A program made the position numbers and the translations under genes. Below the pieces are notes generated by a model. It made no database searches. It was not told the origin of the DNA and saw only the letters and a program-made list of their open reading frames with translations. Below are positions 1-64,000 of a stretch of 64,000 nt of DNA, in pieces (the stretch's first letter is position 1; every line of letters starts with the position of its first letter). The DNA is taken from positions 1-64,000 of the IMG/VR virus record IMGVR_UViG_3300043419_002186. The stretch is one strand, 5' to 3'. The stretch is from a virus.

Positions 1-318
1 CAGACCGTCGTCGCTGGCGATGTGCTCGGCAATCTGTCCGCGGGCGTGGCCGTCTACTACAACATCAGCTCGGCAGGGGTCGTCACGCTCGGTGCGAACC
101 CGCTGAAGACGCCCTATCAGGACGCCCTCGTCGGCGCCTTCGGGCAGCGGGCCGTCGTCTACAACAGCGGTGCGCACAACATCACCTTCCCGCACAGCGC
201 GACCTTCCGCCTCTCCGGGTCGGCCGACTGCGTGCTGGCGCCGACCGGCGTCCTCTCGATGGCGTACCTGCCGGGTGTCGGCTGGGTCGAAACGAGCCGT
301 ATCGCCGCCACCGGCTAG
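1..318 (+). CDS. Virion fibre/spike-type protein, 3' fragment (5' end outside window)
   Basis: The reading frame is open from base 1 and the stop is at 316-318, so only the last 105 residues are present. The visible part is rich in Gly, Ala, Val and Thr. Its GDVLGNLSAGVAVYYN-type stretch resembles the beta-rich modules of the fibre-like proteins at 4091 and 5276. A GTG at base 22 could be read as a start, but the frame continues upstream, so a truncated gene is more likely. It leads the late operon seen here. The exact role (fibre, spike or decoration) is inferred from composition and neighbours. Confidence 0.6.
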   Translation, partial: QTVVAGDVLGNLSAGVAVYYNISSAGVVTLGANPLKTPYQDALVGAFGQRAVVYNSGAHNITFPHSATFRLSGSADCVLAPTGVLSMAYLPGVGWVETSRIAATG

Positions 319-334
319 TCCTCGGAGCTGAGCC

Positions 335-670
335 ATGGCCGACAACCCGTCCGACAGCATCACAGCCGTCCTCGACCCAGCACTCCGTCGCCCCTTCGCC
401 CTGTTCGTGGCCGTGGTCGCGTCCGTCACTCTTGTCATCGTCGGCCTCTCGAAGGCCGAGGACTTCGTGGACGGGCGCGTCGAGATGAAGCTCACCGCGC
501 AGCGCGAGAAGGCCGAGGAACAGGCCATCAAGCTCCAGCGAATGGAGGAGCAGTTCGCGGCCATGCGAGACACCCTCGCGGAGATTCGCGCCGACGTTCG
601 AGTGCTGCGCTCGCGCGTCGAGCGCGAATCACCAGCAGCGAAGAGTGAATCGATTCGGAGGGACCCTTGA
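335..670 (+). CDS. Small membrane protein with coiled-coil tail
   Basis: 111 residues. A hydrophobic segment (about residues 20-40, FALFVAVVASVTLVIVG) is followed by a charged heptad-like helix (about 45-100) rich in Glu, Arg, Gln and Lys, typical of a coiled coil. The start has a GGAG 10 bases upstream. The 3' end carries a GAATCGATTC palindrome (647-656) read as ESIR, and the stop overlaps the TTG start of the next gene. It could be a virion membrane protein or a holin/spanin-type accessory; no family is recognised. Confidence 0.7.
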   Translation: MADNPSDSITAVLDPALRRPFALFVAVVASVTLVIVGLSKAEDFVDGRVEMKLTAQREKAEEQAIKLQRMEEQFAAMRDTLAEIRADVRVLRSRVERESPAAKSESIRRDP

Positions 671-1083
671 GGAAGAAGCTCGCGTGCCCTGCGGTGCAGT
701 CGAAGTTCCGTCGTCAGGTCAACATGACCTCCGACGAGATTCGGCGTTGGGCTGCGGACCCGCGGGCGAAGTGCGCCTCGTTCAAGGAGACGGTCCAGCG
801 GCTCACGCAGCCTCAGATGTGGAAGGGCAAGATGCGTCCCTCCCTTGCCACGCTGCGGGCAAAGCGCCCTGATGCTTGGACCGAGACCGACTGTGAGTAC
901 GCGGTTCGCGTGAACAGCTTCAACTCCCGCATGCAGGGCATGGTGGACAAGTGGGGGTGCAAACCCCGAGCGTTGCTGTCTTTGAGAAACTGGGGTAGGA
1001 TGCCTCCGAAGTGCAGCATGGAGGTTCTCGATGCCTTGGGAAAAGACTGTCGTCGGCGTAGGCGAAAGGTTCGCAGAGCTTGA
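667..1083 (+). CDS. Conserved hypothetical protein, probably with an altered 3' end
   Basis: 138 residues from a TTG start. The start is supported by GGAGG six bases upstream, directly after a palindrome copy, and by overlap with the previous stop. The body (to about residue 115) is a compact Trp/Arg/Lys-rich domain with four Cys (7, 35, 77, 98). The last ~22 residues are Arg-rich and overlap the start of the HNH gene at 1031 in another frame. This suggests the original stop was lost or displaced when the endonuclease gene arrived. Family not recognised. Confidence 0.6.
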
Positions 1084-1726
1084 AGCGGTGGAAGAGGCCG
1101 CGAAAAAAGGGAAGCACCGCTACATGCGATGCCGTTGTTCCTGCGGGCAGGAAAAGGTCGTGAAGCTCTCTCACCTTCGGGATGGTCGAATCCGAAGCTG
1201 TGGTCATCTTCGCGAGGCTGCAAGAGGCGAAGGACAGCCTGAAGCTGTTCCCGGCGCCACGTGGATTCCCGTCACTGGCAACAACTGGATGCTGGTGGAT
1301 GAGCTGGATGCCCCGTTGTTCGCGGAGCACAAGCTCCAAATGAATGCAGGGTACGCCTACTTTCATGTGCGTGATGGGCGCTGGCAATACCGCGCTGTTC
1401 CCGCGCATCGGCTGATTCTTGGGGTGGCTGACAGGCCAAAATCGGAAGTCGAAGTGGACCATGCCAACGGGAATCGACTCGACAACCGACGGGAGAACTT
1501 GAGGCTCTGCACGCGCGGAGAGAACGCGAAGAACATCCGTGGCCGTGCGCTTTCGGGGTTCAAGGGGGTCACCGTGGTGAAGGGTCAATGGAAGGCCGTC
1601 ATCCAAGCCGACCGGGTGATTCATCGTCTCGGGAGCTTCGACACCGCCGAAGAGGCGGCACAGGCCTACGATGATGCCGCCCAGCGTCTGCATGGCGAGT
1701 TCGCCCGATTGAACTTTCCGGGGTAA
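1031..1726 (+). CDS. HNH homing endonuclease with AP2 domain
   Basis: 231 residues. A Cys-rich N-terminal part (Cys34, 36, 38 and 57) resembles the zinc-binding module often found on these enzymes. An HNH core (about 124-165) has His126 and the [15 protein letters not shown] motif with His144. An AP2 DNA-binding domain (about 174-231) has [20 protein letters not shown] and a closing RLNF. Enzymes of this type are selfish elements that cut DNA near their own insertion site. It overlaps the 3' end of the previous gene and looks more A/T-rich than its neighbours, consistent with recent entry. It has a paralogue at 18956. Confidence 0.9.
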
Positions 1727-1769
1727 GCTCGGGCACCGAACTGCCGCCCCAAGAAGAACAGGTAACGAC

Positions 1770-2384
1770 ATGGCCAACTTTGCAAACCTCGCAGAGCTGA
1801 AGTCTGCACAGCAGGCCGTCGCGGACGCCTCTGTCCGCATCGGTCAGCAGATGGTGGACGCGGACGCGGCATACTCGAAGCCTTGGTTTGGTCCCGGCCG
1901 TGACATGTACCTCGCTGCTCAGAACATGAAGCAGACGCTGCAGTCGTGGATGGAAACGGCGCGCGAGTTCGTGACGAAGGGGACCATCAGCGGCAGCACA
2001 GCCACGAAGGAACAGGCCGCGAACCTGCTCAAGAAGGGTGCAAAGTTCGTGAACGATTATGCGGACGCGCTCAAGTCCTCGATGCAGTACGCCCCATCGG
2101 CCATTGCTGGCCGTGCGCTGGGCAACGTCGCGGGACGGCTCTTCGGCATCGGCAACGACATGTTCGACGCTGCCGAATCGATTCTGAAGGCGAGCGCAAA
2201 CACGCTGAAGTGGCTCCCTTGGCTCATCCTCGGCGCCGTTGTCATCCCCTTCGGCATCAAGGTCTACCTCGCGAAGAAGCGCGGTGGCACTGACGCTGCC
2301 CTCGAAGCCGCGGGCAGCGGCATCTCCGCTGGTCGGGAGCGCGCAGTCTCCGCGGCCAAGCGCGTCTTCAGCAGGAGCCGCTGA
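1770..2384 (+). CDS. Putative virion membrane protein
   Basis: 204 residues. Most of the protein is amphipathic helix. A single strong membrane segment lies near residues 150-168 (WLPWLILGAVVIPFGIKVYLA), followed by a basic tail ending RVFSRSR. The same plan (soluble N-terminal part, one late membrane helix, short basic C-terminus) recurs in the next genes at 2384 and 3572 and in the 24-28 kb cluster. A palindrome copy at 2175-2184 is read as ESIL. The stop overlaps the next start (TGATG). Role inferred from the pattern and operon; no family recognised. Confidence 0.7.
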   Translation: MANFANLAELKSAQQAVADASVRIGQQMVDADAAYSKPWFGPGRDMYLAAQNMKQTLQSWMETAREFVTKGTISGSTATKEQAANLLKKGAKFVNDYADALKSSMQYAPSAIAGRALGNVAGRLFGIGNDMFDAAESILKASANTLKWLPWLILGAVVIPFGIKVYLAKKRGGTDAALEAAGSGISAGRERAVSAAKRVFSRSR

Positions 2385-2875
2385 TGCCCATCATCAACTC
2401 GTCTCTCGGCTTCCTCGGCGTTGGCACCTCGAAAGAGGACGCGACTGCTGCCGCTGGCGCTGCCATCGAGATGTGGACACTGGCCAAGGTCAAGTTCGAC
2501 GGCGTGAAGGTCTACTGCGAGAGTGGCTATGGCGCGTTCCTCGACGCTCAGCTCAAGAAGGCGCAGGACCTGCTCGTCAAGGTGCAGAAGTCCACGAAGG
2601 GCGTCACCTTCTTCGGCCCACTGGCAGAGGATGCGGCCAACAGCCTCGCCATCGCCAAGGCCGTTGTCGAACAGTTCAAGCAGGTGAGCGATGCGGTCCT
2701 CGCGGGCCGCCCCCCGATGCGCGGCTCCGTGAAGGTGCCTGTCATCGGAGGCGAGGGCGCTTTCGTCCTCGGGCCCGGTGCCGCCATCGCGGTCGCGCTC
2801 GTTGGTGGCGCGCTCATCCTCTTCGCCACCTACAAGGGCGCACGCGCTGTGAAGGCGCGCTTCCGTTCCCGGTGA
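2384..2875 (+). CDS. Putative virion membrane protein
   Basis: 163 residues, translationally coupled to the previous gene by TGATG. The helical N-terminal region is followed by one membrane segment (about residues 130-152, AAIAVALVGGALILFATYKG) and a very basic tail (ARAVKARFRSR). The tail resembles those of the proteins at 1770 and 3572, so the three look like a functional set, perhaps inserted with the basic end facing the DNA or cytoplasm. No enzymatic motif is visible. Confidence 0.7.
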   Translation: MPIINSSLGFLGVGTSKEDATAAAGAAIEMWTLAKVKFDGVKVYCESGYGAFLDAQLKKAQDLLVKVQKSTKGVTFFGPLAEDAANSLAIAKAVVEQFKQVSDAVLAGRPPMRGSVKVPVIGGEGAFVLGPGAAIAVALVGGALILFATYKGARAVKARFRSR

Positions 2876-2878
2876 CCG

Positions 2879-3193
2879 ATGGCACTGACCGCACGACAGA
2901 ATCTCCTCGCTCGCACTTACCTCGCCATTGCCGCGAAGCTCGGCGCATGGTCGAAGGACAAGGGCACCGAGGGTGCCCACTACATCGAGGCCTCGCTCAA
3001 CGGAGCGAAGGACAAGGGTGCTGTCTGCCAGAACTGCGTCTTCTGGAAGGCTCCCAACAAGTGCGCCATCGTCCGCGGGTCCATTGAGCCGCTGGGCATC
3101 TGCAAGCTCAACGTCATCGACCCTGACCGCATGCGGGGCCCTGTGCAGGTGACGCTGCGGGGCCACGGCCGCGTCTCGGGCTCCATCGGGTAG
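2879..3193 (+). CDS. Small four-cysteine protein, HiPIP-like Cys pattern
   Basis: 104 residues. The central part has C-x2-C-x8-C-x12-C with aromatic and glycine positions (CQNCVFWKAPNKC ... PLGICKL). This is reminiscent of small iron-sulfur (high-potential) proteins found in some phage genomes. A structural zinc site is an equally plausible reading. The N-terminal half is a charged helix; the C-terminus is Gly/Arg-rich. It starts three bases after the previous stop and closes the first cluster of small membrane-protein genes. Confidence 0.55.
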   Translation: MALTARQNLLARTYLAIAAKLGAWSKDKGTEGAHYIEASLNGAKDKGAVCQNCVFWKAPNKCAIVRGSIEPLGICKLNVIDPDRMRGPVQVTLRGHGRVSGSIG

Positions 3194-3245
3194 TCGGGTC
3201 CGCTTCCCCGGTGTAAGCTGCTGCCGAATCGATTCGGGAGAGCGC

Positions 3246-3572
3246 ATGCCCAAGAAGAAGCTGAAGGCCCTCAAGAAGCCTGTGGGAAAGCTGGGAAAGA
3301 CGAAGGCCGTGGCCTTCGGCTTCGGTCCCGAAGAGCACAAGAAGCGCGAGTCGTCCTTCATCAACGACGCTCGCCGCTTCCTTCGTGACGTAGAAGACGA
3401 AGCGGACGCGGGCAACTGCGCCACCGCGTTCTCACGCCTCATTGACGGCGTCAGCTACGCTGGCATGGCAGAGGCCGAGGCGCAGTCCGCGGGCGCGGAC
3501 GCGGCTCCCATCGCCTCTCTCGCTGCCTCTGCCGTGAAGTACTTCCGCAAGACGTGCAAGGTGGGCGGCTGA
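3246..3572 (+). CDS. Hypothetical protein with Lys-rich N-terminus
   Basis: 108 residues. The first 20 residues are strongly basic (MPKKKLKALKKPVGKLGKTK); the rest is helical with two Cys near 58 and 105. The gene begins a short operon. A palindrome (3226-3235) runs straight into the GGGAG ribosome site, and a TGTAAGCT string lies just upstream as a possible -10 region. It is coupled to the next gene by TGATG. No family recognised. Confidence 0.6.
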   Translation: MPKKKLKALKKPVGKLGKTKAVAFGFGPEEHKKRESSFINDARRFLRDVEDEADAGNCATAFSRLIDGVSYAGMAEAEAQSAGADAAPIASLAASAVKYFRKTCKVGG

Positions 3573-4024
3573 TGCAGGTCATCCACACACGCTCCCGCAC
3601 CACGCTGGGCGGGCTGGGAGGCGTCGTCGAGGACTTCCTCGCCACGCCGCTCGGGCAGCAGGTGAAGGCCAAGGTCCTCGCGGAAGCGCAGGGCTACGTC
3701 ACCGACAACATCAAGAGCGTCCAGTTCCTCACGACCTTCAGCAAGCCCATCGTCTACACGGGCGCGGACATCGTGAAGGTCGTCGCTGGCGCTGGGAAGC
3801 CCTCTCCCTCGGGCGGTGACAAGGGGCTCGTCAGCAAGCTCAAGCCCACGGTCATCATCGACCTGAAGAGCGGTCGCCGCGTTATCGCGCCCTATGGCGA
3901 GGCGAACCCGAAGGACTACAACCGCAACGTCCTGCTGGTCGTTGGCGGCGTCCTTGGCGTCCTTGGCCTCTACGCGGCTGGCTCCTACTACCTCGGCTAC
4001 AAGAAGGGTCAGCGTTCTCGGTAG
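3572..4024 (+). CDS. Putative virion membrane protein
   Basis: 150 residues; the TGATG overlap at 3570-3574 picks this start over an ATG 18 bases upstream. A mixed N-terminal domain is followed by one membrane segment near the C-terminus (about residues 119-142, VLLVVGGVLGVLGLYAAGSYYL) and the basic tail GYKKGQRSR. Same layout as the proteins at 1770 and 2384. It is followed by a palindrome-containing gap that leads into the fibre genes. Confidence 0.7.
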   Translation: MQVIHTRSRTTLGGLGGVVEDFLATPLGQQVKAKVLAEAQGYVTDNIKSVQFLTTFSKPIVYTGADIVKVVAGAGKPSPSGGDKGLVSKLKPTVIIDLKSGRRVIAPYGEANPKDYNRNVLLVVGGVLGVLGLYAAGSYYLGYKKGQRSR

Positions 4025-4090
4025 CTGGTCGCCTCACATCCACCGTGTTACGCTTCCCCCCGCGAATCGATTCACCCCGGAGCTTCCTCG

Positions 4091-4861
4091 ATGGCCGTCA
4101 CAGCGACACAGATTGACGGCAACAACGTCGCTCTCGCCTTCAATGGCAGTGCTTCCGCGAGCGTGTTCACGATGAACACGTCCACGGGTGCTGTGACGTC
4201 GGGCCTCCTGCCTGCCGAGTGGTGCCGAATCCTCTCCGCGAACGCGGCGAAGCTCATTGCGGTCACCACACTCGCGCAGCGGCAGACGGTGCAGTTCCTC
4301 GACCGTCTCATCTCGCTCGGGTCGCTCGACGGCACGACCATCACCACCACCGCTTCGTCGGGCTCGGGCACTGCCTCTCTCGTCGTCACGGTGAACGCGA
4401 ACACGACGGTCCTCGTTCAGCTTCCCCACTCCATCTTCGGCGCTGCGTCGCTCGGGCAGTCGGTTCCTGCGACGAGTGGCGGTGGCGGAAGCGGTGTCGT
4501 CCCCGGTGACCTCGGCCTCGTTCGCTTCACGGGCACCGTGGACGGTGCCGTGGGCCTCGGGAACCTCGTCGCCCTGAACACCTCGGGCATCCTCGTTCGT
4601 GCGGACAAGGCGAACGTCGCGTCGTTCCCCTGCATCGGTGCCTACGAGCTGGACTCGGCGCTCGCTCCCTGCGTGCGAACCGCAGGCGAGGTCGCTGTCA
4701 CTGGGGGGCCCTTCACCGTCGGCTCGACGCTCTACGTTGGCACCGCGGGCGCTGCGACTGCCACGGTCCCGAACACGTCGGGACAGATGCGTCAGCTCGT
4801 CGGCGTCACCTCGGCCAGTGGCAAGCTCTTCATCGCCATCGGCCTGATGGAGGTGATCTGA
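4091..4861 (+). CDS. Virion spike/fibre protein with shared N-terminal anchor module
   Basis: 256 residues in two parts. Residues 1-125 form a module also found at the start of the 702-residue protein at 11348 (shared pattern: NN-[IV]-A ... F-[ST]-[LM]-N ... LP-[AH]-[HS]-[SI]). A Gly-rich linker (SGGGGSG) then leads to a beta-rich C-terminal domain whose GLGNLVALNTSG pattern resembles that of the protein at 5276. I infer that the N-terminal module docks onto the virion and the C-terminal part is exposed. A palindrome lies at 4064-4073 in the leader, before a CGGAG ribosome site. Confidence 0.65.
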   Translation: MAVTATQIDGNNVALAFNGSASASVFTMNTSTGAVTSGLLPAEWCRILSANAAKLIAVTTLAQRQTVQFLDRLISLGSLDGTTITTTASSGSGTASLVVTVNANTTVLVQLPHSIFGAASLGQSVPATSGGGGSGVVPGDLGLVRFTGTVDGAVGLGNLVALNTSGILVRADKANVASFPCIGAYELDSALAPCVRTAGEVAVTGGPFTVGSTLYVGTAGAATATVPNTSGQMRQLVGVTSASGKLFIAIGLMEVI

Positions 4862-5271
4862 TGGGCAAGCTCCCGAAGCTGAAGCATCCGCCACTCCCGC
4901 CTCCTCCGCGCCTTCGCGTGGCAGCTCCTCCTGTCGTTGCGCCTCCCGCGAAAGAGACTCTGCGCGTCAGCGCAGAGGACCTGTGGGCCCTTGAAAAGGC
5001 GATGCTCATTGCCGAGAAGGCTGAGGTCGAGAAGAGCTACGCGCTCGCGAAGCGTGCTCTTCTTCTCGTTCAGCTCGACATCGGCGGCAAAATCACCGCT
5101 GCCGAGCGAGAAGCTGCCGCTGCAGAGAAGCTCATCGCGAAGCAGCGTGAAGAGTACCAATCCCGCATCGAATCGATTCGGGTCAAGCTGGGGATCACAG
5201 GGGCGTTCGAGTTCGACTCCGAGTCCGGGGTCATAACCGCCGGAACCACCCCGGCACCGCAGAAGGAGTAG
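4861..5271 (+). CDS. Pro-rich/coiled-coil hypothetical protein
   Basis: 136 residues coupled to the upstream gene by TGATG. A proline-rich N-terminus (LPPPPRLRVAAPPVVAPP) is followed by a long charged helix (about 40-100) likely to form a coiled coil. The Asp/Glu/Gly tail contains FEFDSESGVI. A palindrome copy (5170-5179) is read as ESIR within the helix. Its place between two fibre-type genes suggests a connector or chaperone role; this is a guess from position. Confidence 0.6.
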   Translation: MGKLPKLKHPPLPPPPRLRVAAPPVVAPPAKETLRVSAEDLWALEKAMLIAEKAEVEKSYALAKRALLLVQLDIGGKITAAEREAAAAEKLIAKQREEYQSRIESIRVKLGITGAFEFDSESGVITAGTTPAPQKE

Positions 5272-5275
5272 TACC

Positions 5276-5908
5276 ATGGCAGTCTTGAAGTCGGAGTTCT
5301 CGCTCGGAAACGGTCGTCTGAAGGGGGTCTCGGCCCTCCAGTACGACGACGCTGGCAGCGGCAAGCTCTCCGCGTCCGTCCTCCTCTCCCTCGGCTCGGC
5401 GGGCTTCTCGCTCGACAGCCAGACGCTGACCAACGTCGCCATCGGCGGCGCTGGCTACCTGTCGAACACCATCCTGCCCACCAAGGGCTACGTGGACGAG
5501 GCCGTCGCCTCGGTCACCCCGGGCATCCCGGGCGACGCCACCTTCATCGACTTCACCGTGGCCGACTCGTCGGGCTACGTCGTGGGCAACGTGGTCGCCA
5601 TCGCCACCTCGGGCGACCCGGTTGCCGCCGACAGCTCCAGCGAAGTGAACAGCAACGCCGTGGGCGTCGTCATCTCGAAGCCGAGCGCGACCGTCGTGCG
5701 CGTGCAGGTGGACGGTCAGGTCGTCCTCTCGACCTCGCTCGCCGCCTTCACCAACGGCGACATCGTCTGGGTCGCCTCGACCGCGGGCGCCGTGACCACC
5801 TACGCCTCCATCCCGTCGGGCGAGTACGCTGTGCAGGCCGGTATCGTCTCGGACGCCGCGGCGAACAAGATCGTCCTCCAGCCGCGCATCTTCGGCCAGA
5901 CGGCCTAG
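5276..5908 (+). CDS. Virion fibre/spike-type protein
   Basis: 210 residues, almost all beta-strand-like. The N-terminal half has a LPTKGYVDEAV motif common in phage fibre proteins. The C-terminal half (GYVVGNVVAIATSGDPVAADS...) resembles the end of the protein at 4091. It follows a GGAG site and an ATG at 5276. Secretion signals and membrane segments are absent, as expected for a virion surface protein assembled in the cytoplasm. Confidence 0.65.
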   Translation: MAVLKSEFSLGNGRLKGVSALQYDDAGSGKLSASVLLSLGSAGFSLDSQTLTNVAIGGAGYLSNTILPTKGYVDEAVASVTPGIPGDATFIDFTVADSSGYVVGNVVAIATSGDPVAADSSSEVNSNAVGVVISKPSATVVRVQVDGQVVLSTSLAAFTNGDIVWVASTAGAVTTYASIPSGEYAVQAGIVSDAAANKIVLQPRIFGQTA

Positions 5909-6009
5909 TTCGACGGGCCCACTGGGCCTGCGTTCGGCAACATCGCAGGGGCCGTCGTCTTGTCGGCGGCGGCCCCTTCGCTTTCAGATTCTTCGTGAGG
6001 TAGCGCGTC

Positions 6010-7896
6010 ATGGCCAAGCCCCTTCTGACTGGCGGAAACGGAAAGGCGAACGAGTTCGTCGGTACGGCGAACGGGCAGGTCGCGACGTGGAGCACTGCCG
6101 ATGGAGGCGAGTGGTTCCCCGGCTCCAGCGGCGGCTCGGGCGGCGGCGGCGCCATCTTCTACTTGAACAGCGCCACAGCGGCTGCGTCTCCGACGGGCAA
6201 CGTCCCCGGCGGCTCGGGAGGCGCGACGGCTTACTTCGCCCCCGCGCAGACCTCCGAGACGTTCACGGCGACGGCCCAGACGCGCCTCGCGCCTCCGACG
6301 GGCGAGCTTCCCTCCGACGGCTCTTGGGCCATCGTGCAGGGCTTCCTGAGCACCGACGCGCTCGGCCTGACCTCCATCCCTGCGGGTCTGTGGGACTTCA
6401 ACCTGTGGGCGAAGGCCTCGACGGGCGCAGGCGCGACGCAGACCCAGCTCCGCATCAAGGTCGGCGTCTACGACGGAACGAACGCTCCGACGATTCTCGC
6501 CACCTCCGGCGATGTCTACATCTACGACCCCACGGTCGCCGCGCAGTACGCCATCAGCGTCGTCATCGGGTCGAACACCATCAGTGCGACCGACCGTCTC
6601 TACATTGAGATTGACGCTCGCGCGTCGGCCAACAACCGCACCGCGACGTTCTACTTTGGCGGTGCAAATCCTTCGCACGTTCACACGACCATCATCGTCC
6701 CTGTGAACCTCGCGAGCGACGAGGTCACGGGCATCCTGCCGACCACGAAGGGCGGCTCGGGCGTGGGCACGGGCTCTTTGCCCGCCATCAACACCGTCTT
6801 CGCGGGCGCGGCCTCGGGCAGTGCGGACCTTCCGACCTTCCGCGCCCTCGTCGCTGGTGACATCCCAAGCCTGACGACCCTCTACCTGCCGAAGGCAGGC
6901 GGGACGATGGACGCCGGAAGCAAGCTCACCGTCGCTTCTTCGACGGCGACGAAGGCGGGCTTCTCGCTCAACCCCACCCTCGGGCTCGCTCCGTCTTCGC
7001 CGCAGGCAGGCGATATCTGGACGGTCAGCACGGGCGCTGTGTTCATCTCGACGGCGGGCGTGTCACAGCAGTTCATCACGTCCCAGCCTGTCACCAACAT
7101 CACTATTCAGCCCACCGCCTCGACAACGGCTCGTAGCTTCGCCATCAACGGCGGCGCGGCAAGCGGTACAGGCGCTCAGGGCGGCGCCGTCACCATCTCG
7201 GCGGGCACGGGTGGCCCCACCAGCGGAATCGGCGGAACCCTGCTGCTGACGGCGGGTGCTGGCACCGGCTCGGGCGCGAACGGCGCGCTCAACATCGGTA
7301 CGTCGAACACTGGCTCCATCTCGGTGGGTGCTGCGACCGTCGTCACGACGTTCAACGGCCGTGTCGTCACCCCTTCGCTCACGACCTCGGCCGCGGGCTT
7401 CAACATCACCCCGACTTCGGCCACGCCGACGACCCTGTCGAACGGCGACATGTGGACGACCGCGGCGAACCTGTTCGTCCGCATCAACGGTGCGACGCAG
7501 ACGCTCGCTTCCATCGATGCCGTCAATACGGCGGTCGCGGCCTCCAGCGGCGCGCCCTACGACGTTCCGTTCCAGTTCTCGGGCGCCCCGGACGTGTCTT
7601 CGACGGTCCTCTACTTCAAGGCTTCCCGCGCTTGGAACCTCGCTGCCACGGGTCACGTCGGCGGCGCTGCCACGGCTCCGACGGGCACCGCCGTGTCCTT
7701 CACCGTCTACAAGGGCGTCTTCGGTGTCGGAACGCCGACCTCACTCGGCACCATCACCTTCAACACCGACGGTTCGTTCAGCAGCAGCATCACGGCGACT
7801 TCCTTCGCCGTGAACGAGATTCTGAGCATCTACACGGCGGCAGCCAACAACGGACTCGTCACGCCGTTCGCGACCCTTCTCGGCACCATCGGCTAG
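6010..7896 (+). CDS. Large fibre protein
   Basis: 628 residues, Gly/Ala/Ser/Thr-rich. After an N-terminal domain with a Gly-rich linker there is a typical fibre string (NTVFAGAASG ... FRALVAGDIPSL) around residues 258-290, then repetitive strands. The last ~110 residues form a beta domain similar to the end of the 11348 protein, with ASSGAPYDVPFQFSG, a FTVYKG strand, GTITF and a [LY]-[SY]-I-Y/K ending. I read this as a shared receptor-binding or trimerisation head. The ribosome site is GAGG upstream of ATG 6010. Confidence 0.7.
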   Translation: MAKPLLTGGNGKANEFVGTANGQVATWSTADGGEWFPGSSGGSGGGGAIFYLNSATAAASPTGNVPGGSGGATAYFAPAQTSETFTATAQTRLAPPTGELPSDGSWAIVQGFLSTDALGLTSIPAGLWDFNLWAKASTGAGATQTQLRIKVGVYDGTNAPTILATSGDVYIYDPTVAAQYAISVVIGSNTISATDRLYIEIDARASANNRTATFYFGGANPSHVHTTIIVPVNLASDEVTGILPTTKGGSGVGTGSLPAINTVFAGAASGSADLPTFRALVAGDIPSLTTLYLPKAGGTMDAGSKLTVASSTATKAGFSLNPTLGLAPSSPQAGDIWTVSTGAVFISTAGVSQQFITSQPVTNITIQPTASTTARSFAINGGAASGTGAQGGAVTISAGTGGPTSGIGGTLLLTAGAGTGSGANGALNIGTSNTGSISVGAATVVTTFNGRVVTPSLTTSAAGFNITPTSATPTTLSNGDMWTTAANLFVRINGATQTLASIDAVNTAVAASSGAPYDVPFQFSGAPDVSSTVLYFKASRAWNLAATGHVGGAATAPTGTAVSFTVYKGVFGVGTPTSLGTITFNTDGSFSSSITATSFAVNEILSIYTAAANNGLVTPFATLLGTIG

Positions 7897-7917
7897 TCGA
7901 ATCGATTCGGAGGGCGA

Positions 7918-8184
7918 ATGGGCCTCACATGGGTACGTCGGATCGTCACGACACAGGCTGTCATCACGACACGGCAGTCGAGCTATGACGTGCTTGTCTT
8001 CGCGAGCCCGACGAACTGGACGCTGAACTCGTCGGCTTTCAGTTCGGCGGGCACGTACTCGCTCGCGACGTACAACTCGCTCACGGGCTTCTCGAATCTT
8101 TCGGTGACGCCGCCCGCAGGTTTCACGGCGTCGCAGCTCACGAACGACACCGTCAACAAGCGCATCACCGTCAGACTGTCCTAG
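7918..8184 (+). CDS. Small beta-rich protein paired with a giant beta-helix protein
   Basis: 88 residues. The palindrome at 7899-7908 continues into GGAGG and then the ATG. The C-terminal half (GTYSLATYNSLTGFSN ... RITVRLS) resembles the end of autotransporter-like passenger domains. The small protein at 13469, which also sits directly before a giant beta-helix gene, has a matching plan ending SLTVTLS. The two may be cap or assembly partners of the large proteins that follow them. Confidence 0.6.
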   Translation: MGLTWVRRIVTTQAVITTRQSSYDVLVFASPTNWTLNSSAFSSAGTYSLATYNSLTGFSNLSVTPPAGFTASQLTNDTVNKRITVRLS

Positions 8185-8195
8185 TGGAGTGACCG

Positions 8196-10958
8196 ATGGC
8201 GCTAAGCAACTTCGTCAAGGCAGACAACACCACCGCGCTCAACCTCGTTGGGTCGTGGGTGGGTGGTTCTGTTCCCAATGCCGTCACGGCGCGTGTGCAA
8301 GCCAACTCGACGATGACCGCGTCGCGCTCGGCTGTGCTCGGCGCATCCCTCACGTTCGGGCAGATTGAGGTCAGCAACCCCGTTGGTCTTCTCACCATCG
8401 CGAACACGGCGAGCGCCGTTCTCACGCTCACGCCGACAGACCCTGATGCCGCTGGGCGCGGCATCAACATCCTCGACACGGCGACGCAGGGCCTCACCAT
8501 CTCGAACGCGCTCGTCACGCTGGGCGCGGACCAGACGTGGTACGCGGGCAACGCGAAGCAACTGACGGTGAGCGGCGTCATCTCGGGCGCCTTCAACCTG
8601 ACGAAGAGCGGCAACGGCTTCCTCTCCATGAACGGTACGAACACGTTCGGTGGCTCGGGAAAGACGTTCACGCTGGCGAACGGGGCCATGGCCCCGACGA
8701 ACAATGCTGCGCTCGGAAGCGCGCTCAACCTCGTTGATATTCAGGCGGGGTCGTACATCGACCTCACGACTTTCACGCCGCAGCAGACGCAGTTCAAGGC
8801 GTCGGGCTTCGGAACGTGGTTCGACGCGGCATCGCCCTATCAGCGGTACACGGCCGTGGCCTTTGGCACGTTCGCCTCCACGAAGACGATGACGGTGTAC
8901 GGCTCGGCTGTCGCCCTTTCGATGTACGTTGTGACCATTGCTGGCAAGATTACGGGCAGCGTCACGAACACCATCGAGTTCAGCGCGTCCGTCTCTCCCG
9001 CCGCCTTCAACAACACGACGAACGACTTCTACGCCCCCGGCGGCGTGCAGATTTCCTCCTTCGCCATCTCATCTCTGAACGTCCTGAACTTCGGCTACAA
9101 CGTCGGCGCGACGGACGCTGCCGCAGGTGGTGCGAACGAGCCCGCTCCGTTCGGTGACATCCGAAACACCGTCCGCGTGCTCCCTTCGGGACGCCTCTAT
9201 GCCGCTCCCGGGGCCAGCACCACGCGCACGGTGGCCCGCACCATCAGCTTCGACGGTGACCCTGCGAACACGGCGATTCAGAACGCGTCCGCATCAACGA
9301 CGAGCACCCTTGCCTTCTCGGGACCCCTGACGTTCTCGAACACCGCGGGCGCCGTCGAAGTGCTGACCGGCGGCAGCCTCATCAGCTTCCGAAAGAGCAT
9401 CACGGGCGCGGGCGGTATGCGTGTCAGCGGCGGCGGAACCCGCGTCGAGTTTGACAGCACGGAGGCAGGTGCGTTTTCAAGCTGGAGCGGGACGATTACC
9501 GCGCCCAACGACTGCACGATTCAGTACGGCAACGGCTACGCCACGCTGACCAACCCACTGGTCACGACGGGCGCAGGCAACATCGAAACGATTCTGAACA
9601 ACAAGCTCGCGCAGGACATTACGCTTGCACATTCGTCCTATTCGTTCGGGGACGACATGCTGTTCAGCGGCACGAACAGCGGCTACATCATCGACCTTGG
9701 AACAGCGCCGGTAACGGGAAGCGCGGGCACCGTCTACAGCGCAGCCACGGGCACCACTGTCAAGATGCCCGGTGACATCACGGGCCAGCTCATCTTCGGC
9801 AAGGGCAGCAACGGCGGCACCATCATTGTGAGCGGAACGAACACGCGCTCAGGAGGCGTGGGGTCCACCATTGGCTGGTCCTCTGGAAGCCTGCATCTCA
9901 ACAGCGCGTCTGCGCTTGGAAACGGCGGCACTGCTGCCGATGCCATCGTCTTTTCCGGCACGACGCTCGGCACCCTCGACAACACGTCGGGAAGTGCCGT
10001 CACGCTGCTGAACAGCGGCGTCAAGCAGCTCGACGGCAACTTCACGTGGGGCGGCACGAACAACCTGAATCTCGGTGGCAACAACGTCACACGAAACGCG
10101 GCGCGCACCATCACGTTTGGGACCGGCGGCGGAACGGGAACGCTGACGTTCCCAAGCCCCATGACCACGACGACGGGCACCTTCACGCTCAACATTGGCG
10201 GAAGCACGACAGGGGCGAAGCAGCGAGTCGTCCTCATCGGCGCCAGCTCCTTTGCACCCACGTCGGGGGGCATCTCCAGCGTCACCGCGGGCTACTTCCA
10301 GATTCAGAACAGCGATGGCCTCGGCGCTGCTGCGAACACGGTCAACTGGTACGTCGGAATGACCACGGGCGGCGTCGCCACGACGGGCGCTGCACTTGAG
10401 CTGAGGGGAAACATCAGCGTCCCCAACACGAAGAACGCCTACTTGCGCGGCACGGGGCCCAACACTGACGGCGCCTTCCGTTCGGTGAGCGGTAACACTG
10501 CGTGGGCGGGCGGTCTCATTCCGCACATCGCCACGCTGACGCGGTTCCAAGTGGACGCGGGAACGCTCACGCTTACCTCGTCGCTCTACCCCAACATCTC
10601 TCCCACGAACGCGAGCACACCCCTCGCCTTCACGGCGCTTTCGGGTGCGACTCTCGACACGGGAGGCCGCGTCCTCACCTCGAACGTCAGCACCGTCAAC
10701 ATCAACAACGGTGGTTCGGGCACGGTCATCTTCCGCGCTGCCAACTCCCACGTGGGCGCGAACACCATTGAGGGCGGGACCCTTCAGATTACGAACGCCG
10801 CCGCCTTGGGCTCTGCCTCTGGCAACTCGACCACCATCCTCCCCACCGCCACGTTGCAGATTGCGGTCCCGTCCACGTACAGTGCCACGTTCAAGGGGAC
10901 GACCACCTTCGGTCAAACGGGCAGCACCACGGCTGCCAACCTCATCATCGGCACCTAG
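8196..10958 (+). CDS. Giant beta-helix spike protein with autotransporter-like repeats
   Basis: 920 residues, no signal peptide or membrane segment. Repeats of the passenger-associated type are visible, for example FNLTKSGNGFLSMNGTNTFGG (about 133-153) and a late copy around 830-880 (NTIEGGTLQITNAAALGS). These repeats are known from bacterial autotransporters and predict a right-handed parallel beta-helix. In a virus this fits an adsorption spike or glycan-degrading fibre, but no catalytic residues can be assigned. It follows the 88-residue partner by 12 bases. The 13791 protein is its larger counterpart. Confidence 0.75.
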   Translation: MALSNFVKADNTTALNLVGSWVGGSVPNAVTARVQANSTMTASRSAVLGASLTFGQIEVSNPVGLLTIANTASAVLTLTPTDPDAAGRGINILDTATQGLTISNALVTLGADQTWYAGNAKQLTVSGVISGAFNLTKSGNGFLSMNGTNTFGGSGKTFTLANGAMAPTNNAALGSALNLVDIQAGSYIDLTTFTPQQTQFKASGFGTWFDAASPYQRYTAVAFGTFASTKTMTVYGSAVALSMYVVTIAGKITGSVTNTIEFSASVSPAAFNNTTNDFYAPGGVQISSFAISSLNVLNFGYNVGATDAAAGGANEPAPFGDIRNTVRVLPSGRLYAAPGASTTRTVARTISFDGDPANTAIQNASASTTSTLAFSGPLTFSNTAGAVEVLTGGSLISFRKSITGAGGMRVSGGGTRVEFDSTEAGAFSSWSGTITAPNDCTIQYGNGYATLTNPLVTTGAGNIETILNNKLAQDITLAHSSYSFGDDMLFSGTNSGYIIDLGTAPVTGSAGTVYSAATGTTVKMPGDITGQLIFGKGSNGGTIIVSGTNTRSGGVGSTIGWSSGSLHLNSASALGNGGTAADAIVFSGTTLGTLDNTSGSAVTLLNSGVKQLDGNFTWGGTNNLNLGGNNVTRNAARTITFGTGGGTGTLTFPSPMTTTTGTFTLNIGGSTTGAKQRVVLIGASSFAPTSGGISSVTAGYFQIQNSDGLGAAANTVNWYVGMTTGGVATTGAALELRGNISVPNTKNAYLRGTGPNTDGAFRSVSGNTAWAGGLIPHIATLTRFQVDAGTLTLTSSLYPNISPTNASTPLAFTALSGATLDTGGRVLTSNVSTVNINNGGSGTVIFRAANSHVGANTIEGGTLQITNAAALGSASGNSTTILPTATLQIAVPSTYSATFKGTTTFGQTGSTTAANLIIGT

Positions 10959-10973
10959 CCCCCGGAGATTCTC

Positions 10974-11264
10974 ATGGCCCTCGTCGGAAACCTTCCCGCT
11001 GACCAGAACGAAGTCCACTACACCTTCCCCTCCTGCTACATGCGCATCATCGACGTGACGCAGGAGAACAACGTGAACGGCCTCACGTTCATCAAGGCCA
11101 ACTTCTACGCGGACGCGGCGGCTCGCGCGGTCAATGCCGTCCCCGTCGTCGGCAAGATTTACAACTGCCCCACGGTTGACTTCCCCGCCGTCACGCCCAT
11201 GGCCGCGGCTGGGTACGAGTACCTCAAGACCCTCCCCGAGTTCGCGGGCTGGGTGGACGCGTAG
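10974..11264 (+). CDS. Hypothetical small structural protein
   Basis: 96 residues, starting after CGGAG. The composition is mixed with several aromatic residues (YTFPSCYMRIID, NFYADAAARAVNAVP) and no membrane segment. It sits between a giant spike gene and a large fibre gene, so a virion role is likely. No family recognised. A palindrome copy lies just after the stop (11267-11276). Confidence 0.55.
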   Translation: MALVGNLPADQNEVHYTFPSCYMRIIDVTQENNVNGLTFIKANFYADAAARAVNAVPVVGKIYNCPTVDFPAVTPMAAAGYEYLKTLPEFAGWVDA

Positions 11265-11347
11265 TCGAATCGATTCGGAATCGTGGGCGGGGTGACCGGC
11301 TTGGGGTAATCTTCCCCGGTCGGCACCCCCCCACTTGTGAGGAACTC

Positions 11348-13456
11348 ATGGCCATCGTTCAGAATGCTCTCGACGCCAACAACATTGCTTTCGAGCTGAT
11401 TGACCCTGACCAGACGCTCAACATCTTCTCCCTGAACCTCGAAACGGGCGTCGCGACGAGCGACTACATGCCCGCTCGCTGGCTCCAGATCATGTCGGAG
11501 CGGGCGCAGACGTTCATCACGAACGCGGGCGAGCTGTTCGACCTGCCTGAGCGGCGCCGCGGGGCCCTGAACTTCCTCCAGCGCTTCGTGAACACGTCGC
11601 CTCTGGACGACTCGGCCCTCGCCCTCTCCGTCACGCACGATGGTGACGTCTACACGCTCGTCGCCAACGTCACCGTGGACACGGGGAACCCCGCGCACCT
11701 CGTCGTGAACCTGCCCCACTCACTCGCGGGCGCGGTCGCGATGGCGAGCGCCGTCACCGTGGAGAGCAGCGGCATCGGCTTCCTCTCGGGTGACGTGGGC
11801 GGTCCCTCGAACGCCAACAGCATCAACGCGGGCGTCATCGTCGATGAGATGGTCTCCGAGACCGCGGGCATCCAGCAGTACAAGATTGACGGCCTCGTCG
11901 ATGCGCTCGCCTCGAAGGCGCTGAAGACCATCCGCATCACGGCGAAGACGGGCGGCGCCCTCGTCGGCGGCGGCGACCTGACGGCCGACCGCACCGACTA
12001 CGACATGGACGACACTTTCACGACGGCCGGGACGAGCGGCGGCGTGAACGTCAACACGCTGACCATCCCTGTCGTCACGGTGGACGCCTACGGCCGCGCG
12101 TCGCTGGGAACGGCCGCGACCTACACCGTCAGCACGAACTACCAGCCCGCGGGCATCTACCTCAAGGGCGTCTCCGCGGACCCGTACAGCGTCACCGTTC
12201 CCGACCCGGCGACGAACACGTTTATCGTCCCGACCCTCACCTCGGGCCGCTCGAACTTCGCCGTCAGCACGGTCTTCCCCAGCAAGACCTACGTGGACAA
12301 CCTCGCCCTCGGCCTCGTCGGCAAGGACCCCGTGAACGCGGCTACCATCGCGGAGCTTCCTGACGCCTACACCGCGACGCCCGCGGCGCCGAATCAGACG
12401 GTGCTCACGCGCGTCGGCAACGGCGCGCTCCCCACCATCGATGGTGTCACGCTGACCGCGGGTCAGCGCGTCCTCATCAAGAACGAGACGGGCTCGAAGG
12501 CCCCCTACAACGGCATCTACGTCGTCACGCAGGTTGGTAGCTCCAGCCTCCCGTGGATTCTGACGCGCTCCGCTGACGCGAACACGGCCGTCTCGCTTTG
12601 CGGCTCCATCGTCGCGGTCATCGGCGGCAGTCAGGCGACGGACCTCTTCTTCTTCGCCCAGTCGCCCATCGGCTTTGCCCTTGGAACGAACCCCGTCATC
12701 TTCATTCAGGTGAGCGGCAACATCGTCCCCGCGACTTCGACGGTCCTCGGCGGCGTGCAGCTCCTCGGCGGCATCGGTGGCACCGGCTCTGCTTACAACG
12801 GCGTCGTCCTCAAGCTCAGCGACGCGGTCTACCTCGACGGCAACCTGCTCGCGACTCGCGGCGGCACGGGCGTCGGCTCCTACGCCGCGGGCGACATGCT
12901 CTACGCGAACGGGGTGAACCCGACGGCGCTCTCGAAGCTCGCCATCGGGACCAATGGCCAGTACCTGCAAGTCGTCGGTGGCGTGCCGTCGTGGCAGACC
13001 TCGAACTTCGCCACCATCGGAACCTCGCTGCCGCAAAAGCTCGGGACCGCGAACGCGGGCTCGGGCACGGCCGCATCGGCAGTGAACCACGTCCACCCGC
13101 TGGACGGCCTCCCCGCCGACTTCTCGGGCCAGATTTTCGGCTCGCCGCCGGTCTCGCCCGCGCAGGTCTTCAACATCGCCTTCGTCCGCGACACCCTCGT
13201 CGAGCTGTCGGGCCACGTCGCGAGGGCCGAGGTCCTCCCCGCGGTGGGGACCACGGTGACGTTCAACATCTACGTGGGCGGTTCCGACATTCTCATGGGC
13301 ACCATGACGTTCACGTCCGCAGGCGGCACGCTTACGCTCACCGCGGGTCAGTCCTTCGGCTCGGGCGGCTACCTTTACATCAAGTGCATGTCGTCCTCCG
13401 TGGGCTCGCTCTCGAACATCTTCTTCACGTTCAAGGCGCACCTCGGGCTCACCTAA
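11348..13456 (+). CDS. Large fibre protein with shared N- and C-terminal modules
   Basis: 702 residues. Residues 1-135 match the N-terminal module of the 4091 protein. The middle has fibre-type strings such as FPSKTYVDNLALG, and GGTGVGSYAAGDMLYANGVN followed by LAIGTNGQYLQVVGGVPSW. The last ~110 residues match the end of the 6010 protein (FNIYVGGSDILMGTMTF). It therefore combines the anchor of one fibre with the tip of another, which points to modular exchange. The leader at 11265-11347 holds a palindrome and a GTAATCT string. The ribosome site is GTGAGGA. Confidence 0.7.
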   Translation: MAIVQNALDANNIAFELIDPDQTLNIFSLNLETGVATSDYMPARWLQIMSERAQTFITNAGELFDLPERRRGALNFLQRFVNTSPLDDSALALSVTHDGDVYTLVANVTVDTGNPAHLVVNLPHSLAGAVAMASAVTVESSGIGFLSGDVGGPSNANSINAGVIVDEMVSETAGIQQYKIDGLVDALASKALKTIRITAKTGGALVGGGDLTADRTDYDMDDTFTTAGTSGGVNVNTLTIPVVTVDAYGRASLGTAATYTVSTNYQPAGIYLKGVSADPYSVTVPDPATNTFIVPTLTSGRSNFAVSTVFPSKTYVDNLALGLVGKDPVNAATIAELPDAYTATPAAPNQTVLTRVGNGALPTIDGVTLTAGQRVLIKNETGSKAPYNGIYVVTQVGSSSLPWILTRSADANTAVSLCGSIVAVIGGSQATDLFFFAQSPIGFALGTNPVIFIQVSGNIVPATSTVLGGVQLLGGIGGTGSAYNGVVLKLSDAVYLDGNLLATRGGTGVGSYAAGDMLYANGVNPTALSKLAIGTNGQYLQVVGGVPSWQTSNFATIGTSLPQKLGTANAGSGTAASAVNHVHPLDGLPADFSGQIFGSPPVSPAQVFNIAFVRDTLVELSGHVARAEVLPAVGTTVTFNIYVGGSDILMGTMTFTSAGGTLTLTAGQSFGSGGYLYIKCMSSSVGSLSNIFFTFKAHLGLT

Positions 13457-13468
13457 GAAGGAGGCCTC

Positions 13469-13780
13469 ATGTCCATGTCCTACGTCCACCGCTACGCGCA
13501 AGGCGCGGTCAACGCGGGTGGCACCATCAAGCTCGACGCCTCGCTCAACATCAGCGAGGTCGGAACGCGGACCATCAAGCTCAACCCGTCCATCTTCAAC
13601 AAGAAGGGGACGTGGAAGCTCTACGACTACGTCTCGCTCATCGGGCCCTCGGGCGTGGTTCCTGTGGGCCCCGTGTCCAGCATCATCGTGGACGCGTCCG
13701 CACTCACCACGCTCGGGCTGAGCGGCCCCACGTTCACCCCCGTGAACACGGGCGCTTCTCTCACCGTCACGCTCTCGTAG
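13469..13780 (+). CDS. Small beta-rich protein paired with a giant beta-helix protein
   Basis: 103 residues after an AAGGAGG ribosome site. It resembles the 88-residue protein at 7918 in plan: a G-T-[WY]-x-L-x-x-Y-x-SL core (GTWKLYDYVSLIG) and a closing strand SLTVTLS. Both lie immediately before a giant beta-helix gene. This looks like a duplicated two-gene cassette (small partner plus spike). Confidence 0.6.
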   Translation: MSMSYVHRYAQGAVNAGGTIKLDASLNISEVGTRTIKLNPSIFNKKGTWKLYDYVSLIGPSGVVPVGPVSSIIVDASALTTLGLSGPTFTPVNTGASLTVTLS

Positions 13781-13790
13781 GGGTACGCCA

Positions 13791-16700
13791 ATGGCGAACG
13801 GCATTTGGAACGTCAACAGCGGTAACTGGAGCAGCACTGGGAGCTGGTCGGGTGGCACCATTGCGAGTGCGGGTGGTTACGCGGACTTCGGCACGCGGAA
13901 CTACACCATCACCACGCCTATCGTCACTGTTGACGCGCCCTTCACCATCGGGGACCTCTACACGGCCGACGCGGACATTCCCGGTACGGTCAACCTGACG
14001 TTCAACGGCGGCTTCGCGATTACTCTCGACCCTGTTGGGGCCGGGCAGTCGCTCGTCACCACGGACACGCCGACCATCATCAACGCCCCTGTGTCGGGGA
14101 CGAATGGATTCGTCCACAACTCGACCAGTGCACGGCGGCTCACGCTCTCGAACGTGAGCAACCCGCTCACGGGAACCATCCGCATCTCGGGAGCCGCGGC
14201 AATCTCTCTCCTCGGTGGATTCCCCAACGGCGTCACCGTCTCGCTGACGAGCCCCGCCAACAATACGAACCTGACCCTCGGCGCGAACACGCTGGCGAAC
14301 AGCCTGCTCGATGTGCAGTGTGGCGATACTGGCTCCACCCAGTTCATCATCATGTCGGGAACGGGTCCGTTCCGCATCAAGCGGATGACGGGCGGCGCAG
14401 GGAAGTACATCTCTTTCCAATCGGGCGCCAATCAGCAGGTCCACGTCGGAACGAATGATGCCGGGTTCGACTCTGACATCTACAATGCGTACACGGGCGT
14501 GCAGAGTGCAGGCGCTCCCAGCATTCGCAAGGTCGGAACGAACACGATAACGATTGGTCCGACGGGTACGCTGCGTTTTGGAAACATCGACGCCGGAAAC
14601 GTCATCGTTCAGAACACGCACCCCTTCAACTTCGGTACGACGCCTCCGTTCGACATCGAGAACACGAACATCGCGAACGATGCCACGCTGACGCTCGATG
14701 TCACGACGACGGCTGTCGAGCCCTACTGGCTCGAACCCGACATGAACGCGGGCGGCCTAACGGGGACCAATGGTCCGAAGATTGCGGTCAGCGCGGGTGT
14801 CACTGCGTACACGTCGGGCGCCCGCATCTTCACGCGTCGAGGCACCGACAAGCCCGCCACGTTTCAAGCGCCCGCGGGAGCGACGCTCTACAGCAACCTG
14901 AGCTACGGGCTTGGCGCCAATCTCATCTGCGATGTCCTCTTTCAGGGCGGCGGCACGTTCAACTGCCGCTTCAATCAAGTGGGCTCGCCCGCTGGTGGCG
15001 CCTATGTGACCGTGAAGGGGGGCAGCACCTATCGCGATGCGAACGCCGCAGGCGCGGGGACGGTCGCTGGCGTTGCCCTCGTCTTCGACATTCAGGAAAA
15101 CTCGACGGTCGCTCTCTATCCCGTGGGCACCGCGTCAACGACGACGCCTGTCTACGCGAGCGTCGGGACGGGTTCGCGCCTCACCTTCGGCCATCCCACT
15201 GCTCCTGCCCGTTCGAGCAACGTGTATTCGCTCACGGGCACTGCCTCTGCCGCTGTCGAAGGCCGCGGCACCACGATTCACACGCTCAACACGGCAGCGA
15301 CGCCCGCCTTCCTTCCGAACTCGTCTTCGACCACGAAGATTGACTTCTACGGACGCATCGGCAAGGGCAGCGGCCCGGGCGACGTGAACGCCGACAATCT
15401 CTCCCTCGACCTCGACTATGGCGTCTCCTACATCAACGGTTCCGACAATACCTACGTCGGTCTGACGATTGTTCGCGTGGCGACGCTCGATGGTCGCGGT
15501 CGCATCGTCAACAGCACCGTGTTGCCTCGCTCTGACGGCTCGGTCCTCGCGGCAGGTAGGGGCGTCGGTGCTGGCGACTTCCAGCTCAAACAAGTGGACT
15601 TGTCCGTCGCGTCTCCGATTTTTCAGGGGTCACGGACCACGGGCCAGTCTTCCGGCTACGCCTCAAAGGTCATCATCAGCTCGCTTGTCTCGCAGATTGC
15701 GGGGAGGACTATCAGGGCGAGGGGCGCGGGCTCAGGATGGGAAGTCGGCAAGACCTACACCATCGTCCAGTTCTCCCCTGCTCGGGACGTGGCACCTCTC
15801 GTCAACGCCACCGCGTATCCATGGACCGACAGCGCTAACCCGCGCATCGGCAACGGAACCGTCACGTCCGACAAGAACGGTATCTATCTCGCGCCGCAGT
15901 ATCTCCCCGCGGCAGAGCCGCTCGTCTGGAACGGTGGCGTGGATGGCGAGTGGTACAACGGCGCCACCGGCTTCCTGCTGAAGACTGCGCGCACGGATGT
16001 CCCGTTCTACAGCGGCGACACGGTCTTCTTCGACGCGACCAGCACTGTCATTGCGCGCGTCACCGAAGACATCTCCATCAACAACCTCACGCTCGACCCT
16101 GTCGCGCAGCACACCATCAGGACCCCGACGGCGAAGAAGATTCTCGCGGGCGGGCTCCTCACGGTGCCCGCGGTGTCCGTTGGGCAGGCGTTCGACCAGC
16201 GCCTCGAACTCGAAGGCACGTGGACCGGCGTCACGCTGAGCGGACCTCTCGTCGTCTCTCATGCGAATGCGCTTCAGGGCGCCAGCACCGGCAAGCTCAC
16301 GTTCAACCAGCAGGGCTCGCTGAAGTGTGAAAACGTCGATATGACGGTCGCATTCGGCCCCGTGTGGAACAACGTGGGCACGTCGGGTGCGGGAAACACC
16401 TCCTCGTACATCACGAAGACCGGCGGGAAGACGCTTGACCTGACGGGCAACGTCACCAGCGGCGGAAACATCTACTCGGTGCTGCTCATTCGAGGCGAGG
16501 GCATCCTCAAGCTGTCGGGCACGAACACCGGCTACTCGCAGCAGATGTACCTCAACGACAGCTCGGTTCCCGTCGGCAGGAACGTCCTCCGCATCACGGG
16601 CACCACCAACAGCAGCGGTCTTGCAAACGGTGCGTTCCTCGCCTTCAACGAAGGTGGCATCTTCGAGACGGTCGCTACGTCGTTCACGCGCAAGGTGACC

Positions 16701-17282
16701 TCCACCGGCCTTGAATCTGGCCTCGCCGCTTTCTTCGGCGTCGGTCCCAACGGCGGTGGCTTCTCTGCCATCGGCACGGGCACCCTGTCCATCAGCACGG
16801 TCGTCGGATTCGGCCCCTACAATGTGGCGACGGCGCCGAACAACTGGAACGGTCCCATCTACTTCGGAACCGGCTACAGCTCTTCGACGCAGACGACGAA
16901 TCTGTCGAGCCCCACCATCACCATTGACCCCGGTGTGGACCAAGTCTTCCACGTCTTCGCGGGCGCCAACACGGCAGGCAGCACCGCGGGAATCCTCGGC
17001 GTCATCAGCTCGACGGGCAACTGCATCGCTCGCAAGCGCGGCGCGGGCGTGCTGGCTCTGTACGGGAAGAACACCTACCAAGGCAGCACCATCGGTGAGG
17101 CGGGCCGCATTCTCTGCGTCACTTCGCGTTCCGTGTCCCTGACCGACGTGACGCTCAACAACGGCGCGGAGCTTCAGGCCACGGCCACGGGTGCGAATGT
17201 GGACCCCGCGGACACGGGCTACATCCTCCACACGAAGAGCATGGTCCTCAAGGCCGGGTCCAAGGTCATCATCGGCGCATGA
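13791..17282 (+). CDS. Giant beta-helix spike protein with autotransporter-like repeats
   Basis: 1163 residues, the largest protein in the window. The start (GIWNVNSGNWSSTGSWSGG) is typical of autotransporter/PEP-CTERM-like beta-helix proteins. Repeats with Asn/Gly turns run through the whole length, e.g. GEGILKLSGTNTGYSQQ and GAGVLALYGKNTYQGST. No signal peptide, membrane segment or autotransporter barrel is present, so it is not a secreted bacterial protein in its usual form. Probably a surface spike or fibre. This gene and its surroundings (11.3-17.8 kb) lack the GAATCGATTC palindrome. Confidence 0.75.
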   Translation: MANGIWNVNSGNWSSTGSWSGGTIASAGGYADFGTRNYTITTPIVTVDAPFTIGDLYTADADIPGTVNLTFNGGFAITLDPVGAGQSLVTTDTPTIINAPVSGTNGFVHNSTSARRLTLSNVSNPLTGTIRISGAAAISLLGGFPNGVTVSLTSPANNTNLTLGANTLANSLLDVQCGDTGSTQFIIMSGTGPFRIKRMTGGAGKYISFQSGANQQVHVGTNDAGFDSDIYNAYTGVQSAGAPSIRKVGTNTITIGPTGTLRFGNIDAGNVIVQNTHPFNFGTTPPFDIENTNIANDATLTLDVTTTAVEPYWLEPDMNAGGLTGTNGPKIAVSAGVTAYTSGARIFTRRGTDKPATFQAPAGATLYSNLSYGLGANLICDVLFQGGGTFNCRFNQVGSPAGGAYVTVKGGSTYRDANAAGAGTVAGVALVFDIQENSTVALYPVGTASTTTPVYASVGTGSRLTFGHPTAPARSSNVYSLTGTASAAVEGRGTTIHTLNTAATPAFLPNSSSTTKIDFYGRIGKGSGPGDVNADNLSLDLDYGVSYINGSDNTYVGLTIVRVATLDGRGRIVNSTVLPRSDGSVLAAGRGVGAGDFQLKQVDLSVASPIFQGSRTTGQSSGYASKVIISSLVSQIAGRTIRARGAGSGWEVGKTYTIVQFSPARDVAPLVNATAYPWTDSANPRIGNGTVTSDKNGIYLAPQYLPAAEPLVWNGGVDGEWYNGATGFLLKTARTDVPFYSGDTVFFDATSTVIARVTEDISINNLTLDPVAQHTIRTPTAKKILAGGLLTVPAVSVGQAFDQRLELEGTWTGVTLSGPLVVSHANALQGASTGKLTFNQQGSLKCENVDMTVAFGPVWNNVGTSGAGNTSSYITKTGGKTLDLTGNVTSGGNIYSVLLIRGEGILKLSGTNTGYSQQMYLNDSSVPVGRNVLRITGTTNSSGLANGAFLAFNEGGIFETVATSFTRKVTSTGLESGLAAFFGVGPNGGGFSAIGTGTLSISTVVGFGPYNVATAPNNWNGPIYFGTGYSSSTQTTNLSSPTITIDPGVDQVFHVFAGANTAGSTAGILGVISSTGNCIARKRGAGVLALYGKNTYQGSTIGEAGRILCVTSRSVSLTDVTLNNGAELQATATGANVDPADTGYILHTKSMVLKAGSKVIIGA

Positions 17283-17302
17283 GCAACCACTTGAGGAAGA
17301 TG

Positions 17303-17346
17303 GAACGTCGCGCTAAAAGGGCCACGCGCACTTCTGCGCGACGTTC
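17303..17346 (+). repeat. 11-bp inverted repeat in a late leader
   Basis: GAACGTCGCGC (17303-17313) pairs with GCGCGACGTTC (17336-17346) across 22 bases, just ahead of the ribosome site of the 17360 gene and just after the giant spike gene. Could be a terminator-like or translation-control stem. Confidence 0.6.
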
Positions 17347-17359
17347 AAGGGGAACGCTC

Positions 17360-17578
17360 ATGGCTGACCAGCAGCAGGAATCGACCGTCGGTCTCTCGGC
17401 CCAGTACAACATCAGCGTGCTCGTCAACGCGCTGATGGACCTTCAGCAGCTCATCCGCACCTTCCCGGGCATCATCGCCCGTGCGGAGCAGCTCGGTGCC
17501 GAGAACGAGGCTCTCAAGGTGCAGCTCGCGGCGCTCGCGCCGAAGGCCGTCGAGGCCACCGAGTCGCAGTCGGCGTGA
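17360..17578 (+). CDS. Small coiled-coil protein
   Basis: 72 residues from ATG 17360, chosen because AAGGGGAA lies 8 bases upstream. An earlier in-frame ATG at 17279 overlaps the previous stop and would add 27 mostly basic residues. That extension contains an 11-bp inverted repeat (17303-17313/17336-17346), so it looks like leader rather than coding sequence. The protein has a helix with heptad-like Leu/Ile (LVNALMDLQQLIRTFPGIIA; RAEQLGAENEALKVQLAAL). Likely oligomeric; role unknown. Confidence 0.55.
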   Translation: MADQQQESTVGLSAQYNISVLVNALMDLQQLIRTFPGIIARAEQLGAENEALKVQLAALAPKAVEATESQSA

Positions 17579-17817
17579 CAGGTAAGTCGCAGTACGCGAA
17601 GGAGCTGCTCTCGGAGATTGAAGCTCCGGGGCGGCTCCTTCGTCTTTGGGAAGATGGCGAGCGCGCGGTGCGTGGCTACATCGCGTCTCCCGAAGCGCTG
17701 CTTCCGCGCATCGAGATTCTCAAGCTCAAGCAGCACGTGGCTCACTACTGCCATGAGCTGACCATGAACGCGCATCCCGGCGAGGAAGACCAAGACTGGG
17801 GAATCCGGCGGCTCTGA
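17575..17817 (+). CDS. Hypothetical protein
   Basis: 80 residues from GTG 17575, overlapping the previous stop as GTGA, which supports coupling. The sequence is helical and charged (LLSEIEAPGRLLRLWEDGERAV) with His/Cys near residues 56-59. No membrane segment and no family recognised. It sits between a coiled-coil protein and the lysin gene. Confidence 0.5.
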   Translation: MTGKSQYAKELLSEIEAPGRLLRLWEDGERAVRGYIASPEALLPRIEILKLKQHVAHYCHELTMNAHPGEEDQDWGIRRL

Positions 17818-17874
17818 CCGATTGGGCGGCTTGCACCTTCGCAGGTACACTGCCGAATCGATTCGGAGAACCAC

Positions 17875-18519
17875 ATGAGCAACCTTCCCGCTGGCACCGA
17901 GTACCTCCTCCCCGTCGTCGAGCAGCTTTCGCAGAAGCACGGCTTCTCGAAGTACCTGCTCCTCGGCATCCTGAACGCGGAGAGCCGCTACGGCCTCGCC
18001 CTCAAGCCCAAGGGGCCCGCGGGCAGCGGCGACTTCATCGCTCGTCAGGCGACTGCAGAGCGCGACGCGCGCATGGCGAAGTCGCCACTCCCCGGCGTCG
18101 AGAAGAAGCAGGTCCCCGGCATCAAGGCGCGTGGCATCGACCACCCCGTCATGGCGTGGGTCCCCACGACCAACGGCTGGGGATGCGGCCTCTTCCAGCT
18201 CGACTACGAGAGCCACTTCGACTTCTGCAAGTCGGGTGACTGGGTGGACCCGTTCAAGGCGGGCGAGTACGCCATCACCAAGATTCTCAAGCCGAACCGC
18301 ATCTTCCTCGCGAAGAAGCACGGCCTCACGGGCGTTGCCCTCGAACACGCGATGGTCGCCAGCTACAACGCGGGCGCGGGTCGCGTGTCGAAGTTCCTGA
18401 CGGACAAGAAGAACATCGACTCCTGCACGTTCCACCCCGGCTACATCGCCAAGATTTGCGGCGAGGCCGACCTGCTCGCTGGCGCGTCGGGCGCTTTCAT
18501 GTCCCCGAACGTCGCGTAG
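17875..18519 (+). CDS. Lytic transglycosylase-like peptidoglycan hydrolase
   Basis: 214 residues. The fold signature of soluble lytic transglycosylases/goose lysozymes is clear. NAESRYG gives the catalytic Glu at 36. It is followed by a Gly-rich NGWGCGLFQLDY motif (about 100-111) and ASYNAGAGRV (about 162-171). It should cut host peptidoglycan at entry or lysis; without a signal peptide it may be virion-borne or depend on a holin. The palindrome at 17855-17864 directly precedes GGAG, and a TTGGGC / TACACT pair lies just upstream as a possible promoter. Confidence 0.85.
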   Translation: MSNLPAGTEYLLPVVEQLSQKHGFSKYLLLGILNAESRYGLALKPKGPAGSGDFIARQATAERDARMAKSPLPGVEKKQVPGIKARGIDHPVMAWVPTTNGWGCGLFQLDYESHFDFCKSGDWVDPFKAGEYAITKILKPNRIFLAKKHGLTGVALEHAMVASYNAGAGRVSKFLTDKKNIDSCTFHPGYIAKICGEADLLAGASGAFMSPNVA

Positions 18520-18533
18520 CGCGGAGTCCCCGG

Positions 18534-18956
18534 ATGTCGCGCTGCACCGACGGACGCAAGGACCCGGACCTTTGGGAGTCTGTCAAGCGCAAGGCGAAGG
18601 CACGCGCTTGCCGTCGGAGCAGTGCCCGCTGCGGCACTTGGGACGCACGCATCGCTCAGGACGCGGGGCGCATCTACCGTGAAGCGGGTGGCGAGTACTG
18701 CGGGCCCCGCTCGCGTGCACAGCGCTCCCTCACGAAGTGGACGAAGGAAGACTGGCGAACCGATTCGGGCAAGGCAGCGTGCGCCCGCGTCACGAAGTCG
18801 GGCCACTGCGCTGACCGCTACCTTCCCGACGCTGCTTGGAAGAAGCTCACGCCCGCACAGAAGCGCGAGACGCAGCGAGCCAAGGCGCGAGGGAAGTCCC
18901 AGTTCGTCCCGAACGCTCCCGCGGCGAAGCGCGCTGGTCGGAAAGCGAGGAAGTGA
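18534..18956 (+). CDS. DUF5872-like basic protein
   Basis: 140 residues from ATG 18534 (an upstream in-frame ATG lies inside the lysin gene). The centre and C-terminus carry the pattern TKWTKEDWRTDSGKAAC ... YLPDAAWKKLTPAQKRET and then a Lys/Arg-rich tail. I recognise this as the DUF5872 type, best known from eukaryotic giant viruses and environmental viral genomes, where its function is unknown. The N-terminal third adds a Cys/Arg-rich part. A near-match of the palindrome (GAACCGATTC) lies at 18757. It overlaps the next start as TGATG. Confidence 0.6.
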   Translation: MSRCTDGRKDPDLWESVKRKAKARACRRSSARCGTWDARIAQDAGRIYREAGGEYCGPRSRAQRSLTKWTKEDWRTDSGKAACARVTKSGHCADRYLPDAAWKKLTPAQKRETQRAKARGKSQFVPNAPAAKRAGRKARK

Positions 18957-19429
18957 TGCCGAAGTGCCTCAAGGTCCGTGGTGCGAAGAGCTGCGTGAAA
19001 GTGGACGCGGACGTGTTCGCTCGCGCGCAGAAGCACTCTTGGCACATGCACAGGAAGTACCCTGCAACGACGCTCGGCTCGGGACGTGACGCGAAGAAGC
19101 TCTACCTGCACCGCTTCGTGCTCGGCTCACTCGGGACCGTCATCGACCACAAGAACGGGGACCGTCTCGACAACAGGCGCGCGAACCTGCGCCGAGCCTC
19201 GAAGTCGCAGAACACCGCGAACATCGGACGCATCGCGACGAACAAGACGGGCTTCAAGGGCGTGATGCACTACGGCGACCGCTTCCGCGCCTTCGCGCAC
19301 CTGAACGGCAAAACCCGCTACCTCGGGACCTTCGATTCCGCTCGCGATGCCGCGTGTGCGTATGACCGCGAAGCCAAGCGGATTTTCGGTCGTTTCGCAA
19401 AGACCAACGGCTTGAAGTGCAAGGTCTGA
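18956..19429 (+). CDS. HNH endonuclease with AP2 domain
   Basis: 157 residues, start chosen by the TGATG overlap with the previous stop. The HNH core is visible (LHRFVLG with His52; VIDHKNGDRLDNRRANLR with His65). It is followed by an AP2 domain (about 97-155: GFKGVMHYGDRFRAFA, LGTFDSARDAACAYD, FGRFAKTN). It is a paralogue of the protein at 1031 but lacks that protein's Cys-rich N-terminal part. A mobile homing-type enzyme embedded in the late operon; a palindrome follows the stop at 19434-19443. Confidence 0.88.
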   Translation: MPKCLKVRGAKSCVKVDADVFARAQKHSWHMHRKYPATTLGSGRDAKKLYLHRFVLGSLGTVIDHKNGDRLDNRRANLRRASKSQNTANIGRIATNKTGFKGVMHYGDRFRAFAHLNGKTRYLGTFDSARDAACAYDREAKRIFGRFAKTNGLKCKV

Positions 19430-19445
19430 AGCCGAATCGATTCGC

Positions 19446-19480
19446 GTCCACATTGACTTCCTGAATCACCTCGGGAACCA
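19446..19480 (+). promoter_or_regulatory. Candidate late promoter element GTCCACATTGACTTCC
   Basis: The same 16-base string occurs upstream of 19543 (about 19446) and upstream of 20231 (about 20166), both rightward and ahead of capsid-candidate genes. TTGACT resembles a -35 box; the bases 17 further on are not conserved (AACCAT, TGGGAT). Confidence 0.45.
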
Positions 19481-19542
19481 TCGCCAAGTCTCAACCTCGG
19501 CCCCACACGGAGTGGGGCCACTTACGACAGGAGCACGAAGTC

Positions 19543-19971
19543 ATGGCCCAGCTTTCTCTCTCGGCGGTCGCTCTTCCTTCGGCTTGCGCCGGTCTCGGGA
19601 ACATCATCCCGGCCGCGCAGGACAGCCTTTACGCCAACGGTGGCGTGTTCGCGTTCGCTGACGGTTCGTCGGGTTCCGACGTCGTCACCAGCGCGGAGCT
19701 TCTCTCGTCCCTCGACGCCTCGGGACTGCTCTACGCCCTCTTCAACACCTCCTTCAGCGACATCTCGGGTGGTGACAGCGCTGCCGTGCAGGCGCAGAAG
19801 GCCTTCGCCGTCCTCGGCGGCGAGCTGGCCGTGTCGAACCTCGGCATCGCCTCGGCCGCTTCGGCCATCAGCATCGCGTGTGCCTCGGGCTCGAAGCCGA
19901 CCCTCGCGCTGACCACCACGGGCGTGGCGGGCTACTTCCGTATCCGTCTGCTCAGCGCCATCGCGGCGTAA
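19543..19971 (+). CDS. Small virion protein, candidate capsid component
   Basis: 142 residues, Ala/Ser/Gly/Leu-rich, after an AGGAG site. It alternates short helices and strands, has no membrane segment and few charged residues, as in many small capsid or decoration proteins. It opens the block of five beta-rich proteins up to 22889. The leader shares the string GTCCACATTGACTTCC with the leader of 20231, a possible late-promoter element. Capsid role is inferred. Confidence 0.55.
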   Translation: MAQLSLSAVALPSACAGLGNIIPAAQDSLYANGGVFAFADGSSGSDVVTSAELLSSLDASGLLYALFNTSFSDISGGDSAAVQAQKAFAVLGGELAVSNLGIASAASAISIACASGSKPTLALTTTGVAGYFRIRLLSAIAA

Positions 19972-20010
19972 TCCCACTTCACCTCAAACCGAATCGATTC
20001 GGAGACTCCA

Positions 20011-20163
20011 ATGCCCAAGGCAAAGAGCGCGAAGGCGAAGGCCCATCAGGCGAAGTTCAAGAAGATTGCCCAGATGTGTCAGGCGCAGGTCGTCGGTGGT
20101 GGCAAAGGCCGCGCCAAGAAGGTCGGCGCGTGCATGAAGGCCGCGTTCAAGAAGGCCAAGTAA
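20011..20163 (+). CDS. Lys-rich mini-protein
   Basis: 50 residues (too short for many gene finders), starting ATG after palindrome 19991-20000 and GGAG. It is almost entirely Lys/Ala/Gln helix with two Cys (MPKAKSAKAKAHQAKFKK ... GACMKAAFKKAK). The charge suggests nucleic-acid binding or DNA packing in the virion. Similar basic mini-proteins occur at 28832 and 32032. No known family. Confidence 0.6.
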   Translation: MPKAKSAKAKAHQAKFKKIAQMCQAQVVGGGKGRAKKVGACMKAAFKKAK

Positions 20164-20230
20164 GCTGTCCACATTGACTTCCCGACGCACCCACGGTGGG
20201 ATGCTCGGGCAACACAGGAAGGAGCACCAC

Positions 20231-20788
20231 ATGTACTCGGAAGGTCTGATGGGTCTGAAGGATGACGCGATGCGGGTCGCCAAGATTGGCGTCGGCATCG
20301 GTCTCGGCATCGCGGGCGCGAAGGTCGTCGATTCGATGATCCCGTCGTTCTCGTACTCGGAGTGGGTCAAGCCGCTCGTCCTCGTCGGCGCTGGCGCTGC
20401 CGTCTACGGCTTCGGCAAGGACAAGTCCTACGCCGCGTGGACCTCGTCGTTCGCCGCTGGCTGGACCGCGGTCGGTCTCGGCAAGCTCATCGGCGCCACT
20501 CTCGACGCCGCTGGCGCTGCCTCGGCCCCGGCGGGCATGGCTGCGAAGATCAAGGCCTACGTTCCGTTCGCGGGCGTGGACACCTACGACACCGGCCTCC
20601 TCGCGGGTCTCGGCTACGGCGGCTACAACGCGTCGGTCAGCCGCTACATGATGGCTGGCTCGCCCACGCAGGTGCAGCAGCTCATGGGCGCCCCGCTGCA
20701 GGTTCAGCAGCTCGCCGGTCTCGGCTCCAGCGTCCTCAACGGCGCGAGCGCGATGGCTGGCGCCCCGATGTCCGCGACTCTGGTCTAA
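20231..20788 (+). CDS. Glycine-rich virion membrane-associated protein
   Basis: 185 residues from ATG 20231 (AGGAGCACCAC spacing). Residues 15-33 and 45-58 are glycine-rich hydrophobic segments (VAKIGVGIGLGIAGAKVV; PLVLVGAGAAVYGF). A Met/Gln/Leu-rich tail follows with two related QQL motifs (QVQQLMGAPLQVQQLAG). It may insert in a membrane or pack into the shell. Placed among the capsid candidates; function unproven. Confidence 0.55.
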   Translation: MYSEGLMGLKDDAMRVAKIGVGIGLGIAGAKVVDSMIPSFSYSEWVKPLVLVGAGAAVYGFGKDKSYAAWTSSFAAGWTAVGLGKLIGATLDAAGAASAPAGMAAKIKAYVPFAGVDTYDTGLLAGLGYGGYNASVSRYMMAGSPTQVQQLMGAPLQVQQLAGLGSSVLNGASAMAGAPMSATLV

Positions 20789-20886
20789 CCTCCACTGAGG
20801 CCGAATCGATTCGGTCTCATCGACGACAACCCGACCCCAAGCGGGTCACGACTGAGCCGCGAGAGCGGCAGAAAGAGGCAAGGCAA

Positions 20887-21537
20887 ATGGCTATCCTTCG
20901 TGCGACTGATGAGACGGGCGTGTACGAGATCGAGGGCCTCGGCACCAAGATTCGTCTGCTGGAGTGGCGCGCCGGTTCGTTCTACGACACGGTGCAGTTC
21001 TCGTCGGGCGTCCAGACGCCGGGCGCGATCCAGCAGCTCTTCCAGAATCTCCAGAACAAGAACCGCCAGCATTCGAACCTCGACAACAACGCTGGCCGTC
21101 TGCCCGCGCTGAACGAGCTGATCACGAACCGCGTCGGCGCGCACATCCTGCAGGCCTTCGGCGCGACCCTCGCGCTCGACAGCGACATCATCCAGTTCGC
21201 TCACGCGGCGTACCTCCGCGTGTCCGTGAACCAGACCCGCCTGATCGCGGACGCCCCGCTCTACACGTTCCAGAGCGGCTACGGCGTGACGGGTTCCACG
21301 ACCCGCAACGGCACGGGCGTCGTGACCGTCGGCGTGCCGTCGGCCGCCGCTGCCCCGCAGCTCCTCGTCGCTCAGCCCATCGGGCCGAACGACTCCATCG
21401 GCACCGACTCGTACATCGCGCTCTACGCCAACACGTGGGCGAGCGCCTCGGGTCAGAACAACCCGGCGAACTTCGTGAACGCGGTGCAGGCCACCCTGTT
21501 CCTCGACGGTCTCGTCAAGAAGCCCGCCACGGCGTAA
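20887..21537 (+). CDS. Candidate capsid protein (beta-rich)
   Basis: 216 residues, starting MAIL like the protein at 22266. A mixed N-terminal part is followed by strand-rich stretches and an Asn/Gln-rich end. There are no membrane segments, and this is the size expected for a single jelly-roll subunit. Its last 14 residues (TLFLDGLVKKPATA) closely match an internal stretch of the early zinc-ribbon protein at 53905 (TIFLDGLIKRPATG). It may be a major virion protein; structure prediction is needed to say which fold. Confidence 0.5.
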   Translation: MAILRATDETGVYEIEGLGTKIRLLEWRAGSFYDTVQFSSGVQTPGAIQQLFQNLQNKNRQHSNLDNNAGRLPALNELITNRVGAHILQAFGATLALDSDIIQFAHAAYLRVSVNQTRLIADAPLYTFQSGYGVTGSTTRNGTGVVTVGVPSAAAAPQLLVAQPIGPNDSIGTDSYIALYANTWASASGQNNPANFVNAVQATLFLDGLVKKPATA

Positions 21538-21641
21538 TCCGCCAAGGCGAATCGATTCCCGCTTGACGGCGGGAGTTGGTCAAGGAGGGCGATTGTCGCT
21601 ATCATGCGGCAGTCGCCCTTCGTCTTTCACAGGAGCACGTC

Positions 21642-22241
21642 ATGCAGATTGTTCCCCCGCCGCCCGACCAGTTCATCGAGACGCTGCGTTCGCGCATCGT
21701 TGAAGGTCGGACGTTCGACCCGTATCAGTACCGGCCCATCGTGATTCCGCTGCAGGTGCAGCTCGGGCCGACGGCGAGCGGCGGCTTCTCGCAGCAGGGA
21801 CAGGCGACGTTCGTCATTCCCTCGAACCAGCGTCTGCTGATTCGCCAGTTCCTGCCCATCATCACGCCCGTGGGCGTCGATGGCATCAGCGGCATGAGCA
21901 GCTCGCTCGATGCGACGAGCGGCGTGTTCAACGTCGGCGTCCCTGCGGTGGGCGACGTGCTCGCGGGCGGCACCGTGCTCGACCGCGTCCTCGGCAAGGC
22001 GCAGAACTGCCGCGTCTCCGTGTCGATGATCTCGTCCACGTTCCAGCTCTTCCCCCAGTACCAGTTCTCGCTGGGTGACCTCATCTCCACGAACTCGCCT
22101 GACACGCAGCTCGCGGACATGCCGGGAATCATCCCGCAGGGAACCACCATCGAGATGCTCGCTTCGCTGCAGGACGCGGGCGCTGCTGGCGCGACGACGC
22201 AGTACGGCATCGCCATCGTCGGAACCTACATCGCGGTCTAA
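21642..22241 (+). CDS. Candidate major capsid protein, single jelly-roll type (inferred)
   Basis: 199 residues from ATG 21642 (AGGAG ahead). Strand-like blocks alternate with loops (QATFVIPSNQRLLIRQFLP; NCRVSVSMISSTFQLFP), closing with TQYGIAIVGTYIAV. The neighbour at 22266 ends with the matching TEYGLTCVGALVRAR. Two adjacent related beta proteins of about 200 residues recall viruses that build capsids from two single jelly-roll proteins. Family membership is inferred from pattern, not shown. A TATCAT hexamer at 21599 could be a -10 box. Confidence 0.5.
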   Translation: MQIVPPPPDQFIETLRSRIVEGRTFDPYQYRPIVIPLQVQLGPTASGGFSQQGQATFVIPSNQRLLIRQFLPIITPVGVDGISGMSSSLDATSGVFNVGVPAVGDVLAGGTVLDRVLGKAQNCRVSVSMISSTFQLFPQYQFSLGDLISTNSPDTQLADMPGIIPQGTTIEMLASLQDAGAAGATTQYGIAIVGTYIAV

Positions 22242-22265
22242 GCCGCAGCGAACAGGAGCTTCACC

Positions 22266-22889
22266 GTGGCTATCCTCACTCCCGCACCCCGGAACTTCCA
22301 GCAGCGCATCCGCTCGGAGCTGACCGAGGGGCTCGAACTCAGCTACTACGACATCATCCCGTCCATCCTGCACCTGCGCGTGACGCTGGAAGGGACGGGT
22401 GCTCGCCCCAACGTCCAAAACCCCGGTAGCGCGAGTGACATCTACCGCGTCGCTGGCGACTACAACTTCCTCATCAGCGAGATTCACGCTCACGTCGCGA
22501 TGAACCAGCTCTCGCAGGAGAGCACGGTCGGCGCGACGGGTCTGAACTCGCTCGTTGGCGTGCGCAACCGCACCGCGGTGAAGGCGATGAACGCGAAGGC
22601 GTTCCTCGTCAACCCCGACCGCAACGACCTGCGCTTCGTCGAGACGGACATTCAGAACAGCTCGAACCAGTTCGGTGGCTCGGTGATTTCGCCCCTCTCG
22701 CTCGGCTCGCTGATGCCCGAGTGCGGCGGCATGCCGATTCGCATGATCGACAAGGGCTACGTGATGCCCCTCATCGTTCCTGCGAACGAGCGCATCAAGA
22801 TGAGCGTCATCCTCCTCGACCCCAACGCGACCCTCGGGCAGACGGAGTATGGTCTGACCTGCGTCGGCGCACTGGTTCGCGCCCGCTAA
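22266..22889 (+). CDS. Candidate second major capsid protein (inferred)
   Basis: 207 residues from a GTG start with AGGAG upstream. Beta-rich, no membrane segment. Its C-terminal region (VIPLIVPANERIKMSV-like strands, then TEYGLTCVGALVRAR) parallels that of the 21642 protein, suggesting an old duplication. With 20887 and 21642 it forms a tight three-gene set that is the best place in the window for the shell proteins. An alternative is a spike-base or vertex protein. Confidence 0.5.
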   Translation: MAILTPAPRNFQQRIRSELTEGLELSYYDIIPSILHLRVTLEGTGARPNVQNPGSASDIYRVAGDYNFLISEIHAHVAMNQLSQESTVGATGLNSLVGVRNRTAVKAMNAKAFLVNPDRNDLRFVETDIQNSSNQFGGSVISPLSLGSLMPECGGMPIRMIDKGYVMPLIVPANERIKMSVILLDPNATLGQTEYGLTCVGALVRAR

Positions 22890-22904
22890 ACAGGGGTCCT
22901 CCGC

Positions 22905-24062
22905 ATGTCTTCGTACTCCTTCGGTGACGGAATCCTTCCTCCCATCAAGCGCAAGCCCGCTTCGACGCCTCCTGCGTCGGAGATGGCGCAGTCGTCCATT
23001 GCGCCCGCTCCTCTCGCGGGTCCGATGGATAGCCAGCACGTCGCTGTCCTTGAGGGCGTGGACCATGAGCAGCAGCTCGGGACCGTCATCAACCTCGCGC
23101 AGAAGCGGGAGCAGAAGACGGCACCGAAGAGCGCCCGAATCGATTCGGCGTTCAAGGAAGTGAAGGCTTCGCTCCCCCGCATGCCCTCCACCTTTCAGGT
23201 GACCGGCGGCGCGGGAGGAGCCAAGCCGAGCAGCTCGGGAGGAGTGAAACAGCTTTACGCGGAGTCGCAGACGGGAGGAGGCGCTCCTCCCTGCATGACG
23301 GTCTGCGACCTCGTTTACATCATCGAGGCCGCGAAGCGCAGTCGCGCGGTGACGGTGAACTTCCCCTCCACCTCGAAGCTCGGTGTGGCGCGGGCGCAGA
23401 CGCAGCTCGCTTGCGTTCCTCGCACGCTGAACGCGGACCAAGCGAAGGCCTTCGCCCCTCGGGCGCAGCAGATGCTCGATGCCATGCGCCCCTCGGGTCA
23501 GGACGTGGCCGAGTGCGTGGCTCGTTACTGCCGCGAGCACGGATGCCCCACGGACGGCGTGAAGGTCGCGACCATCGAGCAGGTCTGCCAGCTCGTCTTC
23601 GCCATCAAGGCGGCGCAGTACGGCCGTTCCTTCAGCATGAGCGTGAACGGCTCGAACGCCACGCTCTCCGCGGAGCAGATGAGGGAGCAGGGCCCCCGCA
23701 TCGCCGCCACGCTCAAGGCGATGCTCGACAAGGGGCTCACGACTTCGGACGTGATCGCCGCGTGCGAGAAGAAGTACTGCGAGCAGTACGGCTGCGCTCC
23801 TTCTGCGACGACGACGACGACGGGCGGGGGAACGGGCGCGGGTGCCGGTGCTTCCTGCCCCGAAGGCACGCACTTCGACATGGCGAGCGCCGAGTGCGTT
23901 CCCAACGATGTGCCCGTCGCCAAGGTGGACACGGGGAAGAAGGGGTTCGGCTGGCTCGCGGCTGCTGGTGTCGCCGCGGTCATCGCGAAGAAGGTTCTGT
24001 TCGTGTCCGCGCTCGCTGGAGCGCCCAAGCTGGTCGAACTCGAAGACGAAGACGAGGAGTGA
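22905..24062 (+). CDS. Cys-rich membrane protein with internal duplication
   Basis: 385 residues. A Pro/Ala-rich N-terminus leads to two tandem ~80-residue repeats (about 125-215 and 220-300). Each starts C-x-LV-[YF]-x-I-x-AA and ends C-x3-YC-x-[EQ]-[HY]-GC. A Thr/Gly linker, a C-x-PEGTHFDMASAEC segment, one membrane helix (about 350-368) and an acidic tail (ELEDEDEE) follow. The paired Cys suggest disulfide- or metal-stabilised domains outside a membrane. A palindrome (23147-23156) is read as RIDS. Confidence 0.65.
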   Translation: MSSYSFGDGILPPIKRKPASTPPASEMAQSSIAPAPLAGPMDSQHVAVLEGVDHEQQLGTVINLAQKREQKTAPKSARIDSAFKEVKASLPRMPSTFQVTGGAGGAKPSSSGGVKQLYAESQTGGGAPPCMTVCDLVYIIEAAKRSRAVTVNFPSTSKLGVARAQTQLACVPRTLNADQAKAFAPRAQQMLDAMRPSGQDVAECVARYCREHGCPTDGVKVATIEQVCQLVFAIKAAQYGRSFSMSVNGSNATLSAEQMREQGPRIAATLKAMLDKGLTTSDVIAACEKKYCEQYGCAPSATTTTTGGGTGAGAGASCPEGTHFDMASAECVPNDVPVAKVDTGKKGFGWLAAAGVAAVIAKKVLFVSALAGAPKLVELEDEDEE

Positions 24063-24065
24063 AAG

Positions 24066-25046
24066 ATGCGCGCCCCCAAGTACCCGCTCATGCCCGCCAC
24101 GCTGCAGGGCCTCGCTGGACGCCCCATCACGGGAACCACCATCGCTGACGTGGTGCGCGCTCAGAAGGACGCGCTGCTCTACTCGGACAGCCGCGTGCCT
24201 CTGACGGGGCAGTACTACGACAAGTTCCGTGCGACGCAGCAGGTGCGTACCCGCGCTCCCGCGGAGTTCACGAACGCGCAGGTGCGCGGCATCAACAACA
24301 AGGCGGGTGGCGTGAAGAGCTTCGCCGCCGCGACCTACAGCTACCCGTCGGGGCAGATGGTCATCGGCGCCGCCCTCGCGGGCATGGACGTGTCCACGCA
24401 GACGAGACTTGCGCGCTCGCGTCTCGCGGGCCTCGGTGCTGCCACGTTCGATGATTCCAACATCGACACCTCGCGCATCTCCGCTGGTGTCCTTGGCTTC
24501 GGCGCCGATGAGGAAGATGGCGCCGTCTGTGGCAAGGACTCGGGCAAGGGCGGCTGCGTGCAGGTGAAGGTCAACCGCGTCCGCAAGGCGCTCGCCGCGG
24601 CCGGGAAGGACCCGAACAACGACGCCGCGGTCCTCTACTTCGGCGCGATGCGCTGGGGCACCATCGACTCGCTCACGAAGGCCGTGCAGCAGTACTGGGA
24701 CCTCTTCCTCAAGGGAGAGCGGGCCCCGGACAGCAACTACGCAGACCTTCTCGGAGAGGCGAAGAAGATCGCGGAGAAGGCCGACAAGGTCATAAGCGAC
24801 CCGACCGTGCAGAAGGGCATCTCGACCGTCTCTCAGTACACGGGCAGCGGCGTCAGCCCGATGGGCACCTATCGCCCGCTCCCCGGTGCTCGCTCCATCA
24901 GCACCACCGCGGCGCAGGTCTCCGAATCGGTTCGTCGCGCGGCGCTGCCCCCTGAACGAAGCAGTGGCATGGGCATCGGCACCGTCGCCATCGGAGCCGC
25001 TGTCCTCGTCGGTGGCTTCTTCGCCTACAAGGCCTTCGCGAAGTAG
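24066..25046 (+). CDS. Putative virion membrane protein
   Basis: 326 residues, three bases after the previous stop. A long soluble region contains two Cys near 158-167 (VCGKDSGKGGC) and helical segments. One C-terminal membrane segment (GIGTVAIGAAVLVGGFFAYKAF) lies at the very end, an arrangement seen in tail-anchored and internal virion membrane proteins. A degenerate palindrome (GAATCGGTTC) occurs at 24924. No family recognised. Confidence 0.65.
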   Translation: MRAPKYPLMPATLQGLAGRPITGTTIADVVRAQKDALLYSDSRVPLTGQYYDKFRATQQVRTRAPAEFTNAQVRGINNKAGGVKSFAAATYSYPSGQMVIGAALAGMDVSTQTRLARSRLAGLGAATFDDSNIDTSRISAGVLGFGADEEDGAVCGKDSGKGGCVQVKVNRVRKALAAAGKDPNNDAAVLYFGAMRWGTIDSLTKAVQQYWDLFLKGERAPDSNYADLLGEAKKIAEKADKVISDPTVQKGISTVSQYTGSGVSPMGTYRPLPGARSISTTAAQVSESVRRAALPPERSSGMGIGTVAIGAAVLVGGFFAYKAFAK

Positions 25047-25055
25047 GAGCCCCAA

Positions 25056-26693
25056 GTGCAGATGATGCCGCGACAGCTCGCGGGCCTTGGCGCAGGTCCC
25101 AAGGACGCGCTCAAGCCCGAAGAGCTGCCCAGCGGCATCCTCTTCATCTACCCGCGCTACGTGCTCAAGGTGCTCGGGGACCTCCTCGATGCACCTGAGT
25201 CGCTGGCGCAGATTCAGGCGTGGTCCTACGACCCGCCCGAATGGGTGAAGAAGAAGAACAAGCTCGGTCAGGATTCGTACCGTCTCGCGGCTTTCCTTCG
25301 CACGCGTCTGAACTTCCGAATCCCGAAGAACTGGTTCGACAGTCAAATCGATTCGGACGCTTCGCTCGTCATCGAGGGGAAGCGCAAGTACTCGGATGTC
25401 TCGACCGAGACGCTGGCCGAGTGGGCGACGAACCCGCCGCCTTGGAGGCCTTGGAACCGCGACAGGGACATCACGGCCGTCGTGATGCCCGCGATTCTGT
25501 GGGCGCAGCGCATCGTCTCCGCTCGCGCTGGCTTCGACATCCCGTTCTTCGTGGACAGCTCCATCGAGGAAATCTCCGACGACTTGGTCCGTGCAAACGA
25601 CAAGGACCTTCTCGACTGGGTCGAAGCTCTCTGCAACATGCTCACAAGCTGGGGCATCAGCTCAGCGAATGCAGCGGGCAAAGAGGTTACGAAGCAGGTC
25701 GTCGAGAAGACAGCGACTCAGACGGCGAAAGATGCGGCCCCCGGTCTTTGGGAACAGGCGAAGAAGAAGGCACTTGAAGAGGGGACGAAGGAAGCCAAGC
25801 GCGCCGGAACGGCGCTCATCCGCAAGGGCATCTCCGAGACGGGCGACCTGCTCACGCCCGATGGGGCATCGACCTTCGCGAAGGAGGGTATTCAGTCCGC
25901 TGAAGCAGGTGTCACTTCTGCAGCGCTCGCCTTTGCCTTCGCCTCGACGCCCATCGGATGGGTCTCTCTCGCTGCCATTGCCGCGGCTCCCGTCCTCTGC
26001 TGGGGAGCGAAGAGCTACGCCCTCAAGCTCATCAAGGACAACCTGCGAGACTGGCATCCCGACTTCGTCCCCACGTTCATCGGCAGCGTGTACCAGAAGC
26101 GCTTCGGCATCGTCCCCGGCGCGGATGTCATCTCGAACCTCGACCAGCGCTACTCGGCTCTCATCAGCGCGAACAGCATCGCGAAGGCCGTCGCCTCTCC
26201 CGAGAACGACCCCGCGGTCCTCGCCGCGGTGACGAAGCGGCAGAACGAGATTCAGGCCACCATCACGAAGTCGCTCGACTACTTCGGATGCAAGACGCCG
26301 AACCCTGACCGGGTGGCCGCGTTCGCAGACCGCGCCTTCAACAACTTTTGGTCTCCCGAAGAAATCAACCGGCGCGTCTACAACGAGAAGGCGTGGCTCT
26401 GCAGCGCCAGCTCCATCAAGGAGCTGCGCACCATCGTCATGCGGCCTGCCATCTCCTCTGCCGCTGCCCGCATCACGAAGGCCGTTGCGGCGATGCGCAA
26501 CAGCATCAAGCCCCCCATCGCTCCCGTGACCCCCTCGGGCAAGCCCCCCGTAGGCCCTGTGCCTCCCGCAGGGCCCGCGAAGGGCGGCATCGGGCCCGCG
26601 CTCGCTCTCGCCACTGGCGGCTTCTTCGTCGGCGGCCCTCCCGGTGCTGGCATCGGATTCGTGCTCGGCCTCATGGCCGGAAAGAAGAAGTGA
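25056..26693 (+). CDS. Large virion-associated membrane protein
   Basis: 545 residues from a GTG start (AGGAG upstream). Soluble, Trp-rich N-terminal half; then a hydrophobic pair (about 285-320, AALAFAFASTPIGWVSLAAIAAAPVLCW). A helical domain follows, then a Pro-rich linker (about 495-520) and a final Gly-rich hydrophobic stretch ending LGLMAGKKK. No enzymatic motif such as Walker A is visible, so it is not the packaging ATPase. A near-palindrome lies at 25345-25354. It overlaps the lysin gene start as TGATG. Confidence 0.65.
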   Translation: MQMMPRQLAGLGAGPKDALKPEELPSGILFIYPRYVLKVLGDLLDAPESLAQIQAWSYDPPEWVKKKNKLGQDSYRLAAFLRTRLNFRIPKNWFDSQIDSDASLVIEGKRKYSDVSTETLAEWATNPPPWRPWNRDRDITAVVMPAILWAQRIVSARAGFDIPFFVDSSIEEISDDLVRANDKDLLDWVEALCNMLTSWGISSANAAGKEVTKQVVEKTATQTAKDAAPGLWEQAKKKALEEGTKEAKRAGTALIRKGISETGDLLTPDGASTFAKEGIQSAEAGVTSAALAFAFASTPIGWVSLAAIAAAPVLCWGAKSYALKLIKDNLRDWHPDFVPTFIGSVYQKRFGIVPGADVISNLDQRYSALISANSIAKAVASPENDPAVLAAVTKRQNEIQATITKSLDYFGCKTPNPDRVAAFADRAFNNFWSPEEINRRVYNEKAWLCSASSIKELRTIVMRPAISSAAARITKAVAAMRNSIKPPIAPVTPSGKPPVGPVPPAGPAKGGIGPALALATGGFFVGGPPGAGIGFVLGLMAGKKK

Positions 26694-27493
26694 TGGGACC
26701 GAATCGATTCGCACTTGGATGCTGGGACAAGGACGACGCGCTCGGCTGCACTCCCGAGATGCCGCCACCCGTGCTCGGCAACGCGTTCACCGACAAGCTC
26801 AAGTCCATTCCTCCGAAGGGCTGGCTCGCCATCGGCGGCGCGGCGCTGCTCATCCTGCTCATCGCGAAGCGCAGGACCGTGGCCACTGCCGCTCAGAGCG
26901 TCGCTGAGCGTGCCAAGGAAGCTGCGCAGAGCCTCGTCGGTGCGTTCCTCACCCTCAACGCCATCCGCAAGGCGATGCCGAACGTGAGCCTCGCCAAGGC
27001 GACTTCGCTGCTGCCCGACCTGACGCTCGCGCTGGACGAGGCGAACATCAACACCCCGAAGCGCGTCGCCGCGTTCCTCGCGCAGGTGGGACACGAATCA
27101 GGCGACTTCCGATACATGGAGGAGCTGGCGAGCGGCGCTGCCTACGAGGGACGCAAGGACCTCGGGAACACGCAGCCCGGGGACGGCAAGCGTTTCAAGG
27201 GCCGTGGTCCCATCCAGCTCACGGGGCGCTCGAACTATCGCGCCTTCACGAACGCCATCGGCAAGAAGTACGGCGTGGACTTCGAGAAGAACCCGGAGCT
27301 GGTCGCGGACCCCCGCTGGGGCTTCAAGGCGGCGTCGTGGTTCTGGAACTCGAAGAACCTCAACAGCTACGCGGACAGGGGTGACTTCAACTCCATCACC
27401 TACCGCATCAACGGCGGCTACAACGGGAAGGCCGACCGAGACAAGCGTTATGCTATCGCCTCCGCGGCACTGATGCCGGTGGGCAACGCGTAA
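26693..27493 (+). CDS. Membrane-anchored GH19 (chitinase/lysozyme-like) peptidoglycan hydrolase
   Basis: 266 residues. An N-terminal segment with one membrane helix (about 43-58, GWLAIGGAALLILLIA) leads to a GH19 catalytic domain from about residue 88. GHESGDFRYMEE provides the likely catalytic Glu135 and Glu144. RGPIQLTGRSNY (171-182) and a closing YRINGGYNG are family hallmarks. In phages this family degrades peptidoglycan. Fixed to a membrane and placed among membrane-protein genes, it may be a virion enzyme for entry rather than a free endolysin. A palindrome copy is read as NRF at residues 4-6. Confidence 0.88.
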   Translation: MGPNRFALGCWDKDDALGCTPEMPPPVLGNAFTDKLKSIPPKGWLAIGGAALLILLIAKRRTVATAAQSVAERAKEAAQSLVGAFLTLNAIRKAMPNVSLAKATSLLPDLTLALDEANINTPKRVAAFLAQVGHESGDFRYMEELASGAAYEGRKDLGNTQPGDGKRFKGRGPIQLTGRSNYRAFTNAIGKKYGVDFEKNPELVADPRWGFKAASWFWNSKNLNSYADRGDFNSITYRINGGYNGKADRDKRYAIASAALMPVGNA

Positions 27494-27505
27494 CAGGGGA
27501 AGAGC

Positions 27506-27712
27506 ATGGCAGCACAGGGGCAACCGAAGGTCCTCCAGACGATGAAGTTCAAGACGTCGCAGGAGGCGCAACAGAAGCTGATGCAGCTCGGCGCACGGTT
27601 CCGCATGAGGGACACCGCCACGGGGGGGCTGCTCTACAAGACACCTGCAGGAGTGGTCCTGCGAGTTCGCCAACCTGACGCAGTCGAGGTACTATCGAAC
27701 TGCGTCTGCTGA
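27506..27712 (+). CDS. Hypothetical small protein
   Basis: 68 residues after a GGGGAAGAG ribosome site. A short helix (SQEAQQKLMQLGARFRM) is followed by strands (GGLLYKTPAGVVLRVRQP) and a C-terminal CVC. It could be a small alpha/beta adaptor. No family recognised. It follows the GH19 gene by 12 bases and belongs to the same operon. Confidence 0.55.
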   Translation: MAAQGQPKVLQTMKFKTSQEAQQKLMQLGARFRMRDTATGGLLYKTPAGVVLRVRQPDAVEVLSNCVC

Positions 27713-27726
27713 AACAGGAGTGAGTC

Positions 27727-28311
27727 ATGGCCGAAATGATTGCGATGCTGGGTGGTCTCGGAAGCTCGGGGTGCGTGGGCTGCTCGTCGGGCCGTGCGCT
27801 CTCCATCAACGGGGCCCCGATGACCCCTGAGCAGGAGATGCTGGCCGCTCGCGCGGGCACCATCAGCTCCAGCCAGTACAGCCCCCGCCTCGCGGGCGCG
27901 CCCATGACTCCCTCCATCGCCGCCTACATGGCGCGTCGTGGCGAGATGGCTTCCGCGCAGTACAACCCCAACCTCGCTGGTGCCCCCATGAGCGTCGCAG
28001 AAGAGGCCCGCGCTGCGCGGGCGAACGTCATCGTCTCACAGCAGTACAACCCGAACCTCGCGGGCGTGCCGACCACGGCGCTCTCCGTCGCGGATCAGGT
28101 GCGTGCGAAGGCCATCACCAGCGCTCCGTACTACATGAAGCGCAGCGTCAACCCGTACTCGATGCTGACGAAGGGTCAGGCCGGGACGCTGCAGGGCATG
28201 GGCGACTGGTGGTCCTCGCAGTCCACGACCATGAAGGCCGTCTACGCCACCGCGGGCATCGTTGCCGCTTGGTGGGGCGTCCCGAAGCTCGTTCGCGCGG
28301 TGCGAGGCTAG
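27727..28311 (+). CDS. Repeat protein with C-terminal membrane helix
   Basis: 194 residues. Residues ~33-120 hold three to four repeats of about 28 residues. The unit is G-[AV]-P-[MT]-[TS] ... R-x3-[IM]-x-S-x-QY-[NS]-P-x-LAG; three are clear and a fourth is degenerate. A C-terminal membrane segment (about 166-185, AVYATAGIVAAWWGVPKLV) and a basic end follow. Repeats with QYNPNLAGAP look like short binding motifs that may link the membrane to the shell. Function inferred from the layout. Confidence 0.65.
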   Translation: MAEMIAMLGGLGSSGCVGCSSGRALSINGAPMTPEQEMLAARAGTISSSQYSPRLAGAPMTPSIAAYMARRGEMASAQYNPNLAGAPMSVAEEARAARANVIVSQQYNPNLAGVPTTALSVADQVRAKAITSAPYYMKRSVNPYSMLTKGQAGTLQGMGDWWSSQSTTMKAVYATAGIVAAWWGVPKLVRAVRG

Positions 28312-28313
28312 TC

Positions 28314-28559
28314 ATGTACCGACCCCACGACATCATCGCGAGCGGCTCGCACCGCAAGCCGATGGCCATCGAGGTCATGAGCCTCAACGGCATGCAGCCG
28401 GGGCTCTCGCGTGCTCAGGCCGCGAGCCTCACCGCTGTCACCGTCAACGGCCTCATGGGCCTTGGCGCTGAGCCCGACGAGACGAAGCAGCCTCTGTGGC
28501 CCATCCTCGCTTTCGCCGCTGTCCTCGGCGTCGTCCTTTGGAAGAAGAACCTCTACTGA
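28314..28559 (+). CDS. Small tail-anchored membrane protein
   Basis: 81 residues. A soluble part of ~58 residues is followed by one membrane helix at the C-terminus (WPILAFAAVLGVVLWKKNLY). It begins three bases after the previous stop. It shares the single-late-helix plan of its neighbours. No other signature. Confidence 0.6.
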   Translation: MYRPHDIIASGSHRKPMAIEVMSLNGMQPGLSRAQAASLTAVTVNGLMGLGAEPDETKQPLWPILAFAAVLGVVLWKKNLY

Positions 28560-28569
28560 GGCTGCTGTC

Positions 28570-28830
28570 ATGCCGACCGCGAAGCTGATGGAGCTGCTGT
28601 CTCACCCCATCGCTCTCGACGCCTTCGACTCCCTCTCCAAGGGCTCACACCCTCAGAGCGTTCTCGCGGGCATCGCGTCGGACATGGCAGCACTGAAGAT
28701 TCGTCAGCTCCTCGGCGGCGTCGAGAAGGACGAATCGATTCGCTCGAAGAAGGATGACATCGTGGACGCGGAGTACACCGTCATCGACGTGACCCCCGGC
28801 GTGAAGCGGCGCACCACGAAGGAGAAGTGA
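28570..28830 (+). CDS. Hypothetical protein
   Basis: 86 residues. An N-terminal helix (AKLMELLSHPIALDAFDSL) and a charged C-terminal half containing a palindrome-encoded ESIR (28732-28741). The end (EYTVIDVTPGVKRRTTKEK) resembles the YTVIDV tails seen in small phage proteins of unknown role. No membrane segment. Confidence 0.55.
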   Translation: MPTAKLMELLSHPIALDAFDSLSKGSHPQSVLAGIASDMAALKIRQLLGGVEKDESIRSKKDDIVDAEYTVIDVTPGVKRRTTKEK

Positions 28831-28831
28831 C

Positions 28832-29077
28832 ATGCCCTCGAAGAAGAAGTGCAAGTTCGGCCTGAACAAGCGCACGAAGAAGTGCCTCAAGCACCCGCGC
28901 AAGAAGGCCGCTGGCACTCGCAAGAAGGCTGCTGCTCCGAAGAAGCGCCGAAGCGCGGGCACGATGGACTGGCTCACGAAGGGGCGAAAGCCCGCGCGCG
29001 TCACCCGCAGGGGTGGCATGACGATTCGGGAGTACTCTCCCGAGGACTCGATGAAGGCCATCTACGGCGAGTGGTGA
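28832..29077 (+). CDS. Very basic Lys/Arg protein
   Basis: 81 residues, one base after the previous stop. The first ~45 residues are nearly all Lys, Arg, Ala and two Cys. The end is more normal (GGMTIREYSPEDSMKAIYGEW). The charge suggests DNA or RNA binding, possibly genome condensation in the particle. The related mini-proteins at 20011 and 32032 have the same composition. Confidence 0.6.
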   Translation: MPSKKKCKFGLNKRTKKCLKHPRKKAAGTRKKAAAPKKRRSAGTMDWLTKGRKPARVTRRGGMTIREYSPEDSMKAIYGEW

Positions 29078-29090
29078 GAAGGGGACTCTG

Positions 29091-29375
29091 ATGACTGCGC
29101 GGCTCTACTACATCTTCATGGACGGATGCGGTGCCTGTCAGATGGCGAAGCCCGAGCTGAAGAAGTTCGAGCGCGCTCACCCCGAGGTTCAGGTCGTTCC
29201 CGTGAACCTGCTCACGGTCGGGGACAAGTGGAAGCACGACTGGAAGCCGGAAGCGACTCCCACCTACGTGCTCGAAATCCCGGGGCATGAGCGCACGCGC
29301 TACGAGGGCGCGCTCATGGCGAAGCACATCGAGCAGTTCATCCGAAAGTCGAAGCAGATGATCGGAGCCCAGTGA
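29091..29375 (+). CDS. Thioredoxin/glutaredoxin-fold protein
   Basis: 94 residues with a redox-active CGAC motif at 13-16 (DGCGACQMAKPELKKF), the expected strand and helix order, and the cis-Pro TPTYV near 57. Members of the fold reduce or form disulfides. Several virion proteins nearby carry paired Cys (22905, 29375, 30718), so it may set their disulfide state. It overlaps the next start as TGATG. Confidence 0.85.
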   Translation: MTARLYYIFMDGCGACQMAKPELKKFERAHPEVQVVPVNLLTVGDKWKHDWKPEATPTYVLEIPGHERTRYEGALMAKHIEQFIRKSKQMIGAQ

Positions 29376-30718
29376 TGTTCAAGAAGAAGAAGAGCGCGGG
29401 CCTCGCGGGCGTCGAATCGATTGGCGACGACAAGTACTGCGTGGGCGCCAACCCCGACGCCAAGGTCAACATCTCCGCGGCTCGTTGGGCTCTCGACTTC
29501 CTCGAACGTCGCGCGGAAGAGGACCCGTGGTTCAACGGGACGACGCTCATCTTCCACTCGGGGCAGGTGAACTACACGAAGCATCAGCTCGTCGCTGAGA
29601 AGTTCAACACCTTCGGTCCCCGCGTCTCTCTCAACGAGGACGTCGCTCGCGGCATCGCGTGCACGCCCGCGCTGAACCCTGTCGCTGCTTCGGGCAAGAA
29701 GGGCGTCGCACTCACGCAGACGACCCCGTTCATCTACAAGACGCCGCTGCTCGCGGCGAAGTTCATCGAGGTCTGCGGCGAGAACGGCGAGAAGTGCCGA
29801 GGGCACAAGGACCTTGAGAAGCTCCTGCTGCAGCTTCGCTCGAAGGGAGCGCTTCGACCTGAGCACAAGCGCGCTGGCATGAAGGGCTTCTCCGCTTCCG
29901 TCCCCGCGGGCTTCGTCGGCTGCGACCCGAAGAAGCCGGTCAAGAAGCCCTACGCCGTCGGCTTCGGCACGAAGATTCGCGAGCTGGTGCGTGAGTACGC
30001 GGGAGACCCCAACGCGGTTGCCGTGGACCGTCACATCGCCGCTTGGGTCTGCAAGCACTACGGAACGTCGAGCCCCGAAATCAAGCAAGCGTGCCATGGC
30101 GCGTTCGCTGCGATGAGGCTCGAAGACGAGCAGAAGAAGTACGCGGTGGACTCCAAGAAGTGGAAGTCGCTGCAGAGGAAAATCGACAAAATCGAGGACA
30201 AGACCAGTGCTTCGGTCGGTGCCTACGAGGAGTCGAAGAAGTACTCCATGCTCAAGAGCGTCGTCGCGGACGAGGCCAAGAAGTGCGGCGTCTCTCCCGC
30301 GCTGCTGCAGGTGGGCGCGTGGTTCAAGCAGACCTGCCGCGTCGGCGGGAAGAACGAGATGGTGTGGCTCGGCGCGAAGCGCAAGCTGCGCGAGGACGAA
30401 GACCCCGCGTGCGAGCTGGAGAAGGAAATCGTCGATGCCTGTGCCTCGGACTCGATGATTCACGGCTCCATCGGCTTCTGCGACGCGGACAGGAAGAAGA
30501 AGTTCTGCAACGCGTTCGCCATCCGCAAGGCCAAGATTGCGAAGGGGGAGATTGACCCCGACGCCGTCGGCAAGAAGAAGAGCAGGAGCAGGAAGGGAGC
30601 CAAGAAGGGCTCGAAGAAGGGGAAGGCGCTCAGCGGTCTCTCCTCCTCGGACATGGGCAAGGGCTGCTCCGTCGCCGGTCGCAAGGCTGTCCTCTCGCTC
30701 CTCGACAGGGCCATCTGA
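29375..30718 (+). CDS. Large Cys-containing virion-operon protein
   Basis: 447 residues, start picked by the TGATG overlap. No membrane segment. The middle contains VDRHIAAWVCKHYGTSSPE and, further on, KCGVSPALLQVGAWFKQTC. This arrangement is seen in some small phage proteins of unknown role. The C-terminus is a Lys/Ser/Arg stretch (KKKSRSRKGAKKGSKKGK). Many Cys come in loose pairs. A near-palindrome (29414) falls in codons 14-17. Could be a DNA-contacting core protein; this is inference. Confidence 0.55.
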   Translation: MFKKKKSAGLAGVESIGDDKYCVGANPDAKVNISAARWALDFLERRAEEDPWFNGTTLIFHSGQVNYTKHQLVAEKFNTFGPRVSLNEDVARGIACTPALNPVAASGKKGVALTQTTPFIYKTPLLAAKFIEVCGENGEKCRGHKDLEKLLLQLRSKGALRPEHKRAGMKGFSASVPAGFVGCDPKKPVKKPYAVGFGTKIRELVREYAGDPNAVAVDRHIAAWVCKHYGTSSPEIKQACHGAFAAMRLEDEQKKYAVDSKKWKSLQRKIDKIEDKTSASVGAYEESKKYSMLKSVVADEAKKCGVSPALLQVGAWFKQTCRVGGKNEMVWLGAKRKLREDEDPACELEKEIVDACASDSMIHGSIGFCDADRKKKFCNAFAIRKAKIAKGEIDPDAVGKKKSRSRKGAKKGSKKGKALSGLSSSDMGKGCSVAGRKAVLSLLDRAI

Positions 30719-31062
30719 TGAACCTGCTCCAGCTCATCGTCATTGCCGGAATCGCTGCCGCTGGCGCCGTCAACGTCGTCCGCGCCGTCGTCCCGACGCT
30801 GTGGCTGCTGGTCAAGCCGTTCTCCTGCGACCTCTGCATGTCGTGGTGGTCGTCTCTCGCCGTCACCATCGCTTACGCGACGGTGAGCCCCGTGACAGTG
30901 CTGGAAGCCGCCATCGCAGTCCTCGGCGGGACCGCCCTCTCGCTCATTCTCGTCAAGCTCGTTGGAGTTCTGTCCGAGTCCCGAATCGATTCGCAGGTTG
31001 CCGACTTGGCCGTCTCGGCTGATACTGGCACTGCAGAAGAGGAGTCCTCCCATGTTCGGTAA
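30718..31062 (+). CDS. Polytopic small membrane protein with CxxC-x-SWW motif
   Basis: 114 residues with two to three hydrophobic segments (LIVIAGIAAAGAVNVVRAVV; SLAVTIAYATVSP; AAIAVLGGTALSLILVKLV). The FSCDLCMSWW motif resembles the L-x-C-x-x-C-x-[GS]-x-W signature of DUF1360-type membrane proteins found in phages and bacteria, where the function is unknown. A palindrome (30983-30992) is read as RIDS in the C-terminal tail. TGATG overlap with the previous gene. Confidence 0.6.
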   Translation: MNLLQLIVIAGIAAAGAVNVVRAVVPTLWLLVKPFSCDLCMSWWSSLAVTIAYATVSPVTVLEAAIAVLGGTALSLILVKLVGVLSESRIDSQVADLAVSADTGTAEEESSHVR

Positions 31063-31954
31063 CGTAGACCTCATGCACTCTCTCGCGGGCATCGCGAATC
31101 TCAGCGCTGCCCCAGCGTCCGACAAGGGCTTCGCGTCCGCGGCGAAGCGCCTTCCGAAGGAAGCGAAGGCCGAGTACAAGGCCATCGAGGACCGCCTCAA
31201 GTCCGAGATCGACGCCTTCGAGGAGCGACAGAAGGAAGCGCTGGAAAAGCTCAAGGAGAAGCAGCGCGCCGCGCGCAAGGACTTCTTCCGCGCGTTCCCG
31301 CAAGCCCGCTATCTCTCCCCCGCGGAGCTGAAGAAGGCTCGCGAGGTCGTCAGCGCGTTCCTCCTCGGGAAGGAAGCTGGCAGCGAGGACATGAAGACGG
31401 ACGGTCTCTCGCTCGTCGTGGACGGTGCCGAAGTCGCCCGCCGCAACAGCATCAGCGACCGCTTCATCACCGTGTGCCCCGGAGAGTTCGGTGGCAAGGG
31501 CCGCGCCGAGCGTCGCGCCGCGAACGCCATCCTTGAGATGGTCGGCGCTGGCGTGCAGGTCTACGACCGTGACGGCGCCTCGTTCTTCGGCCCCCACGGC
31601 TCGAAGTCGGGCCGCGTGGTGTCGAGCGCGTGCCATCAGGTCGAGGTCGGCAAGAAGCTGCGCGACAGGGCGATGCAGGAAATCTACGGACCCGCCATCG
31701 GCCCCGTGCGGCAGGAGTCGCGTGCTTCGCTCGACACGGGCGAGGGCATTCAGCTCAACCCGCTCGAAGCCCGCGCCATTGACCTTGAGGCCGAGGGCGT
31801 CGCGATGCGCGAGGGCAACCTCAAGCGTTATGGTCGCAAGCTCCGTGGCCGCAAGGCGTATCGTGCGAAGAAGGCCGCTGCCGCTGCCGAAGCTCGCAAG
31901 GCGGCGAAGAAGCCCGCGAAGAAGAAGGCCTCGAAGAAGAAGGCCAAGAAGTAA
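31052..31954 (+). CDS. Hypothetical protein with coiled coil and Lys/Ala tail
   Basis: 300 residues from ATG 31052 (AGAGGAG upstream; overlaps the previous gene's end). A charged coiled coil (about 35-85) is followed by a mixed domain and a long Lys/Ala tail (last ~40 residues, AKKPAKKKASKKKAKK), like histone-H1-type tails. Suggests contact with DNA or with acidic protein surfaces in the particle. No catalytic signature. Confidence 0.6.
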   Translation: MFGNVDLMHSLAGIANLSAAPASDKGFASAAKRLPKEAKAEYKAIEDRLKSEIDAFEERQKEALEKLKEKQRAARKDFFRAFPQARYLSPAELKKAREVVSAFLLGKEAGSEDMKTDGLSLVVDGAEVARRNSISDRFITVCPGEFGGKGRAERRAANAILEMVGAGVQVYDRDGASFFGPHGSKSGRVVSSACHQVEVGKKLRDRAMQEIYGPAIGPVRQESRASLDTGEGIQLNPLEARAIDLEAEGVAMREGNLKRYGRKLRGRKAYRAKKAAAAAEARKAAKKPAKKKASKKKAKK

Positions 31955-32031
31955 GCTGAATCGATTCGGGCGTTTGCGCCCATAACCGCGCCCCGTCGGG
32001 CGCAAGTACCCGAAAGGGAAGGAGCACGAAC

Positions 32032-32142
32032 ATGGCGATGAAGATGTGTCAGGTCAAGAAGGGCAAGAAGACGGTCACCAAGAAGGGCTGGCGTATCGCC
32101 AAGGGTGGCCGCTGCGTCAAGGCCAAGAAGCACAAGAAGTAA
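32032..32142 (+). CDS. Lys-rich mini-protein
   Basis: 36 residues, over a third Lys, with two Cys (MAMKMCQVKKGKKTVTKKGW ... GGRCVKAKKHKK). The start has AAGGAG eight bases upstream and the gene is followed directly by a strong terminator. It is likely real because of the ribosome site and the sibling basic proteins at 20011 and 28832. Probable nucleic-acid-binding or condensing peptide. Confidence 0.6.
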   Translation: MAMKMCQVKKGKKTVTKKGWRIAKGGRCVKAKKHKK

Positions 32143-32192
32143 GAACTCCGCGCCGACCCCCCGGCGCACGTCCCGCCACCCCTCGGGACATT

Positions 32193-32233
32193 CGAAGGCC
32201 CGCTCTCCTCACGGAGGCGGGCCTTCGTCTTTT
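32193..32233 (+). terminator. Strong rho-independent terminator ending the late operon
   Basis: An 11-bp GC-rich stem (CGAAGGCCCGC with GCGGGCCTTCG), extended inside by CTCC/GGAG, is followed by TCTTTT. It separates the rightward late genes (ending 32142) from the leftward genes (ending 32250). Confidence 0.9.
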
Positions 32234-32249
32234 CCCGCTGCACTCTCGG

Positions 32250-32564
32250 TTACTTCTCGCGCCTCGGGGTCGTGTCGAGAGGCCTCGATTCGTAGCCCTC
32301 GGGGTGGCTCGCGAAGGGCGCGTCATGCCACCAGTAGCGCATGCGCCGCATGACGGGGCGACCGCTCTCCGAGAAGACCCACTCGTAGGCTCGGCCAAGG
32401 TAGCCGCGCTCGAAGAGGGACAGGAGCGAGTGCTGGACGCTGCGAGGGGACGCGGAGGGGTTCTGCTCCAGCACGGCAGTGAGCGCGTCTTCCGAGAGGA
32501 AGCCCTCGGGATGCGCAACGGCGTAGGCCTCGATGGCGGGGACGGTTCGGTTCGGACGTGCCAT
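32250..32564 (-). CDS. Small protein, possible winged-helix
   Basis: 104 residues. The N-terminal 65 residues form a helix-turn-helix-like pattern (GFLSEDALTAVLEQNPSASPRSVQHSLLSLFERGYLGRA cut here into two visible helices and a wing-like turn). The C-terminal part is Arg/Trp-rich. It is the last gene of the leftward block, two bases after the integrase stop. It might regulate excision or late genes; this is a guess from fold impression and position. Confidence 0.5.
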   Translation of the reverse strand: MARPNRTVPAIEAYAVAHPEGFLSEDALTAVLEQNPSASPRSVQHSLLSLFERGYLGRAYEWVFSESGRPVMRRMRYWWHDAPFASHPEGYESRPLDTTPRREK

Positions 32565-32566
32565 CT

Positions 32567-33547
32567 CTACTTCTCCCGCGGCGTCAGCACCGCGCCCGCG
32601 CTCGTCTTGTCGAAGGCGTTCTCACGCTTGTCGTACCTGTTCAACGTCTCGACCCGTTTGTGGCCCGTGACCGACATCGTGTCCGCGTCGGAGACCTTGC
32701 GGGCCCTCGCCTCCGTCACGTGGCCGCTGCGAAGCGAGTGGCCCGCGAACTCGCGAGGGTCGAAGCCCGCGCGCCTTGCGGCAATCTTCACGATGACCGC
32801 GATGGCATCCGGCGTCATGCAGCAGTCCTTCGGCTGACTGCTCCTGTTGAAGGGGCGGAAGACGGCTCCCGAATCGATTCGTGCCGCGATGAGCCATGCA
32901 CGAAGCGCCGTCGCCGCACACAGCCCGCCCCCCTCGGTGACGAAGGGAATCGCCTTGAGCATGCCCTCGCCCCGCTGGTCCGTCTTTGAGCGACGCACCG
33001 TGACGAGGACGCCCTGCTCGGACCACTTGAGGTCCTGCATGTCGAGCCCCGCCAGCTCGGACCTGCGGAACGCGCCCGCGTAACCCATGAGGATGATGGC
33101 GCGGGCCCGAAGGCCATCGAGCGTGTTCGGGTTGCAGGTCGAGACCATCTTCTCGACCTTCGCCAGCGTGGCGGGCGCCTTCGCCTGTGTCGCGATGCCG
33201 AAGGTGCGCTCGATGCCCTTCATCACGGCCTTGACCGACTCCGTGGAGCACGGGTTCGGGTGGTTCGCGATGGCGTGCATCTTCGCGATGGCCGCGAGGC
33301 GACGGCGCAGGGTCGCTGGCTTCACCCTCTTCGCGTCGTCCGCGAGGAAGGCGGCGATGGTGACCGGGTTCGCGGGCATCGGCACTGCCTTGTGGGCACG
33401 GCACCAGTCATTGAACTCGGCCCAGTCGGAGGCGTAGGCGCGCCGCGTGTTCTCGGGGATGCTGTCGCGGATGAAGTCGCGAGCCTCCTCGATGGGCTTC
33501 GCAAGTGCCGCGGGGACGGACGAATCGATTCGGATGAGGTCGCTCAT
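32567..33547 (-). CDS. int: Tyrosine recombinase (integrase/Xer family)
   Basis: 326 residues. An N-terminal SAM-like helical domain (about 15-115) is followed by the catalytic domain with the full residue set: Arg161 (AFRRSEL), Lys188 (RRSKTD), His270 and Arg273 (GHSLRSGH), His296 (VTGHK) and Tyr305 (LNRYDKR). Such enzymes integrate or resolve DNA. An integrase would make this a temperate or integrated element, but no attachment site could be identified. Two palindrome copies (32871, 33522) lie inside it, read as RIDS in both places. Confidence 0.92.
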   Translation of the reverse strand: MSDLIRIDSSVPAALAKPIEEARDFIRDSIPENTRRAYASDWAEFNDWCRAHKAVPMPANPVTIAAFLADDAKRVKPATLRRRLAAIAKMHAIANHPNPCSTESVKAVMKGIERTFGIATQAKAPATLAKVEKMVSTCNPNTLDGLRARAIILMGYAGAFRRSELAGLDMQDLKWSEQGVLVTVRRSKTDQRGEGMLKAIPFVTEGGGLCAATALRAWLIAARIDSGAVFRPFNRSSQPKDCCMTPDAIAVIVKIAARRAGFDPREFAGHSLRSGHVTEARARKVSDADTMSVTGHKRVETLNRYDKRENAFDKTSAGAVLTPREK

Positions 33548-33584
33548 TCCTGCATGTTATCACGAGCCAAGTCCGACGCCCACC

Positions 33585-33881
33585 TCACACCTGCCTGAGA
33601 CGCCCCGCGACGCACGCACGCACCAGCCGCTCCGCAACCTCGTACTTCTCGACGTAGCCCTCGTCCGTCGCATGGATGCTGACGACGCCCTCGACGCCCG
33701 TCTCTTCCCACCCCGAATCGAGAAGCTGCGGCAGGACCTCGCGGGTGGCCGAGGCGTACACGTGGGGGTAGAGTGCCCATATCGCGATGGCGTCCTGCTT
33801 CGGAAAGCGGGCGCAGTGCTCAAGGAAGGTCGGTGCCATATGGGTCGGGGTCTTGCTGGTCTGTCCGCGTACTTTGCTCAT
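33585..33881 (-). CDS. Hypothetical protein
   Basis: 98 residues. The start at 33881 is chosen because GGAG lies eight bases upstream on the minus strand; a much longer reading in this frame would run antisense through the gene at 33900. The protein is mixed alpha/beta (FPKQDAIAIWALYPHVYASA; VEGVVSIHATDEGYVEKYEVAERLV). No family recognised. It is divergent from the plus-strand gene that starts 19 bases away. Confidence 0.55.
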   Translation of the reverse strand: MSKVRGQTSKTPTHMAPTFLEHCARFPKQDAIAIWALYPHVYASATREVLPQLLDSGWEETGVEGVVSIHATDEGYVEKYEVAERLVRACVAGRLRQV

Positions 33882-33899
33882 CACAGGTCTCCTCGGGGA

Positions 33900-34421
33900 A
33901 TGGGTGCCGGTCTCGACGAGGCTTCGCCCGCCGTCATCGGCTGGATTGGAATGGACTTCGGTCAGTACCAGCGCGCGTTCCCCCTCGCAGAGGCTCGGGA
34001 CGCGGCTCGGAAGATTGTCGAGGTCTACTTCCGAGGCGCCACGTTCTTCAACAGCACGGGCGCTTGGGAAGGGACCGAGAACGGCGGCATGGCAGTGCAG
34101 CTCTACTCCCCCGTGCGAGGCGACGACGACCCCGCGACGCTGGACTTCATCAACCGCATGCGCGCCGCGGCGTGGCACATCAAGAAGGCCTTCGAGCAGT
34201 ACGCCGTCTCCGTTGTGACGCAGCTCCCCAGCGGGAAGAGCTACGTCGAGTTCGTGGGAGAGGACACGAAGAAGGTCCCCACCGCTGAGCAGTCGCGCCT
34301 CTACACGAAGAGCGAGTACACGAAGAAGCTCTACCCCGCGCTCAGCAAGTCGCTGCAGCGGGCCCACTCACGAAGGCTCTCGGTGCCGACGGTCGTGGAC
34401 CCGGCGAACCTCGTTCGGTAG
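33900..34421 (+). CDS. Lone rightward gene in the leftward block
   Basis: 173 residues if read from ATG 33900; ATG 33951 (MDFGQYQRAF) is an alternative start. The sequence looks like a true globular protein (FFNSTGAWEGTENGGMAVQL; FINRMRAAAWHIKKAFEQYAV), with Tyr, Phe and Asn in normal proportion. The opposite-strand frame is Arg/Glu-rich noise. It is the only plus-strand gene between 32.2 and 64 kb, bounded by divergent and convergent neighbours, as in cargo or lysogenic-conversion genes. Function unknown. Confidence 0.6.
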   Translation: MGAGLDEASPAVIGWIGMDFGQYQRAFPLAEARDAARKIVEVYFRGATFFNSTGAWEGTENGGMAVQLYSPVRGDDDPATLDFINRMRAAAWHIKKAFEQYAVSVVTQLPSGKSYVEFVGEDTKKVPTAEQSRLYTKSEYTKKLYPALSKSLQRAHSRRLSVPTVVDPANLVR

Positions 34422-34450
34422 CGCGCACCCCCCGGCCCCCGGCCAAGTGA

Positions 34451-34482
34451 AAGCCCCCGCCGCCCGAAGGCAGCGGGGGCTT
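34451..34482. terminator. Bidirectional terminator-like hairpin
   Basis: A perfect 10-bp stem (AAGCCCCCGC / GCGGGGGCTT) with a 12-base loop lies between the convergent genes ending at 34421 (plus) and 34496 (minus). No long T run follows on either strand, so efficiency is uncertain. Confidence 0.6.
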
Positions 34483-34495
34483 CGCCGTTCCAAGG

Positions 34496-34885
34496 TCAGA
34501 CGCGCAGGTGCGAAGGGACCTTCTCGAACTCCCTTCGCATCACATCGTCAAGCGTCGGCCTCGGGTGGTCCCCGTCCCACACGCTCTTCTTCTTCAGCGG
34601 GGCCCGCAGACGGCCCGACTCCTCTCGAAGCTCGCGGCGCACGCGGCCGTCGTAGTCGTCCATGCACTCCTTCGAGCAGAAGAAGCCGAAGGCGTCAGCG
34701 TCCGCCTCTCGCCTCTCGCACTCGATGCACGGGTCCTCCAGCTCGGGCTTCGGCAGCGGCGTCGAGGAGAGCCCCATGTCCAGCCGCGTGTTCCGCAGCA
34801 GGTTCGCGAGGGCACCTGAGAAGGCGCGCTCCTTCAAGTGCTCCTCGACCAGCTCCTTGAGCAGCGCGTCGCACATCATGCACAT
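34496..34885 (-). CDS. Small zinc-finger-like protein
   Basis: 129 residues. An N-terminal MCMMC helix region and a central C-x2-C ... C-x3-C set (CIECERREADADAFGFFCSKEC) suggest a zinc ribbon. The C-terminal half is charged. GGGAGG lies six bases before ATG 34885 and the start overlaps the previous stop (TGATG). Possibly a regulator or adaptor; unknown family. Confidence 0.55.
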   Translation of the reverse strand: MCMMCDALLKELVEEHLKERAFSGALANLLRNTRLDMGLSSTPLPKPELEDPCIECERREADADAFGFFCSKECMDDYDGRVRRELREESGRLRAPLKKKSVWDGDHPRPTLDDVMRREFEKVPSHLRV

Positions 34886-35121
34886 CAGTGGCCTCCCTTC
34901 GGCATCACGGCCGTGCCGCGGATGATGAGCTGCTCCGTGTCACTCGCCTGTCCCCTGTCCTTGCTCCATGGCACGTGCCCCACCTCGGGTGCCTCGTCCG
35001 AGAGGATGATGTGCGCGCAGTACGTCATGCAGCCCACGAAGACCGCGAGCAGCAGGAGCAGCATCGTCCCGTAGAGCGTGAAGGGGTTCTTCTTCCGAAT
35101 CGATTCGAGTGCTCGTCCCAT
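34885..35121 (-). CDS. Small single-pass membrane protein
   Basis: 78 residues from ATG 35121 (AAGGAGG nearby). One hydrophobic segment (about 14-36, TLYGTMLLLLLAVFVGCMTYC) is followed by a hydrophilic domain. The palindrome 35097-35106 encodes ESIR at residues 6-9. Coupled to the next gene by TGATG. Early membrane proteins of this type can be superinfection-exclusion or anti-host factors, but nothing specific is seen. Confidence 0.6.
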   Translation of the reverse strand: MGRALESIRKKNPFTLYGTMLLLLLAVFVGCMTYCAHIILSDEAPEVGHVPWSKDRGQASDTEQLIIRGTAVMPKGGH

Positions 35122-35122
35122 G

Positions 35123-35653
35123 TCAGTCCTCCTTCTTGAACGCGTCGAGCCGCTCGAAGCCGCCCTGTCCCTTGAACGCCTCGACCGTCTGCCTCGTCCA
35201 CCACGGGGGCATCGACTCCCCGAAGGACGCGATGCGGTCGCCCTGCCCGATGACACCCCCTACGGGGACCCCGTGCACATTGCGCGCGTGGCAGGTGAGC
35301 ACGTCCGTGTCAGTGCCGACGACGAGGATGGTCACCTCGTAGCCGAAGGCCTCCGCGACCGCGTAGTACGGGGCCACCTCGCCCAGCGACGTGTTCGTGT
35401 TGTCCACGACGACCACGTCGGACTTGGGGTGTTCGGCCACCGCGGCGACGAACGAGCGGATGCACGCCCCGTGTGCCTCGCCCAGCAGCGAGGGGTCGAA
35501 CTTGTAGGTGCGCGTCTCGGGGTGGAGGAAGAAGTCGTCCGCGCTGACGATGACGCCCTGCCCGACGCGGAGACCCGCGACGAGCTGCTGTGCCAGCGTG
35601 CTCTTGCCCGCGCCGCTGACGCCCTGAAGGATGAAGACCTGCCGATTGCCCAT
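35123..35653 (-). CDS. P-loop kinase (AAA_33/polynucleotide kinase-like)
   Basis: 176 residues. Walker A GVSGAGKS at 11-18, an acidic SADDFF motif, VVVVDNTNTS and an arginine in the lid region are typical of the zeta-toxin/T4 polynucleotide kinase P-loop group. It should phosphorylate a nucleic-acid end, nucleotide or small metabolite; the substrate cannot be read from sequence. A hairpin (GCGGCC-AA-GGCCGC, 35667-35680) stands directly before its GAGGAG ribosome site. Confidence 0.78.
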   Translation of the reverse strand: MGNRQVFILQGVSGAGKSTLAQQLVAGLRVGQGVIVSADDFFLHPETRTYKFDPSLLGEAHGACIRSFVAAVAEHPKSDVVVVDNTNTSLGEVAPYYAVAEAFGYEVTILVVGTDTDVLTCHARNVHGVPVGGVIGQGDRIASFGESMPPWWTRQTVEAFKGQGGFERLDAFKKED

Positions 35654-35690
35654 GTCACTACTCCTCGCGGCCTTGGCCGCTTCCTGCATT

Positions 35691-35717
35691 CCCCCCGCCC
35701 CACAATGGGGCGGGGGG
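35691..35717 (-). terminator. GC hairpin between two leftward genes
   Basis: Perfect 11-bp stem (CCCCCCGCCCC / GGGGCGGGGGG) with a 5-base loop, located between the 35740 gene and the kinase gene and just left of a palindrome (35727-35736). It could end transcription partially or shield mRNA ends; no T run follows. Confidence 0.5.
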
Positions 35718-35739
35718 TCGTTCTGTGAATCGATTCGGA

Positions 35740-36369
35740 CTACGCCTCTTTGACGAGGATGAGTGCGCCCGATAGCCCGGTATCCCCAACGCAGACCGCG
35801 TCGGCGCCCTTCTTCTCGGGGTTGAACACCACCGCGGCATTCGAAGGTGAGACGCTGTTGGGGCCGCTCTCAAGCCACACCCAGTTCCTGAGTCCACCGA
35901 AGCCGGGCAGCAGCTCGCTGATGGGCTTCTGCATCGAGAGGGCCTCCTGCAGCTTGAGGAGCCTCCAGCCCTCCTTCGCGAACGCCGCCACGTTGGAGTG
36001 GGTGGCGTGGTCCTTCACGAACCGAAGTCGAAGGCCTCCCCACTTCTCCTCCTGAGTGCCCTCCGAGAGGGGAGGCGCGTAGGTCTCGGGCTTGCCGTAG
36101 GCGTCCACCCTCTCCTGCAGCAGACGGATGAGGTCCTTGTTGTAGCCGGGGCTCATTCCAGCGATGCCCTCGACCACGGGTGCCGCGGGCATGCGGTCGG
36201 TGAACTTCTGCAGGAACTCGACGTGCCTCTCTCGCGTGACGAGGGCCTCGTAGACGATGGTGCCGAGGGCCCCCGCCCCCTTGTGCTGGATGAAGCGGTT
36301 GATGAGGGTGGTGAGCTGTGCGCCGCTGATGGTGTCAGCGAGGGTCGTTTCCGAAATCTCGATCTTCAT
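35740..36369 (-). CDS. Hypothetical early protein
   Basis: 209 residues from ATG 36369 (AGGAGAG upstream), beginning MKIEISETTLAD. Mostly helical with a conserved-looking Gly/Trp region (EEKWGGLRLRFVKDH; GGLRNWVWLE) and a beta-rich end (NAAVVFNPEKKGADAVCVGD). No membrane segment or enzyme motif. The leader contains a GC hairpin and a palindrome (36423-36432) right after the upstream gene's stop. Confidence 0.6.
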   Translation of the reverse strand: MKIEISETTLADTISGAQLTTLINRFIQHKGAGALGTIVYEALVTRERHVEFLQKFTDRMPAAPVVEGIAGMSPGYNKDLIRLLQERVDAYGKPETYAPPLSEGTQEEKWGGLRLRFVKDHATHSNVAAFAKEGWRLLKLQEALSMQKPISELLPGFGGLRNWVWLESGPNSVSPSNAAVVFNPEKKGADAVCVGDTGLSGALILVKEA

Positions 36370-36435
36370 GTGTCTCTCCTGTCGTTGCCCCCGCCCCACC
36401 ACGGGGAGGGGGGCCATTCGGTGAATCGATTCGAG

Positions 36436-36993
36436 CTAGACGGGGAACGGGTCCGAAATCTCGCCCAGCCTGAAGGCAAGCTCCGCGGCCAGCTCCCCGT
36501 CCGTCAGACGGTCCAGCAGGGCCCTCGCGAAGCAGCTCCTCGCGCCCTCGTAGCTGTCCACGGCACCAGCCTCCGTCGCCAGCGGGTCGAGCAGGTCATC
36601 GAGGTGGAAGTCCTCGCGCTCCAAGGCCTCCTGCACCTGCTTCACGGTGAGGGGCTTGGGCTTTGCGGCCTCGTCCAGCTTCTCCGCGCAGGGGCGGCAG
36701 ACGAGCCCCTCGACGGAGATGCCCGTGGAGGTCTCGAAGGGGCGCGAGGTGAGGTCGAACCACGGGAACTTGCGCCAGCAGCGGGAGCAGTCACGCGGGG
36801 GCTCGGGGGACGGCAGTGGCTTTGAGACGAGGACGGCGGTGGGCACCGCGGCGGGCACTGCGCGCTTCGCCTCGTCCTCGTACTCTTCGCGCTGCACCGC
36901 GAGGCAGGGCTCACAGGTGAGCTGACCCACGACGTTGAGAGTCCCCTCGTCAAAGCCTTCGCCGCACGCCTCGCACACGTTCTCGGTTTCCAT
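36436..36993 (-). CDS. Double zinc-ribbon protein
   Basis: 185 residues from ATG 36993. Two C-x2-C pairs form a first ribbon (VCEACGEG ... TCEPCLA), and a second set follows (DCSRCWRKFPW ... VCRPCAEKL). The C-terminal half is helical and acidic. Likely a small metal-binding regulator or a protein-interaction scaffold; no named family. A hairpin (37007-37020) precedes the GAGGAG site. Confidence 0.62.
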   Translation of the reverse strand: METENVCEACGEGFDEGTLNVVGQLTCEPCLAVQREEYEDEAKRAVPAAVPTAVLVSKPLPSPEPPRDCSRCWRKFPWFDLTSRPFETSTGISVEGLVCRPCAEKLDEAAKPKPLTVKQVQEALEREDFHLDDLLDPLATEAGAVDSYEGARSCFARALLDRLTDGELAAELAFRLGEISDPFPV

Positions 36994-37176
36994 CTTCAGT
37001 CTCCTCGCGCCCTTGGGCGCTTCCTGTTCGTACTGACGTTCGAGCCTTCCTGCCTCTGACAGGAAGGGTTGGGGTCCATCGGGGGCCCGCCCATCCCCCA
37101 CCACTCTCGGCCTTGGCCTCTGATAATACCCCTTATCGTGGGTCGAGGCTACACCCCGGACCCGGATGGACCCGGC

Positions 37177-37596
37177 TCAGGGCTCGGGGTACAGGCACAG
37201 TCCCATCCCCTCGCGAATGGCTTCGGTGCCTCTCGCGGTGCCCGCGGCCTTCGCACGCACCAGCGACTGCGCGTAGCCCTCCTGTCGGAAGAACTCGCTG
37301 CCACCACCCGCGATGACCCACATGTGGGTCGCACCCTCGGGCCACGAAGGCTGCGGCTGGTCGAAGACGCGGACGAGGATGCACTTGTCCCCGTCGAGGA
37401 TGAGGGCCCTCTCCCAAAAGTCGTTGACCTGCTCCCACTTGCTGGTGAAGAGGCCAGCCACGGGCACCAGCTTGCCCTCGGCCCACTTCGCGTAGGCCTC
37501 TGCGTGGGCGTCGTGCAGCTCGCCGCAGAGGTCGCAGCGCTCGAAGGGCTCGCGCCCATGGGGGCAGGGCCCGAAGAACCAGTCGGGGTTCAGCAT
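37177..37596 (-). CDS. Hypothetical Cys-containing early protein
   Basis: 139 residues. The N-terminus has CPHGREPFERCDLCGEL, a likely zinc site shared in style with neighbours. The rest is alpha/beta (THMWVIAGGGSEFFRQEG). The start ATG 37596 overlaps the end of the preceding gene. Function unknown. Confidence 0.58.
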   Translation of the reverse strand: MLNPDWFFGPCPHGREPFERCDLCGELHDAHAEAYAKWAEGKLVPVAGLFTSKWEQVNDFWERALILDGDKCILVRVFDQPQPSWPEGATHMWVIAGGGSEFFRQEGYAQSLVRAKAAGTARGTEAIREGMGLCLYPEP

Positions 37597-37790
37597 GCCT
37601 TGTCTCCCTGCGCCTTCTTCAGGCGGCGCACCTCGGCGTTCAGCCGACGCACCTCGACGAGCAGGGCTTCGAAGTTCTGCTTGTGAAGCTCGCGGAACCC
37701 CTCGTCACCCTCCTGCCACTCGTAGAACACCTTCCCCATGATTCGAAGCTGCTTCTCGGTCATGGGTGCCTTCGGCTTGAAGTTGCTCAT
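37590..37790 (-). CDS. Small coiled-coil protein
   Basis: 66 residues, start chosen by GGGAGGAGACATG. A short N-terminal domain with MTEKQLRIMGKVFYEWQ, then a leucine-heptad helix (FEALLVEVRRLNAEVRRLKKA). It overlaps the next start by seven bases. Role unknown. Confidence 0.55.
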   Translation of the reverse strand: MSNFKPKAPMTEKQLRIMGKVFYEWQEGDEGFRELHKQNFEALLVEVRRLNAEVRRLKKAQGDKAC

Positions 37791-38209
37791 GTCTCCTCCC
37801 GAATCGATTCGCGGACAGCGTGCTGCCCGCACTCGAAGCACACGGGCGTGTCGCCTTCCCACATGCAGCCCTGCTTCGCCTCGAAGACGCCGCAGGTGCA
37901 CTCGAACCACTCCCCGACGACGAGCACCTTGCGTCTGCGGGGCCCGTACTTGGCGAAGGCCACGGGGACGCCCGCGTCACGGATGCGGACGAGGAGGGTC
38001 CGTCGAGAGCCCGCGTAACTGGAGGCGTACTGCTTTGCCTTGCCCCGCAGCCCCGTGCCGCTCCACGCCTCGTTGCCCGCGAGGATGCTGCACTGATAGT
38101 CGCCCTGCGCGAAGGCCGACAGGTCGATGGGGTTGCCGAAGTGGACGACGTTCTTGCCGTCGTCGTGATGGGGGCTCAGGTGCCCCAGCTCGGGCATGTC
38201 GTAGCTCAT
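37787..38209 (-). CDS. Hypothetical early protein with C-terminal zinc ribbon
   Basis: 140 residues from ATG 38209 (GGAGCAG upstream). A beta-rich N-terminal domain is followed by a Cys cluster (FECTCGVFEAKQGCM ... VCFECGQH). The end carries the palindrome (37801-37810) read as ESIR. Family not recognised. Confidence 0.58.
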   Translation of the reverse strand: MSYDMPELGHLSPHHDDGKNVVHFGNPIDLSAFAQGDYQCSILAGNEAWSGTGLRGKAKQYASSYAGSRRTLLVRIRDAGVPVAFAKYGPRRRKVLVVGEWFECTCGVFEAKQGCMWEGDTPVCFECGQHAVRESIREET

Positions 38210-38210
38210 G

Positions 38211-38720
38211 TCACTGCTCCTTGCGGGGAGTGCGCGCAGTCGGCCCCCCGCCGTGGCACTGCTTGCTGATGGCATCGACGGGGACGAGGCTCTCCTCGAC
38301 GGAGGGGTCGTCCCACTTGACCTTCACGTTCTTGATGCAGCGCAGCGTGACCACCGCGACCACCTCGCCATGCAGGTGCCGCGTGGGCACGGGGCCGATG
38401 GCGTTGATGACCTGCACGCAGACGCGGTCGCCTTCCTTCGGGTCCGCGAGAGAGCCAGCGGCACGGGGGCACTCGTCGTCGTGCCCCTCACCAACGAGGC
38501 ACCAGCAGGAGACGTCCTGCGGACGCTTGGCGATGCCCCACTCGTTCCCCTTGTCGATGAGCGCGCTGCCGTCTCGGAAGACGTAGCGCGTCTGATGCCC
38601 CCGCGTGTCCACGAAGGCGCCATTGCCTGTCGCGAGTGTCTTGAGGTTCTGCCGTCCCACCGCGGGCGTGATGTGCGGTGTGCTGTCGATGCGCTTTGCG
38701 ATGTGCTCTGCCTTGGTCAT
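38211..38720 (-). CDS. Hypothetical early protein
   Basis: 169 residues. N-terminal helix, then a beta-rich region with two Cys pairs (DVSCWCLVGEG ... DECPRAAG) and an SH3-like stretch (EGDRVCVQVINAIGPV; GEVVAVVTLRCIKNVKVKW). The palindrome 38737-38746 is just upstream of the start. No known family. Confidence 0.55.
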   Translation of the reverse strand: MTKAEHIAKRIDSTPHITPAVGRQNLKTLATGNGAFVDTRGHQTRYVFRDGSALIDKGNEWGIAKRPQDVSCWCLVGEGHDDECPRAAGSLADPKEGDRVCVQVINAIGPVPTRHLHGEVVAVVTLRCIKNVKVKWDDPSVEESLVPVDAISKQCHGGGPTARTPRKEQ

Positions 38721-38758
38721 TGGGGTGTTCCTGTCCGAATCGATTCGTAGGTTGGGTG

Positions 38759-39871
38759 TCACTCGTCCGTGCTGGTCATGTAGTCGGGGACCTCTTCCAT
38801 GCGGATGCGCGCCGCGGGCAGCAGCAGACGCCCGTCGGAGGGAAGCTCGAAGACGAGGCACGTCTTCCCCTTCTCGCTCACGCCGACACCGAACGTCGGC
38901 TTCGAGTCGAGCAGCAGCGCCGTCTGCAGGTCGAGGCCCTTGGCCACGTGGCAGAAGCCCTCGTCCGCCTCGGCGTCCTTCGCGAGGTCGAAGCCGTAGT
39001 TCTCCGACTTGCGGACGTTCCATGCGCTGGCGACACCCGACACGGTGAGCCCGTGCGGCGTCGAGACGAGGAGCGTGTAGTCGGCCTTCTCCTGCCTGTC
39101 GCGGGAGACCTTGCGCTCCTTCGCGTCGTGGTGCTCCTTCACGGGAGCGCTCATGCGCTTGGCCTTGTCGAGCGACTCGCGGCTGACGCGGGCGTAGGCG
39201 ACGGGCTCAATCGAGGCCACGTCGAGCACCTCGCTGAAGTCGAACCACTCTTGCTCGCAGCGGATGGCGACGGTGGCGTGCGTCGTCGTGAAGCTGCTCG
39301 TCGTGTTGACGAACATGGTGTGCTCGACGTCATCGAAGCCGAAGCGGACGAGAGGGGCCCCGTAGTCGGGCATGCGCTCCTTCTCGGAGAGGGCGCGCCG
39401 GTAGTCGTACGTCTGCAGCATCGCGAGCGTGAAGGCGAGGCGAGGCACCGCGGCGAAGGCACCCTGCGTCTTCTCCGCGAGCAGGGGCAGCTCGCATGGG
39501 GCGATGAAGATGCGGTTGGGCGTGAAGGCCACCGCGGTCGTGCCGTTGAAGTAGAAGTAGCCGTCGCTGACGCAGGGCTCAGCGTCGTCGATGGTGGCGA
39601 ACGTGAGCCCCAGCAGCACGTCCTCGGGCAGCGTGTCGCACACCGCCTCCTTGAGGTCGGGAATCGGGATGGGGGACCCGCGGCTGTAGCTGCGCTCCGA
39701 GAAGGGCGTGAACGTCGAGAAGTTCGTGCCGTCGATGGTGAGCGTCACGTCGTGGCGCTCGTAGGTCGCGAGCTTCGAGGCCTTGTCCGCGGACCAGCTA
39801 CCCACTGACGCGAGAGAGATGAGGCCACGTCCGAGAACGGCGTTCGTCTTGAGCTTCTTGATAAGTCCCAT
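38759..39871 (-). CDS. Possible divergent sliding clamp (beta-clamp/PCNA-like)
   Basis: 370 residues, close to the length of a bacterial beta clamp. Strand-rich throughout. The middle has ATIDDAEPCVSDGYFYFNG followed by TAVAFTPNRIFIAPC, which recalls the clamp pattern of a domain-boundary strand followed by an ATDGHRLA-like turn. The last strand (LLLPAARIRM) recalls the YLLMPVRL end. This is a weak pattern match; a structural beta protein is possible. A hairpin (39884-39895) precedes the ribosome site. Confidence 0.35.
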   Translation of the reverse strand: MGLIKKLKTNAVLGRGLISLASVGSWSADKASKLATYERHDVTLTIDGTNFSTFTPFSERSYSRGSPIPIPDLKEAVCDTLPEDVLLGLTFATIDDAEPCVSDGYFYFNGTTAVAFTPNRIFIAPCELPLLAEKTQGAFAAVPRLAFTLAMLQTYDYRRALSEKERMPDYGAPLVRFGFDDVEHTMFVNTTSSFTTTHATVAIRCEQEWFDFSEVLDVASIEPVAYARVSRESLDKAKRMSAPVKEHHDAKERKVSRDRQEKADYTLLVSTPHGLTVSGVASAWNVRKSENYGFDLAKDAEADEGFCHVAKGLDLQTALLLDSKPTFGVGVSEKGKTCLVFELPSDGRLLLPAARIRMEEVPDYMTSTDE

Positions 39872-39941
39872 CTGTCACTCCGTGCCCCGTGGGGCCTTGC
39901 AGGTCCCTCCCCCGCAGGGGAGGGCTCTGTGAATCGATTCG

Positions 39942-40934
39942 CTACTTGTAGAGGCGCGTGGGGTTGTCGATGTGCGTCTTCTCGACCACCTTCTTCAGCA
40001 CCACCTCGTTGTCCTTGCCCAGCGAGCGGATGCCCCACACGAACTCGATGACGGCACCCTTCGGCTTCTGCCTCGCGACGAGGTACTCGGGGACACCGTT
40101 CGCGTTCGGGCGGACAGCGAGGACGAGTGTCTCCTCCCCGAAGAGGCCCGCGAGCCCGGGCTTGCCCACCTTGAAGTACCAGTGGGGCGTGACGTTGAAG
40201 GTCAGTTCGAGGGGCCGCTTCGAGCCTGTGCCCTTGCGCTCCCAGTACAGCGAGGGCACGGTGACTGCGCACTTCCCGCGCTTGGCCCGCTCAGCCGCCT
40301 CGTCGTTGTCGATGCGGAAGTCGTTCGCACGGGTCCCACATCGTGCGTAGGTAATGCCCGACTTCGGGGAGCGGTCACCTTTGCCCGCGGGGGCTCGGAA
40401 GCGGGCCTGTGTGAAGGCCTCCTTCGCGCAGGTCATCATCTGCTCGTACAGGCGCAGACGCACCTTTGACTCGGGGTCCATGCCCAGCGGCGTCGGCTTC
40501 GCTTCCTTCGCGGCCTTCCTGCGCTCCTCGGCGGCCTTGCCACGTGCCGCGATGAAGGGGTTCATCGCTTGCTCGCACGCACGCCTCGCGCCCAGCGGAA
40601 GCGCGCCTCCCGCGAGCTTCTCCAGCCGCTGCAGGACCTCGCTCATGTAGCTGTAGCTGAAGCTGCCACCCGTGGCCTCGACCTCCTTCTTCGTCTTGCC
40701 GTTGATGTCGCGGTTGATCCACTTGACCGCGAACCACTTGAGAGCCTCGACGTCGCGGACGGGGACACCCGCGGCCTCCCACATGAGCCAGCGCTGCTGC
40801 AGCGAGTGAAGCTCGGCGCGACCCGCACGTGTCGTCGCCTCGGGGAGCGCGACCTCGGGGGGCGTGTAGGTGGGCAGGTACATCGTCGGCCGTGAGAAGA
40901 GCGAGAGGTCGAACGTCAGTCGTGTCTTCGTCAT
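39942..40934 (-). CDS. Hypothetical early protein
   Basis: 330 residues. Helical and Lys/Arg/Ala-rich in the middle (AARGKAAEERRKAAKEAK) with beta-rich ends (LELTFNVTPHWYFKVGKPG; VLAVRPNANGVPEYLVARQ). No motif that I can name. It carries the hairpin leader at 40949-40960 directly before GGAAAGGA, and a palindrome (39931-39940) right after the stop. Confidence 0.58.
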   Translation of the reverse strand: MTKTRLTFDLSLFSRPTMYLPTYTPPEVALPEATTRAGRAELHSLQQRWLMWEAAGVPVRDVEALKWFAVKWINRDINGKTKKEVEATGGSFSYSYMSEVLQRLEKLAGGALPLGARRACEQAMNPFIAARGKAAEERRKAAKEAKPTPLGMDPESKVRLRLYEQMMTCAKEAFTQARFRAPAGKGDRSPKSGITYARCGTRANDFRIDNDEAAERAKRGKCAVTVPSLYWERKGTGSKRPLELTFNVTPHWYFKVGKPGLAGLFGEETLVLAVRPNANGVPEYLVARQKPKGAVIEFVWGIRSLGKDNEVVLKKVVEKTHIDNPTRLYK

Positions 40935-40978
40935 GTTGCGTCCTTTCCGCCCCGTGGGGCCTTGACGAATCGATTCGT

Positions 40979-41560
40979 TTACTTGCCGTAGTTGAGGATG
41001 CCGTTCAGTTCACCCTCGACGTCGTTGAGCCCCGCGTAGCGAGCCGCGAAGCAGCGGGCGAGCTGCTCCATCGTCACGGGAGACGTGCCCGTGTCGAGGC
41101 TCGCGTAGCCCCCCGTCTTGTAGGTAAGCGGAGGCACGGAGAGCTTCTTCTTGACGCCGAAGATGCGGTCGCCTCCGACGGCGGTCCTGATGAAGCCGCC
41201 CGAAAACTCGGCGTAGCAGATGCCATCGTGTGCGAGGAAGACGAGCACGTGCGGCGCGTAGTCGGGGATCGTCGCGTGGTCAGCCCACAGTTCCCCCTCC
41301 TCGCCCTCGATGCCGAAGGGGACGAGGCGCCCGTAGTAGGTGTCGCACTCGTCGGTGCTCTTCAGCGACCTCACACGCCCCTTCTCACCCAGCGCGGCGT
41401 TGTCGGTGAAGTTGATGGCGAGGCCCACGCGGTTGAGGGCCTCGACGAGTTCCTGCACCGCGCCCGCGATGAGGTGGTTCTTGTCCTCGCGGTTCTGCTC
41501 GATCTGCGCCTTGGTGGCTCGGGCCTTGGCGAAGGCCTCGGTGAATGCGTTGCTGCCCAT
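40979..41560 (-). CDS. Hypothetical early protein
   Basis: 193 residues from ATG 41560, hairpin leader at 41576-41587 (GCCC-TACG-GGGC). N-terminal helix (ATKAQIEQNREDKNHLIAGA), then a compact alpha/beta domain (YAPHVLVFLAHDGICYAEF). The palindrome 40967-40976 follows the stop. No family recognised. Confidence 0.58.
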   Translation of the reverse strand: MGSNAFTEAFAKARATKAQIEQNREDKNHLIAGAVQELVEALNRVGLAINFTDNAALGEKGRVRSLKSTDECDTYYGRLVPFGIEGEEGELWADHATIPDYAPHVLVFLAHDGICYAEFSGGFIRTAVGGDRIFGVKKKLSVPPLTYKTGGYASLDTGTSPVTMEQLARCFAARYAGLNDVEGELNGILNYGK

Positions 41561-41713
41561 GACTCTGCCCTTCCTGCCCCGTAGGGCTTGGCCGCTCAGG
41601 GCCCTGTTGGTGAATCGATTCGGGAGTCTTTCCCTCCTGCCGAAGGGCAGCGCGGTGAGTGCGCGCTACCCCTCCGCGGGAGGGGGCGAGACCGAAGCCC
41701 CGCCCCACCCGTC

Positions 41714-42601
41714 CTACGCCTCGCTCGCGTCCTTCGCCTGTTGCGCGAGGCTCGCGGCGCGGGTCGCGGCCATCTGTGCGTCGTACATCTTCTGCCGCAG
41801 CGCTTCGAGCGAGCCACCCAGTGCCGACTCCCACACCGTGATCTGCTCCGCGACGTTCGCGACGGCCTCTGCCTGATTCGTGAGCCCCTTCGGGCCCGTC
41901 TTGCCCGCCTCGATCTTCTCGTAGGTCTCGTTGACGATGGCGTCCACCTTCGCGAGCGCCGTCGAGATGACCGACTGCAGGGTCCTCTCGTCACCCGTGA
42001 CCGTGAAGGGGCGCGTCGTCACGCCGCCTCGCACCGCTTCGAGCGCGTCGGTGAGGGCGAACCACGTGGCGACCGACGACTGCGGGAGCCAGTAGGCGCC
42101 GCCTCCGTCGCGGATGCGGGTGCCCGCGAGGTTCTGCTGCGCCACCGTGGCGAGCGCCTCGGAGACGGCCGCGCCCTCGACCCGCTTGCGCGCCGCCTCG
42201 GTCGCCTCGACAAGCTCCAAGGCGAGGTGCGCGTCGTCGCATCGGACGACCTCGCCGCCGCTCGCGTTCTTCTCGACCCACGCCGACACCACGTGGACGT
42301 GCTTGTTCGAGAGCCCGTCGTCCGCGGCGACCTCGTCCACCACCTCGTAGCCTCGGGGCGTCGGGGCCACGCGCCGGTTCTTCTTCGAGTACTGCGCCAC
42401 CAGCGCGGCGCGCAGCGCGTCCTTCAGCGTCCGCTGCGCGGGCGCCAGCTTGCCGAGACCCACCTTCGCGAAGGCGTCACCGACACCCTGCAGGTCAGCC
42501 TCGCCCGCGGGGGACCACGTGACGATGATGCCGCAGCCCTCGACCGTCCCAAGTGCACGCCCCTCGACCACCACCGCTTCACCGTTCAGTGCCTGTGCCA
42601 T
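41714..42601 (-). CDS. Phage protein resembling DUF6744
   Basis: 295 residues from ATG 42601, hairpin leader at 42615-42628. The central part (GTRIRDGGGAYWLPQSS) and the long charged C-terminal helix match what I remember of DUF6744 phage proteins, of unknown function and often near MoxR/VWA genes. N-terminal region beta-rich (GCGIIVTWSPAGEADLQG). Recognition is from memory and moderate. Confidence 0.45.
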   Translation of the reverse strand: MAQALNGEAVVVEGRALGTVEGCGIIVTWSPAGEADLQGVGDAFAKVGLGKLAPAQRTLKDALRAALVAQYSKKNRRVAPTPRGYEVVDEVAADDGLSNKHVHVVSAWVEKNASGGEVVRCDDAHLALELVEATEAARKRVEGAAVSEALATVAQQNLAGTRIRDGGGAYWLPQSSVATWFALTDALEAVRGGVTTRPFTVTGDERTLQSVISTALAKVDAIVNETYEKIEAGKTGPKGLTNQAEAVANVAEQITVWESALGGSLEALRQKMYDAQMAATRAASLAQQAKDASEA

Positions 42602-42684
42602 TGCTGTCTCCTCCGCCCCCGTAGGGGCATCGTGTCGGGCAACGAGCCGCCGCACCCCATGTGCGGCGACTCGCGCCCGTTCTT

Positions 42685-44232
42685 TCACTGCCCGTCGTCG
42701 AAGGCCTCGACCACGTCCCTCGCCCACGCGGGCGTCGGGGAGGACGACTTGCGGACGAGGACGACGACGACCTCGCCAGCACCCTGCGGCTTCGTCGCGG
42801 GCCACCCCGTGTCGCCGTCGGTGAGGACGAACGTCAAGTGAGGCTTCACCTTCGCGACCTGCGCCACGCCAGCGCCCATGTCGGTGCCGCCGCCGCCGAC
42901 AAGCTGGTCTCGGATGTGCCCGACGACCTGCGACCCGTCCTTCAGCTTGACCGGCGTCGTCGGCCTCACGTCGCACGCGACCATGTAGGCCTCTTCGACG
43001 CCCCCCGCCTTGAGGATGCCGACGACCTCGCAGATGGAGTCGGTGATGCTCTTCGAGCCCATGGACCCCGACGTGTCGAAGACGAGGCCCACGCGCACCT
43101 TCGGCTTGAAGAGCGAGGGGAGCACCATGCCGAAGTGCGCTCCCACGCGGCTCGGCTTCGTCATCGTGAAGTCGGTCGCGCCCTTCGCGATGCCGATGCC
43201 GCGGCGGGTGATACTCGCGAGGCGGGCTCGCCAGTCCACCTTTGGCGGCTTGAGCACCTCTTCGGCCCACTGCTTGAGGCCCGCGGGCATGTCGCCTCGC
43301 CCCTGCTCCGCGTGCTTCTTGACCGCCTCCGCGGTCTGCTTTCGAATCGATTCGACCTCGTCGGGCGTGTAGCCGTTCGGCAGCGACTGCCCCGACGCCT
43401 TCGCGTCGTCGGCCAGCTTGTCGGTGTGCTCGGTGTCACCCGCGCAGCCGCCGCAGGAACGCTGCCCCGCGGGCTTCGGGGGCACGGGGACCGGCTTCGA
43501 GCCGCCGCCCTGCCCGCTCTGCGGGGACTGCGCGCCGCCCTCGCCCTCGCCGTCGCCCTCGCCATCCTGCGGGTCGCCCTCGCCCTTCTCGCCCTGCCCG
43601 CTCTGCGGCTTGCTCTGCTGCTGCCCCTGCTGCGGCTTGCCCTGTCCACCCTGCTGCGGCTGCTGCGGAGGCGGCGGCTGCTGGGCCAGCTTCGCGATGA
43701 CGGCGCGGTAGAGCGCGACGATGGACACCGTCTCCGCATTGCCGTCAATCGGGTCCACGTCAGCGTGCGTGAGCCCGTAGCGCTTGAGCACACTCTCGAC
43801 GGTGACGAAGCCGCAGGTCTCGAAGTCGGCCTTCGTCTTGACGACGTGACCGAAGGGGCGCAGACGGCCGCCGCTCGCGATGATGACTTCGCGGAGGACG
43901 ACGTTGCCGATGGCGTCGCCCAGTTCGTTCCACAGGCGACGGTGCTCGTCGGGGATGCACTGCGTGCGAGCCATGCCGAAGTGGTCGGGCATGAGGTGGA
44001 CGAGAATCTCATGCGCAATGTCCGCGGCCAGTTCCTCGGGCGCGATGGCCAGCGTGCGTGCCTCGTCGTGGAATATCTGCCGCTTCTCGTTCGCGGAGAA
44101 GCTCTTGCCGTAGTTCGGGACGTGGACGTACTGCAGAGCCTGAAGTTCCGGCTCGACGTACGGCATCGACTTGCGGATAAGCTGCCTTGCGATGGCGAGT
44201 TGGTCGCCCACCGTCTTGCCCTTCATGGCCAT
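42685..44232 (-). CDS. VWA-domain protein with DUF2201-like metallopeptidase-type N-terminus
   Basis: 515 residues. An N-terminal helical domain includes IAHEILVHLMPDHFG (His74, Glu75, His79, His84). DUF2201 relatives usually show HExxH, so this HExxxH spacing may mean an inactive or shifted metal site. A Gln/Gly/Pro linker spans about 184-255 and a CGGC occurs at 260-263. The C-terminal VWA-type domain has MIDAS residues Asp386-Ser388-Ser390 (FDTSGSM), Thr450 and Asp472. It is paired with the MoxR ATPase just upstream, a known partnership in which the ATPase remodels a target held by the VWA protein. A palindrome (43344) is read as ESIR. Confidence 0.8.
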   Translation of the reverse strand: MAMKGKTVGDQLAIARQLIRKSMPYVEPELQALQYVHVPNYGKSFSANEKRQIFHDEARTLAIAPEELAADIAHEILVHLMPDHFGMARTQCIPDEHRRLWNELGDAIGNVVLREVIIASGGRLRPFGHVVKTKADFETCGFVTVESVLKRYGLTHADVDPIDGNAETVSIVALYRAVIAKLAQQPPPPQQPQQGGQGKPQQGQQQSKPQSGQGEKGEGDPQDGEGDGEGEGGAQSPQSGQGGGSKPVPVPPKPAGQRSCGGCAGDTEHTDKLADDAKASGQSLPNGYTPDEVESIRKQTAEAVKKHAEQGRGDMPAGLKQWAEEVLKPPKVDWRARLASITRRGIGIAKGATDFTMTKPSRVGAHFGMVLPSLFKPKVRVGLVFDTSGSMGSKSITDSICEVVGILKAGGVEEAYMVACDVRPTTPVKLKDGSQVVGHIRDQLVGGGGTDMGAGVAQVAKVKPHLTFVLTDGDTGWPATKPQGAGEVVVVLVRKSSSPTPAWARDVVEAFDDGQ

Positions 44233-44265
44233 GTCGGACCTCCCGCCCCTTGGGGCGCTACCGTT

Positions 44266-44340
44266 GCGTGGGCTTGGGACCACGCTTGCGGGTTACACCG
44301 CGGAGTGAATCGATTCGGATTCACCCCGCGGCCCCTCACC
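44266..44340 (-). promoter_or_regulatory. Structured intercistronic RNA element, copy 1
   Basis: Plus-strand order: stem I GCGTGG / CCACGC around loop GCTTGGGA, stem II GCGG / CCGC around GTTACA, stem III ATTCAC-type arms holding the palindrome, then CCCCTCAC. It lies between the MoxR and VWA genes. Stem bases differ from the other copies while pairing is kept. Confidence 0.65.
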
Positions 44341-44347
44341 GTTCGAC

Positions 44348-45457
44348 CTACGCGACCGTCTGAACCCCGAAGAGCTTCAGGTTCGCCGCCGCCTCGTTCT
44401 TCGTGCTGGCGCGGGGGTTGCCGCTCTTCGAGGAGCGCCACACCTGCAGCGGGCTCGAAGCGCTCGTCGCGAAGTCGCCCTGCCCGACGTTCGCCGCGGA
44501 GAGGATGACGCCCCACGCTGCATCGACGAGGAACTCCCGCTCCTTCGCGTTCGCGGCGAGCCCGTTCACGGCCTCGATGGCGCAGCCCGCGATGACGGGG
44601 TACACGTAGTCGGGGCGCGACGCGTCGGGCTTCCAGTCCACCGCGCCCGTGAGGACGTCGCGGGGCTTGGGCAGGTTCGCGCTCTTGACGTACTCACGGA
44701 ACGGACGCCCGTGGCCCTTGCCCACCGTGGCAGAGACCAGTTCGAGCCCCGACTCGGGGTCGCCGTCGCGCAGCGCAGCCGCGTAGAGGGCGCACGCGGC
44801 GTCCCACGCACGCGGGGACGGCCACGCGCCGCTGCGCTTGGACTCGTCCGCGGGGAATGCGAGCAGGGCCTTCTCCCCGAAGTGCGAGACGTAGCCGCCG
44901 ACAAGCTGCGCGGCTCGCTTGTCGAAGTCGTCGCCGTTGACGCGGTCGGTCATGAGCCACGTGGCCCACTCGGTCGGGCTCGGCACGTCGGCTTCGAGGT
45001 GGACGAGCCGGTTCGCCGCCGCGGGGGGCAGTTCGTTGCCCGCGGTCGTCATCTGCACGGGGTTCGCGGCGAGGACGATGCGCACGTCGGGGTGCAGGGG
45101 CACGTCGCCCACGACGCGTTCGAGGACGACGCGCAGCAGGGCGGACCACGTCGCGGGGCTCGCGAGCGTCGCCTCGTCAATAAACAGGGTGCCACCCTTC
45201 GAGAGCGCGGAGACCATGGTCGGCGCGAGCCGCTTGGTCTCGCCTTCCTGCGGGAAGGGGATGCCGCAGTAGTCGGTGGGGTCGGAGAGGGCGGGCATCG
45301 AGACCCACAGCGGGACACTGTCGGCCTTGGCGCCCCAGTAGCTGCGGTGCAGCGCCTTCATCATGGCGCTCTTGCCGATGCCGGGGGCACCGACGACGAA
45401 CGGGACACGGTTCGCCTTCATCGAGAGCAGCGCGAGCTTCATCCAGTGGGTGGCCAT
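44348..45457 (-). CDS. MoxR-type AAA+ ATPase
   Basis: 369 residues from ATG 45457. Walker A GAPGIGKS at 23-30, Walker B TLFIDEAT (Asp94, Glu95), sensor-1 AANP and a downstream arginine-finger region (AAANRLVHLE) place it in the MoxR group. These act with VWA-domain partners to open or insert cofactors and rearrange complexes. The VWA gene follows immediately, separated by a structured element. The hairpin leader is at 45473-45484. Confidence 0.85.
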   Translation of the reverse strand: MATHWMKLALLSMKANRVPFVVGAPGIGKSAMMKALHRSYWGAKADSVPLWVSMPALSDPTDYCGIPFPQEGETKRLAPTMVSALSKGGTLFIDEATLASPATWSALLRVVLERVVGDVPLHPDVRIVLAANPVQMTTAGNELPPAAANRLVHLEADVPSPTEWATWLMTDRVNGDDFDKRAAQLVGGYVSHFGEKALLAFPADESKRSGAWPSPRAWDAACALYAAALRDGDPESGLELVSATVGKGHGRPFREYVKSANLPKPRDVLTGAVDWKPDASRPDYVYPVIAGCAIEAVNGLAANAKEREFLVDAAWGVILSAANVGQGDFATSASSPLQVWRSSKSGNPRASTKNEAAANLKLFGVQTVA

Positions 45458-45513
45458 CGTCTCTACCTTCCCGCCCCGTAGGGCGCGCACCGTGCGGCAT
45501 GCACGGTGACCGT

Positions 45514-45581
45514 GACTGGACTTGGGACCAGTCGGTGCGGTTACGCCGCGGGGCGAATCGATTCACCCCGCGGTCCCTCAC
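45514..45581 (-). promoter_or_regulatory. Structured intercistronic RNA element, copy 2
   Basis: Stem I GACTGG / CCAGTC around loop ACTTGGGA; stem II GCGG / CCGC around TTACG; stem III CCGCGGGG / CCCCGCGG enclosing the palindrome 45555-45564; then TCCCTCAC. It lies upstream of the MoxR gene. Confidence 0.68.
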
Positions 45582-45588
45582 GCTTCTC

Positions 45589-46074
45589 TCACTCCCCCTG
45601 CTCGGGGTCGCCAAGCCCCGCCGCGAGCATGAGTTCGCGGACGACGACGGCGTAGCTGTTCTCCGAGTCCATCTGCCCCCACGCGTGCTGCAGCGACTCG
45701 GCCAGCATGCGCCAGTCTCGCCCCGTGAGCGTCACGCTGCGCGTCTGCGGCTGCGCGTCGAGGCGCCGCTGCTGCTCGGCGCGGGCCCTGTCCGCGGCCA
45801 CCTCGGCGTGCCGCTTGTAGTGCGCGAGAATGCGGGCGACGAGGCTCTCGGTCTCCTTTATCCCGTGACGCTCTTCCCGATGAAGCAGCGAGTCGAGGTG
45901 GTCGTCGAAGGCGACCGCGTCGCAGAAGAGCAGGGTGACCTTGTCTTCGAGTTCGTCTCGCGCAGCGTCATCGAGCTTCGCCGCGGCTCGGACCATGCGG
46001 CGGCCGATGAAGAGGGCACGGTTTATGATGCGGTCCTGCGTGTCGTTCGCGAGCGTGTGCTGCTGCGTGTCCAT
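45589..46074 (-). CDS. Hypothetical helical early protein
   Basis: 161 residues, almost entirely charged helix (LDDAARDELEDKVTLLFC; HAEVAADRARAEQQRRLDA). No membrane segment or motif. UUCG-type hairpin leader (46088-46099, GCCC-TTCG-GGGC) ahead of AGGAAGG. It lies in the ParB-MoxR-VWA operon and may be a small subunit of that system. Confidence 0.58.
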   Translation of the reverse strand: MDTQQHTLANDTQDRIINRALFIGRRMVRAAAKLDDAARDELEDKVTLLFCDAVAFDDHLDSLLHREERHGIKETESLVARILAHYKRHAEVAADRARAEQQRRLDAQPQTRSVTLTGRDWRMLAESLQHAWGQMDSENSYAVVVRELMLAAGLGDPEQGE

Positions 46075-46124
46075 GTGCTGCCTTCCTGCCCCGAAGGGCC
46101 ACCCGCCGACGCGGCGGGGACGAC

Positions 46125-46192
46125 GGACGGACTTGGGACCGTCCTGTGCGGTTACACCGCGGCGAACCGAATCGATTCACCACGGCCCCTCA
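46125..46192 (-). promoter_or_regulatory. Structured intercistronic RNA element, copy 3
   Basis: Stem I GGACGG / CCGTCC around loop ACTTGGGA; stem II GCGG / CCGC around TTACA; a weaker stem III (CCGCGG / CCACGG) holding the palindrome 46169-46178; then CCCCTCAC. Confidence 0.66.
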
Positions 46193-46199
46193 CGCTTGG

Positions 46200-46373
46200 T
46201 TATCGGTGCTGGCTCACGTACTCCGTCCACGCCGTGTCGAACCACTGGCGCTCTTCGGCCTGTCGGCGGGCACGCCGGATGCGGGCGCTGCGCGCTTCGT
46301 CGGCCCTCGCCCGCTTGTCGGCCTCACGGGAGGCGACGGTCTCGTACTGCGCGAACGTCCTGCAGCCCTTCAT
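46200..46373 (-). CDS. Small Arg-rich helical protein
   Basis: 57 residues, not in most gene calls because of size. ATG 46373 follows a hairpin (46387-46398) and AGAGAGG. The sequence is one charged helix (ADKRARADEARSARIRRARR) with a Trp-rich end (WFDTAWTEYVSQHR). Its regular leader, shared with neighbours, supports reality. Function unknown. Confidence 0.55.
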   Translation of the reverse strand: MKGCRTFAQYETVASREADKRARADEARSARIRRARRQAEERQWFDTAWTEYVSQHR

Positions 46374-46406
46374 GGCTTTCCTCTCTGCCCCTTGGGGCGG
46401 TGGTGG

Positions 46407-46637
46407 TTACGGGCCCCCGAAGTCCTCGCCTCGGGGTCCCCATGCGTCGTGACGGGCCGTGAATAGGTGCTGCTCAAAGGCCTCCAACAGGGCGCGCTGC
46501 GCGTCCGACAGGGGCTCGCCGCGCAGTGCCGCGGCGATGCCGTCGTGCAGGTCGCACGCCTCGCGCTCGTTGACGACAAGTTCGACTTCGATGCACGGGG
46601 CCGTGTCGGTGCACGTGAGCAGGGTCTCGGGCTTCAT
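46407..46637 (-). CDS. Hypothetical small protein
   Basis: 76 residues from ATG 46637, with the GCCC-TACG-GGGC hairpin (46651-46662) and AGAGAGG in front. Acidic and helical (CDLHDGIAAALRGEPLSDAQ). No family recognised. Confidence 0.55.
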   Translation of the reverse strand: MKPETLLTCTDTAPCIEVELVVNEREACDLHDGIAAALRGEPLSDAQRALLEAFEQHLFTARHDAWGPRGEDFGGP

Positions 46638-46666
46638 GGCTTGCCTCTCTGCCCCGTAGGGCGTGC

Positions 46667-46730
46667 GCACGGGCTTGGGACCGTGCATGCGGGTTACACC
46701 CCCACCCGTGCTGGCATGGGGGCCCCTCAC
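46667..46730 (-). promoter_or_regulatory. Structured intercistronic RNA element, copy 4
   Basis: Stem I GCACGG / CCGTGC around loop GCTTGGGA; stem II GGG / CCC around TTACA; stem III CCCCCA / TGGGGG with no palindrome in its loop; then CCCCTCAC. It lies between the ParB-like gene and the next small gene, showing the element does not need the palindrome. Confidence 0.66.
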
Positions 46731-46738
46731 CTTTCGAG

Positions 46739-47836
46739 CTAGGCGGCGGCGCTGTCCGCGGGGGCCGCGGCGAGGCCTTCGAGCGCGGCCTTGCCGAAGA
46801 GCGCCTCGAACGCCGCCTTCGTCGGGAAGGCGCCCGCGGGGGCCGCAAGGTCCTCACCCAGCACCCAGCGCATGGCGAACATGACGCCCTGCGCAAAGCC
46901 CGCGCTCTTCGCGTCCTCGGGCTTGGGGAAGGCCAGCGTCTGCGTGCGCGCCTTCGTGAGCATGGCGCGCAGGTCGGCCTCCGCGGGGCGCCCCTTCGCC
47001 GCCTTGCGGGGCGCAACCGTCGGGGCCTTGCCCGCCTCGGCCTCGGCCTCGGCGCGGATGGTCTTCAGCGCCTCGGTCGAGACCTTGACCTTCGTCTCGC
47101 CGGTCTCGGTCTTCACGACGCGGGCGTCGGCCTTGCGGGAGCCCGTCTTCGAGGACGTCTTCCCCGAAGGCGAGGCCTTCGCCTCTGCGACGAGCGCTTC
47201 GACCTTGGCCGCGATGACGGGCTGCACTTCGGGGGCGGCGCGGGCCGCGATCTGCGCGGGGGCCATGTCGAGCGTGCCGTCGGTGACGAGGGCCTTCACC
47301 TCGGCCGTGGCCGACTTGTCGATGCCGAAGATGGAGACGACGGTGTCCTGCGGCTTGCCGAAGGCCTCCGCAATGTCGGGCAGCGTCATGCCAGCGGCGA
47401 GCATGCGCTTAGCGTTCGCCGTCTGCGCGGCGAGGTCGTCGTCGATACGGTGCGCGTTCGCCTTGACCTGCAGACGCAGCGCTTCGAGGCCCGTGGCCTT
47501 CGAGACGATGCAGGGGGCGAGGACGAGGCCCGCGGCGAGAGCGGCGCGCATGCGCTGCTTGCCGTTGATCACCTTGTAGCTCTTCGAGCCGTCGGCGCTC
47601 GGCGTCTCGGAGACGAGGAGCGACTGCAGGATGCCGTCGCGGCCGACGGACGTGACGAGGAACGGCGCGACAGGGGCTTCGATGCGCGGGTCGTAGTCCA
47701 CCGCGGCGGTGTCGGTCTCGAACCACAGCTTCGAGAGCGGGAGCATGACGACCTCGCCGCTGGCGAGGCTCTCGACGGGGACTGCGGGCGACTGCGTGAC
47801 GGTCTCGGTGCTCTTCGTGCTCTTCTTCGTGGCCAT
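46739..47836 (-). CDS. ParB-like DNA-binding protein
   Basis: 365 residues from ATG 47836. An N-terminal ParB/Srx-type domain (KVINGKQRMRAALAAGL carries the GxxRxxA motif) is followed by a helix-turn-helix (MTLPDIAEAFGKPQDTVVSIF), then a Lys/Ala/Thr linker and a C-terminal helical domain. ParB proteins bind palindromic parS sites and spread on DNA; phage relatives can also act as nucleases or regulators. No ParA is visible. The gene lies just downstream of an 18-bp palindrome (47873-47890) and a large inverted repeat, candidates for its targets. Confidence 0.75.
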   Translation of the reverse strand: MATKKSTKSTETVTQSPAVPVESLASGEVVMLPLSKLWFETDTAAVDYDPRIEAPVAPFLVTSVGRDGILQSLLVSETPSADGSKSYKVINGKQRMRAALAAGLVLAPCIVSKATGLEALRLQVKANAHRIDDDLAAQTANAKRMLAAGMTLPDIAEAFGKPQDTVVSIFGIDKSATAEVKALVTDGTLDMAPAQIAARAAPEVQPVIAAKVEALVAEAKASPSGKTSSKTGSRKADARVVKTETGETKVKVSTEALKTIRAEAEAEAGKAPTVAPRKAAKGRPAEADLRAMLTKARTQTLAFPKPEDAKSAGFAQGVMFAMRWVLGEDLAAPAGAFPTKAAFEALFGKAALEGLAAAPADSAAA

Positions 47837-47913
47837 GTGGCCCTGCGCTTTCTGCCCCGTGGGGCGGTGTGTGGCCGAATCGATTCGGCCGGTGTGTGTT
47901 GCCCGCTGTCGGG

Positions 47914-47956
47914 CCTTGCGAGCGGGTGGCGCGCTTGTCACCACCCGCTCGCAAGG
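47914..47956. repeat. 16-bp perfect inverted repeat
   Basis: CCTTGCGAGCGGGTGG at 47914-47929 pairs with CCACCCGCTCGCAAGG at 47941-47956 across an 11-base loop. It lies 80-120 bases upstream of the ParB-like gene. Confidence 0.85.
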
Positions 47957-48963
47957 TCCGGCGCACCCCGTCGGGGCGGTGCGTCGGGCCTTGCTTTTCG
48001 TGCCGCGTCCGTTCTTTTTGCATGAGTCACGGTGCGCTTGACTCTTCGATGCACGCCTTCCCCGTAGGGAACTTCCGACGTGCTTCTTACCCTATCCATT
48101 CAACCTACCGACGAACGAGACGCAATGGGCTTTTCGTAGAGGGCTTGATATGTGGAGCCTCCCGTAACTTCGAGCGTGACGTGACACTGCTGCGATGTAG
48201 GCGCGCCGACGAGGCAGCGCTTGACGTGCAGTGACAGGGGTTCACTTGGCGGGAGACGGACCATGCAGGGAACGTGGCCGTACGTTGCAGGGGGCACGGC
48301 AGAGGCATGGCGATGCGACGAGCGCGGGCATGCTTGACGTGCTTCCCAGCTACTGGGGACAGGGGTCACAACGCGCAGTGGAGCATGCGCTTCCCGCAAG
48401 CTGCAGCGGGTAACGTGACGTGTCCTTTTCGCGCTTCACCATTGCGACAGGGTCCTCTAGGGGACCCCGCGTGGAACTAGGCGAGAATGGGCAAGGGGTA
48501 TTCTGTAGACGACCCGTCGGGGTGCTACTGGCAGCGGCGACGTTTCACGGGCAGGGGGCCATGCGCAGGGTGCGCGCTCCCCTGTAGAAGCGGGGGGCCG
48601 TGTAGGGTCAAGGGCATGCAGAGGGCGTGCGGCCACGGGGGCCTTTTCAGCCGTGCAGGGGCGTCTTTTCCCCTCGGAAACGTCGTCCGCGGCTTTCGCA
48701 CGCAGGAACGACAGGGCGTCAGCTTGTCAAGGATCGGCGGGCTCTTCGAGCCCCCCTACATCGGGGCCGTCGGAGACCGCCCGCCCCCCCTTGCGGGGGG
48801 ACCGCGCGCTGGGGGCACGCGGCGGGCGGGGCTCTTTCGCGTCGGGGGCTGAACCACATCCACCCGACACACTCATAGTCGCACACACTGGGGCCGCATG
48901 CAAGCCCCGTCTCGCAATAACTGGAAAGGGCAAAAACCCTAGTGATTCCGGGTACTTAGGCCT

Positions 48964-49078
48964 GTTCTGACATCCTGGGTCTACCACGTGGACCCTCTAT
49001 GACAGAACTCCAGAGCCTTCCCTAGTTCTGTCATCAGGGGGCCAGGTGCCTTGAATCGATTCGGCCTTGTTCTGACAA
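48964..49078. repeat. Four iterated GTTCTG[AT]CA[TA] motifs
   Basis: Copies at 48964-48973, 48999-49008 (inverted), 49025-49034 and 49069-49078. Copies two and three form a perfect 10-bp inverted repeat with a 16-base spacer. A CCACGTGG palindrome sits near 48983-48990. The arrangement suits an iteron-type origin or an operator cluster. Confidence 0.6.
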
Positions 49079-49267
49079 TAGAGGGCCACGCAGCGCTCCG
49101 CGGCTGGGCTGGGGAGTGCGCGCAACGGGCGCAAGGGGGACGGGGGGACGCGGGAGAGGCCCCGCGTGTCCCCCCCTTCCCCTTGACGTGAGAGAGGCCC
49201 GACCCCCTGTGACAGGGAGCGGGCCTCGGGCACTGCGCACTTCGGGCTCTCGGGCGGGTGCTGCTCG

Positions 49268-50257
49268 CTACCAGCCGAGGCCTCGAAGTTCCATCTCCGT
49301 CGGAGGCACTTCGTCGTCGGAAATGCCGCGGAGGGAGTACTTCGGGGGGTAGTACGCGTCTGACGCTGGCTGCAGAATCTTCATGCGAACGAGGTAGTCG
49401 AGGACTGCGCCGACAAGCCGCTGCCTCGCGGGTGTGGACATGTCAGGCGCGAGCTTCCTCTCGAAGGCCCGCTCGATGTAGGTCTGCTCGCGAGGGCCCC
49501 GCAGGAGGCTCACGGGCGTGTCGAGGCTGCTCGCGACCATGATGGCGAGGCTTCCTCCGACAGGGGAGCCGTCCGTCGGGAGCCCCTTCGACTGCAGCCA
49601 CTGCTCGACTTCGTAGTCGGCGCGCTCCTCCTCGGACATCGGCTCTTCTTCTAGGGCGCGCTCCACGTCCTCCTCGACCTCGTCCCTCGTCGGTGCCCGC
49701 GAGTCCGCCTTCGCCCGCTTCTTCGCGGGAGCCTTGCGAGGCTTCGGGACCTCGACCTGCTCCTCCTCGTCCCTGTCGAACTCCTCGTCCGCTTCGCGGA
49801 CGGGTCGCGTGCGCTTTGCGCGACGCTCGACGGCGGTCTCGGTGTCCGTGTCCGAGGCCTCGGGAATCGATTCGGCGCGAGCCGCGGCCTTGCGCGTCGT
49901 CCGCACGCGCTTCGGCTTGGCCCTCGTTTCGAGCGCAGTCGCTTCGGAGGCCTCTTCCTGCTCCGCGGGGAGTGCGCGCTCCTCGACCTGTGTCTCGAAC
50001 ACGTCCACCGGCTCAGCGGGGGCCCGCGACTTGCGGGGGATGCCCTTCTCGCGCTGGATGGGCGCGAGAGAGGGCATCGGATACCTGTCCGTGAGCAGGA
50101 ACCACACGGGACCGCGAGGGGTCTCGACCTTCTCGAAGTCGCGACCCTCTTCGAGCCTCTTGCCTCGGCCCGTGCCGTCCTTGCCCAGCATCCACTTGAG
50201 CACGGTGCGGCGGTTGACGTTCCACTTCAGTGCCGCTTCGGCAACGGTCATACGCAT
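49268..50257 (-). CDS. Putative DNA-binding protein with N-terminal HTH and charged linker
   Basis: 329 residues. The N-terminus looks like an excise/MerR-type helix-turn-helix (MTVAEAALKWNVNRRTVLKW). A ~150-residue stretch alternates acidic and basic runs (EEEQVEVPKPRKAPAKKRAK), followed by a folded C-terminal domain (about 210-329). It could be a replication initiator or partition adaptor that acts at the adjacent control region; this is inference from position. A palindrome (49864) is read as ESIP. Confidence 0.58.
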   Translation of the reverse strand: MRMTVAEAALKWNVNRRTVLKWMLGKDGTGRGKRLEEGRDFEKVETPRGPVWFLLTDRYPMPSLAPIQREKGIPRKSRAPAEPVDVFETQVEERALPAEQEEASEATALETRAKPKRVRTTRKAAARAESIPEASDTDTETAVERRAKRTRPVREADEEFDRDEEEQVEVPKPRKAPAKKRAKADSRAPTRDEVEEDVERALEEEPMSEEERADYEVEQWLQSKGLPTDGSPVGGSLAIMVASSLDTPVSLLRGPREQTYIERAFERKLAPDMSTPARQRLVGAVLDYLVRMKILQPASDAYYPPKYSLRGISDDEVPPTEMELRGLGW

Positions 50258-50266
50258 GGCTACAGC

Positions 50267-51925
50267 TTACTCCTGCCCGCGGCGGATGACCGTCCAGCCC
50301 TCGGGAACAGCGACGGGATGGACGGGGGACGTGATGATGACCTGCTGTGGGCAGGAGGTGAACGCCTTCAGGACCTCGAAGAGCGTGACGTCGTCAAAGG
50401 CGCGCTCCTCGGGGATGAGGCACGCGTACTGCCCCGGCTCGGCGCACGCGCTCGCCATCGCGGCCGTGACGCGGGCCCACTCGGCACCCGACAGGGCCGT
50501 GTGCAGCTTGCCGTCGCGGACGAGACCGAACTGAACGACCTCTCGGTCGCCGTCGCGCAGGTTCAGAGCGAACGTGTCCGTCGGGGGCAGGTTCGACTGG
50601 ACCTTCGCGATGAAGGCGGCGCGGGCCGTGTCGAGGACGCTGCCGACGGCGGCTTCGCAAGCCTCCTTCAGCGTGCGCCACTCCTCTCCTCGTCGCTCCG
50701 CGTCGAGGGCCGCGCTCTCGGCCTTCTGCACGCTGTTCCAAGCGTCGCGTGCGCCCCGCAGCTCCTGCAGCTTCTCGTCGGCGGATTCGAGCGCCTTCTC
50801 GCAGTCTTCGAGCGAGGGGCCCGTGTACTCGCCAGCGGCCTCGACCTCTGCGAGGCGCGTCTCGACCGTCTCCAGCGCGTTCTGAGCGTTCGACAGCTCG
50901 ATGACCGCGGACTGCAGCTCCCGGTCCACAGCGTCGTGCTGCACGTTCTTCGCACGCTGCTCCGTCACGGCGCTCTTCGTCGCCTCGACCAGCTCCTTCG
51001 TCGGAGCAGCGCCGTCGCACACGTAGCAGATGCCGTCCGAGAGCGAGATGTCCATGGCCGTGATGACGCTGTCGAGAGCCGGGTGGATGGTCGCGGGCTT
51101 GCCGAGTGCCGCGAGCTTCTCACGAAGGCCCGCCACCTTGGCGGTGGCAGCTTCGAGCGCGGTCTTGCGGATGGCCACGGTGTTCTGATGCGACGAGAGC
51201 TGCACCAGCTTGTGCGAGGCCGTGTCCGCGATGCTGTGCTGCTTGCGCGCGTCCTCGCGAGCCTTCACGGCGGCAGAGACCTCTGCCTCGCTCGGGGGCG
51301 ACATGCGGCCACCCGACACCAGCTTGCCAGCCTCGCGCTGCGTCTTCGCGGCGCTGTTCGCGTCACGCTGCTGCTTGCCCGCGTACTCCAGCACCTGCAC
51401 AAGCGCGTCGGCAGCGGGAATCGATTCGGGCACCGTCTCGCTCGCGGCGCGCCACGTGGAGCGCACGACCTCGGGGAGAAGACTCTCGATGTCGTTTCGC
51501 GTCGTGCTCCCGCAGACCTTGCCGATGAGGAACTTGCGCGCAGTGACGGGGGAGCCGAGCAGCGCCTCCTTCATCGTGCGGATGGTGAGGACGTCGCCGG
51601 TCTCGATGGCGGGGCTTCGAGAAGCCGAGTGCTTCTTCGCCTTCGCCGTCGAGCCCTCGACTCGGTAGATGGCAGCGTCCCCGTTGTCGAAGAGGACCTC
51701 AGCGACGATGGCGCTCGCGTCCTTCGGAGCGAGCTGCATCACGTCCGCTTCACGCGCAATGTCCGTGCGACCGGCGATGTCACCCACGCGAGAGGTGAGC
51801 GCCAGCTCGATGGCGTTGACGATGGTGCTCTTGCCTGAGCCGTTGGGGCCCACGACGAGCGTCTTGGGGCCGATGGCAACATCGCACCCCGCCTTCACGT
51901 TGCTCTTGACCTTGACGATGTTCAC
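50267..51925 (-). CDS. Rad50/SbcC-like SMC-family ATPase with zinc hook
   Basis: 552 residues from GTG 51925. Walker A GPNGSGKS (26-33), a long coiled coil broken by CYVC (Cys300, Cys303) like the zinc hook of Rad50, a signature motif TALSGAEWARV (477-487) and a degenerate Walker B region (YACLIPEERAFDD). It is much shorter than SbcC, and no SbcD/Mre11 nuclease gene is seen nearby. Likely role: DNA-end handling, replication or defence. It overlaps the HTH gene as GTGA. Confidence 0.82.
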   Translation of the reverse strand: MNIVKVKSNVKAGCDVAIGPKTLVVGPNGSGKSTIVNAIELALTSRVGDIAGRTDIAREADVMQLAPKDASAIVAEVLFDNGDAAIYRVEGSTAKAKKHSASRSPAIETGDVLTIRTMKEALLGSPVTARKFLIGKVCGSTTRNDIESLLPEVVRSTWRAASETVPESIPAADALVQVLEYAGKQQRDANSAAKTQREAGKLVSGGRMSPPSEAEVSAAVKAREDARKQHSIADTASHKLVQLSSHQNTVAIRKTALEAATAKVAGLREKLAALGKPATIHPALDSVITAMDISLSDGICYVCDGAAPTKELVEATKSAVTEQRAKNVQHDAVDRELQSAVIELSNAQNALETVETRLAEVEAAGEYTGPSLEDCEKALESADEKLQELRGARDAWNSVQKAESAALDAERRGEEWRTLKEACEAAVGSVLDTARAAFIAKVQSNLPPTDTFALNLRDGDREVVQFGLVRDGKLHTALSGAEWARVTAAMASACAEPGQYACLIPEERAFDDVTLFEVLKAFTSCPQQVIITSPVHPVAVPEGWTVIRRGQE

Positions 51926-52146
51926 TTGCTTTCCCCTTGTTCAAGCATCCTGCGCAGAGCGTCGAGAAGCATCGGATGCGGCGTGTGATTCTCGTTGAGC
52001 CAGCGGTAGATGGTGCGTGTGCTGACGTGCGAGCGCTCTGCGATTTCTCCCATCTTCAACCCCGAAGACAGGAGAGAGGTGATGAGGTTCTTGGCCTCGT
52101 TGGAGCGTTCCTTGAGTGTGCGGCTTGCGACCCGTTTGTCCTGCAT
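51922..52146 (-). CDS. Small helix-turn-helix regulator
   Basis: 74 residues. HTH core LKMGEIAERSHVSTRTIYRWL (about 30-50) flanked by helices. It lies just downstream of a candidate promoter (about 52178-52212) that contains repeated GACACTTG motifs, so autoregulation is plausible. Coupled to the SMC-like gene by GTGA. Confidence 0.72.
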   Translation of the reverse strand: MQDKRVASRTLKERSNEAKNLITSLLSSGLKMGEIAERSHVSTRTIYRWLNENHTPHPMLLDALRRMLEQGESK

Positions 52147-52171
52147 GATGACCTCTCCTAGGCCCCCTTTC

Positions 52172-52212
52172 CTGCGGACAAGTTAGGGTATGACAAGTGT
52201 CGTGTCAAGTGT
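52172..52212 (-). promoter_or_regulatory. Candidate leftward promoter with TGACACTTGACAC element
   Basis: On the minus strand TTGACA is followed, after 17 bases, by TAACTT. The box overlaps two GACACTTG repeats. The same 13-base element occurs upstream of the Sak4-like gene (about 60811-60828). It probably drives the HTH-SMC operon. Confidence 0.5.
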
Positions 52213-52634
52213 CACTCAAGGTCGAGGACCCAGCCACCGAAGAAGTCGTTGGGGTCGATGCACTCGATGCCAATCGCACGTCGAAGGACCGGCTCCTCCG
52301 TCGTCCGCTGGTACTGGAGTGAGAAGACGGGGCACTTCTTTGCAAGCGCGAGCTGGATGATGAGCGCAGTCGCCTTGCCCATGCTCGTCCCGGGGACGAC
52401 GAAGCCCGAATAGACGGGCTTCAGCGTCGTCATGTCCATGCGGTTGACCACGTCGCGGCACCAGCCGCCGAAGCCTCCCGCGCTTGGCGCGTGCTTCATG
52501 TAGTCGTCGCGACCGGCGACCACGACGACGTTGTCGCCCGTGGCAGCGAACGCGAGACCGACGTCGTGGACGTCACGGTCGATTTCGGCATCCTCCATGG
52601 ACTTGGGGTGCGCGAAGAAGATGGAGTGGGTCAC
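52212..52634 (-). CDS. Rossmann-like protein (DUF4406/nucleoside deoxyribosyltransferase-like)
   Basis: 140 residues. The start IFFAHPKSMEDAEIDRDV, a second strand NVVVVAGRDDY and a GTSMGKATALIIQLALAKKCPVF glycine-helix resemble the small nucleotide-handling Rossmann proteins found in phages (here split to keep to visible parts). It may act on nucleotides or signalling compounds; no catalytic residue is certain. Overlaps its upstream gene as ATGA. Confidence 0.5.
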   Translation of the reverse strand: MTHSIFFAHPKSMEDAEIDRDVHDVGLAFAATGDNVVVVAGRDDYMKHAPSAGGFGGWCRDVVNRMDMTTLKPVYSGFVVPGTSMGKATALIIQLALAKKCPVFSLQYQRTTEEPVLRRAIGIECIDPNDFFGGWVLDLE

Positions 52635-52966
52635 TGGAGCGTCTCCTCGTTCTGAGTCGATTCGGGGGCCTTGCGGAAGATGAAGACGGGGTTCGTGTCA
52701 CCGAAGTGCGCGCCGATGATGTTGAAGCCGTACCATTCGAGGGCTTCCTCCTCGGTCATGCCGTCGCGGTCTTGCAGAATCTTGAGGAGCTTCTCTCCGT
52801 CGTAGACGAGGCGCACCTTGCCTCCGAACTCCTCACCGAAGCCGATGATGGCGTCGTCGAGGCCGTCGAGGACGATGATGTTCGTATCCTCGTCCATCTC
52901 GCCCACGGTCTCCTGAATCCACTCCTCGATGGTGCTCTTCTTCTCTTCGTTCTCGTTGTCACTCAT
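52631..52966 (-). CDS. Acidic hypothetical protein
   Basis: 111 residues from ATG 52966. Strongly acidic (MSDNENEEKKSTIEEWIQE; GEMDEDTNIIVLDGLDDAII). A near-palindrome (52654) is read as EST. Highly acidic small phage proteins can mimic DNA or inhibit host enzymes; that is speculation. ATGA overlaps on both sides. Confidence 0.55.
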   Translation of the reverse strand: MSDNENEEKKSTIEEWIQETVGEMDEDTNIIVLDGLDDAIIGFGEEFGGKVRLVYDGEKLLKILQDRDGMTEEEALEWYGFNIIGAHFGDTNPVFIFRKAPESTQNEETLQ

Positions 52967-53322
52967 CGGTCGTCCTCGGGAAAGTGCTGTGCCATGCACA
53001 GCGAGCAAACATGCTTCACGGCGGGGGCTGTCCAGTTGCGGTCGTTCGTGTCGCCAGCACGAACGCGAAAGTCACTCGCGGGGAGATAGCCCCAGCCATC
53101 CATCTCGGTCGCTTCGAGCACCGACTTCTGAAAGTCGAACGCGGTCTCGGTGCCCCGCGCCATCGGGTCCCACTCGATGGTGGGTTCGACGCCGAATCGA
53201 TTCCTCGCGACGCAGAAGTCGCAGCGGAGCGTGAACGCTGCGTGCATCTCCATTATTGCGCGCTCCTTGCCCTTCTTCGTAATGGTGTACGAATGGGAGC
53301 GCAGCACCCCTGCTTTGCTCAT
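52963..53322 (-). CDS. Zinc-ribbon paralogue 1
   Basis: 119 residues. First Cys pair CDFC, a palindrome-encoded NRF (53194), the DGW motif (MDGWGYLPA) and a second pair CSLC near the C-terminus. It is the most divergent member of a five-gene array (52963-54981) that shares C-x2-C ... DGW ... C-P-x-C. Probably binds one zinc. Function unknown. Confidence 0.6.
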   Translation of the reverse strand: MSKAGVLRSHSYTITKKGKERAIMEMHAAFTLRCDFCVARNRFGVEPTIEWDPMARGTETAFDFQKSVLEATEMDGWGYLPASDFRVRAGDTNDRNWTAPAVKHVCSLCMAQHFPEDDR

Positions 53323-53648
53323 TCGGGAATCTCCTGCTTCACGCACTCGGGGCACGCGTGCTGGACGTTGTGGACGCGCTCCTTGAGAGGAACACGACGC
53401 AGCTTCGTTATGTGCCTCTCCAGACGAGCCCATCCATCGGGAATCGATTCGGTAGTCTCCTTCGTGCCGAAGACGAAGAGGCGCGGGTTCCTCTTCGTGC
53501 GAAGCCACTCGGGCAGCGTCAGCGAATGATTGTCAGCATCATCGGGACAGAAGTCGCAGTAGATGCCCCACTGCTTGTCCGTATCGAAGAACGACTCTCC
53601 GTACATGTTCGTCCCGTCCCTTGGGATGGAGAACATGATGAGGCTCAT
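53319..53648 (-). CDS. Zinc-ribbon paralogue 2
   Basis: 109 residues. CDFC, IPDGWARLE, then CPECVKQEIPE at the end. The palindrome 53441-53450 encodes ESIP directly before DGW. Start ATG 53648 overlaps the previous stop (ATGA). Confidence 0.62.
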   Translation of the reverse strand: MSLIMFSIPRDGTNMYGESFFDTDKQWGIYCDFCPDDADNHSLTLPEWLRTKRNPRLFVFGTKETTESIPDGWARLERHITKLRRVPLKERVHNVQHACPECVKQEIPE

Positions 53649-53908
53649 TCGGGAATCTCCTGTTTCACGCACGTGGGGCACATCCACATCGTGGTGCCGT
53701 GCAGCTTCTCAATCACGTGCCAGCCATCGGGGAGCGACCAGCCCTTCGCAATCCACACGCGACCGTACGCGCACCAAAAGCACAGATGCCAGTAGCCGCG
53801 GGGGCGGGACCCGCTCGCGTCGCCATCCTCGGAATGCGCGAGCCTGATGCGAACGCCTTGGTCGTTCTCGTAGAGCCCGGGCTCGCCGGGGATGGCACGG
53901 AGCGTCAC
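53645..53908 (-). CDS. Zinc-ribbon paralogue 3
   Basis: 87 residues. CFWC, LPDGWHVIEKL and terminal CPTCVKQEIPE. The last eleven residues are nearly identical to those of paralogue 2, a sign of recent duplication or of a constrained interaction site. Confidence 0.62.
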   Translation of the reverse strand: MTLRAIPGEPGLYENDQGVRIRLAHSEDGDASGSRPRGYWHLCFWCAYGRVWIAKGWSLPDGWHVIEKLHGTTMWMCPTCVKQEIPE

Positions 53909-54291
53909 TCAGGAATCTCCGTCTTCGCACAGTCGGGGCACATGTAGTGCGCGGGCCTGTCGGGCTTCGCTGCGTCCTCAACGAGGTGCCACCCGTCCTG
54001 CAGGTCCTCGTTGAGCAGGTGCCTGTTCTCGTCGCACCAGTAGCAGCGGATGGTCAGTGTGCCGGTTGCGGGACGCTTGATGAGGCCGTCGAGAAAGATG
54101 GTGAAGATGCCGCCCGCATCATTGGAAGCGTCGGGACCGATGTTCATCGGGACGAGGTACTGAGGCGCCGTGACCGCTGACGCGATTCCCGGTGTCGGAG
54201 GCCGCAGCCCGTGGGTCGCCGCTTCCGCAGTCCACTTCGCACGCTCTTCGTCCGAGAGGCTCTCCCAGTAGGCGTCCACGATGTCACGCAT
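53905..54291 (-). CDS. Zinc-ribbon paralogue 4 with capsid-like insert
   Basis: 128 residues. The C-terminal half is the zinc-ribbon module (CYWC, LQDGWHLVE, CPDCAKTEIPE). The N-terminal half is extra and contains TIFLDGLIKRPATG, a close match to the C-terminal end of the candidate capsid protein at 20887. It may derive from a fragment of that gene. Confidence 0.6.
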   Translation of the reverse strand: MRDIVDAYWESLSDEERAKWTAEAATHGLRPPTPGIASAVTAPQYLVPMNIGPDASNDAGGIFTIFLDGLIKRPATGTLTIRCYWCDENRHLLNEDLQDGWHLVEDAAKPDRPAHYMCPDCAKTEIPE

Positions 54292-54460
54292 CGGAGCGCT
54301 TCCCGTCGAGGGAGTCGATGTACTCGACCAGCTCCGTGTAGTGGTGCTCGTTCGCAAACCATGCGCGCAGCGTGGCGCGGCCCTTGGGCGTCATCTCGCG
54401 AATGTCCTTCTTGATGCTCTCATCGAGCAGGGGCTCTTCGCGAATCGATTCGTCAGTCAT
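54284..54460 (-). CDS. Small acidic hypothetical protein
   Basis: 58 residues, too short for many gene finders. ATG 54460, palindrome 54442-54451 in frame as ESIR. Helical and charged (LDESIKKDIREMTPKGRATL; NEHHYTELVEYIDSL). It overlaps the starts and stops of both neighbours, as true genes do here. Confidence 0.55.
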   Translation of the reverse strand: MTDESIREEPLLDESIKKDIREMTPKGRATLRAWFANEHHYTELVEYIDSLDGKRSDA

Positions 54461-54653
54461 CGCTCTTCCCCTTCGCGAGGCAGTCTCCGCACGTCACCTT
54501 CTCGTCGTGCTTGTCCATCTGCGTCCCCGGCACCCACGTCAGTCCGCAGAGCGGCGCCCACGTCTTGACGACCACGAAGTCTTTCGGCTTCAGCCCTTTG
54601 ACGTGTACTTCCTGCTCCGCGGTGACGACGGCCTTGTGAACCTTCTCAGTCAT
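54453..54653 (-). CDS. Small protein with terminal C-x2-C
   Basis: 66 residues. Beta-rich (VHKAVVTAEQEVHVKGLKPK; VVVKTWAPLCGLTWVPG) with a CGDC near the end. It overlaps the next start by eight bases. Possibly another zinc-binding accessory protein, not clearly a member of the array. Confidence 0.52.
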   Translation of the reverse strand: MTEKVHKAVVTAEQEVHVKGLKPKDFVVVKTWAPLCGLTWVPGTQMDKHDEKVTCGDCLAKGKSDD

Positions 54654-54981
54654 TTTCGAATCCTTCTGCTCGAACGCATGCAGGGCACGCGTCGAGCGTG
54701 TGTCTGTGGTTTCGCATCTGGAGCTGCCCAAACGTGAACGGTTCGAGAGCTGCGATGATCTTCCATCCGTCCGCGTATCCGTCCCCGTCTTGAAGCAGCC
54801 CGTTATCGCCCATTTCAACCTTGCGGCTCTCGCAGTAGTCGCAGGTGACAACCGTCGCGACGAAGCCTTTTCCTGCCGGGTAGCGCTTCTCATCCGTCAC
54901 CCGCTCCACTCTCCCCATGCCGTCGGAACCCGGAATGACGTTGAGCTTGATGGGGGCGTGCATTTGGTAGGCGCGACTCAT
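54646..54981 (-). CDS. Zinc-ribbon paralogue 5
   Basis: 111 residues from ATG 54981. CDYC, ADGWKIIAALE and CPACVRAE near the C-terminus. Its start overlaps the stop of the DNA polymerase gene, so the whole array may be co-transcribed with the polymerase. Confidence 0.6.
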   Translation of the reverse strand: MSRAYQMHAPIKLNVIPGSDGMGRVERVTDEKRYPAGKGFVATVVTCDYCESRKVEMGDNGLLQDGDGYADGWKIIAALEPFTFGQLQMRNHRHTLDACPACVRAEGFEND

Positions 54982-57605
54982 CACACGTCTGCCCACGTCT
55001 TTCCTGTCTTGGGCTTGGCGGCGAACTCGACGCCGTCGAGTCCCCACACCGCACGGTTCATGTGCTTCTTGAGCATCTTCTCGACCCACTCGGCTTCGCT
55101 CTCGGGGCACTCCACGTAGAGCGCGTCGTGCACCTGCGAGATGAGGCCCGTGTTCGGTCCCCACTTGCCGAAGGGAATGTCCTGCAGGAGGTCGAAGGTG
55201 CTCTCATGGATGATGTGCGCACCCGCACTTTGAATGGGGTGGTTCACGATTTCATTGAACGCCTCGCCATCGAGGAAGTCGCGCTGACGGCCCCACACGG
55301 GGTCTCGCACGTAGCCCTTCTCTCGGAAGCCCTCGACGGTCTTGTCCCACCACTTCGGAAGCTCGGGGATTCCCTTGAGCCAGTTGCGCTTGAGCGTCGC
55401 GACCTCGCGCAGCGTCAGGTCCGGGTACATCAGGTTCCCGTTCTCGTCCTCTGCCGATGTGACGAGGTTGTGCACCGTCTCGTCGCCTGAGCCGTAGAAC
55501 GAGGCGTACTTGATGCCCTTCGCAATCTTGCGCAGCTTGTCCCACATGTCACTCTTCGGCTGCAGCGCATCGAACTTCGCGCCAAACATCAGCGAAGCCG
55601 TCATCGCGTGCGGGTCCTTCTTCGCAGCGAACGCTTCGAGGTAGATGCGAATCTGCGCGATGGCAGTGATGATGCGAAGCTCAAGCTGGTCAGCGTCCGC
55701 TCCGACGATGACGTTCCCCGGCGCAGGGATGATGAGCTTGCGCAGGTGCTTGGGCCAGTTCTGCGCGTTCGGATTCGAGCTGCTCAGGCGACCTGACGTG
55801 GTGCCATGCGCGTTGTAGTCGGGGCGCACACGGCCATCGAGCGAGATGAGCCCCCGCTGCGCCTCCTCCTGCTCATCCTCGCTCGCGAACTGGAAGCCGT
55901 CGAGAGGAGAGTTGTAGGGGATGAGGCGGCGAACGTAGGTGCCGTATTCCTTCGCCACGCGGCGGTAGCGGCGCAGCGTGTCGAGGAACGCGACGACCTG
56001 CTCCTTGTTCTGAACGGACGGGTCATCCTTCACGCCCGCGCGCATGAGACGAACGCACTCGTCGTTGGTCGAGGGGTCGCCCAGCTTTGTGTAGTCCGCG
56101 GGAGGGAGAGACCACTCCTCGAAGAGCAGGTCCCGAAGCTGAGGGACGCTGTTCATGTTGATTTCGCGTCCGAGAATCGATTCGGCGTGCTTGCGGAAGT
56201 GCGCAATCTTCGTGAGCAGCTCCTTCGCAGCCACATCGCGAGCGGCGCGGTCAACGAGGAGCCCGTTCTCATGGAGGCCAACGCAGACCTCCTGCACCTT
56301 GTGGTCCTTCTTGACGACGCTCTCCTGCTGACGCTCGACCACGGCGCGCGAGAGCTGGGGAACCACGCGAGCGGTGACGACGCAGTCCACCGCGTTGTAG
56401 TGCTGCAGCTCCTTGTCCGTGCTCGCCTCCGTGGCCGTGTGCGCGTCCTTCCAAGCGACCACGTCCGTGTAGATGGAGCCGACGTATCCGAGCTTGTGCG
56501 GCAGCTCAGGCTCGACGCAGCGGTGCAGGAGGATGGTGTCGATGAGCGGCTTCGGGTCCACGCCGAAGTGCTGCTTGATGACCATGCGGTCGAAGTAGCC
56601 CGCGTTGTGGCCAATCTTGAGCTTGTTCGGGTCCGAGAAGAAGTCGCGCAGGATGGAGCGCATCTCCTCCACCTGACCGCTGGTGTACTGCGGAGGAGGA
56701 ATGAGCGCGCCGCCGGGGCCCTCGATGGAGAGGAAGGGGACGACGATGGCGCCGTACTCATGCCCGATGCCCACGGTCTTGAGCTTCGCGACCATCGGGT
56801 CATCGACGGTGGTCTCGACGTCGAACGTGTAGTCGATGTCGGTGCGAGCGACGAAGGCGCGCAGCTCGTCGGGCGTGGGAAGCAGCTTGATTTGTGGCTC
56901 TCGCCAGCCGAGGCCGACGGTGAACCATCGGTAGGCGCGCGAGAGGTCCGAGCGGAAGGCGCGTGACCAGCGACGCGTGCGCATCACGAAGGCAGGATGC
57001 AGCGTCGGGAGCACACGAATGGCGAATCGATTCGGGTCCTCCGTCTCCGAGAGGAAGTCGTTCGCGTCGTTGAGGAAGGCCTCCACGGGACCACCGCGGA
57101 TGTCCATGATGGAGCGCTGCTTGCGCGTCAGGGCCGTGTAGGGGACCTTGCCCAGCGTGATGATGCGCTGCATCCCCATCAGCTCGTTCATCAGGCGGGG
57201 TCGGCAGCACTCGATGGGAGAGGGCAGGAGGGCTTCGCCCTTTTTGGCGAGCTTCTTGTTCGCCCGCTGCCACTTGAGCATGACCTTGTCGAGGTCGTTC
57301 TCGGGAGCGCGGCAAGCGACGGCGTGGTGCAGGTTCATCGACTGACGACGGATGCCGAGCGCCTTGAGAGCGTTCGTGAACTCCATGCCACCAGCGCCGG
57401 TCAGGGGACGCCCCGTCTCGCACTCCTTCTCAGCGGGCGCCTCAGCGATAACGGCAATCTCCGCATCCTCGCGAAGTTCGGGTCCCACGGGACCACCTTC
57501 TCGCGAGGTGCGGAGAGTGCATTGCGCGCAGTTGGCACCGAGCTTCTCGGGGTCGTAGGTCCCCTCGTTGTACATCTGAAACAGCAGCGCTCGCGTGCCG
57601 TTCAT
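54981..57605 (-). CDS. polA: DNA polymerase I fused to an N-terminal uracil-DNA glycosylase-like domain
   Basis: 874 residues. Residues 1-220 resemble family-4 uracil-DNA glycosylases. Evidence: Cys26/29 with Cys98 and Cys133 or 134 for a likely iron-sulfur cluster, EAPAEKECETGRPLTGAGG, HHAVACRAPEN and TLHPAFVMR. A 3'-5' exonuclease follows (Asp262/Glu264, Asn334-Phe338-Asp339, Tyr403/Asp407). The family-A polymerase has motif A Asp637, motif B Arg692-Lys696-Tyr700-Tyr704 and motif C His826-Asp827. Tyr700 sits at the position of E. coli Phe762, and motif C reads HDA instead of HDE. A similar fusion is known from phage SPO1. Probably the replicative polymerase. Confidence 0.93.
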   Translation of the reverse strand: MNGTRALLFQMYNEGTYDPEKLGANCAQCTLRTSREGGPVGPELREDAEIAVIAEAPAEKECETGRPLTGAGGMEFTNALKALGIRRQSMNLHHAVACRAPENDLDKVMLKWQRANKKLAKKGEALLPSPIECCRPRLMNELMGMQRIITLGKVPYTALTRKQRSIMDIRGGPVEAFLNDANDFLSETEDPNRFAIRVLPTLHPAFVMRTRRWSRAFRSDLSRAYRWFTVGLGWREPQIKLLPTPDELRAFVARTDIDYTFDVETTVDDPMVAKLKTVGIGHEYGAIVVPFLSIEGPGGALIPPPQYTSGQVEEMRSILRDFFSDPNKLKIGHNAGYFDRMVIKQHFGVDPKPLIDTILLHRCVEPELPHKLGYVGSIYTDVVAWKDAHTATEASTDKELQHYNAVDCVVTARVVPQLSRAVVERQQESVVKKDHKVQEVCVGLHENGLLVDRAARDVAAKELLTKIAHFRKHAESILGREINMNSVPQLRDLLFEEWSLPPADYTKLGDPSTNDECVRLMRAGVKDDPSVQNKEQVVAFLDTLRRYRRVAKEYGTYVRRLIPYNSPLDGFQFASEDEQEEAQRGLISLDGRVRPDYNAHGTTSGRLSSSNPNAQNWPKHLRKLIIPAPGNVIVGADADQLELRIITAIAQIRIYLEAFAAKKDPHAMTASLMFGAKFDALQPKSDMWDKLRKIAKGIKYASFYGSGDETVHNLVTSAEDENGNLMYPDLTLREVATLKRNWLKGIPELPKWWDKTVEGFREKGYVRDPVWGRQRDFLDGEAFNEIVNHPIQSAGAHIIHESTFDLLQDIPFGKWGPNTGLISQVHDALYVECPESEAEWVEKMLKKHMNRAVWGLDGVEFAAKPKTGKTWADV

Positions 57606-57609
57606 GTTC

Positions 57610-57891
57610 TCACTCCGTGATGAGCTTGAGGGAGGGCTTCTGCGGGAGCTGCGCCGCGGCGTGCTGCTTCTTCGTGAACTCCATGTGCGTCTCGACGGCC
57701 TTCACCATCGCTTCGGCGCTCACGTCGGCGCGAACCGCGAGGATGCAAGCGCGCGAAAGCAGGTAGTCCACGAAGCGTCCCGGGTTCAGCTCCGAGATGG
57801 CGGCAGCGCGCAGCATGGCCTCGAAGGAGGTGTTGATGTTCGCGAGAGCCATCTGCTCCCGCTGTTCCTGCGTCAGGTTCTTGGGGTCCAT
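57610..57891 (-). CDS. Hypothetical helical protein
   Basis: 93 residues, mostly helix (LTQEQREQMALANINTSFEA; VSAEAMVKAVETHMEFTKK). No motif. It directly precedes the polymerase gene and likely belongs to the replication operon. Confidence 0.58.
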   Translation of the reverse strand: MDPKNLTQEQREQMALANINTSFEAMLRAAAISELNPGRFVDYLLSRACILAVRADVSAEAMVKAVETHMEFTKKQHAAAQLPQKPSLKLITE

Positions 57892-58266
57892 CTAGGCCTC
57901 CAGCGTTTCAATGGTGAAGTGGGTGAAGCCATCGTCCTTCTGCTCAGCGATGCGCGTGTTCGCGACGGTCTCGACGATGGACGTGAACTTGTGGAGCAGG
58001 TGCGAGAAGACCTCGCTGTTCACCTCGTCGCTCATCGCGACGCTCACGGCAGCGAAGAGGCACGCGGTGATGAAGCGCTCGCGGTTCTCGCCGTCCAAGT
58101 CCTCCTTCTGCGCCTTGCGCATGACGGAGTAGATGGCGTCCGCGTACTTGCGGAAGTTCGGGTGCTCGATGATGCCGATGAGCTGCTTCTTCTCGCTCTG
58201 CCGCTGCTCGATGGCAGCTTGGATTTTCGCCCGCAGCTCAGCGGGCATGTCGCTTGGCAAGTTCAT
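57892..58266 (-). CDS. Hypothetical helical protein
   Basis: 124 residues, helical, acidic and basic residues mixed (FITACLFAAVSVAMSDEVNS; EVFSHLLHKFTSIVETVA). Its stop abuts the next gene's start. Palindrome 58281-58290 lies in the leader before GGAG. Function unknown. Confidence 0.58.
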   Translation of the reverse strand: MNLPSDMPAELRAKIQAAIEQRQSEKKQLIGIIEHPNFRKYADAIYSVMRKAQKEDLDGENRERFITACLFAAVSVAMSDEVNSEVFSHLLHKFTSIVETVANTRIAEQKDDGFTHFTIETLEA

Positions 58267-58441
58267 TGGAGACTCCTCTCGAATCGATTCAGTGAAGTGT
58301 CGGCTCGCCCCGCCCTGCTAGACCAAGGCACCATCCGCCGCTGCCGACCAACCGTGTCTCTCACGGCTCCCTGCGATTGCGGGAAGGAGGAGATGCAGCA
58401 TGTCTCCCCGCGCTTGGCTCGCCACTGGCCAATCTTGAGAA

Positions 58442-58741
58442 CTAGAGGGGCTCGTCTCCGCCGTTGGCCTTGAGGGCCTTCGCAGCTTCCTGCTGACGCT
58501 TGCAGATGGGCATGCAGAACTCGACCTGCGCGTTGAAGACGGTCTCGTTCGCCTTCACGGGAGCGATGCCCATCTCACGCAGCGTCTCTCGCGCGTGCTG
58601 CTTGCAAGAGGACGTGCAGTCGTCTTCACGCATCTTCAAGCCGACGATGACAACGGCAATGCCGATGAGCGAAATGAGCAGAAGCCAGTAACGCATCTCG
58701 CTGAGTTCTTTCTCTGCCGCCTTCAGTTCGGAGCCTTCCAT
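58442..58741 (-). CDS. Small membrane protein with two Cys pairs
   Basis: 99 residues from ATG 58741 (GGGG upstream). One membrane segment (about 19-39, WLLLISLIGIAVVIVGLKM) and then CTSSC and CMPIC. The Cys pattern suggests metal or disulfide in an exposed domain. The short gap before 58266 carries no clear gene. Confidence 0.58.
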   Translation of the reverse strand: MEGSELKAAEKELSEMRYWLLLISLIGIAVVIVGLKMREDDCTSSCKQHARETLREMGIAPVKANETVFNAQVEFCMPICKRQQEAAKALKANGGDEPL

Positions 58742-59095
58742 CCGCATCCCCTGTTGAAAAAGAAGCGACGGCTCGCCCCTACCTACGCTGCCGTCCAATG
58801 CGCCCTTCGGTTTTCGGCCACCAGCGCATTCCCACCAATCGGCCTTGTGCAGATGCCGACCAGCAATGCCCTCCCGCTGCATCGGGGGTACGTGAGGTTT
58901 CCCTCTTCGACCTGTTCGTGCGTCACAGGTCCCGCTTTTCGTCATCAAGCGGCTGTCAGCTTGCCCCCCCTCTCCTGCTGCTGACCTGCCGAGTCTTCAC
59001 CCAGCACCCGTCGTTGCCCTGCGTTACGACGACCGTGGTGGAGGCCTTGTGCGGGGACCTCTCACCCTTGCCCGTGCCGCATCACGGTGAAGGCA
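58742..59095. other. 354-bp region without a gene
   Basis: No supported reading frame. Contains a GACGGC ... GCCGTC inverted repeat near 58767-58795 and several CT-rich stretches. Nothing else identifiable. Confidence 0.5.
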
Positions 59096-59614
59096 CTACG
59101 AGAGGAGCGACCGCACGCCGCCGCCCGCGGGCTTCTGCACGCTGACCTGCGGGACCGAGCTGCCGCCGATGGCGGTGTTCGAGACCGCGTTGCCCTGCAG
59201 CGAGGCGAAGGCCTCGGGCGTGATGAAGTACTTCTCGGGCTGCGAGGTCTCGTTGTCGGCGTCCTTCGCCTTGAAGTACACGTAGGCCTTCTTGCCCTTG
59301 AACGTGCTCTCCGCGAAGGAGACCTTGCCCTGCGGGTTGAGGCCGCAGGAGAGGAGCGCGGTCTTCCACGACCGCTGGTTGCCCGCCTTCGAGAGGTCCG
59401 TGCCGATGAAGATGCGGACCTCGGCGCCCTTGAACTCGCCGTCGTTGATGAAGGTCTTGAAGCAGACGCTGTTGATGGCGCCGTCCTTCTCGTAGCCCGC
59501 GGCCTCCGAGATGGTGACCTCGTACGCGCCCGTGGCCGGGGTGACCGAGGCCGCGCCGTTGCGGGCCGCGACGCCGTCGAAGTTCGCCTCGAACTGCCAA
59601 GTGGTGCTGGACAT
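59096..59614 (-). CDS. Putative single-stranded DNA-binding protein (DUF669-like)
   Basis: 172 residues from ATG 59614. Beta-rich OB-like pattern (GAYEVTISEAAGYEKDG; VRIFIGTDL; KKAYVYFKAKD) with a Pro/Gln/Gly tail. It lies directly downstream of the Sak4-like ATPase, and in many phages a recombinase of that type is next to an SSB-like partner. Assignment rests mainly on context. Confidence 0.55.
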   Translation of the reverse strand: MSSTTWQFEANFDGVAARNGAASVTPATGAYEVTISEAAGYEKDGAINSVCFKTFINDGEFKGAEVRIFIGTDLSKAGNQRSWKTALLSCGLNPQGKVSFAESTFKGKKAYVYFKAKDADNETSQPEKYFITPEAFASLQGNAVSNTAIGGSSVPQVSVQKPAGGGVRSLLS

Positions 59615-59771
59615 AGTGCTCTCCGTGGTGCGGGGGGAATCGCGTCCCGAGCGGGCCCCACAACCTCTTGCCCATGTTCTGCCACGTCTCACCATGAGAG
59701 CGGCCCCGCCATGTGCGAACGGGGGTCTTCAGCGCGTGGGACCGTGAGTGCGCCGAATGGATTCGTGTGAG

Positions 59772-60686
59772 CTACGCCGTGTAGAGCTGGAACATCTGCT
59801 GCTGCCGCATGCGGCGCAGGTAGGCGCGGTCGAGGGCATCGCGCATGACCCAGCGGACGTGCAGGTCGTTGTCGGTCTTCTCGCGAGCAATCTCGATGAC
59901 CTCGTTCATCAAGGCCTTCTCGTTCGTCGGGTCCGCGATGAGCGCCTGAGTGAAGGCCTCAACCAGCTTCTCCTGCCACTCAAGACCAGCGGCGCGGCGA
60001 ATCTCGTAGCCAGCGGCGCGGAGAATCTCGGCCGTGTTCATCGGCGCACGGTCGGGCGTGACACCGTGGCGGTCCTTCGAGACCCAGCTCGGGTCGTCGA
60101 TGGTGCAGCGGTAGATGGCGTGCCAGCCGCGGCGGCTGCTGTCGAAGGTGGCGCGGAGGACGAGGTCACACGCAGTCGGGAGGTCCTCGGGGAGACGGCC
60201 GGGGAGCTTGGGGCCACCGCGGACGAAGACACCGTTGACGGTGCGAGGCGTGCTTTCGTGAGCGGTGAGGACGACGTGCATCCCGACGCGGCGAGCGGTG
60301 TCGCGGAACTCCAGCACGACGTCTCGGAGCGCGCCCCACAGCTTGAAGCCGCTGTGCTTCTTCTCAAGCTGCGCGATGGTGCTCTCAGCGAGAAGTGAGA
60401 AGTCGTCCACGATGACGGCGTCGTACTTCGAGCCGAATCGATTCGCCACGTCCACGACCTTCTTGGTCGCGTCCATGATGGTGCGGGTCTCGCCATCGTC
60501 GCTGTCGGGTGTGAAGCCGACGACGTTCAGCGAGGGCTTGAGCGCGCCGGGGGGCGCGATGAAGTAGCCGTGGGGGAAGGAGTAGAGCAGGTCGGTGGTC
60601 TTGCCGATGCCGCTCGGGCCGTAGTTCGCGACGACGGCCTTCGTGCCGCCGTACAACGTGTTGCTCTTTTCGTTCACTGCTGCCAT
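59772..60686 (-). CDS. Sak4-like RecA-fold recombinase ATPase
   Basis: 304 residues. Walker A GPSGIGKT (23-30), Walker B DAVIVDDFS (about 89-97) and a TAHEST strand typical of phage Sak4/AAA recombinases that anneal or exchange single strands. The promoter-like element lies about 130 bases upstream (60795-60828). A palindrome (60435) encodes NRF. Together with the SSB-like protein and the nuclease at 61174 it makes a recombination module. Confidence 0.85.
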   Translation of the reverse strand: MAAVNEKSNTLYGGTKAVVANYGPSGIGKTTDLLYSFPHGYFIAPPGALKPSLNVVGFTPDSDDGETRTIMDATKKVVDVANRFGSKYDAVIVDDFSLLAESTIAQLEKKHSGFKLWGALRDVVLEFRDTARRVGMHVVLTAHESTPRTVNGVFVRGGPKLPGRLPEDLPTACDLVLRATFDSSRRGWHAIYRCTIDDPSWVSKDRHGVTPDRAPMNTAEILRAAGYEIRRAAGLEWQEKLVEAFTQALIADPTNEKALMNEVIEIAREKTDNDLHVRWVMRDALDRAYLRRMRQQQMFQLYTA

Positions 60687-60791
60687 CGGGTGGTCACTCC
60701 GTGGTGGTGTGGGGACTATCTAGAACTTCTTCTGTCACTTGTCAAGGGCCCCGTCCGACTGCACCGCGAGCGCCTTGTTTTCAGTCACTTT

Positions 60792-60828
60792 AGTGGTTCC
60801 GCGGGCAGTGTCAAGTGTCAAAGTCACT
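60792..60828 (-). promoter_or_regulatory. Candidate leftward promoter with TGACACTTGACAC element
   Basis: Minus strand: TTGACA, 16-base spacer, TAAAGT (4 of 6 to TATAAT), preceded by the ACACTTGACAC box also found at 52172-52212. It points at the Sak4-like gene. Confidence 0.55.
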
Positions 60829-60877
60829 TTTCCGCGGAACCACCACAGGTGGTAGGTCGAGTCCAACGACTCCACTG

Positions 60878-61144
60878 CTAGTCGTCGCTGCGGAGGCCGT
60901 CCAGCTCGTCCTCCAGCTCCTCAATCTCCTTGTGCGCGGAGGCGAGGTCGGCCTCCAGCTTCTCGACGCGGGCGCTCTGCTCCGCAAGCTCAACGAGCCG
61001 CGGCAGCTCCGCGAGCCACTGCGCGACGAGCGAAGCGTTGTAGGGCCAGAAGACGGTGGCGATGGTGCGTCCGTAGCCGTCCGTGATGCGGTTGCCCTTG
61101 GCGGTCCAAGGCCCCGGCGGAAGGTGCGTTTTTGGTGGCAGCAT
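60878..61144 (-). CDS. Small coiled-coil protein
   Basis: 88 residues. N-terminal part PWTAKGNRITDGYGRTIATV, then a long Leu/Glu coiled coil (about 45-85). Its leader has the GNRA hairpin GCAGC-GAAA-GCTGC (61157-61170) before AAGGAG. Function unknown. Confidence 0.6.
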   Translation of the reverse strand: MLPPKTHLPPGPWTAKGNRITDGYGRTIATVFWPYNASLVAQWLAELPRLVELAEQSARVEKLEADLASAHKEIEELEDELDGLRSDD

Positions 61145-61173
61145 GTCGTGCTCCTTGCAGCTTTCGCTGCGTC

Positions 61174-61992
61174 CTAGAAACCGCCCCAGCGGCAGGTTTC
61201 AAAGTGTTCACAGGGCCCGTAGGCTGTGATGCAGGTCTGCTCCGAGAGAGCCATCGGCCACTCCTTCGGAGGGATGTCGCTCGCGTCCAGCGCTTCGATT
61301 CGCTGGCGCGCGTGCAACACCGTAAGAGGGAACGTGCGCTGTGCAGAGGGCGCGGGGTCGGGCTCGCTTCGCTGGAACTTGAAGCCGTTCGTGCCAAGCT
61401 CGATGAAGTTCATGCGGACGCCGCCGAACTCGTCTCCCCACACCTGACGGCCGAACATCGCCATGCCAAGGAACTGCCCCGACAGCGTGTAGCGCTCGGG
61501 CGTGTTCCCCGTGAGTCGTCCCGTGGTCTTGTGGTCCCAGATGTAGACCTTGCCATCGGGCCCCCGGACGACGAGGTCGAGACGCTGCGTGAAGGCGAAG
61601 CCTCCAATCGTGCTTCGGAAGACCTCCTCCACGTGGAGCACCTCGGCCTTTTCGTTCATCCAGTGCAGCTTGTACTCGCGCACCGCGGCCTTCGCGAGCG
61701 GCACGTACTGCGCCGCGTACTGGCCGCGCAGCTTCGCCTCGTTCTCAATGCCCTCGTCGGGCGTGGCCCACTCGTTCTCGTCGCGTCCCTGCTGTCTGCT
61801 CTGCATCCTCGCGTAGTGCTGCGCGAGGCCAGCGTGGACGAGAGAGCCCTTGAGAAGCGCGGGACGGTCGGTCTCCTCCTTCTCGATGATGCCACGGTAC
61901 TGGTACGCGAAGAGGCGAGGGCAGCGCATCGCGACCTCGGTCGCGTGCCATCCCCATTCTCCCGATGAACCTGCGTCGATGAACTTTCCCAT
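61174..61992 (-). CDS. PD-(D/E)XK nuclease, Cas4/RecB type
   Basis: 272 residues. His53, Asp139, the DHK core at 153-155 (YIWDHKTTG) and Gln173 match the RecB-like nuclease family. Cys24 plus Cys254, Cys261 and Cys267 suit an iron-sulfur cluster. It should resect or trim DNA ends and likely works with the Sak4-like ATPase. No CRISPR genes are nearby, so a role in recombination is more likely than spacer capture. Confidence 0.85.
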   Translation of the reverse strand: MGKFIDAGSSGEWGWHATEVAMRCPRLFAYQYRGIIEKEETDRPALLKGSLVHAGLAQHYARMQSRQQGRDENEWATPDEGIENEAKLRGQYAAQYVPLAKAAVREYKLHWMNEKAEVLHVEEVFRSTIGGFAFTQRLDLVVRGPDGKVYIWDHKTTGRLTGNTPERYTLSGQFLGMAMFGRQVWGDEFGGVRMNFIELGTNGFKFQRSEPDPAPSAQRTFPLTVLHARQRIEALDASDIPPKEWPMALSEQTCITAYGPCEHFETCRWGGF

Positions 61993-62069
61993 CACAAGTC
62001 TCCATTGAACGCCATGGCGGCGAGAGCTGCTCCCACAACACAGCCGAAGAGGAACATGGCGACCATCAT
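61992..62069 (-). CDS. 25-residue membrane micropeptide
   Basis: Two starts (62069 or 62066) and a stop (TGA 61992-61994) that overlaps the nuclease ATG. The sequence is one hydrophobic helix (MMVAMFLFGCVVGAALAAM). Both edges show the TGATG overlap typical of this operon, which supports translation. Confidence 0.5.
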   Translation of the reverse strand: MMVAMFLFGCVVGAALAAMAFNGDL

Positions 62070-62377
62070 CGAGGCCCCGCGTTCGCGGGCGTGCCGTGGC
62101 AGAGCCAGCAGTCGAGGTTCCTGCACTTGGGCTCTCGCGGGTCACGCGAATCGATTCGAGCTGCCTGTAGCTTCCTGATGGTCTCCTGCAGCGCATCTAG
62201 CTGGTCTTGATGCTTCGCGATGACACGCATCATGGCGAGGTTCTGCCGCAGCAGCGACTCCTCGCGCAAGGCGAGCCTGTCGTGCTCCGCGAGAAGCGCG
62301 GTGGCGTAGTGGGGCAGCAGGAACACGCCGTCGTTCACGGCAGTGCGGATGTCTTCGAGTTCTTCCTTCGTCATCAC
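62066..62377 (-). CDS. Coiled-coil protein with C-x4-C-x2-C end
   Basis: 103 residues. Long charged helix (about 15-75), the palindrome 62148-62157 as RIDS, then CRNLDCWLC, a possible zinc site. No family recognised; operon member upstream of the nuclease. Confidence 0.58.
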   Translation of the reverse strand: MMTKEELEDIRTAVNDGVFLLPHYATALLAEHDRLALREESLLRQNLAMMRVIAKHQDQLDALQETIRKLQAARIDSRDPREPKCRNLDCWLCHGTPANAGPR

Positions 62378-62964
62378 TTGTCCTCGGGGGTTGGTAGGTG
62401 GCGAACACGCTGGGCGCTCGCTCCATGTACGGGAGACATGATGTAGTCCCCCGCCAAACGCTGTTGGTTCGCTCGCTCTTCAAAGTGTCTCGCAACGACC
62501 TCGCGCATCGCCTCGGCGCCGCGACGGAAGGCGGTGTCGCGCTCGGTGTTGATGACTGCCCAGACAGGCACCTTGTGAGACGTTCGCCAATGACCGTGTG
62601 GCTCGCTTTCAATCGCACACGGCCAATCAGTCCCGGTGCACCATCTTTGAACGTGCATGCCACCCTCGGTCGGCATTACGCGCTCGTCCTCTCGCAGCAT
62701 CACGGCAGTCGTCTTTTCCTTGACCAGCGCGTCTCGCTCAATGTGCAGCCGCTCGACCTCCGCAAGCAGCTCGCACCGACACGGCTCGCCGGGGAACTTC
62801 ATCGCCCAACCACACTTCTCACACAGTTCGCCGGAGACCTGCACGGCCATCGCGAGGTCGTTCTTCAGCCGCTCGACCTCCGCGAGTAGCGGGATGACGT
62901 CGTGTATCGACACGTCATCGAACGACACATGCTCGCGGATGGCGTCGAGCTGTTCCTTCGTCAT
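62374..62964 (-). CDS. Ea22-like modular early protein
   Basis: 196 residues from ATG 62964. It starts MTKEQLDAIREHVSFDD and has two LLAEVERL helices flanking a C-x2-C ... C-x-C ribbon (LCEKCGWAMKFPGEPCRC). A third region has Trp/Cys (QRWCTGTDWPC). The LLAEVERL-type helix recurs in the neighbours at 62066 and 62961, so these are shuffled modules of the Ead/Ea22 kind. Confidence 0.6.
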   Translation of the reverse strand: MTKEQLDAIREHVSFDDVSIHDVIPLLAEVERLKNDLAMAVQVSGELCEKCGWAMKFPGEPCRCELLAEVERLHIERDALVKEKTTAVMLREDERVMPTEGGMHVQRWCTGTDWPCAIESEPHGHWRTSHKVPVWAVINTERDTAFRRGAEAMREVVARHFEERANQQRLAGDYIMSPVHGASAQRVRHLPTPEDK

Positions 62965-63347
62965 TCCCTCACCAGCTTTCCGGACGCCTTGGCTGCGTCG
63001 TACAGTTTTGCAAACGCCTCGTCGCGACCGGCCTCCGTCGAGCCGTCCACGCCGACGAGGTCCGAGAACCGCTGCGACCAAGCGATCAGGTCGTCGCGTT
63101 CGACACGAAGCCGCTCGACCTCGCCCAGCAGGGCGCGGAGGTCGGTCGGGGCGTTGGCGATGAGGTCCGCGTCGTTCGCGTCGAGCGAGTGCGTCACTTT
63201 CGTTGCCGTAAACTGCGGACAAACCGCGCCCTTCGGCCCATCGACCCAGCCCATATCGGGGCAGCAGGTCGCAGTACCGGCATCCCACGGCCCCGGAGTC
63301 GCCGCGTCGAGCCGTGCGCGGATCGCGGAAAGTTGGTCGGGGGTCAT
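62961..63347 (-). CDS. Ea22-like early protein
   Basis: 128 residues. ATPGPW ... DADLIANAPTDLRALLGEVERL is the typical Ead/Ea22-like phage pattern, a family of unknown function. CC and C occur in a short insert. ATGA overlaps with both neighbours. Confidence 0.68.
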   Translation of the reverse strand: MTPDQLSAIRARLDAATPGPWDAGTATCCPDMGWVDGPKGAVCPQFTATKVTHSLDANDADLIANAPTDLRALLGEVERLRVERDDLIAWSQRFSDLVGVDGSTEAGRDEAFAKLYDAAKASGKLVRE

Positions 63348-63673
63348 TGGACACCCCGCGTGAGGCCGCATCCGACGCACTTGACCTCGGTCTGCGGGGG
63401 CATGGACGTGAGGATGTTCCCCGTCGGGAGCACCTGCCGGAGACCGCCGCACCGGGGACAGCCGAGGAAGGTCGCCGGGAAGGTCGTCGTCGTGCCGGTG
63501 CTGACCGGGGACGCCGGGTCCACGCGGGCCTTCTCAAGCTCGGCGACCCGGTCCTTCAAGTCGTTGATGTGCTTGATGACTTCGGCGTTCTGGGCGTCGA
63601 TGTGCTGAGCGACCGCGATGAGTCGTCGCTCAAGGTCTTCAATCTTCGGTGCGAGCACGATGTAGTCGAGCAT
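63344..63673 (-). CDS. Coiled-coil/zinc-ribbon protein
   Basis: 109 residues. Helical N-terminal half (IEDLERRLIAVAQHIDAQNA; LKDRVAELEKARVD), then a zinc ribbon (LGCPRCGGLRQ ... VKCVGCGLTRG). Overlap ATGA with the following start. Confidence 0.6.
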   Translation of the reverse strand: MLDYIVLAPKIEDLERRLIAVAQHIDAQNAEVIKHINDLKDRVAELEKARVDPASPVSTGTTTTFPATFLGCPRCGGLRQVLPTGNILTSMPPQTEVKCVGCGLTRGVQ

Positions 63674-63810
63674 CACTTCGTCTCTTTCGACGCGCACGAC
63701 GGCGCGGTGTTGTAGTTCGCCTGCATGAAGGCGGTGCCAGCCATGAAGCCGATGAAGATTCCGAGAACCAGTGCGCCAACCACGTCTCGAACGGGGCCGG
63801 GGTCGCTCAT
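63673..63810 (-). CDS. 45-residue membrane protein
   Basis: ATG 63810, stop overlapping the next start (TGATG). One hydrophobic helix (VVGALVLGIFIGFMAGTAFM) and a short polar tail with one Cys. Small, but tightly coupled on both sides, so probably real. Confidence 0.52.
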   Translation of the reverse strand: MSDPGPVRDVVGALVLGIFIGFMAGTAFMQANYNTAPSCASKETK

Positions 63811-64000
63811 CGCATCCCCCTCGCCGCCGCGATGGCGGCGGACTTGGCCTTGTCCAGCGTGGGCTGGTGGCCCTCTTCATCCAGCGTGCTGAAGACGCGC
63901 CAGTAGAATCGCGTGCCTCCCTTGTCCCATGCCTCAACATGGACAGCTCGGTCGCCAATCATCGTGTCCCACCAGTGCTTGCCTTCGTAGTTCTCGCCCT
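63807..64000 (-). CDS. Partial early protein (5' end outside window)
   Basis: Open minus-strand frame to the window end, stop TGA at 63807-63809. The last 64 residues are visible (YEGKHWWDTMIGDRAVHVE; FYWRVFSTLDEEG; KSAAIAAARGMR). Normal protein composition and coupling to the next gene support it. Family unknown. Confidence 0.6.
   Translation of the reverse strand, partial: GENYEGKHWWDTMIGDRAVHVEAWDKGGTRFYWRVFSTLDEEGHQPTLDKAKSAAIAAARGMR

Follow-up and report, generated by a model that had tools for sequence, protein, structure and literature searches.

Type-P5 twister ribozymes as candidate intercistronic processing sites in the ParB-MoxR-VWA operon of an uncultured phage

Clustered hammerhead ribozymes of prophages were proposed in 2011 to divide long phage transcripts into mRNAs of gene length (Perreault et al., PMC3088659), and tandem prophage hammerhead arrays cleave in vitro and, for one of them, in vivo (PMC3088659). 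The HDV-like theta ribozymes of gut phages mature tRNA 3' ends (PMC10879173). In bacteria, both twister and hammerhead ribozymes show enrichment in the vicinity of Mu-like phage genes and of each other without a known reason, and the role of both classes in bacteria and phages has likewise been called unknown (PMC10085705). Rfam family RF02684 represents a circularly permuted form of twister, which Roth et al. 2014 named type P5 and which a review covers (PMC5408937). Sequence comparison assigns four intergenic RNAs in an operon of an uncultured phage to this family of self-cleaving ribozymes. We propose that they are intercistronic processing sites of the operon, a reading to which we give a probability of about three in four, with both cleavage and its benefit inferred from sequence.

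The arrangement resembles the prophage hammerhead clusters in that serial self-cleaving ribozymes flank single genes or small gene blocks, and differs from them in the ribozyme class, in the number of copies (up to 20 per record), in the tight placement at stop codons, and in its occurrence in uncultured viruses instead of annotated prophages (PMC3088659). With the theta ribozymes it shares the use of a small, phage-encoded self-cleaving ribozyme for RNA processing, but theta ribozymes act on tRNAs whereas the elements described here sit between protein genes (PMC10879173). The ribozyme family is known, as is the intercistronic arrangement for hammerheads, and the present elements add new members. 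No description of large phage arrays of twister-P5 ribozymes set at stop codons was found in the searchable literature, a weak negative as most subscription papers fell outside its scope.

The window is the stretch of 64,000 nucleotides that was analysed, positions 1 to 64,000 of IMG/VR record IMGVR_UViG_3300043419_002186; the whole record of this phage (G000; 85,791 bp) comprises the window and the stretches L005 and L006. Read along the minus strand, the operon begins with a ParB-like gene (46739..47836; PHROG 4715, E 1.5e-16; Pfam ParB_N), whose start at 47836 was inferred from a block of hairpin, Shine-Dalgarno (SD) sequence and ATG. It continues with twister-P5 copy 4 (46669..46731), a 76-aa ORF (46407..46637), a 57-aa ORF (46200..46373), copy 3 (46127..46194), a 161-aa ORF (45589..46074), copy 2 (45516..45582), a gene for a MoxR-type AAA ATPase (44348..45457; PHROG 1297, E 1.5e-38; Pfam AAA_5) and copy 1 (44268..44340), and reaches the gene for a VWA-domain protein (DUF2201; 42685..44232; Pfam PF09967, E 1.7e-12; PHROG 1314). 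The 76-aa and 161-aa ORFs had no family match in PHROG or Pfam. Ribozymes therefore occupy, on the sense strand, four of the five gaps between the ParB and VWA genes, and each forms part of a module with a fixed order: stop codon, short linker, twister, GCCC-YNMG-GGGC hairpin, purine-rich SD and ATG. The stop codons lie a few nucleotides upstream of the ribozyme core. The remaining gap (46374-46406), between the 76-aa and 57-aa ORFs, lacks a ribozyme, with model matches there never above 7.4 bits, and the 57-aa ORF is preceded by a hairpin; processing of the operon would therefore not be strictly gene by gene.

A scan with Rfam matched copy 4 to RF02684 at 38.9 bits, above the gathering score of 37.6. 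With a permissive threshold, copies 1, 2 and 3 scored 36.2, 28.7 and 27.7 bits, which is under the gathering score, and they ranked by E-value as the next three matches in the region. Rfam's default threshold thus reports one of the four copies, and the candidate for a new RNA class is a known ribozyme. When the Rfam Twister-P5 model was run on the 85,791-bp record, it returned the four copies, all on the minus strand, with E-values of 4.6e-8 to 3.3e-5, and no fifth match. Model positions 1-58 were aligned in every copy, in the type-P5 permutation with P1 closed by a loop. The initial annotation of this DNA, which knew no matching class, was wrong on that point, since RF02684 matches all four elements. 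Its proposal that the RNA is folded and most probably belongs to the minus-strand mRNA is supported by Rfam matches that lie on the minus strand and in intergenic gaps. Among the functions it had offered, a processing site gained support, and neither a riboswitch nor a protein operator is needed in the explanation. No riboswitch family appeared among the Rfam scan matches, the conserved letters of the elements are those of the twister, and no terminator or switch-like alternative fold was noticed in single-sequence folds. The folding-energy z-scores, calculated from folds that leave out pseudoknots, were -3.4 to -4.1 for three copies and -0.5 for copy 4.

The elements had first been noticed through an RCTTGGGA loop inside a 6-bp stem that varies with compensation. 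The loops were recovered at 44272-44279, 45520-45527, 46131-46138 and 46673-46680, and the flanks differ among the copies yet pair in each of them. The window contains nine occurrences of the octamer (3.2 expected), among them the four element loops, which read UCCCAAG(C/U) on the minus strand. The TTACA/TTACG stretch described earlier is the complement of an invariant UGUAA/CGUAA, CCCCTCAC/TCCCTCAC is the complement of GUGAGGGG/GUGAGGGA, and what had been called a third stem is twister stem P1. In common with RF02684, the elements have the order P2 3' strand, P1 hairpin, UAA, P2 5' strand and P4, the core GAGGG, UAA and UCCCAAG, the pseudoknot T2 and termini open at P5. The three core motifs are intact in all four copies and invariant in an alignment (A1) of 33 sequences, made up of the four window copies and 29 from other viruses.

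The stems of the window copies carry mutual compensatory changes in P4, P1 and P2; one P2 pair, for example, is G-C in the copies at 44268 and 46669 and C-G in those at 45516 and 46127, a compensating change within one genome. Across A1, 94.9% of pair cells held standard pairs, compared with 67.3% in shuffled alignments and at most 51.2% once partners were slid by one to three columns, and double changes numbered 150 against 39.7 after shuffling. P1, P2 and P4 each contain pairs altered on both sides, except that the uppermost P2 position is U.C in the window copies. Pseudoknot T2, between L2 and L4, covaries as well (column 62-80: 19 G-C, 11 A-U, 1 G-U and 2 other), and in copies 45516 and 46127 a reading by eye places its letters one position off (AC/GU). 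Pseudoknot T1, between GAGGG and UCCC, is complementary in every A1 sequence with zero variation. Covariation in homologues, on which the initial annotation had staked its folded RNA, is present in P1, P2, P4 and T2.

The window copies depart from RF02684 in three respects. In all four, the topmost position of P2 is the U.C mismatch and UAA is preceded by an extra G, and three of them (44268, 45516 and 46127) have a long P1 ending in GAATCGATTC. The mismatch was seen elsewhere in one copy each of two other array records (G002 and G016) only, and the pair is A-U in 63 of 97 scored copies. These three features lower the Rfam scores of the window copies, and the mismatch and the extra G could also reduce their predicted activity.

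Because a covariance model that includes the window copies (R1) gives circular E-values on the window, a second model (R2) was built from 29 ribozymes of pattern-found and linked IMG/VR records, with zero window sequences. R2 recovered copy 4 (46669-46731) at 50.1 bits (E 3.4e-11), copy 1 (44268-44340) at 43.4 bits (E 1.8e-9), copy 3 (46127-46194) at 35.3 bits (E 2.3e-7) and copy 2 (45516-45582) at 33.6 bits (E 6.4e-7). The covariance-model check proposed at the outset was thereby answered from other viruses, with E-values between 3e-11 and 6e-7. On the 85.8-kb record the best match of R2 beyond the four copies had E=4. The elements might instead be protein operators, or hairpins acting in transcription or translation, that only resemble twister, and three of them do bear the palindrome GAATCGATTC, which is like a protein site, in P1. 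An E-value down to 3e-11 from an independent model, the conserved active-site letters and the covariation of T2 across the family argue against such a resemblance, which we regard as extremely improbable.

The palindrome itself is a feature of the whole genome. GAATCGATTC occurs 59 times in the record (for example at 647, 2175, 44307, 45555, 46169 and 47877) at a spacing of ~1.4 kb that is more even than chance, with one gap of <500 bp against about 18 in random placement. AATCGATT occurs 61 times and accounts for nearly every ATCGAT of the record. GAATCGATTC was absent from seven other array stretches that were checked. It looks like a genome-wide protein-binding site, either a stoperator-like one or one for the ParB-like protein that the phage itself encodes. 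Twister P1 serves as a seat for this palindrome in three copies, forming the apex of P1 in copies 2 and 3 and being carried in P1 of copy 1.

A second small structure lies at the gene starts. A hairpin of the form GCCC-loop-GGGC, followed by a purine-rich SD and ATG, opens nine minus-strand genes of the operon, with loops of UACG, UUCG, CACG or CAAG (the YNMG class) and the ATG 12-17 nt downstream. Between each ribozyme and the following SD and ATG, the hairpins lie on the minus strand at 46651..46662 (copy 4; GCCC-UACG-GGGC), 46088..46099 (copy 3; GCCC-UUCG-GGGC), 45473..45484 (copy 2; GCCC-UACG-GGGC) and 44245..44256 (copy 1; GCCC-CAAG-GGGC), and those of copies 4, 2 and 1 were predicted in the folds. 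Further hairpins of the operon are found on the same strand at 39884-39895, 40949-40960, 41576-41587, 46387-46398 and 47854-47865. As the hairpin is also found before genes that lack a ribozyme, it is a feature separate from the twister, possibly a translation or RNA-stability element. A general test for hairpins ahead of gene starts across the record gave no clear enrichment.

The bond that twister ribozymes cleave joins U to A in UAA, and the products carry a 2',3'-cyclic phosphate and a 5'-OH. In the processing that we propose, the nascent minus-strand transcript would fold so that P2 and P4 form and the P1 hairpin closes, and the core would be locked by T1 (GG of GAGGG with CC of UCCC) and T2 (RC with GY). 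A single self-cut would then separate U from A in the invariant UAA, at the predicted positions U46696^A46695 in copy 4, U46154^A46153 in copy 3, U45543^A45542 in copy 2 and U44295^A44294 in copy 1, and the operon RNA would be cut in vivo at these four sites. In type P5 the cut falls between P1 and P2, which assigns P1 to the upstream RNA and P4 to the downstream one. Just past its stop codon, the upstream mRNA would terminate in the P1 hairpin and bear a 2',3'-cyclic phosphate. The downstream mRNA would carry a 5'-OH at its first nucleotide and then the P4 hairpin, followed in this phage by the GCCC-YNMG-GGGC hairpin, the SD and the ATG. The P5 permutation, in which each end made by the cut receives a hairpin, is well suited to mRNA processing. 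The polycistronic message would be converted into shorter mRNAs with a hairpin at each end; P1 and P4 would protect both new ends and uncouple the decay and translation of the genes, whose stability and dosage could then differ. This benefit, independent decay and translation for each gene, is less certain than the cleavage itself.

A DNA pattern for the twister core, applied to IMG/VR, returned 85 stretches, and 49 of the 50 virus records reached through it contained twister-P5 matches, a fraction that reflects selection by the pattern and is not a prevalence. The richest records held 20, 15, 14, 10, 9, 9, 8 and 8 copies, and in all 20 of the multi-copy array stretches every copy was on one strand. 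For 122 of 146 copies the best upstream ORF ended between -13 and +2 nt of the ribozyme, compared with 224 of 2222 (10%) at random places in the same sequences; the commonest stop was TAG (63 of 122), and a stop codon stood at exactly -2 relative to P2 in 40 of 147 copies. By a simple criterion, a single ORF filled 64 of the 127 intervals between neighbouring ribozymes, and the other intervals held two or more genes or were left unresolved. Within the single-ORF intervals the start codon lay at a median of 21.5 nt past the ribozyme and an SD-like motif was present in 51 of 64. In another twister-array virus (L128; G005:16000-29000), 13 kb contain 11 occurrences of overlapping 10-mers from GGAGTATTGACCAT, which look like a repeated gene-start or promoter block.

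The frequent overlap of stop codons with the first ribozyme nucleotide, those at exactly -2 relative to P2, could suggest a regulated switch, in which cleavage is blocked by a terminating ribosome that covers P2 and GAGGG, or is gated by a small molecule or protein, so that splitting of the mRNA depends on translation of the upstream gene. The overlap is perhaps a mere consequence of genome compactness, however, the stops of the window lie a few nucleotides upstream of the core, and neither a ligand-type domain nor an alternative fold stood out in the single-sequence folds. We consider such regulation very unlikely.

The nearest relative of a copy lay in the same genome for 97 of 147 copies, compared with 9.4 expected, and the arrays therefore grow or homogenise within lineages. 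In diverged phages, orthologous genes frequently, though not invariably, retain a ribozyme on the corresponding side. Several orthologues at 40-60% identity do so, one pair at 74% has it on both sides, and positions turn over between related phages. Relatedness within genomes and this turnover are what would be expected of an intergenic repeat, selfish or neutral, that spreads by copying inside phage genomes and persists because cleavage between stop and start does little harm. Likeness within a genome may also arise from shared base composition or gene conversion, however, and same-side retention at 40-60% identity fits such copying poorly. The exact placement at stop codons, the strict sense orientation, the compensation in the stems and the fixed catalytic core point to selection for activity. 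We therefore regard selfish copying as unlikely to be the main explanation; it may have played a part in the history of the arrays, but would leave the stop-codon placement unexplained.

In 257 Gb of bacterial and archaeal genomes the core pattern returned 18 stretches, with above-cut-off twisters on three contigs only, and the arrangement is therefore mainly viral. One contig, from a Chthonomonadales MAG (L146/L151), has two twister-P5 ribozymes and a neighbouring type-II hammerhead, which share one strand (L146 2832-2893, L146 3303-3357 and L151 2161-2215), which is consistent with the two ribozyme classes being exchangeable.

Ends of the twister type are compatible with the RNA ligase RtcB. 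Two cuts that flank a gene might accordingly free a gene-length RNA for RtcB or another ligase to close into a circular mRNA, and the expected 5'-OH and 2',3'-cyclic phosphate fit RtcB. One array record (G034) does encode RtcB (E 1e-118; G034:C1:50628-51827, minus strand, locus L143/L168) about 3 kb upstream of its array and on the same strand, where the enzyme could rejoin twister-cut ends. RtcB was present in only that one of 22 array records and not in G000, although many records are fragments and hosts may supply the enzyme, and Rnl2-type RNA ligase was present in none of the 22. For hammerhead arrays, Perreault et al. found no circular products (PMC3088659). Circularisation is in our judgement quite unlikely, and we retain the reading of the elements as intercistronic processing sites.

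Close relatives of this phage were sought in several ways. No homologous contig was found in IMG/VR for the VWA protein or ParB, the MoxR protein of this operon had no match among 21 array records, and for the phage's DNA polymerase the closest phage records were distant, at about 25% identity. In the DNA polymerase A encoded at 54981-57605 of the window (minus strand), a uracil-DNA glycosylase-type domain occupies the N-terminal part of the same chain. A tight subfamily pattern returned two contigs, of which L007 was not a twister. A consensus twister query against cultured phages gave no clear member; a candidate in Acidovorax phage ACP17 reached 24 bits only, sits at the start of the dUTPase gene and was set aside.

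The arrays suggest, tentatively, a broader possibility: in a widespread group of uncultured phages, dense type-P5 arrays at gene boundaries may have replaced or supplemented RNase-based mRNA maturation, with cuts near many stop codons that give the mRNAs hairpins and 5'-OH and cyclic-phosphate ends able to resist the 5'-end-dependent decay of the host. If true, mRNA maturation by dense arrays would give phage twister ribozymes a clear biological role. With up to 20 copies in a fixed relation to stops and starts, the hypothesis of gene-by-gene mRNA processing by RNA alone becomes directly testable, and the operon described here offers a clean case in which the role of phage twister ribozymes can be tested.
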